Shown here one piece after another: positions 1-17,141 of a stretch of DNA of 17,141 bases. Made by a program: the position numbers and the translations under genes. Source of the stretch: Dehalococcoidia bacterium (GTDB lineage: Bacteria; Chloroflexota; Dehalococcoidia; JACVQG01); assembly GCA_015661045.1 (NCBI GenBank), contig JACVQG010000020.1, forward strand, positions 1 to 17,141. The letters run 5' to 3'. How positions within the stretch are numbered: the first letter of the stretch is position 1; every line of letters begins with the position of its first letter. The notes beneath the pieces are model-generated. The model had not been told where the DNA came from. It worked only from the letters and a program-made list of their open reading frames with translations, and made no database searches.

Positions 1-441
1 TTCCGGGGACAGGCGGGTGGGTTTTATACTCAAGAGGTCCGCATCCGTGGCATCAGAGAGGGCTTTTTATTAACAACTTTAGCTGGTGAGCAGGCGACCC
101 CGGCTCATATTAACCTTTCTGGTAAGCCCCGGGTGGGGAAATATGGTGTTGACCTTGCCAGCCTGGAAAGGGTGGGAGTAGCTGCTATCCGCAAGGCGAT
201 AGCTGAGGATGACGTGGTTGTGGTGGATGAGATAGGCAAAATGGAGCTATTTTCCGGGGCTTTCCGGGAGGCAGTAACCGAGGCTTTATCAAGCGGTAAA
301 AAGGTGCTGGGCACAATTATGCTGGCTCCTCACACCTGGGCGGATAACATAAAACGTATGCCCCGGGTGCGGTTGTTGTTTTTAACCAGGAGTAATCACG
401 AACAGGTAAAAGAAGAGATAATGCGCTGGCTAGAAAATTGA
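1..441 (+). CDS. THEP1-type nucleoside-triphosphatase, 5' end outside the window
   Basis: The reading frame is open from base 1, so this is the last 146 residues of a longer protein; an internal GTG/ATG start would be artificial. The visible part carries the signature of the THEP1/DUF265 NTPase family: GGFYTQEVR near the left edge, then VGKYGVDLASLERVGVAAIR, then the Walker B-like DEIGKMELFS (codons at 226-255). The family's Walker A loop lies about 20-35 residues before GGFYT and must be upstream of base 1. Family members hydrolyse NTPs with low turnover in the cytoplasm; their cellular role is unclear. The stop is one base before the ATG of the next gene, so the two are probably co-transcribed and translationally coupled. 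Confidence 0.88.
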   Translation, partial: FRGQAGGFYTQEVRIRGIREGFLLTTLAGEQATPAHINLSGKPRVGKYGVDLASLERVGVAAIRKAIAEDDVVVVDEIGKMELFSGAFREAVTEALSSGKKVLGTIMLAPHTWADNIKRMPRVRLLFLTRSNHEQVKEEIMRWLEN

Positions 442-442
442 A

Positions 443-2125
443 ATGTTTGTTATTGAACCCTCCGAGCTGGTAAAGGCTTTGCTCAGACCGGAGGCATATC
501 TCCACCGGCCACAAAAGGTGGAACTAGCCCAGACGCAGATGTCGCTGGTCTTTATGACCGGCCAACTGGCTTATAAGGTAAAGAAGCCAGTCAACCTGGG
601 GTATCTGGACTACACCACCCTGGAAAAGCGGCATTTCTTCTGCCAGCAAGAGGTCAAACTTAACCGCCGGCTTTGTCCCGAAGTTTATCTTGGCGTAGCG
701 GCTATCTGCCGGCAGGGGAATAGTCTGGTTGTGGAGGGGGAGGGCGATGTGGTGGAATATGCAGTTAAAATGCTGCAACTTCCCCAGGACAGGATGATGG
801 ATATCCTGCTGGAAAACAACCAGGTCACTGAAGATATGGTCAGGCGGGTAGCAACCCTTATGGCCCGGTTTCACAGGGAGACTGAGACCAGCCCGGCCAT
901 CAGCGCTTTCGGCGGTCTGGATATTATCGAGACCAACACCGAGGAGAATTTCTCTCAAACCGTAAAGTATATAGGTACGGCAATTTCAGCCGATGAATGT
1001 GAGACTTTTAAGGATTTCACCCGGCGATTCATCAAGGAGCAGGCGACTCTCTTCAACCGGCGAGTCGAGGAGGGGCGTATCCGTGATTGCCACGGGGACC
1101 TCCATGCGGCCAATATCTGTTTTTCGGAAATCCCGCGACGCATCGGAGGAAGCGATGGACTGGTAATCTATGATTGTATCGAGTTCAATGACCGTTTCCG
1201 CTACTGCGATGTAGCCTCGGAGATAGCCTTTCTGGCCATGGACCTGGACTTCCACGGAAGACCCGACCTGGCAATAACTTTTGCTCAATCATATATAGCT
1301 CTCTCAGGGGATTGGAAATTAGGCGAGCTACTCGGTTTTTACAAAGGCTACCGGGCTTATACACGGGGGAAGGTGGAGTGTTTTAAATCTGAGGATGGGT
1401 TAGTTTCAGCGGCTGACAGGGAAAAGGCGTTAAAACGGGCCCGGGCATATTTCAAACTGGCTTATTCGTATATACCAGGTACCAAAGCAACGGCATCTTC
1501 AAACCCGGTAGAAAGCACTCAAAAGATATCCAGGAAGGAAAAGCGGCCTTTTTTATTAATAACTACAGGATTAATAGGCACCGGCAAAACTACCCTGGCC
1601 GAGGCTCTGGCAAAAAAACTAAATATGGCCGTTATTTCCTCAGATATGACGCGCAAGAACCTGGCCGGTATTCCATCGATGCAACACCATTATGAGGAGT
1701 TCGAAAAAGGTTTGTATTCAATTGAATCAACCAAACGTACCTATGATGCCCTTTTTGAGGAGGCAGATAAATTGCTGACCAAAGGGAAATCCCTAATCCT
1801 GGATGCATCTTTCCGGAATGCAGAGGACCGGAGACGCGCTCAGCAATTAGCGCAAGCCCGAAATGCCCATTTCTGCATTTTGGAGATTACCTGTCCTGAA
1901 GAGATAGTGCGTAAGCGCCTGGAGCAACGGCTGCTTCAAGCTGATGTGCCTTCGGATGGAAGGTTGGAAACTTACATTGTCCAGAAACGGAAATTTGACC
2001 GGGTAGACCCCGGGCTACCGCAGATACGGTTAGATACCTCTCGCCCTGTTGGTGAGCTGGTGGAGCACGTAAAAGAACTACTAAAAACCCGTAAACCATC
2101 GTCAACCTCCAGAAGGAGGCGTTGA
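443..2125 (+). CDS. Fused aminoglycoside-phosphotransferase-like / P-loop kinase protein (COG2187-COG0645 type)
   Basis: A 560-residue, two-domain cytoplasmic protein. The N-terminal half resembles kinase-like aminoglycoside phosphotransferases: CHGDLHAANI at residues 216-225 is the Brenner-type catalytic motif, followed by VIYDCIEFNDRFRYCD (residues 241 on), the metal-binding segment. After a linker near residue 350, the C-terminal half is a small P-loop kinase with Walker A GLIGTGKTT (GTGKTT at 379-384), the downstream SSDMTRK segment and LILDASFRN. The family is widely annotated as a bifunctional phosphotransferase/ATP-binding protein; its substrate is not established, and antibiotic resistance should not be inferred. 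It starts one base after the THEP1 stop. Its last codons (an Arg-rich tail) contain the Shine-Dalgarno sequence of the following MFS gene. Confidence 0.88.
   Translation: MFVIEPSELVKALLRPEAYLHRPQKVELAQTQMSLVFMTGQLAYKVKKPVNLGYLDYTTLEKRHFFCQQEVKLNRRLCPEVYLGVAAICRQGNSLVVEGEGDVVEYAVKMLQLPQDRMMDILLENNQVTEDMVRRVATLMARFHRETETSPAISAFGGLDIIETNTEENFSQTVKYIGTAISADECETFKDFTRRFIKEQATLFNRRVEEGRIRDCHGDLHAANICFSEIPRRIGGSDGLVIYDCIEFNDRFRYCDVASEIAFLAMDLDFHGRPDLAITFAQSYIALSGDWKLGELLGFYKGYRAYTRGKVECFKSEDGLVSAADREKALKRARAYFKLAYSYIPGTKATASSNPVESTQKISRKEKRPFLLITTGLIGTGKTTLAEALAKKLNMAVISSDMTRKNLAGIPSMQHHYEEFEKGLYSIESTKRTYDALFEEADKLLTKGKSLILDASFRNAEDRRRAQQLAQARNAHFCILEITCPEEIVRKRLEQRLLQADVPSDGRLETYIVQKRKFDRVDPGLPQIRLDTSRPVGELVEHVKELLKTRKPSSTSRRRR
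2111..2119 (+). promoter_or_regulatory. Strong Shine-Dalgarno sequence for the first MFS gene
   Basis: AGAAGGAGG lies inside the last codons of the preceding gene. It sits 7 bases before an in-frame ACG (2127-2129), while the first conventional start (ATG 2229) is over 100 bases further on. This supports initiation at ACG 2127. Confidence 0.7.
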
Positions 2126-2126
2126 C

Positions 2127-3359
2127 ACGTCTAACGCAACCCGCGGACGCTCCTTCTGGGGGCAGACATTTACCTCTCTCAACTACAGAAACTTCCGCTT
2201 CGTCTGGCTGGGATCGGTCTCGGAACACATGGGTGAGTGGATGGAGATGGCGGCCCTGCTGTGGCTGGTCAACGAGATGACCAACTCCCCGTTTACGGTT
2301 ACCCTGGTCAATTTTGCCCGTATGGGGCCGATGATTATTTTCTCATTTCTGGGCGGGCTGGTGGTTGACCGGATGAACCGTAGAAATGTGCTTATCATGG
2401 CCCTTTTGGCTTCGACCCTGCTTTCCCTTGTCTTATTTGTGCTGGTGCATACCGGCACGGTTGCCATATGGAACATTCTGTTAATAAGTGTCCTGGGTGG
2501 AGTAGCCACCAGCTTCAACCATCCGGCCCGCCAGACAATGGTGCCCAATCTGGTTAAGCGAGAACACCTGATGAATGCCATCTCACTGGACACCACATCG
2601 GTGATGGCAAGCCGTGTTATAGCAACGCCTATTGCGGGGATACTTATTCAGTTGTTCGGGGTTACGCCTGTCTTCGGACTCCGGGCGGCTGGTGCAGGCG
2701 CAGCCATTATCTGGTTGCTATTTATTCCCGCGATGTTACCGCCTGAAAATACCCAAAAGCGGAACCCATTACAAGATTTAAAACAGGGGTTTAGCTATTT
2801 ACGACAGCAACCACTCATACTTGGCCAGGTGCTGTTCTGGGGATTGCCTTCGTTAGCCCACGCCGCCTTCAACGGGCTATTGCCAGCTTTTTCCAAGGAC
2901 GTTTTAAAGGTTGGCCCATTCGGGTATGGAGTGCTTCAGGCTGCGACCGGTCTAGGCTCTATAACCAGTCTGCTTACTTTAGCGACCAAAGGACAGGTGC
3001 GCAGGCGGGGACTGATTATGCTGGCATCCGGAATGGGTATGGGAGTGGCTTTTCTGGGGTTTGCCTATTCTCCCTGGTTCATATCTTCTGTTTTTCTGGC
3101 TATTGCGATAGGGGCCATGAATACGTCCTTAACTACGGTGAATAATACGATAATCCAGGAGCTTATATCGGACCAGATGCGTGGGCGGGTGATGAGTTTG
3201 CGGGAAGTTATGACCGGACTTGGTCCGGCGATGAGCCTGATGGTGGGAAGCGCGGCTGAAATTGCCGGCTTGACTGTGGCAACAGCCGGCCTGGGCGCCG
3301 TGGTGCTGGCCATTCCTTTGGCTTTGTGGCTTCTGCCCACGCGGATGAAAAAGATATGA
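2127..3359 (+). CDS. MFS transporter, MFS_3/EntS-like exporter (paralogue 1), apparent ACG start
   Basis: A 12-helix-type major facilitator. The first ATG, GTG or TTG in frame is ATG 2229, which would remove the conserved N-terminus. The upstream frame encodes FWGQTFTSLNYRNFRFVW, matching FWKQTFASLGYRDFRLVW of the next gene, and runs back to ACG 2127, correctly placed behind AGAAGGAGG. From ACG the protein is 410 residues, the same as paralogue 2. The inter-helix motif A is GLVVDRMNRRN (about residues 77-87), and GRVMSLREV lies late in the protein. It is probably a proton-driven inner-membrane exporter of a small molecule; the substrate is unknown. It begins one base after the preceding stop and is followed 22 bases later by a paralogue. 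If ACG is not used, ATG 2229 gives 376 residues lacking most of helix 1. Confidence 0.85.
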   Translation, partial: TSNATRGRSFWGQTFTSLNYRNFRFVWLGSVSEHMGEWMEMAALLWLVNEMTNSPFTVTLVNFARMGPMIIFSFLGGLVVDRMNRRNVLIMALLASTLLSLVLFVLVHTGTVAIWNILLISVLGGVATSFNHPARQTMVPNLVKREHLMNAISLDTTSVMASRVIATPIAGILIQLFGVTPVFGLRAAGAGAAIIWLLFIPAMLPPENTQKRNPLQDLKQGFSYLRQQPLILGQVLFWGLPSLAHAAFNGLLPAFSKDVLKVGPFGYGVLQAATGLGSITSLLTLATKGQVRRRGLIMLASGMGMGVAFLGFAYSPWFISSVFLAIAIGAMNTSLTTVNNTIIQELISDQMRGRVMSLREVMTGLGPAMSLMVGSAAEIAGLTVATAGLGAVVLAIPLALWLLPTRMKKI

Positions 3360-3381
3360 CAACCCAGAGGTCATACCTTTA

Positions 3382-4614
3382 ATGAACATATTTGGCAGCA
3401 GTGCATTTTGGAAGCAAACCTTCGCCTCGCTGGGCTACCGGGACTTTCGCCTGGTATGGTCGGCCTCTATGATTTATCACCTGGGCGAGTGGATGGAGAT
3501 GGCGGGGCTGCTCTGGTTTGTTCAACACCTGACCGGCTCGCCATTTTTAACCTCTCTTATACTTTTCCTGCGCATTTTCCCTATGATAATCCTGTCTATT
3601 CCTTCCGGGCTTATCGCCGATAGAATGAGCCGGCGCAACCTTATGATTATGAGCCAGTCTGGCACTGCAGTCCTATCTATTGCCCTGGCAGTCCTGGCAG
3701 ATACCGGATTGGTGGAATACTGGCATCTTGCGGTATTATCCGTGCTGGGTAGTTTTGCCAGCGCCGTCAATATGCCGGCCCGCCAGTCGGTTCTGCCCAA
3801 CCTGGTGCGGCGGGAACACCTGATGAATGCCATCTCTCTCGACCAGGCATCTATGATGTCCAGCCGTCTCATTGGCGCTCCACTGGCCGGTTTTCTGCTG
3901 GCGACTACTGGAGTTACGTATATCTTCGGAATCAGAGCTTTAGGGGCTGCCATATCCGCATTGCTGCTCATAAGGATGCCGCGATTCGACCCGGTGCGAA
4001 CTGGAAGTAAGACATCGCCGATGCAGGATATACGGAGCGGGTGGGGATATTTCCAGAAGGAACCCATGATACTAGCCCTGGTAGCTATGTTTGCTCTCCC
4101 GATGCTCTCTAATCAGTCCTATCTGGGGCTGCTGCCGGTTTTTTCGACCCAGGTGCTGGGTGTAGGAGCTATGGGGTATGGGTTCTTACAGATGGCGCCG
4201 GGTGTTGGGTCTGCTTTGAGCCTGGTAATCTTTGCCGGCCTGAGCAATATGCGGAGAAGGGGACTCTTTCTATTTACTTCTACAACAATCATGGGGCTGG
4301 CATTATTAATATTCTCTGTTTCCCGCTCGTACACTGTGTCAGTAGTCATGCTCATGGTCAACGGGGCTATGAATACTGCTTTTATGACTGTAAATGCCAC
4401 GTTGATTCAGGAGCTTATTCCGGATGAGGTGAGGGGGCGGGTATGGGGGTGGCGTAATGTGTTCCGTGGTCTGAGCCCTATGGGCAGCCTGATGGCGGGT
4501 AGTATTGCTGATTTATATGGACCGCCGTCGGGCGCCGCTTCGGTAGGGTTTCTGATGGTGGGTAGCTCTATTATCATGCTTCTGCTATTACCTAAAGTAC
4601 GGAAGTTGAATTAA
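3382..4614 (+). CDS. MFS transporter, MFS_3/EntS-like exporter (paralogue 2)
   Basis: A 410-residue membrane protein with an ATG start 22 bases after paralogue 1 and a weak AGAGG upstream. It has the N-terminal FWKQTFASLGYRDFRLVW signature, GEWMEMAGLLW in helix 1, motif A GLIADRMSRRN at 76-86, and the second-half motif GRVWGWRNVFRG. The general architecture is the MFS_3 group (enterobactin-exporter-like). It is very close to paralogue 3 and more distant from paralogue 1, so the triplet arose by tandem duplication. The role is presumed export across the cytoplasmic membrane; nothing in the sequence identifies the substrate. It probably shares a transcript with paralogue 1 and the two genes before it. 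Confidence 0.92.
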   Translation: MNIFGSSAFWKQTFASLGYRDFRLVWSASMIYHLGEWMEMAGLLWFVQHLTGSPFLTSLILFLRIFPMIILSIPSGLIADRMSRRNLMIMSQSGTAVLSIALAVLADTGLVEYWHLAVLSVLGSFASAVNMPARQSVLPNLVRREHLMNAISLDQASMMSSRLIGAPLAGFLLATTGVTYIFGIRALGAAISALLLIRMPRFDPVRTGSKTSPMQDIRSGWGYFQKEPMILALVAMFALPMLSNQSYLGLLPVFSTQVLGVGAMGYGFLQMAPGVGSALSLVIFAGLSNMRRRGLFLFTSTTIMGLALLIFSVSRSYTVSVVMLMVNGAMNTAFMTVNATLIQELIPDEVRGRVWGWRNVFRGLSPMGSLMAGSIADLYGPPSGAASVGFLMVGSSIIMLLLLPKVRKLN

Positions 4615-4784
4615 TACCCTCGGTATATCAACGATTAGCATCTCCGGTAACCCGGTTTCACTAACTCTCCTGATGTGAGCAGGTTGGTCCCGACATGACG
4701 GGATGCACTACTCAAGAAACCGTTTTCAGGATGGTTATTTTATAACACTGCTCAATAAGCACAAATTGATGTAAAATACTATGC
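4615..4784 (+). other. 170-base gap between MFS paralogues 2 and 3
   Basis: No gene is seen here. A short hairpin, TCCCG-acatga-CGGGA, lies near 4688-4703, and the last 50 bases are AT-rich. TAAAAT (4772-4777) sits 7 bases before ATG 4785, and there is no Shine-Dalgarno sequence, so transcription starting close to the ATG (a leaderless message) is possible. No convincing -35 box goes with it. Confidence 0.25.
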
Positions 4785-6023
4785 ATGTCTTTAATGACGA
4801 GGTTAACGGCTTCCTATAAGCAGACATTTGTCTCGCTAAGCTACCGGGACTTTCGCCTGGTATGGTCGGCCTCCATGATACATCACCTCGGTGAGTGGAT
4901 GGAAATGGCGGGGCTGCTCTGGTTTGTCCAGGAGATGACGGGATCTACGTTTCTTACCTCGCTTATGTTTTTCTTGCGAGTGGTGCCCATGGTGGTACTT
5001 TCTATTCCGGCAGGGCTAATAGCCGACCGGATGAGCCGCCGCAACCTTATGATTTATAGCAAAGGGGGTACAGCCCTTCTCTCCGTGGCGCTGGCTGTGC
5101 TCACGCTTACTGGTTGGGTTGAGTACTGGCATTTAGTTGTAATTTCGGTTCTGGGCAGTGCTGCAACCAGTATCAATATGCCCTCTCGACAGGCAGTAAT
5201 CCCTAATATAGTAAAGCGGGAACACCTGATGAACGCCATATCTCTGGATAGTTCATCCATGATGTCCAGCCGTCTTATAGGGGCTCCCCTGGCGGGACTT
5301 TTGCTGGCGCATACAGGTGTGACCTACGTGTTTGGACTACGAGCTGTTAGTGGATTAATAGCCGCTGCTTTGCTTATTAAAATACCCCGTTTCGATCCGG
5401 TACGGAATGGGCCGAAGTCTTCGCCGGTGGAAGACCTGAAAATGGGGTGGCAGTATCTCAAGCGGGAGAGCCTGGTCTTTGCATTGGTGGGTTTGTTTTT
5501 TCTGCCGATGTTTTCCAATTTGTCATATATGGGATTACTACCAGCCTTTGCCACTCAGGTATTGCAAGCGGGGGCCTGGGAATACGGGCTACTCCAGATG
5601 GCGCCTGGAGTAGGTTCAGCCCTGAGCCTGGTGTCCCTGGCTGCGGTAAACCAGATGCGCCATAAAGGCTATTTCCTGTTTTCATCGGCTATTGTAATGG
5701 GCGTGGCTATGATCATCTTTGCCTATTCCCGCTGGCTTCCCCTATCAATGGCGATGCTCATGCTGGTAGGTGGGATGAACAACGCCTTCATGACTGTAGA
5801 CTCCACTCTTGTCCAGGGAATGATCCCCGATGATATGCGGGGGCGCGTGATGGGGTGGCGGGAAATGGTCCGGGGTTTCAGTCCAATGGGTAGCTTGATG
5901 GCGGGTGTGATTGCCGATACCGCTGGCGGCCCGCCTATGGGAGCAGCCGTTGTGGGCGCTGTCACTATGGCTATACCTTTAGTACTGATTTTTCTTATGC
6001 CCCGTATGCGACGGCTGGATTAA
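4785..6023 (+). CDS. MFS transporter, MFS_3/EntS-like exporter (paralogue 3)
   Basis: A 412-residue protein closely similar to paralogue 2 throughout: YKQTFVSLSYRDFRLVWSAS, GEWMEMAGLLWFVQ, motif A GLIADRMSRRN at about 77-87, and GRVMGWREMVRGFSPMGSL near the C-terminus. It is a typical full-length MFS_3 exporter; the substrate is unknown. It is separated from paralogue 2 by 170 bases, so unlike the first two it may have its own promoter. ATG 4785 has no visible Shine-Dalgarno sequence. ATG 4794, three codons on, is an alternative start. Confidence 0.92.
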   Translation: MSLMTRLTASYKQTFVSLSYRDFRLVWSASMIHHLGEWMEMAGLLWFVQEMTGSTFLTSLMFFLRVVPMVVLSIPAGLIADRMSRRNLMIYSKGGTALLSVALAVLTLTGWVEYWHLVVISVLGSAATSINMPSRQAVIPNIVKREHLMNAISLDSSSMMSSRLIGAPLAGLLLAHTGVTYVFGLRAVSGLIAAALLIKIPRFDPVRNGPKSSPVEDLKMGWQYLKRESLVFALVGLFFLPMFSNLSYMGLLPAFATQVLQAGAWEYGLLQMAPGVGSALSLVSLAAVNQMRHKGYFLFSSAIVMGVAMIIFAYSRWLPLSMAMLMLVGGMNNAFMTVDSTLVQGMIPDDMRGRVMGWREMVRGFSPMGSLMAGVIADTAGGPPMGAAVVGAVTMAIPLVLIFLMPRMRRLD

Positions 6024-6061
6024 ATCCGCATTTACATCGAAAAGAAGACTGTCCAGGCGTG

Positions 6062-6090
6062 TTGACAGACGCAGGTAGACACGTTAACAT
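6062..6090 (+). promoter_or_regulatory. Sigma-70-type promoter for the solute-binding-protein genes
   Basis: TTGACA (6062-6067), a 17-base spacer and TAACAT (6085-6090). The start of transcription would be near 6097, giving a leader of about 135 bases before ATG 6234. The -35 box is perfect; the -10 matches at the key T, A and final T positions. Confidence 0.6.
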
Positions 6091-6233
6091 TTGCCTTACA
6101 CGGAAACACCGGGTCCTGTAAAAGCAATGACTGGTGTGCGAGGAGCCAAGACCTGGATTTATGTTGAAGTAAAAAGTTCAAATCCCGGGGGGCGTAAAAT
6201 TTATTGTCGGTATTAAGGAGGGAAAGGCAACAC

Positions 6234-7379
6234 ATGAAAAAGAGAATTCCGGGTCTTATGACACTTATCCTGGTAACGCTGGTGCTGGCGGCATGTTCTC
6301 CCGGGGCGGTCCCTGTCGCGACCCCAATGTCCACCCCAACCCTGGCGCCTCAGTCGGCTCCGGCTGCATCAGCGCTTAATCCGGAAGATGTTGCCTGGGC
6401 TAAGGTAGTGGCGGCAGCTAAAAAAGAGGGGGAGGTAAACGTCTATGCCTATAGCTGGCTGGGTGATATAGGGATAGCTATCGCCAATGGGTTCAAACAA
6501 AAATATGGTATATCTGTAAAAATAACCACGGGACGAGGGGCAGAGATCGCAGAGAGATTGAAAACCGAGAAGCGCATAGGTCAGCGAGTTGGCGATATGA
6601 CTGAGGGTAGCTCTATACTTATAGGTAGTATGAAAGTGGAAGGACTGCTGGCTTCAGTGACTGATGAACTTCCAACCCTTAAGGAGAAAGGGGTATGGAT
6701 GGTACTTCCCTCAGAAATAGATCCCAAAGACAAAATGAATCTGGCTTTCCGGCTTATCGCTTACACGCCCTATATCAACACCAAGCTGGTAAAGCTCGAG
6801 GAGAAGCCCGGATCATGGAAAGACTTGTTGGACCCTAAGTGGAAAGGGAAAATGCTCATGACGGAACCAAATTTGGCTCCCAACTTTTATGAAACCATGG
6901 TTGTGTTCCTGGAGAACAAAATATGGGATGAAAATTATATCAAGGCCCTCTACGGACAGAACCTTCAAATCGCAACCGGAATGCCAGAGTTGTTCACCAG
7001 GCTCGCTCAAGGAGAGTTTCCATTAGCCCTGCAGGGAACCGATGTAACCGGAGCACGTTTCGCCATGGAGGGCGCACCCTTTCAAGCTATAGATATGAAG
7101 GAGGGGATTGTCCTTTCAACCGCCTCAGTGGCGGCCATAGCCGGAGGTCCCAACCCGAATGCCACACGCCTTTTTCTCAACTGGGTATATAGCCAGGAAG
7201 GGCTAAGTCTGGCTGGAAAAGCCCTGGGAAATAAGATGGTCCGCAAGGATATCCCTGACTTCCGTCCCAAAGGAGTGCAGACGGATATTGTGAAGCCGGT
7301 AGTGGGAAAGCCGGAGCAGCTAGAAAAGTCCACCCAACTTTTTCGGGAAAAGTGGTTTGATAAGCTCGTCGGAAGATAG
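6234..7379 (+). CDS. Solute-binding lipoprotein, COG1840 (iron/AfuA-like) family, copy 1
   Basis: An upstream in-frame TTG at 6204 exists, but ATG 6234 is preferred: AAGGAGGG and AAAGG lie just upstream, and it gives a clean lipoprotein signal peptide (MKKR, hydrophobic core, LAAC with Cys21). The mature protein begins with a Pro/Thr/Ala-rich linker, then AKVVAAAKKEGEVNVYAYSW, typical of the first strand of COG1840 periplasmic-binding proteins, and later PNPNATRLFLNWVYSQEG, the family's C-terminal signature. Total 381 residues. It is expected to be anchored outside the cytoplasmic membrane and to deliver a ligand to an ABC importer. The family often binds ferric iron, but I cannot identify iron ligands here. 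No permease or ATPase gene is in the window. A second, diverged copy follows 67 bases later. Confidence 0.9.
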   Translation: MKKRIPGLMTLILVTLVLAACSPGAVPVATPMSTPTLAPQSAPAASALNPEDVAWAKVVAAAKKEGEVNVYAYSWLGDIGIAIANGFKQKYGISVKITTGRGAEIAERLKTEKRIGQRVGDMTEGSSILIGSMKVEGLLASVTDELPTLKEKGVWMVLPSEIDPKDKMNLAFRLIAYTPYINTKLVKLEEKPGSWKDLLDPKWKGKMLMTEPNLAPNFYETMVVFLENKIWDENYIKALYGQNLQIATGMPELFTRLAQGEFPLALQGTDVTGARFAMEGAPFQAIDMKEGIVLSTASVAAIAGGPNPNATRLFLNWVYSQEGLSLAGKALGNKMVRKDIPDFRPKGVQTDIVKPVVGKPEQLEKSTQLFREKWFDKLVGR

Positions 7380-7383
7380 AGAC

Positions 7384-7404
7384 AGATAGAGAATTGAGAC
7401 AGAG
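7384..7404 (+). repeat. 21-base spacer repeat, copy 1
   Basis: An exact 21-base match to 9265-9285, rich in GAGA and GACAGAG. It begins 4 bases after the stop of solute-binding copy 1. Looser relatives (GAGATAGAGAG, GAGACAGAGATAGAGAGG) follow the stop of copy 2 at about 8590-8620. It looks like duplicated gene-flanking sequence. Confidence 0.7.
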
Positions 7405-7446
7405 ACATGGATTCAAGACGATTCAGGAAAGGGAACACGACAGCAT

Positions 7447-8586
7447 ATGATAAAGAGAATTCTTGGCCTTATAACAATAGTTATGGTAACAATGGCGCTG
7501 GTAACATGTGCTCCTGCTGCGGCCCCTGTAGCGACTCCATCGGCCATTCCTACCTCCAACTTCCCACCCCCCACTTCTCAAACCGCCACTCAAGATGCTG
7601 CATGGGCTAAGGTAGTGGCGGCAGCCAAAAAAGAGGGTAAATTAACAGCATACAGTTTTAACTGGGTGGGGGATGTTGGTCTGACGGTTCAAAAAGCATT
7701 TGAAAGCAGATATGGCATAAAACTTGATATTATCACCGGGAGGGGATCCGAGTTCATCGAAAGGATAAAGACTGAAAGGCGGGTGCAACAACAGGTTGGC
7801 GATTTCACGGAGGGCAGCCCGTTACACATCCAGAGTATGAAGTTGAATGGGTCGCTGGCTTCTATCGTCAGCGAATTGCCTGTTATAAAGGAACAGGGTG
7901 TATGGCTGGCAGAGCCAACGGTCATCGACACGCAAGATAAAGTTAATCTGGTATGGCGGTTCGAGGTTTTAAGCCCTTATATGAACACCAAATTGGTCAA
8001 ACCGGAGGACGCGCCCGGTTCATGGAAAGATTTGCTGGACCCAAAATGGGTAGGGAAGATGAGCATCGGAGATCCCAACATTCAGTCTACTTTCAGTCGA
8101 GTAGCAGTAGTGTTTATGGAAAATGGAGTGTGGAACGAGGACTATGTTAAGGCGCTGTATAAACAGAAACCAGGCTTTACTACAGGCGGAGCTGACGATT
8201 TTAGCAGACTGTCCAGAGGCGAAGTGTCTTTGGTTATTTGCGGCGCTGAGGCTACTGCGGCGAAGTTCATTGTAGAAGGGGCGCCCATTCAGCCCATAGA
8301 TATGCGGGATGGGGTGGTATTCTCCACTGGTTCTATGGCTGCCATTGCAGGAAGCCCGAATCCCAATGCTACAAAGGTCTTTATAAACTGGGTGTTGAGT
8401 CAGGAGGGGCAGACTGTTACCTCTAAGGCTCAAAGTATAAAGGTATTGCGTAAAGATGTAGCTGACTTCCGCGCCAAAGGGGCTCAGGTGCAGTACACCA
8501 GACCCCTCGTAGAGTCTATTCAGCATCTGGAAAAGTCAACAAGGATGTTCCAGGAAAAATGGTTTGACAAACTCGTCGGAAGATAG
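7447..8586 (+). CDS. Solute-binding lipoprotein, COG1840 family, copy 2
   Basis: A 379-residue paralogue of the preceding gene. It has a signal peptide with LVTC (Cys21), an Ala/Pro/Thr linker, AKVVAAAKKEGKLTAYSFNW, the shared YMNTKLVKPEDAPGSWKDLL region, and PNPNATKVFINWVLSQEG. Both proteins end in EKWFDKLVGR. ATG 7447 has AGGAAAGGG about 10 bases upstream. The two copies have diverged most in the middle of the protein, which could mean different ligands, but the conserved hinge and C-terminus indicate the same fold. It is probably co-transcribed with copy 1 from the promoter at 6062-6090. A GAGA-rich hairpin follows the stop. Confidence 0.9.
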   Translation: MIKRILGLITIVMVTMALVTCAPAAAPVATPSAIPTSNFPPPTSQTATQDAAWAKVVAAAKKEGKLTAYSFNWVGDVGLTVQKAFESRYGIKLDIITGRGSEFIERIKTERRVQQQVGDFTEGSPLHIQSMKLNGSLASIVSELPVIKEQGVWLAEPTVIDTQDKVNLVWRFEVLSPYMNTKLVKPEDAPGSWKDLLDPKWVGKMSIGDPNIQSTFSRVAVVFMENGVWNEDYVKALYKQKPGFTTGGADDFSRLSRGEVSLVICGAEATAAKFIVEGAPIQPIDMRDGVVFSTGSMAAIAGSPNPNATKVFINWVLSQEGQTVTSKAQSIKVLRKDVADFRAKGAQVQYTRPLVESIQHLEKSTRMFQEKWFDKLVGR

Positions 8587-8610
8587 GGCGAGATAGAGAG
8601 TGGAGACAGA

Positions 8611-8638
8611 GATAGAGAGGGGTGGCGCGGTCTCTATC
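8611..8638 (+). terminator. Hairpin after the solute-binding-protein genes, possible terminator
   Basis: GATAGAGA (8611-8618) pairs perfectly with TCTCTATC (8631-8638) across a 12-base loop. Flanking GAGACAGA and CTGTCTGTGTCTCTC could extend the pairing imperfectly. There is only a short T run (8641-8643) after it, so it may be a weak terminator or an mRNA 3'-end stabiliser. Confidence 0.4.
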
Positions 8639-8699
8639 ACTTTCCCTGTCTGTGTCTCTCATTGATTGGCGTCTGGAAGGTAGGCAGAACCAGGTAAGT

Positions 8700-8708
8700 T
8701 GATATAAT
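8700..8708 (+). promoter_or_regulatory. Extended -10 promoter of the toxin-antitoxin pair
   Basis: TGATATAAT is an exact TGn-TATAAT extended -10 element; no good -35 box is needed for this class. Transcription would start near 8715, about 20 bases before the antitoxin ATG. Confidence 0.5.
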
Positions 8709-8736
8709 AGTGGCAGAAAAGTCGTAGGGGGTGTTG

Positions 8737-8967
8737 ATGATTACAAAGACGAAGGAACTGAGGGAGACCACGGCGGAGCAGTTCTGGGAAGATTACTCTA
8801 AACTTAAACCGGCAGACCGCAGGGCTGTGGCTGAACGAATTCTGCTGGATAAAGAAGTTTCCGAGGACTTCATAGACCATGTACTAATCAAGAAGGCAAA
8901 ACAGGTCAAAGGCAAATCTGTCTCCCTGAAGGAATACAAAGCAAGATTGCAGAAGGGGAAACCTTAG
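8737..8967 (+). CDS. Putative antitoxin of a RelE/ParE-type toxin-antitoxin pair
   Basis: A 76-residue, mostly helical, charged protein placed directly before a RelE/ParE-like toxin. GTG 8731 and TTG 8734 are in frame, but ATG 8737 is preferred because GTAGGGG ends 6 bases before it. The tail SVSLKEYKARLQKGKP is the kind of short basic C-terminal segment that RelB-like antitoxins use to wrap their toxin. I do not see a clear DNA-binding domain, so autoregulation is only assumed. The toxin begins three bases after this stop and in the same frame, so the pair is a tight two-gene operon. The call rests largely on position and size. Confidence 0.75.
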   Translation: MITKTKELRETTAEQFWEDYSKLKPADRRAVAERILLDKEVSEDFIDHVLIKKAKQVKGKSVSLKEYKARLQKGKP

Positions 8968-8970
8968 CCT

Positions 8971-9222
8971 TTGTATAGCGTCATTCTGACGCCAGCCGCC
9001 CAGCGGGACTTGAAGAAGTTGCCGTCTACCCTTGAGAAGCGGGCCATGGCGGCGCTGGATCGCTTGAAAAAAGACCCGCGGGAACCCGGCGTGAAGAAAC
9101 TCAAGGGACAAAAGAACGAATGGCGTGTCCGTGTCGGTGATTACCGAATCCTCTTTACCATTGATGATGCCAAATGGGTTGTTCAGGTCTATCGCATCGG
9201 TCCCAGGAGTGCAGTTTATTGA
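8971..9222 (+). CDS. RelE/ParE-family toxin
   Basis: An 83-residue protein with the standard RelE/ParE layout: YSVILTPAAQRDLKKLP at the N-terminus, DRLKKDPREPGVKKLKG in the middle, and WRVRVGDYRILFTIDD followed by VVQVYRIGPRSAVY at the C-terminus. RelE-type members cleave mRNA at the ribosome; ParE-type members inhibit gyrase. The conserved basic and aromatic residues (RVRVGDYR, R near the C-terminus) fit the RelE side slightly better, but I cannot decide. The start is TTG, three bases after the antitoxin stop, with AGAAGGGG further upstream; a weak start is usual for a toxin that must be kept below its antitoxin. Confidence 0.85.
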   Translation: MYSVILTPAAQRDLKKLPSTLEKRAMAALDRLKKDPREPGVKKLKGQKNEWRVRVGDYRILFTIDDAKWVVQVYRIGPRSAVY

Positions 9223-9264
9223 GTTCAGAAAAAACTAATCCTTGAAAGGGGATTGAAGCGGAAG

Positions 9265-9285
9265 AGATAGAGAATTGAGACAGAG
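9265..9285 (+). repeat. 21-base spacer repeat, copy 2
   Basis: An exact second copy of the 21-base spacer at 7384-7404. It now lies between the toxin gene and the DUF433 gene, far from any intact solute-binding-protein gene. Together with the scar at 9555-9598 it suggests that this region once held a further copy of that gene's flank. Confidence 0.7.
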
Positions 9286-9316
9286 GGGGGATGTGGCATG
9301 CAGGAGGTAAGGAAAA

Positions 9317-9550
9317 GTGAAATTTAGCCGAATTACTGTTAACCCTGAGCAGATGGGGGGTGTACCTTGCATACGTGGCTTACGCATACCTGTAGCTACA
9401 GTGGTGGGAATGGTCGCTGACGGAATGAGTAAGGCCGAAATCCTGCAAGCCTATCCAGACCTAGAGGCAGAGGATATTCGTGAAGCCTTGCGTTACGCTG
9501 CCGAAGCAGTGCGGGAGCGAGAACTGCCTCTGGTACCAATAGGTGGCTAA
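9317..9550 (+). CDS. DUF433 (VapB45-like) antitoxin-type protein
   Basis: A 77-residue protein with the DUF433 pattern: RITVNPEQMGGVPCIRGLRIPV, then a helix-turn-helix-like GMSKAEILQAYPDLEAEDIREALRYAAE. DUF433 proteins are usually the DNA-binding antitoxin partners of a DUF5615 PIN-like toxin that follows directly. The start is GTG 9317 behind AGGAGGTAAGGA, a strong Shine-Dalgarno sequence. No DUF5615-like frame follows: after the stop there is only a gene scar and then the promoter of the next operon. It therefore looks like an orphan antitoxin, or one whose toxin was lost. Cytoplasmic; presumably autoregulatory. Confidence 0.85.
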   Translation: MKFSRITVNPEQMGGVPCIRGLRIPVATVVGMVADGMSKAEILQAYPDLEAEDIREALRYAAEAVRERELPLVPIGG

Positions 9551-9554
9551 TTAA

Positions 9555-9598
9555 GAAAAGGCAACACAGATGTTCCAGGAAAAAATTGTTTGACAAAC
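9555..9598 (+). pseudogene. Scar of a third solute-binding-protein gene (3' end only)
   Basis: These 44 bases align with 8530-8572, the 3' end of solute-binding copy 2. They share GATGTTCCAGGAAAAA and TTTGACAAAC, with four substitutions before the first block and one extra base between the two blocks. The first part, AAAAGGCAACACA, also resembles the leader just before ATG 6234 (AAAGGCAACACATG). The simplest reading is a copy whose coding region was deleted between similar short sequences, leaving leader fused to tail. Confidence 0.6.
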
Positions 9599-9600
9599 AA
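9586..9600 (+). repeat. 15-base perfect palindrome upstream of the operon
   Basis: TTGTTTG-A-CAAACAA, about 60 bases before the -35 box at 9660. It overlaps the gene scar, so it may be a chance product of mutation in the scar, or an operator for a repressor of the following operon. Confidence 0.35.
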
Positions 9601-9659
9601 TGATGGCTATTATTTCTCCCCGTTTAATAGGGCATTTTACTTTCCAGGGCACATTTTTA

Positions 9660-9688
9660 TTGACAGCTCAAAAGATATGCGCTATATT
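9660..9688 (+). promoter_or_regulatory. Near-consensus sigma-70 promoter of the five-gene ATPase/helicase operon
   Basis: TTGACA (9660-9665), exactly 17 bases, then TATATT (9683-9688). Transcription would start near 9695. The region around it is clearly more AT-rich than the flanking genes. This is the best promoter in the window. Confidence 0.75.
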
Positions 9689-9745
9689 TTCAACGAACTT
9701 TCTATATCCCTGAAAAAATATTCCAAACATGACTGCCTATTTAAC

Positions 9746-9751
9746 AGGAGG
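9746..9751 (+). promoter_or_regulatory. Shine-Dalgarno sequence deciding the start of the first operon gene
   Basis: AGGAGG lies 4 bases before GTG 9756. The alternative ATG 9729, nine codons upstream, has no Shine-Dalgarno sequence, so GTG 9756 is preferred. Confidence 0.55.
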
Positions 9752-9755
9752 ACAC

Positions 9756-10565
9756 GTGGAAGAAAACCAGAGACCTACGCTGGAAAAGGCATTGGCGAAA
9801 ACCGAGGAAGATGCCAATGCCAGTCTCAAGGCAGCACAAGCCGTTGTTACTGTATTGAGAAGGTTCCATAAGGCCGCCACGTTGGGGAATCTCCGGGATT
9901 TGCATAATGCAATAGAAGCAGCGGAAAAGGCCGAGTTAGGGCTGCGGCAGCAGATTGCCACCTCCAAAGCTGGGTGGGACTTCAACGAAGAAGCATACCT
10001 GGGGGATGGCTCGTTTACAAGGGAGATCCTGGATATTGCCAGACAAAAAGGGGTAGGTATCTTTGAAAGGGACGATAGGCTTTATTGCTACCCTGTACTT
10101 ATTCGAGTTTCGGCCAGTGAGCGCGCCGTTCTGATAGACAAGGTCAGGGAGAAGAGGCTACGGCCTGCCGTTCTGGTCGATCACCTGAAGGAATTACAGA
10201 AGAGGCCGCCCCGCTTTAGTCCGGGGGTTTTCTTGGAAGCCCTTTACGAGGCTTATGGTATGGCTGTGAAGTCAAGGGCCAAAGACCTTGTATCTGTTTC
10301 TGGAACAGTGATTCCACTGCTGGAAATCTACGACTTATTTACACTTCTGCCTGGGCAGTCCAGGGAATATCAGAGGCAAGAATTCGCCAGGGACGTCTAT
10401 CTCCTTGACCGCAGCGGAGTTGCGGCCACTAAGAACGGCGCTAATGTGAGTTTTCCTGCCAGTACTGGCACTAAAGCGCTGAGCCGTACCCTCAGCGTTA
10501 TCAATGAGCATGGGGAGGAAAAGAGGTATTACGGGATAGCTTTTTTGGCGCCCGGTAAGGAGTAG
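9756..10565 (+). CDS. Helical protein of unknown family, first gene of the ATPase/helicase operon
   Basis: I do not recognise this 269-residue protein. The first 75 residues are charged and helical, with a heptad-like look (EKALAKTEEDANASLKAAQAVV, then AIEAAEKAELGLRQQI), suggesting a coiled coil or helical bundle. A central part, SFTREILDIARQKGVGIFERDDRLYCYPVLIRV, reads like a winged-helix segment ending in a beta hairpin. The C-terminal third (YQRQEFARDVYLLDRSGV, then KALSRTLSVINEHGEEKRYYGIAFL) is mixed. No signal peptide or catalytic motif is visible. GTG 9756 is chosen over ATG 9729 because of AGGAGG. The gene ends 5 bases before the next start and carries that gene's Shine-Dalgarno sequence. 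A DNA-binding or scaffold role is only a guess from position. Confidence 0.8.
   Translation: MEENQRPTLEKALAKTEEDANASLKAAQAVVTVLRRFHKAATLGNLRDLHNAIEAAEKAELGLRQQIATSKAGWDFNEEAYLGDGSFTREILDIARQKGVGIFERDDRLYCYPVLIRVSASERAVLIDKVREKRLRPAVLVDHLKELQKRPPRFSPGVFLEALYEAYGMAVKSRAKDLVSVSGTVIPLLEIYDLFTLLPGQSREYQRQEFARDVYLLDRSGVAATKNGANVSFPASTGTKALSRTLSVINEHGEEKRYYGIAFLAPGKE
10557..10562 (+). promoter_or_regulatory. Shine-Dalgarno sequence placing the true start of the frameshifted P-loop-like gene
   Basis: AAGGAG at the end of the preceding gene lies 8 bases before GTG 10571. The long downstream frame has no ribosome-binding site at its first possible start (GTG 10710), so translation most likely begins at 10571 in a different frame. 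Confidence 0.7.
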
Positions 10566-10570
10566 CACAC

Positions 10571-11519
10571 GTGCCTGCCTATTTGAAACCACAGGAATGG
10601 CTCTCAGTGTTGCGAACGGAGTACTTGCAGAGCTTCATTCTTTGAGACCGTAGAGATAAAAACTGGACTCCAGAAGCTAGCCGGAGAAAGTGGCTTCCTT
10701 TTTGCTTCCGTGGATGCCTCGGCCACGAAAATTCATCTGATCGAGCATATCTTTTTTCAGGTAGCCCGGCAGGTGGACTGGGAGGGTCTGGCCTATTCCT
10801 TCCTGTGCCGCTCTTTGGAAGGACACTACAAGTTGCCCGATAATCGGGAACAGTTCAACCTTAAGAACCTAGCCTTAATTAACGAGTATGACGAGCCGGA
10901 AATGCGCAGAGTCATCAATGAGCGACTGAAGAAGGCGTTGTACCAGGACTACGCTATGACGCAGGAGTTCAGGCTTGCCATGGTCAGATTATGCCAGGCC
11001 CAGCTTGACCCAGCAGAAGTTAGCGCGGAGCTTTGCGACACGGTAAAAAGCTGGTTGCGGGGCGAATTGCGCCGCATGTCTGCCCTGAAACCAGCTTTAA
11101 TATTCCAGAGGATTGGCCGGCACAATGCCCGACACTTGCTATTTTCGCTATCCCACTGGCTGAGAATCAGCGGCCATAACGGTCTGGTCCTCGTACTGGA
11201 TATCTCACGATATCTGCAGGAACGTCCCAAAGGGCACGTTGAGACTCTATACTACAGTAAGCCTATGGTGTTGGATTGCTATGAAGTGCTCAGGCAGTTT
11301 ATTGACGAGACCGATGAAGCGGAATTCCTCTTTACCGTCGTCTTAGCTCCTACACGATTCCTGAATGAGGATGAGAGGCGAAGCGTCCACTGGTATCAAG
11401 CATTGAAACTTAGAATCTGGAATGAGGTACACGACAGGGTACACGCTAATCCCTTGTCCCCTTTGGTGCGCGTTTCGTCATGCTCCCATACAGAGACGGA
11501 CAGGGGGCAGGGCTTATGA
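10571..11519 (+). CDS. P-loop-like subunit lacking Walker motifs, needs a +1 frame change near codon 24
   Basis: Translation from GTG 10571 gives PAYLKPQEWLSVLRTEYLQSFIL and then TGA (10643-10645). The rest of the protein is in the +1 frame, from GAG 10644 (ETVEIKTGLQKLAGESGF) to 11519, for 315 residues in total. The downstream frame is open back to 10587 but has no start before GTG 10710. The fusion matches my recollection of BrxC/BrxD-like N-termini (WL..L..EYL..FI...VK). The body aligns loosely with the next gene: a Walker A loop is absent between VEIKT and FASVDA, and the Walker B position reads LVLDIS (Asp210) with no glutamate. It is therefore probably a non-hydrolysing partner of the next ATPase. 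Whether the CTT-TGA site is recoded, mutated or an error is open. Confidence 0.75.
11502..11507 (+). promoter_or_regulatory. Shine-Dalgarno sequence deciding the ATPase start
   Basis: AGGGGG lies 8 bases before ATG 11516, which overlaps the previous stop as ATGA. The longer in-frame choice, ATG 11480, has no such site. Confidence 0.6.
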
Positions 11520-12571
11520 ACGCCGATATAAATACTCAGAGCCGCCGTGCCATAGAAGCCCTGCGAGCGGGAGTACCTAACCAGGATGCCGTTAGGGCGC
11601 TAGGCAGTTCACAGCCAGACCTGGAGAAGAGATTTAAGCAGCAATTACAAGCGGCCAAGGAGGGCTTCTCCGAGGGAAAACAAGCGGTGGGGATGCTGGT
11701 TACCGGTGGGTTTGGCTCAGGGAAGTCTCACCTGCTGGAACATTTCGAGCATGTCGCACTGGAGGAGAATTTTGTCTGTAGTAAGGTCGTCATCAGCAAA
11801 GAGACGCCGCTGTATGAACCGGCCAAGGTCTTCCGGTCGGCCATGCAGGATTGCCGTATTCCAGGGAAAAGGGGGACCGCTTTATCCGAGATAGCCAGCA
11901 GTCTCAAGTTCGATAGCCTTCTTTTCAGTGAATTCGAAAGGTGGGTGAACCAACCCGATGTGCCGCTCAGCTCGTGGTTTGCCGCCACGCTTTACCTGTA
12001 CCGCCATGAAAAACACGATGAAGAAATAAGAGACCGCATTATCCGTTTCTGGTCTGGCGACCCAATTGGCGTAGCTGAGCTTAAAAAATGGCTCAGGGAA
12101 ATAAATGAGGCAGCTTCTTATAAGATAGATAGGATATCCGTAAAAGAACTGGCGTTGCAGCGGTATTCTTTTGCACCACGGTTGATGGTGGCCGCCGGAT
12201 ACTCTGGTTGGGTTTTACTGATTGATGAGGTAGAGCTAATAGGCAGTTATTCTCTACGGCAGCGGGCCCGCTCCTACGCCGAATTAAGTAGATTCATGGG
12301 AAAGCTGGAAGGAGTCAGCGCGCCCGGCATGAGTTGTGTTTTGACCATAACCGATGATTTCCAGACTCGAGTCCTGGAAGAACGCAATGATGAGGAAAAG
12401 ATACCGGGCAAGTTGAGGGCAGGCGGCTCAGAACCTGACCTATTGTTGGCCAGCCAGGCTGAGCGGGGAATGCAACTAATACGCACCGGCAAAGTCCTGC
12501 TTGAGCCGCCAAACCCCGAAGTGATTAAGCAAACATACGAAAAGCTACGCAGCCTGTATGCCTCTGCTTAA
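11516..12571 (+). CDS. BrxC/BrxD-like (DUF2791) P-loop ATPase, C-terminus in another frame
   Basis: 351 residues to the stop at 12571. ATG 11516 overlaps the previous stop (ATGA) and begins at the family N-terminus, SRRAIEALRAGVPNQDAVRALG. Walker A is GGFGSGKS (64-71) and Walker B is VLLIDEVE (Asp237, Glu238), so the ATPase core is intact. The family comprises ATP-binding subunits of BREX and, from memory, of Shango-type anti-phage systems. The frame stops after EKLRSLYASA, but the expected family C-terminus (MRQHVKRWITEWDLKRLYPDY) follows in another frame. Adding one base at the TT of 12568-12569 would join them into about 411 residues. It is therefore truncated as read: a mutation, a sequence error, or two separately made pieces. 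The upstream partner is a motif-less relative. Confidence 0.85.
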   Translation: MNADINTQSRRAIEALRAGVPNQDAVRALGSSQPDLEKRFKQQLQAAKEGFSEGKQAVGMLVTGGFGSGKSHLLEHFEHVALEENFVCSKVVISKETPLYEPAKVFRSAMQDCRIPGKRGTALSEIASSLKFDSLLFSEFERWVNQPDVPLSSWFAATLYLYRHEKHDEEIRDRIIRFWSGDPIGVAELKKWLREINEAASYKIDRISVKELALQRYSFAPRLMVAAGYSGWVLLIDEVELIGSYSLRQRARSYAELSRFMGKLEGVSAPGMSCVLTITDDFQTRVLEERNDEEKIPGKLRAGGSEPDLLLASQAERGMQLIRTGKVLLEPPNPEVIKQTYEKLRSLYASA

Positions 12572-12750
12572 CATCCACAGTTATGCGCCAGCATGTAAAA
12601 AGATGGATAACAGAGTGGGACTTGAAGCGGCTCTACCCCGACTACAAACCCGATATGGAAGTAAAGGAACTCAGTCAAAGTTATGGGGAAAACCCAGACT
12701 TAGAAGCGCCGAGCGAAGATTCTCCCGAAAAAAACGAGCCCCGAGAGTAA
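12572..12750 (+). pseudogene. Frame-shifted C-terminal piece of the DUF2791-like ATPase
   Basis: In the frame of ATG 12583 this reads MRQHVKRWITEWDLKRLYPD followed by an acidic tail ending EKNEPRE and TAA at 12748-12750 (55 residues from the ATG). I recognise this as the usual C-terminal segment of the DUF2791-type ATPases, where it directly follows the part that ends the previous frame. No Shine-Dalgarno sequence precedes ATG 12583, so independent translation is unlikely. An overlapping frame at 12558-12764 is a shadow. Confidence 0.7.
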
Positions 12751-12768
12751 TCGGTCAGAAATAAATTT

Positions 12769-13308
12769 ATGCCAATTCCTTTTCGCGATGCCACAGAGCT
12801 TGAAGAACTTGGTGCGGCAGCCTACCTGAAAATAGAGGAGCAGCCGGCAGGTTACATGGGCGCTCTATTCTTAGTCAATGCCCGCAGCGAGCCTCTGGAG
12901 TTCACTTACACTCGTATAGAAACGCCTAATACCTTCCTGTGGCGTCCTGCTGATGTACGACGCCACGCCACCCGGAAACTTACCGCCTCGCTGCTATCCC
13001 TTTGCCCCCAGGCGCCGCGGCTGTTGCTGTGTCTGGCCGAGGAGGTGGATAGCGAATTGTTTTGCCATGACATACGGGTATCTATCCCCGTCTGCCGAAT
13101 TGCCCCTAAGCTAGCGGTGGTCCCATGTACCGGACAGGAGGCCAGAGATGAGGCGGAAGCTGATGAACCCCTGCATCTCTTCTGGTTTCCCGACAGGCCT
13201 ACTGAAGGTTCGGTAGAGCAGAGGCTAATTCATCAACTTTCTGAATATAAATTACTGCTGGAGCCATTTAACAGAGCGGCAGCAGGCATCCGCGAAGTTT
13301 ATAAGTAG
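12769..13308 (+). CDS. Small protein of unknown family between ATPase and helicase
   Basis: A 179-residue soluble protein with no recognisable motif. It looks like a compact alpha/beta fold: GYMGALFLVNARSEPLEFTY reads as beta strands, and FLWRPADVRRHATRKLTASL as a helix with several arginines. An acidic stretch (EARDEAEADEP) precedes HLFWFPDRP, and the C-terminus is helical. ATG 12769 lies 18 bases after the end of the ATPase C-terminal piece and has no clear Shine-Dalgarno sequence, so translational coupling is likely. It ends 7 bases before the preferred helicase start. Its fixed place between two nucleotide-driven enzymes suggests a dedicated adaptor or recognition subunit, but this is inferred from context only. 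Confidence 0.8.
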   Translation: MPIPFRDATELEELGAAAYLKIEEQPAGYMGALFLVNARSEPLEFTYTRIETPNTFLWRPADVRRHATRKLTASLLSLCPQAPRLLLCLAEEVDSELFCHDIRVSIPVCRIAPKLAVVPCTGQEARDEAEADEPLHLFWFPDRPTEGSVEQRLIHQLSEYKLLLEPFNRAAAGIREVYK

Positions 13309-13315
13309 GTTGGTA

Positions 13316-15160
13316 ATGGAGAATTGGTGGAAGGCTAGGGATGAGGTGAGGGAGCCTCGGGCGCGCTGGCTAGGGTTTTTCTCCCGCAAGCTACCCCTAT
13401 TAGAACACGGACCAAAGCGGCTGACCGTTCCACTTTTAAGGGTACTGACAGGCCAATCGGTAACTGGTGGTAGTTCCAGCCTGACCGCAGTCAATATCTG
13501 TGCAGCCATGGTGCAACATGAAACCAGTAGCCTTTTTGCCCCTGGTCGCACCAAAGAACCAGGGCGGGGTACGGTTTGCCTGGCCGAAGTTTTGTTAAAT
13601 GAAAAAACGCCGGTTTCGCCTGCTACGCCAGCCACGGTAGAAGATCAGATTTGGGAGAAACTAAAACTTAAAGGCTCCGAGCCACAGATTCCCTTAGCCA
13701 AACGACTGGCTTACCTGCTTCAGCCGCCCAGGGAATCTCTCCTTTCATCTGAAGGACCTTTGCAATGGCCCGCAACCTTTTTCCCCTACCAGGTAGAAGG
13801 CATCGAATCACTAATTTCCGGGGAAGCCCTGTTGCTGGCAGACGATATGGGATTAGGCAAAACTATACAGGCCATTGCTGCCATCCGTATCTTAATCCAT
13901 CGGCACCAAATAGAAAGTGCCCTGGTTGTTGTCCCAGCAGGCCTAATTACTCAATGGAGAAAAGAGTTGCGCTCCTGGGCGCCGGAGTTGCGGATTTCTA
14001 CAGTACAAGGACCTGTTGGCGAAAGGGCCTACCAGTGGTCGTCGCCTGCCCACGTTTACTTGACCAGCTACGAAACACTGCGAGGGGATTTCACTGCTAA
14101 CCCGCAGTCACCGCCTCGGCGGAAAATCTGGGACGTGGTTATTCTTGACGAAGCTCAGAAGATAAAGAACCGCGATACAGAGGTCAGTCGCAAGTGCAAG
14201 CTTGTTCCACGGTTCCGGGCATGGGTCTTAACCGGGACGCCTCTCGAAAACACTTCTGACGACCTGGCCTCAATCCTGGAGTTTACCCGGCCTTTAGGTC
14301 AGGAAGAGAAACCCCCGCGACTAACACCAGGGCCTGCAATGCTGGAAATTCATAGAAGGCTACAATTGCGGCGAAAAAAGGCCGATGTCCTGCCACAATT
14401 GCCCCCCAAGACAATCTCCGCTATTGCCTTGCCTTTGTCAGGAGAACAACGTTATACCTACGATAAGGCTGAAAAAGAAGGGATCTTGCAACTAAAGGAA
14501 AAAGGTCAGTCTGTACGCATCGAAAATGTCCTGGAGCTTATTTTAAGGCTCAAACAAATCTGCAATTTTTGCCCCCGGACGGGCCAGTCAACAAAGCTAG
14601 AAGATATCCAGAATCGCCTCACAACTCTTGTATCAGAGGGCCACCGCGCGCTTATCTTTTCCCAATTCACCGATGTTAGATTTGGCGTCCAGGCGATTGC
14701 CAGCAAACTTGGGACATTTCACCCCATGCTTTTTACAGGCGACATTTCTCTGCAACAAAGAAGCGTCATTATTGAGAGATTCAAGTCAGATCCTGGCTAT
14801 AAGGTGCTGGTGCTCTCATTACGCGCCGGGGGACAGGGTCTAAATCTTCAGGAAGCATCGTATGTATTTCATTTTGACCGCTGGTGGAACCCGGCTGTAG
14901 AGCATCAGGCCGAGGACCGTACACACCGCCTGGGGCAAACATCCCCTGTCCATATTTACAAATATACCTGTGAAGATACAATTGAAGATAGGATTGAACA
15001 AATCATCCAGGAAAAGCAGAAGCTCTTTGACGAGCTTGTAGACGATGTATCTATAGATTTGAAATCTCGCCTGACTGCGGGCGAGTTATTTGGGCTTTTC
15101 GGATTGACGCCGCCATCCAGCTTAACCAATCCAGAACGAGATCAGAATCAGCTACATTAA
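13316..15160 (+). CDS. SNF2-family (SWI2/SNF2) DNA helicase/translocase
   Basis: 614 residues from ATG 13316; TTG 13310 is a possible start two codons earlier. All SNF2 motifs are visible: FPYQVEG (156-162), motif I ADDMGLGKT (GLGKT 179-183), Ia VVPAGLITQW, motif II DEAQ (278-281), III LTGTPLEN, IV ALIFSQF, V LSLRAGGQGLNLQEA and VI QAEDRTHRLGQ (531-541). The enzyme should be an ATP-driven duplex-DNA translocase. The first 150 residues match nothing I know and may be the system-specific domain. The core resembles the SNF2 subunits of DISARM (DrmD) and stand-alone bacterial RapA/HepA-like proteins. It is the last gene of the operon and appears fully intact, unlike the two ATPase-type genes before it. 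Confidence 0.93.
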   Translation: MENWWKARDEVREPRARWLGFFSRKLPLLEHGPKRLTVPLLRVLTGQSVTGGSSSLTAVNICAAMVQHETSSLFAPGRTKEPGRGTVCLAEVLLNEKTPVSPATPATVEDQIWEKLKLKGSEPQIPLAKRLAYLLQPPRESLLSSEGPLQWPATFFPYQVEGIESLISGEALLLADDMGLGKTIQAIAAIRILIHRHQIESALVVVPAGLITQWRKELRSWAPELRISTVQGPVGERAYQWSSPAHVYLTSYETLRGDFTANPQSPPRRKIWDVVILDEAQKIKNRDTEVSRKCKLVPRFRAWVLTGTPLENTSDDLASILEFTRPLGQEEKPPRLTPGPAMLEIHRRLQLRRKKADVLPQLPPKTISAIALPLSGEQRYTYDKAEKEGILQLKEKGQSVRIENVLELILRLKQICNFCPRTGQSTKLEDIQNRLTTLVSEGHRALIFSQFTDVRFGVQAIASKLGTFHPMLFTGDISLQQRSVIIERFKSDPGYKVLVLSLRAGGQGLNLQEASYVFHFDRWWNPAVEHQAEDRTHRLGQTSPVHIYKYTCEDTIEDRIEQIIQEKQKLFDELVDDVSIDLKSRLTAGELFGLFGLTPPSSLTNPERDQNQLH

Positions 15161-15278
15161 GCATTCCTCCACAAGCCTCCTGTCTTCTTTATACTTAGTG
15201 ACCCCGGTTAATAATAAACTGCTTATACCTTTTTACCCCACCCTGAGATGCTTTGGGATGTGTTGGACAGCATGACAA

Positions 15279-16672
<1,394 letters not shown>

Positions 16673-16730
16673 ACGAGGAAATTCTAAGCACTAATTTCTA
16701 ACCCGGACAAGCCGAAACCAAAAATGCTAA

Positions 16731-16802
16731 TGTCATTCCCAACTTGATTGGGAATCCAGAATCCCCCATCCCCTCTGGATTCCCGACTTCTCGGGAATGA
16801 CA
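16731..16802. repeat. 72-base nested palindromic intergenic repeat (REP/MITE-like)
   Basis: Outer arms TGTCATTCCC (16731-16740) and GGGAATGACA (16793-16802) are exact inverted repeats. An inner pair, GGGAATCCAGA (16750-16760) and TCTGGATTCCC (16774-16784), forms a perfect 11-base stem. The shorter pairs CATTCCC-N9-GGGAATCC and GGATTCCC-N8-GGGAATG allow an alternative two-hairpin cruciform. Elements beginning TGTCATTCCC with GGGAATCCAG inside are familiar in many bacterial genomes. It could also end transcription from ahcY. Confidence 0.8.
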
Positions 16803-17048
16803 AATAATTGGTGGAAGAAATATAATAACAAAATCATAATATCTTGCCATTTTCGCGCATGATTTTACTCTTAAGGGACTATCACGTCGAGAGGTTACGA
16901 AACAACCAGCGTCGGTTCATCCCTGTTAACGCCGTTACAATCGCGGTGGATTCGTGGCGCTCACCGCAATGAGTAACGGGAGACTTTCTCTAAAGCCTAA
17001 AAACAAGAGCTGCATAAGACAATGGCGATGTAAAATACGGCATAAAGC
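16803..17048. other. Gap with no gene seen
   Basis: Apart from the palindromic repeat just before it, the stretch from ahcY to 17048 shows no coding frame of note, no RNA gene I can fold by eye and no clear promoter. It begins AT-rich (16803-16855) and then becomes GC-balanced. Confidence 0.4.
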
Positions 17049-17141
17049 TCAAGCTACAAGCTGGCACTGGCATTCCAGGAAGCGGTGGAATGCCTCCAGT
17101 AGCTTTTCATTAGGCTTACCATCCTTTAATTTAGCGACTAG
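17049..17141 (-). CDS. Possible C-terminal end of a minus-strand gene running off the window
   Basis: Read on the minus strand from base 17141, 30 codons are open, LVAKLKDGKPNEKLLEAFHR followed by FLECQCQLVA, then TGA at 17051-17049. The composition (lysine- and glutamate-rich helix) looks protein-like, but the stretch is short and unrecognised. Confidence 0.3.
   Translation of the reverse strand, partial: LVAKLKDGKPNEKLLEAFHRFLECQCQLVA
17069..17094. repeat. Inverted repeat near the right edge
   Basis: GGCATTCC (17069-17076) and GGAATGCC (17087-17094) are exact inverted arms around 10 bases; ACT and AGT on either side extend the pairing with a bulge. It overlaps the possible minus-strand coding end. 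Confidence 0.4.

Follow-up and report, generated by a model that had tools for sequence, protein, structure and literature searches.

The 17,141-nucleotide stretch of DNA analyzed here (the window), from a Dehalococcoidia bacterium, carries a same-strand operon of five genes, designated A through E, that makes a strong case as a hitherto undescribed system: the gene order is fixed in several phyla, and proteins A and D have neither a Pfam name nor a match in PADLOC 2023. The operon had been proposed in a sequence-only reading, and the recurrence of its order in unrelated genomes indicates that it is more than a chance arrangement. The gene order, the protein families, the Mrr and D–E fusions, the patchy spread, and the operon-wide DNA similarity across phyla were observed directly, and we infer complex formation, loading, target recognition, and an anti-phage role. 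To judge from the sequences, we hold it slightly better than an even bet that the cassette is a mobile accessory system acting on DNA, most likely in restriction-like defense, and that it works as proposed below.

Open frames on the forward strand are situated at 9729/9756–10565, 10710–11519, 11480–12571, 12769–13308, and 13310–15160 (ORF check of the window). Gene A (9756–10565), with a GTG start behind AGGAGG, encodes a 269-residue protein of a function-unknown family, composed of a long helical hairpin and an alpha/beta part. Gene B (10571–11519; main open frame 10710–11519) encodes a degenerate BrxC/BrxD-family AAA+ paralogue, and gene C (11519–12571) a BrxC/BrxD-family AAA+ ATPase whose frame is broken at ∼12570. 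Gene D (12769–13308) encodes a 179-residue RNase H-like fold protein that resembles endonuclease V, PIWI, and UvrC and belongs to no sequence family, and gene E (13310–15160) a 616-residue SNF2-family variant lacking a C-terminal Mrr nuclease domain. Pfam matches confirm the SNF2 helicase and the BrxC/BrxD ATPase of the sequence-only reading, which had also described A and D as unknown proteins; neither has a Pfam match up to E 1. The near-consensus promoter that it placed before the operon is present (TTGACA-17-TATATT, forward strand, 9660–9688, 11 of 12 consensus matches) but is by itself little proof, since the number of promoter-like sites in the window (15) does not exceed the mean of shuffled sequences (16.5). 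Profile searches identified the toxin-antitoxin genes reported upstream as a toxin gene of ParE/RelE type and a DUF433 gene.

The two central genes encode a pair of related ATPases. PF10923 matches both B (E 2.8e-11, 43.4 bits) and C (E 2.5e-22, 79.8 bits) above the Pfam cut-off of 22.2 bits. The C protein retains Walker A (GGFGSGKS) and Walker B (LLIDEVE) motifs, and B has lost Walker A. The description of B as a Walker-less P-loop-like protein was correct as to the motif but not in setting B apart from the ATPase, and a lone BrxC/D ATPase preceded by an unrelated protein is rejected. When their profiles are compared directly, B and C align weakly (hhalign E 0.0015, probability 17%, two fused rows left out). 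Of the PADLOC families, BrxD (2.6e-16) scores higher on C than does SngB (1.6e-8), each as a partial match. The BrxD model NF033438 of NCBIfam gives 60.2 bits for C and 32.9 for B against a cut-off of 350, scores that are somewhat lowered by the disruption of both genes in the window. Neither B nor C of a relative, L002, returned a match in a PDB sequence search.

The disruptions became apparent upon alignment with L002, relative to which the window copy lacks 44 bp of B at ∼10640 and 43 bp of C at ∼12570. B begins at 10571 in another frame, such that its first ∼24 codons occupy 10571–10642 and are followed by the gap and the frame change; uninterrupted relatives are ∼330 residues long (for example, L002:10795–11787). 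The last ∼55 codons of C lie in another frame of the forward strand at 12583–12750, corresponding to residues 365–409 of the C model and to the end of an intact sibling (P0241, 425 residues, 99% identical) in another assembly, so the 68-residue open frame at 12558–12764 is most likely not a gene. As assembled, the window copy would yield neither full-length B nor full-length C. For this copy alone, and compatibly with any reading of the family, the chances are about even that it is a decaying pseudo-operon or that both breaks are assembly errors; either way, it would be uninformative about any functioning five-gene system of the strain. In favor are the two out-of-frame gaps and the endonuclease V gene found elsewhere in this assembly, likewise split over two frames, which suits assembly error; against stand the open and conserved A, D, and E genes and the 99%-identical intact C of the other assembly.

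Protein A has 898 homologues, and its model is confident (pLDDT 92.4), but fold searches at E 0.001 produced no clear match. To our eye, the order of helices and strands in the model suggests a possible winged helix near the C-terminus. The VIA matches of A fall mainly at residues 2–86, a PDB sequence search returned only weak matches to coiled-coil, designed-helix, and similar proteins, and none of 85 A proteins belongs to a Pfam family.

The predicted model of D has the endonuclease V fold, and a structure search with it also matches the Argonaute PIWI and UvrC folds. Relative to endonuclease V, Argonaute PIWI, and the UvrC C-terminal domain, D is shorter, and its sequence shows no detectable similarity to that of endonuclease V: PF04493 matches none of 53 D proteins (E 0.01), and hhalign against 16 endonuclease V proteins (16 of 24 endonuclease V loci were tried) gives a probability of 0.1%. 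This profile comparison rules out D as an endonuclease V member by sequence. Inspection of the D alignment at what we take to be the catalytic positions of endonuclease V revealed no Asp in place of the first catalytic Asp, a residue that D apparently lacks. A PDB sequence search with D found nothing.

The statement that the operon has no nuclease motif holds for the window, in which Pfam detects no Mrr catalytic domain on E, but not for the family. Of the 39 loci with E, 14 encode a protein ending in an Mrr nuclease domain, as in L007 (PF04471, Mrr_cat, 2.7e-24), and the nuclease is missing from 23 of the 39. Upon a quick tree of A with 29 scored rows, Mrr presence changes at least seven times, as expected of an exchangeable effector; for this count, L020, whose E is split between frames, and L022, scored on the E of a neighboring copy, were taken as Mrr-bearing by hand.

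A survey of 73 loci bears out the expectation that the A-B-C-helicase order is kept in unrelated genomes. Where 600 bp of sequence is available behind A, the next gene is B in 68 of 70 loci; C comes after B in all 64 loci that offer such room or show a C; and of the 51 loci in which 1.5 kb is available behind C, 46 have an SF2 helicase there on the same strand (51 of 56 when five loci with less room and a visible helicase are included); five loci with room carry A-B-C and no same-strand helicase behind C. Median intergenic gaps along the operon are 3, −4, 19, and −4 bp, and B is fused to C in two loci and D to E in three. Genes of the relatives were taken as longest open frames, a rule that misplaces some starts in GC-rich loci. 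This explains why B fails to follow A in L046; in L094, the second exception, the A match is a partial one of 62 residues.

The cassette is patchy, occurring in 24 of 393 genomes of the class and 16 of the 220 good ones; a separate search with two peptide patterns yields a lower bound. Among 12 chosen operons, for which pairs above 76% were listed, the listed pairs from different phyla are 76–84% identical in operon DNA. One such pair, L006 (titled Deltaproteobacteria) and L007 (Nitrospirota), is 83.5% identical over L006:9989–16051, a block that spans the operon from the start of A (10001) to the stop of E (16048), and the flanks are unlike in four loci aligned at each end. The cassette apparently moves between phyla as one piece, although in single cases the similarity could reflect binning error. 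No common tRNA integration site was found among 52 loci, and the searches made of IMG/VR, PLSDB, and INPHARED returned no phage or plasmid copies.

Defense genes near the operon in other genomes, which the sequence-only reading had named as support, were not borne out: PADLOC matches are no more frequent among 127 neighbors from 18 loci than among 127 controls, and a defense island as the setting is rejected. Neighbors match three families with at most five proteins, and controls match 43 families; because many families may match a single protein and the controls were tallied by family, the neighbors are unenriched rather than depleted. The draw comprised 150 of 178 neighbors of the 18 loci and 150 of 157 genes from 15 control stretches, of which 23 neighbors were dropped by eye, mostly spurious-looking frames in GC-rich DNA, and 23 controls partly as spurious-looking and partly to equalize numbers (including seven of eight L144 genes). 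By eye, the neighbors inspected in the relatives appear for the most part to be ordinary metabolic genes.

A defense role is likely for the cassette given its fixed order, patchy spread, cross-phylum DNA similarity, gain and loss of Mrr, and the precedents of BREX and Shango; counting against it are the unenriched neighbors, the lack of phage or plasmid copies in the databases searched, the five helicase-less loci, the 23 nuclease-free E genes, and the possible binning errors. In the proposed mechanism, A and the degenerate ATPase B would join the active ORC/Cdc6-like ATPase C in a scaffold. Assisted by D as an endonuclease V-like reader of DNA or bases, the complex may engage foreign DNA and load the SNF2 motor E, which would then track along the DNA. 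An Mrr-bearing E would cut the DNA, and an E devoid of Mrr, as in the window, may strip or block it or rely on another nuclease. More tentatively, and with confidence well short of even, we suggest methylase-free restriction of a new build, in which an ORC/Cdc6-like pair (one active, one dead) and adaptor A would load SNF2 or SNF2-Mrr on invading DNA, and a catalytically altered D would mark the target by reading non-canonical bases or DNA structure.

An accessory role in DNA repair or genome maintenance is an unlikely alternative to defense. Here, the ORC/Cdc6-like pair would place an SNF2 remodeler at stalled forks or damaged bases with D as lesion sensor, in keeping with the predicted fold of D (shared with endonuclease V and UvrC), the mostly metabolic, unenriched neighborhood, and the classification of BrxD, the nearest named relative of B and C, as an ORC/Cdc6-type AAA+ protein in PMC12839542; it sits poorly with a cassette confined to 24 of 393 genomes of the class, with operon-wide DNA similarity across phyla, and with a restriction-type Mrr nuclease gained or lost repeatedly. 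Less probable still is a special case of the defense reading, modification-dependent (type IV-like) restriction, wherein D or A-B-C would recognize modified or deaminated phage bases for cutting by SNF2-Mrr and no methylase would be needed, as the Mrr_cat domain on E, the endonuclease V-like D fused to E in three loci, and the lack of a methyltransferase match in the operon and among the 127 neighbors would suit, but D has no Asp at the place of the first catalytic Asp, its profile shows no sequence similarity to endonuclease V, and Mrr-less members would be without a cutter.

As for the defense reading, the view that the operon fully matches no named system holds in PADLOC, NCBIfam, and Pfam, and no system recognized as the same was found in open-licence PMC literature. 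Membership in BREX, Shango, DISARM, or Zorya is rejected on missing component genes and sub-cut-off scores. The reported absence of methylase, PglZ, and TerB stands, with none matched in the operon: Pfam finds no TerB among 85 A and 53 D proteins (E 0.01) and no methyltransferase (PglX/BrxX) on the operon genes, nor does PADLOC find the latter among the 127 neighbors of 18 loci at 1e-15. PglZ has no PADLOC match for A–D, within the best 25 for E, or among these neighbors; PF08665, used as a PglZ test, occurs in three of 16 carrier genomes, always on a contig other than that of the operon. Neither PglX nor BrxC exceeds thresholds in the operon or neighbors, save for weak BrxC matches of C. DISARM DrmA, DrmB, DrmC, and methylase and Zorya ZorA and ZorB likewise have no match among A–D and the 127 neighbors, and the neighbors contain no Dpd match.

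The SNF2 core of E is shared with type I Zorya ZorD, Dpd DpdE, and SCO1167-type proteins, much longer proteins to which E aligns mainly over the helicase core. ZorD, the best PADLOC match of E (176 of 1500 bits in NCBIfam, where DrmD is likewise far under its cut-off with 89 of 610), is described in PADLOC as an SNF2 protein with an Mrr-like nuclease; the Mrr of E, where present, is C-terminal. Shango, composed of TerB, the SngB ATPase, and the SngC helicase, likewise sets a BrxD/SngB-type ATPase beside an SF2 helicase and an extra small protein in a compact operon; according to PMC10250203, it combines ATPase and helicase and blocks phages. In contrast to Shango, the operon has two ATPases, one degenerate, an SNF2 rather than a DEAD/DEAH helicase (SngC is outside the best 25 of 46 PADLOC families for E), an RNase H-like D, and in 14 of 39 E loci an Mrr nuclease. 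Type 2 BREX offers a second parallel for a BrxC/BrxD-family ATPase tightly coupled to an SF2 helicase: PMC12839542 describes BrxD, classed as an ORC/Cdc6-type AAA+ ATPase, as tightly linked to the helicase BrxHI, proposes helicase loading, and identifies BrxHI as Ski2-like, whereas E is SNF2. A small system such as this cassette, free of methylase and PglZ, would allow the role of BrxD-type ATPases in BREX and Shango to be tested.

The five genes of the operon, A (9756-10565), B (10571-11519), C (11519-12571, with its end at 12583-12750), D (12769-13308) and E (13310-15160), constitute a DNA-motor system that is real, conserved and unnamed. The same-strand set described in the sequence-only reading is confirmed by the open frames of the window, and 9756, chosen there as the beginning of A, is the most likely start (GTG behind AGGAGG). 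The toxin-antitoxin genes it placed upstream are also present, as a ParE/RelE-type toxin gene with a small partner, plus a DUF433 gene. The proposed promoter upstream is a good match to consensus, but such sites are no more numerous in the window than in shuffles. At 2229-8586, three consecutive similar membrane transport genes (MFS-like by eye) precede a pair of mutually similar genes, lipoprotein substrate-binding-like by eye (6204-8586); both sets look like local duplications.

Gene order is conserved in unrelated genomes, which the earlier reading had named as part of its test. A pattern scan of an 84,980-genome collection returned 65 stretches, 59 of which encode a relative; relatives occur in Chloroflexota, Thermodesulfobacteriota, Myxococcota, Nitrospirota, Bacillota, Armatimonadota, Actinomycetota and other phyla. 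Our survey covered 73 loci, namely the window, 58 of these 59 and 14 of 20 stretches from a second set (the other six being duplicates). B lies after A in 68 of the 70 loci with room, C comes after B in all 64, and in 51 of 56 an SF2 helicase stands behind C on the same strand (46 of the 51 with 1.5 kb of room; five shorter stretches were taken in because the helicase was visible). This helicase is E in 39 loci and another kind, of ResIII/DEAD type, in 12 actinobacterial loci, with PbeA as the best PADLOC match in both of the two tested. No helicase lies behind C at L057, L060, L096, L097 and L102; at L102, one of the second type sits before A on the opposite strand. Of the 39 loci with E, 31 also have D, and B-C and D-E fusions occur in two and three of the surveyed loci, respectively. 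Five actinobacterial loci carry an extra gene (540-730 aa) before A (L039:8373-9989, L044:2225-4345, L045:1393-3258, L047:7780-9978 and L048:8049-9950). Among three tested, two gave a weak sigma-70 region 4 match, one of these also a weak RNA polymerase alpha C-terminal domain match, and none a PADLOC match. Two operon copies lie ~3 kb apart on one contig (L022:3-9024; the end of one, C-D-E, then the start of the next, A-B-C), and the same assembly holds a further operon stretch, L032.

The ATPase C has both Walker A and Walker B motifs. According to consensus and alignment, B lacks GxxxxGK[ST], with a conserved GGAAVKF apparently in the Walker A place, plus a Walker B-like strand. Both score above the Pfam cut-off for BrxC_BrxD and far under the NCBIfam BrxD cut-off. 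A (898 homologues at E 1e-3) has no Pfam family, five families each matching just one of 85 members at E 0.006-0.01; nor has D (479 homologues), with matches in none of 53 members. At least 3641 homologues of C were found among 7999 candidates scored. E contains SNF2 and Helicase_C domains, and Mrr_cat forms the C-terminal end of longer relatives such as that at L007. The Mrr domain is present on E in 14 of the 39 loci, absent in 23 and obscured in two where a contig end cuts E; L020 is scored among the 23, yet its E is split between frames with the Mrr part in the other piece. At L095, a small ORF after an Mrr-less E (4823-5032, - strand) contains part of Mrr_cat (2.3e-6) and is likely a remnant of the nuclease.

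The system is apparently moving horizontally. Within the class, 24 of 393 genomes carry A, or 16 of 220 when only good genomes are counted; within the phylum, nine of 400 carry D. The window's own genome is included in the class and phylum counts. Among 12 chosen operons, for which only pairs above 76% were reported, whole-operon DNA identity reaches 83.5% (L006-L007) and 81.1% (L006-L010), with other cross-phylum pairs at 76.0-80.0% over ~5.5-5.9 kb. The L006/L007 similarity begins 12 bp before A and stops 3 bp after the E stop codon, and flanks are unlike in alignments of four loci at each operon end. A quick tree of A places rows from Nitrospirota, Bacillota, Myxococcota and Thermodesulfobacteriota together in one 20-row clade, and phylum changes 12 times against a minimum of seven; labels are taken from record titles, and single loci may be misbinned. 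On this tree, Mrr presence requires at least seven changes (29 rows) and helicase type at least one (40 rows). None of 13 pattern matches on viral contigs was confirmed as a copy, and no copy was found in the plasmids or phages searched.

In the window copy, B and C are disrupted. Relatives of B and C have ~330 and ~420 aa, respectively. The window B starts at 10571 in another frame and, relative to L002, is 44 bp short at ~10640; in C, 43 bp are missing at ~12570, and the last part of the gene is read in a different frame. An intact C from another assembly, P0241 (425 aa), is 99% identical to the window C over the entire query and has 15 residues at the place of the gap. Assembly error is one possible cause. 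In the window's assembly, which is 67% complete in 373 contigs, the endonuclease V gene (G000:C195:948-1495) likewise runs over two frames, which hints at frame errors there. A strain-specific lesion is also possible, and it is doubtful that the window copy is a working unit.

Other defence genes, which the earlier reading would have counted as support if nearby, did not accumulate around the operon: 127 neighbour proteins of 18 loci matched three PADLOC families (at most five proteins) at 1e-15, versus 43 families for 127 same-class control genes, several of these apparently matched by one same protein. Because there is no excess over control, the neighbourhood lends no support to defence. 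Individual loci do have genes of toxin-antitoxin type: SocA/Panacea adjoins L089 and L095; at L059:3410-4745 such genes (a PIN gene by Pfam, others by eye) lie between C and D; and at L036, where B and C are fused, the stretch 1123-7202, no more than 9 kb from the operon, holds AbiEii (~7 kb away) as well as an integrase-like gene and more toxin-antitoxin-like genes, these by eye. Defence is instead supported by transferability, the part list and the Mrr module, and we give it roughly an even chance; repair would be a rather improbable alternative role.

On another contig, the window's genome encodes a separate BrxD-like ATPase with a BrxHI/SngC-like helicase behind it (L155, G000:C354:8000-15947; 4386-7669, - strand), with PADLOC E-values of 7e-94 (BrxHI) and 5e-76 (SngC); a contig end lies close upstream, so a TerB gene there could not show. 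In type 2 BREX, as described in one account, the BrxD ATPase is tightly linked to the BrxHI helicase, for which helicase loading has been proposed (PMC12839542), and Shango is reported to combine TerB, an ATPase and a DEAD/DEAH helicase in phage protection (PMC10250203). Although it is a member of neither BREX nor Shango, the five-gene operon would, by analogy, plausibly act in a manner like that of type 2 BREX or Shango.
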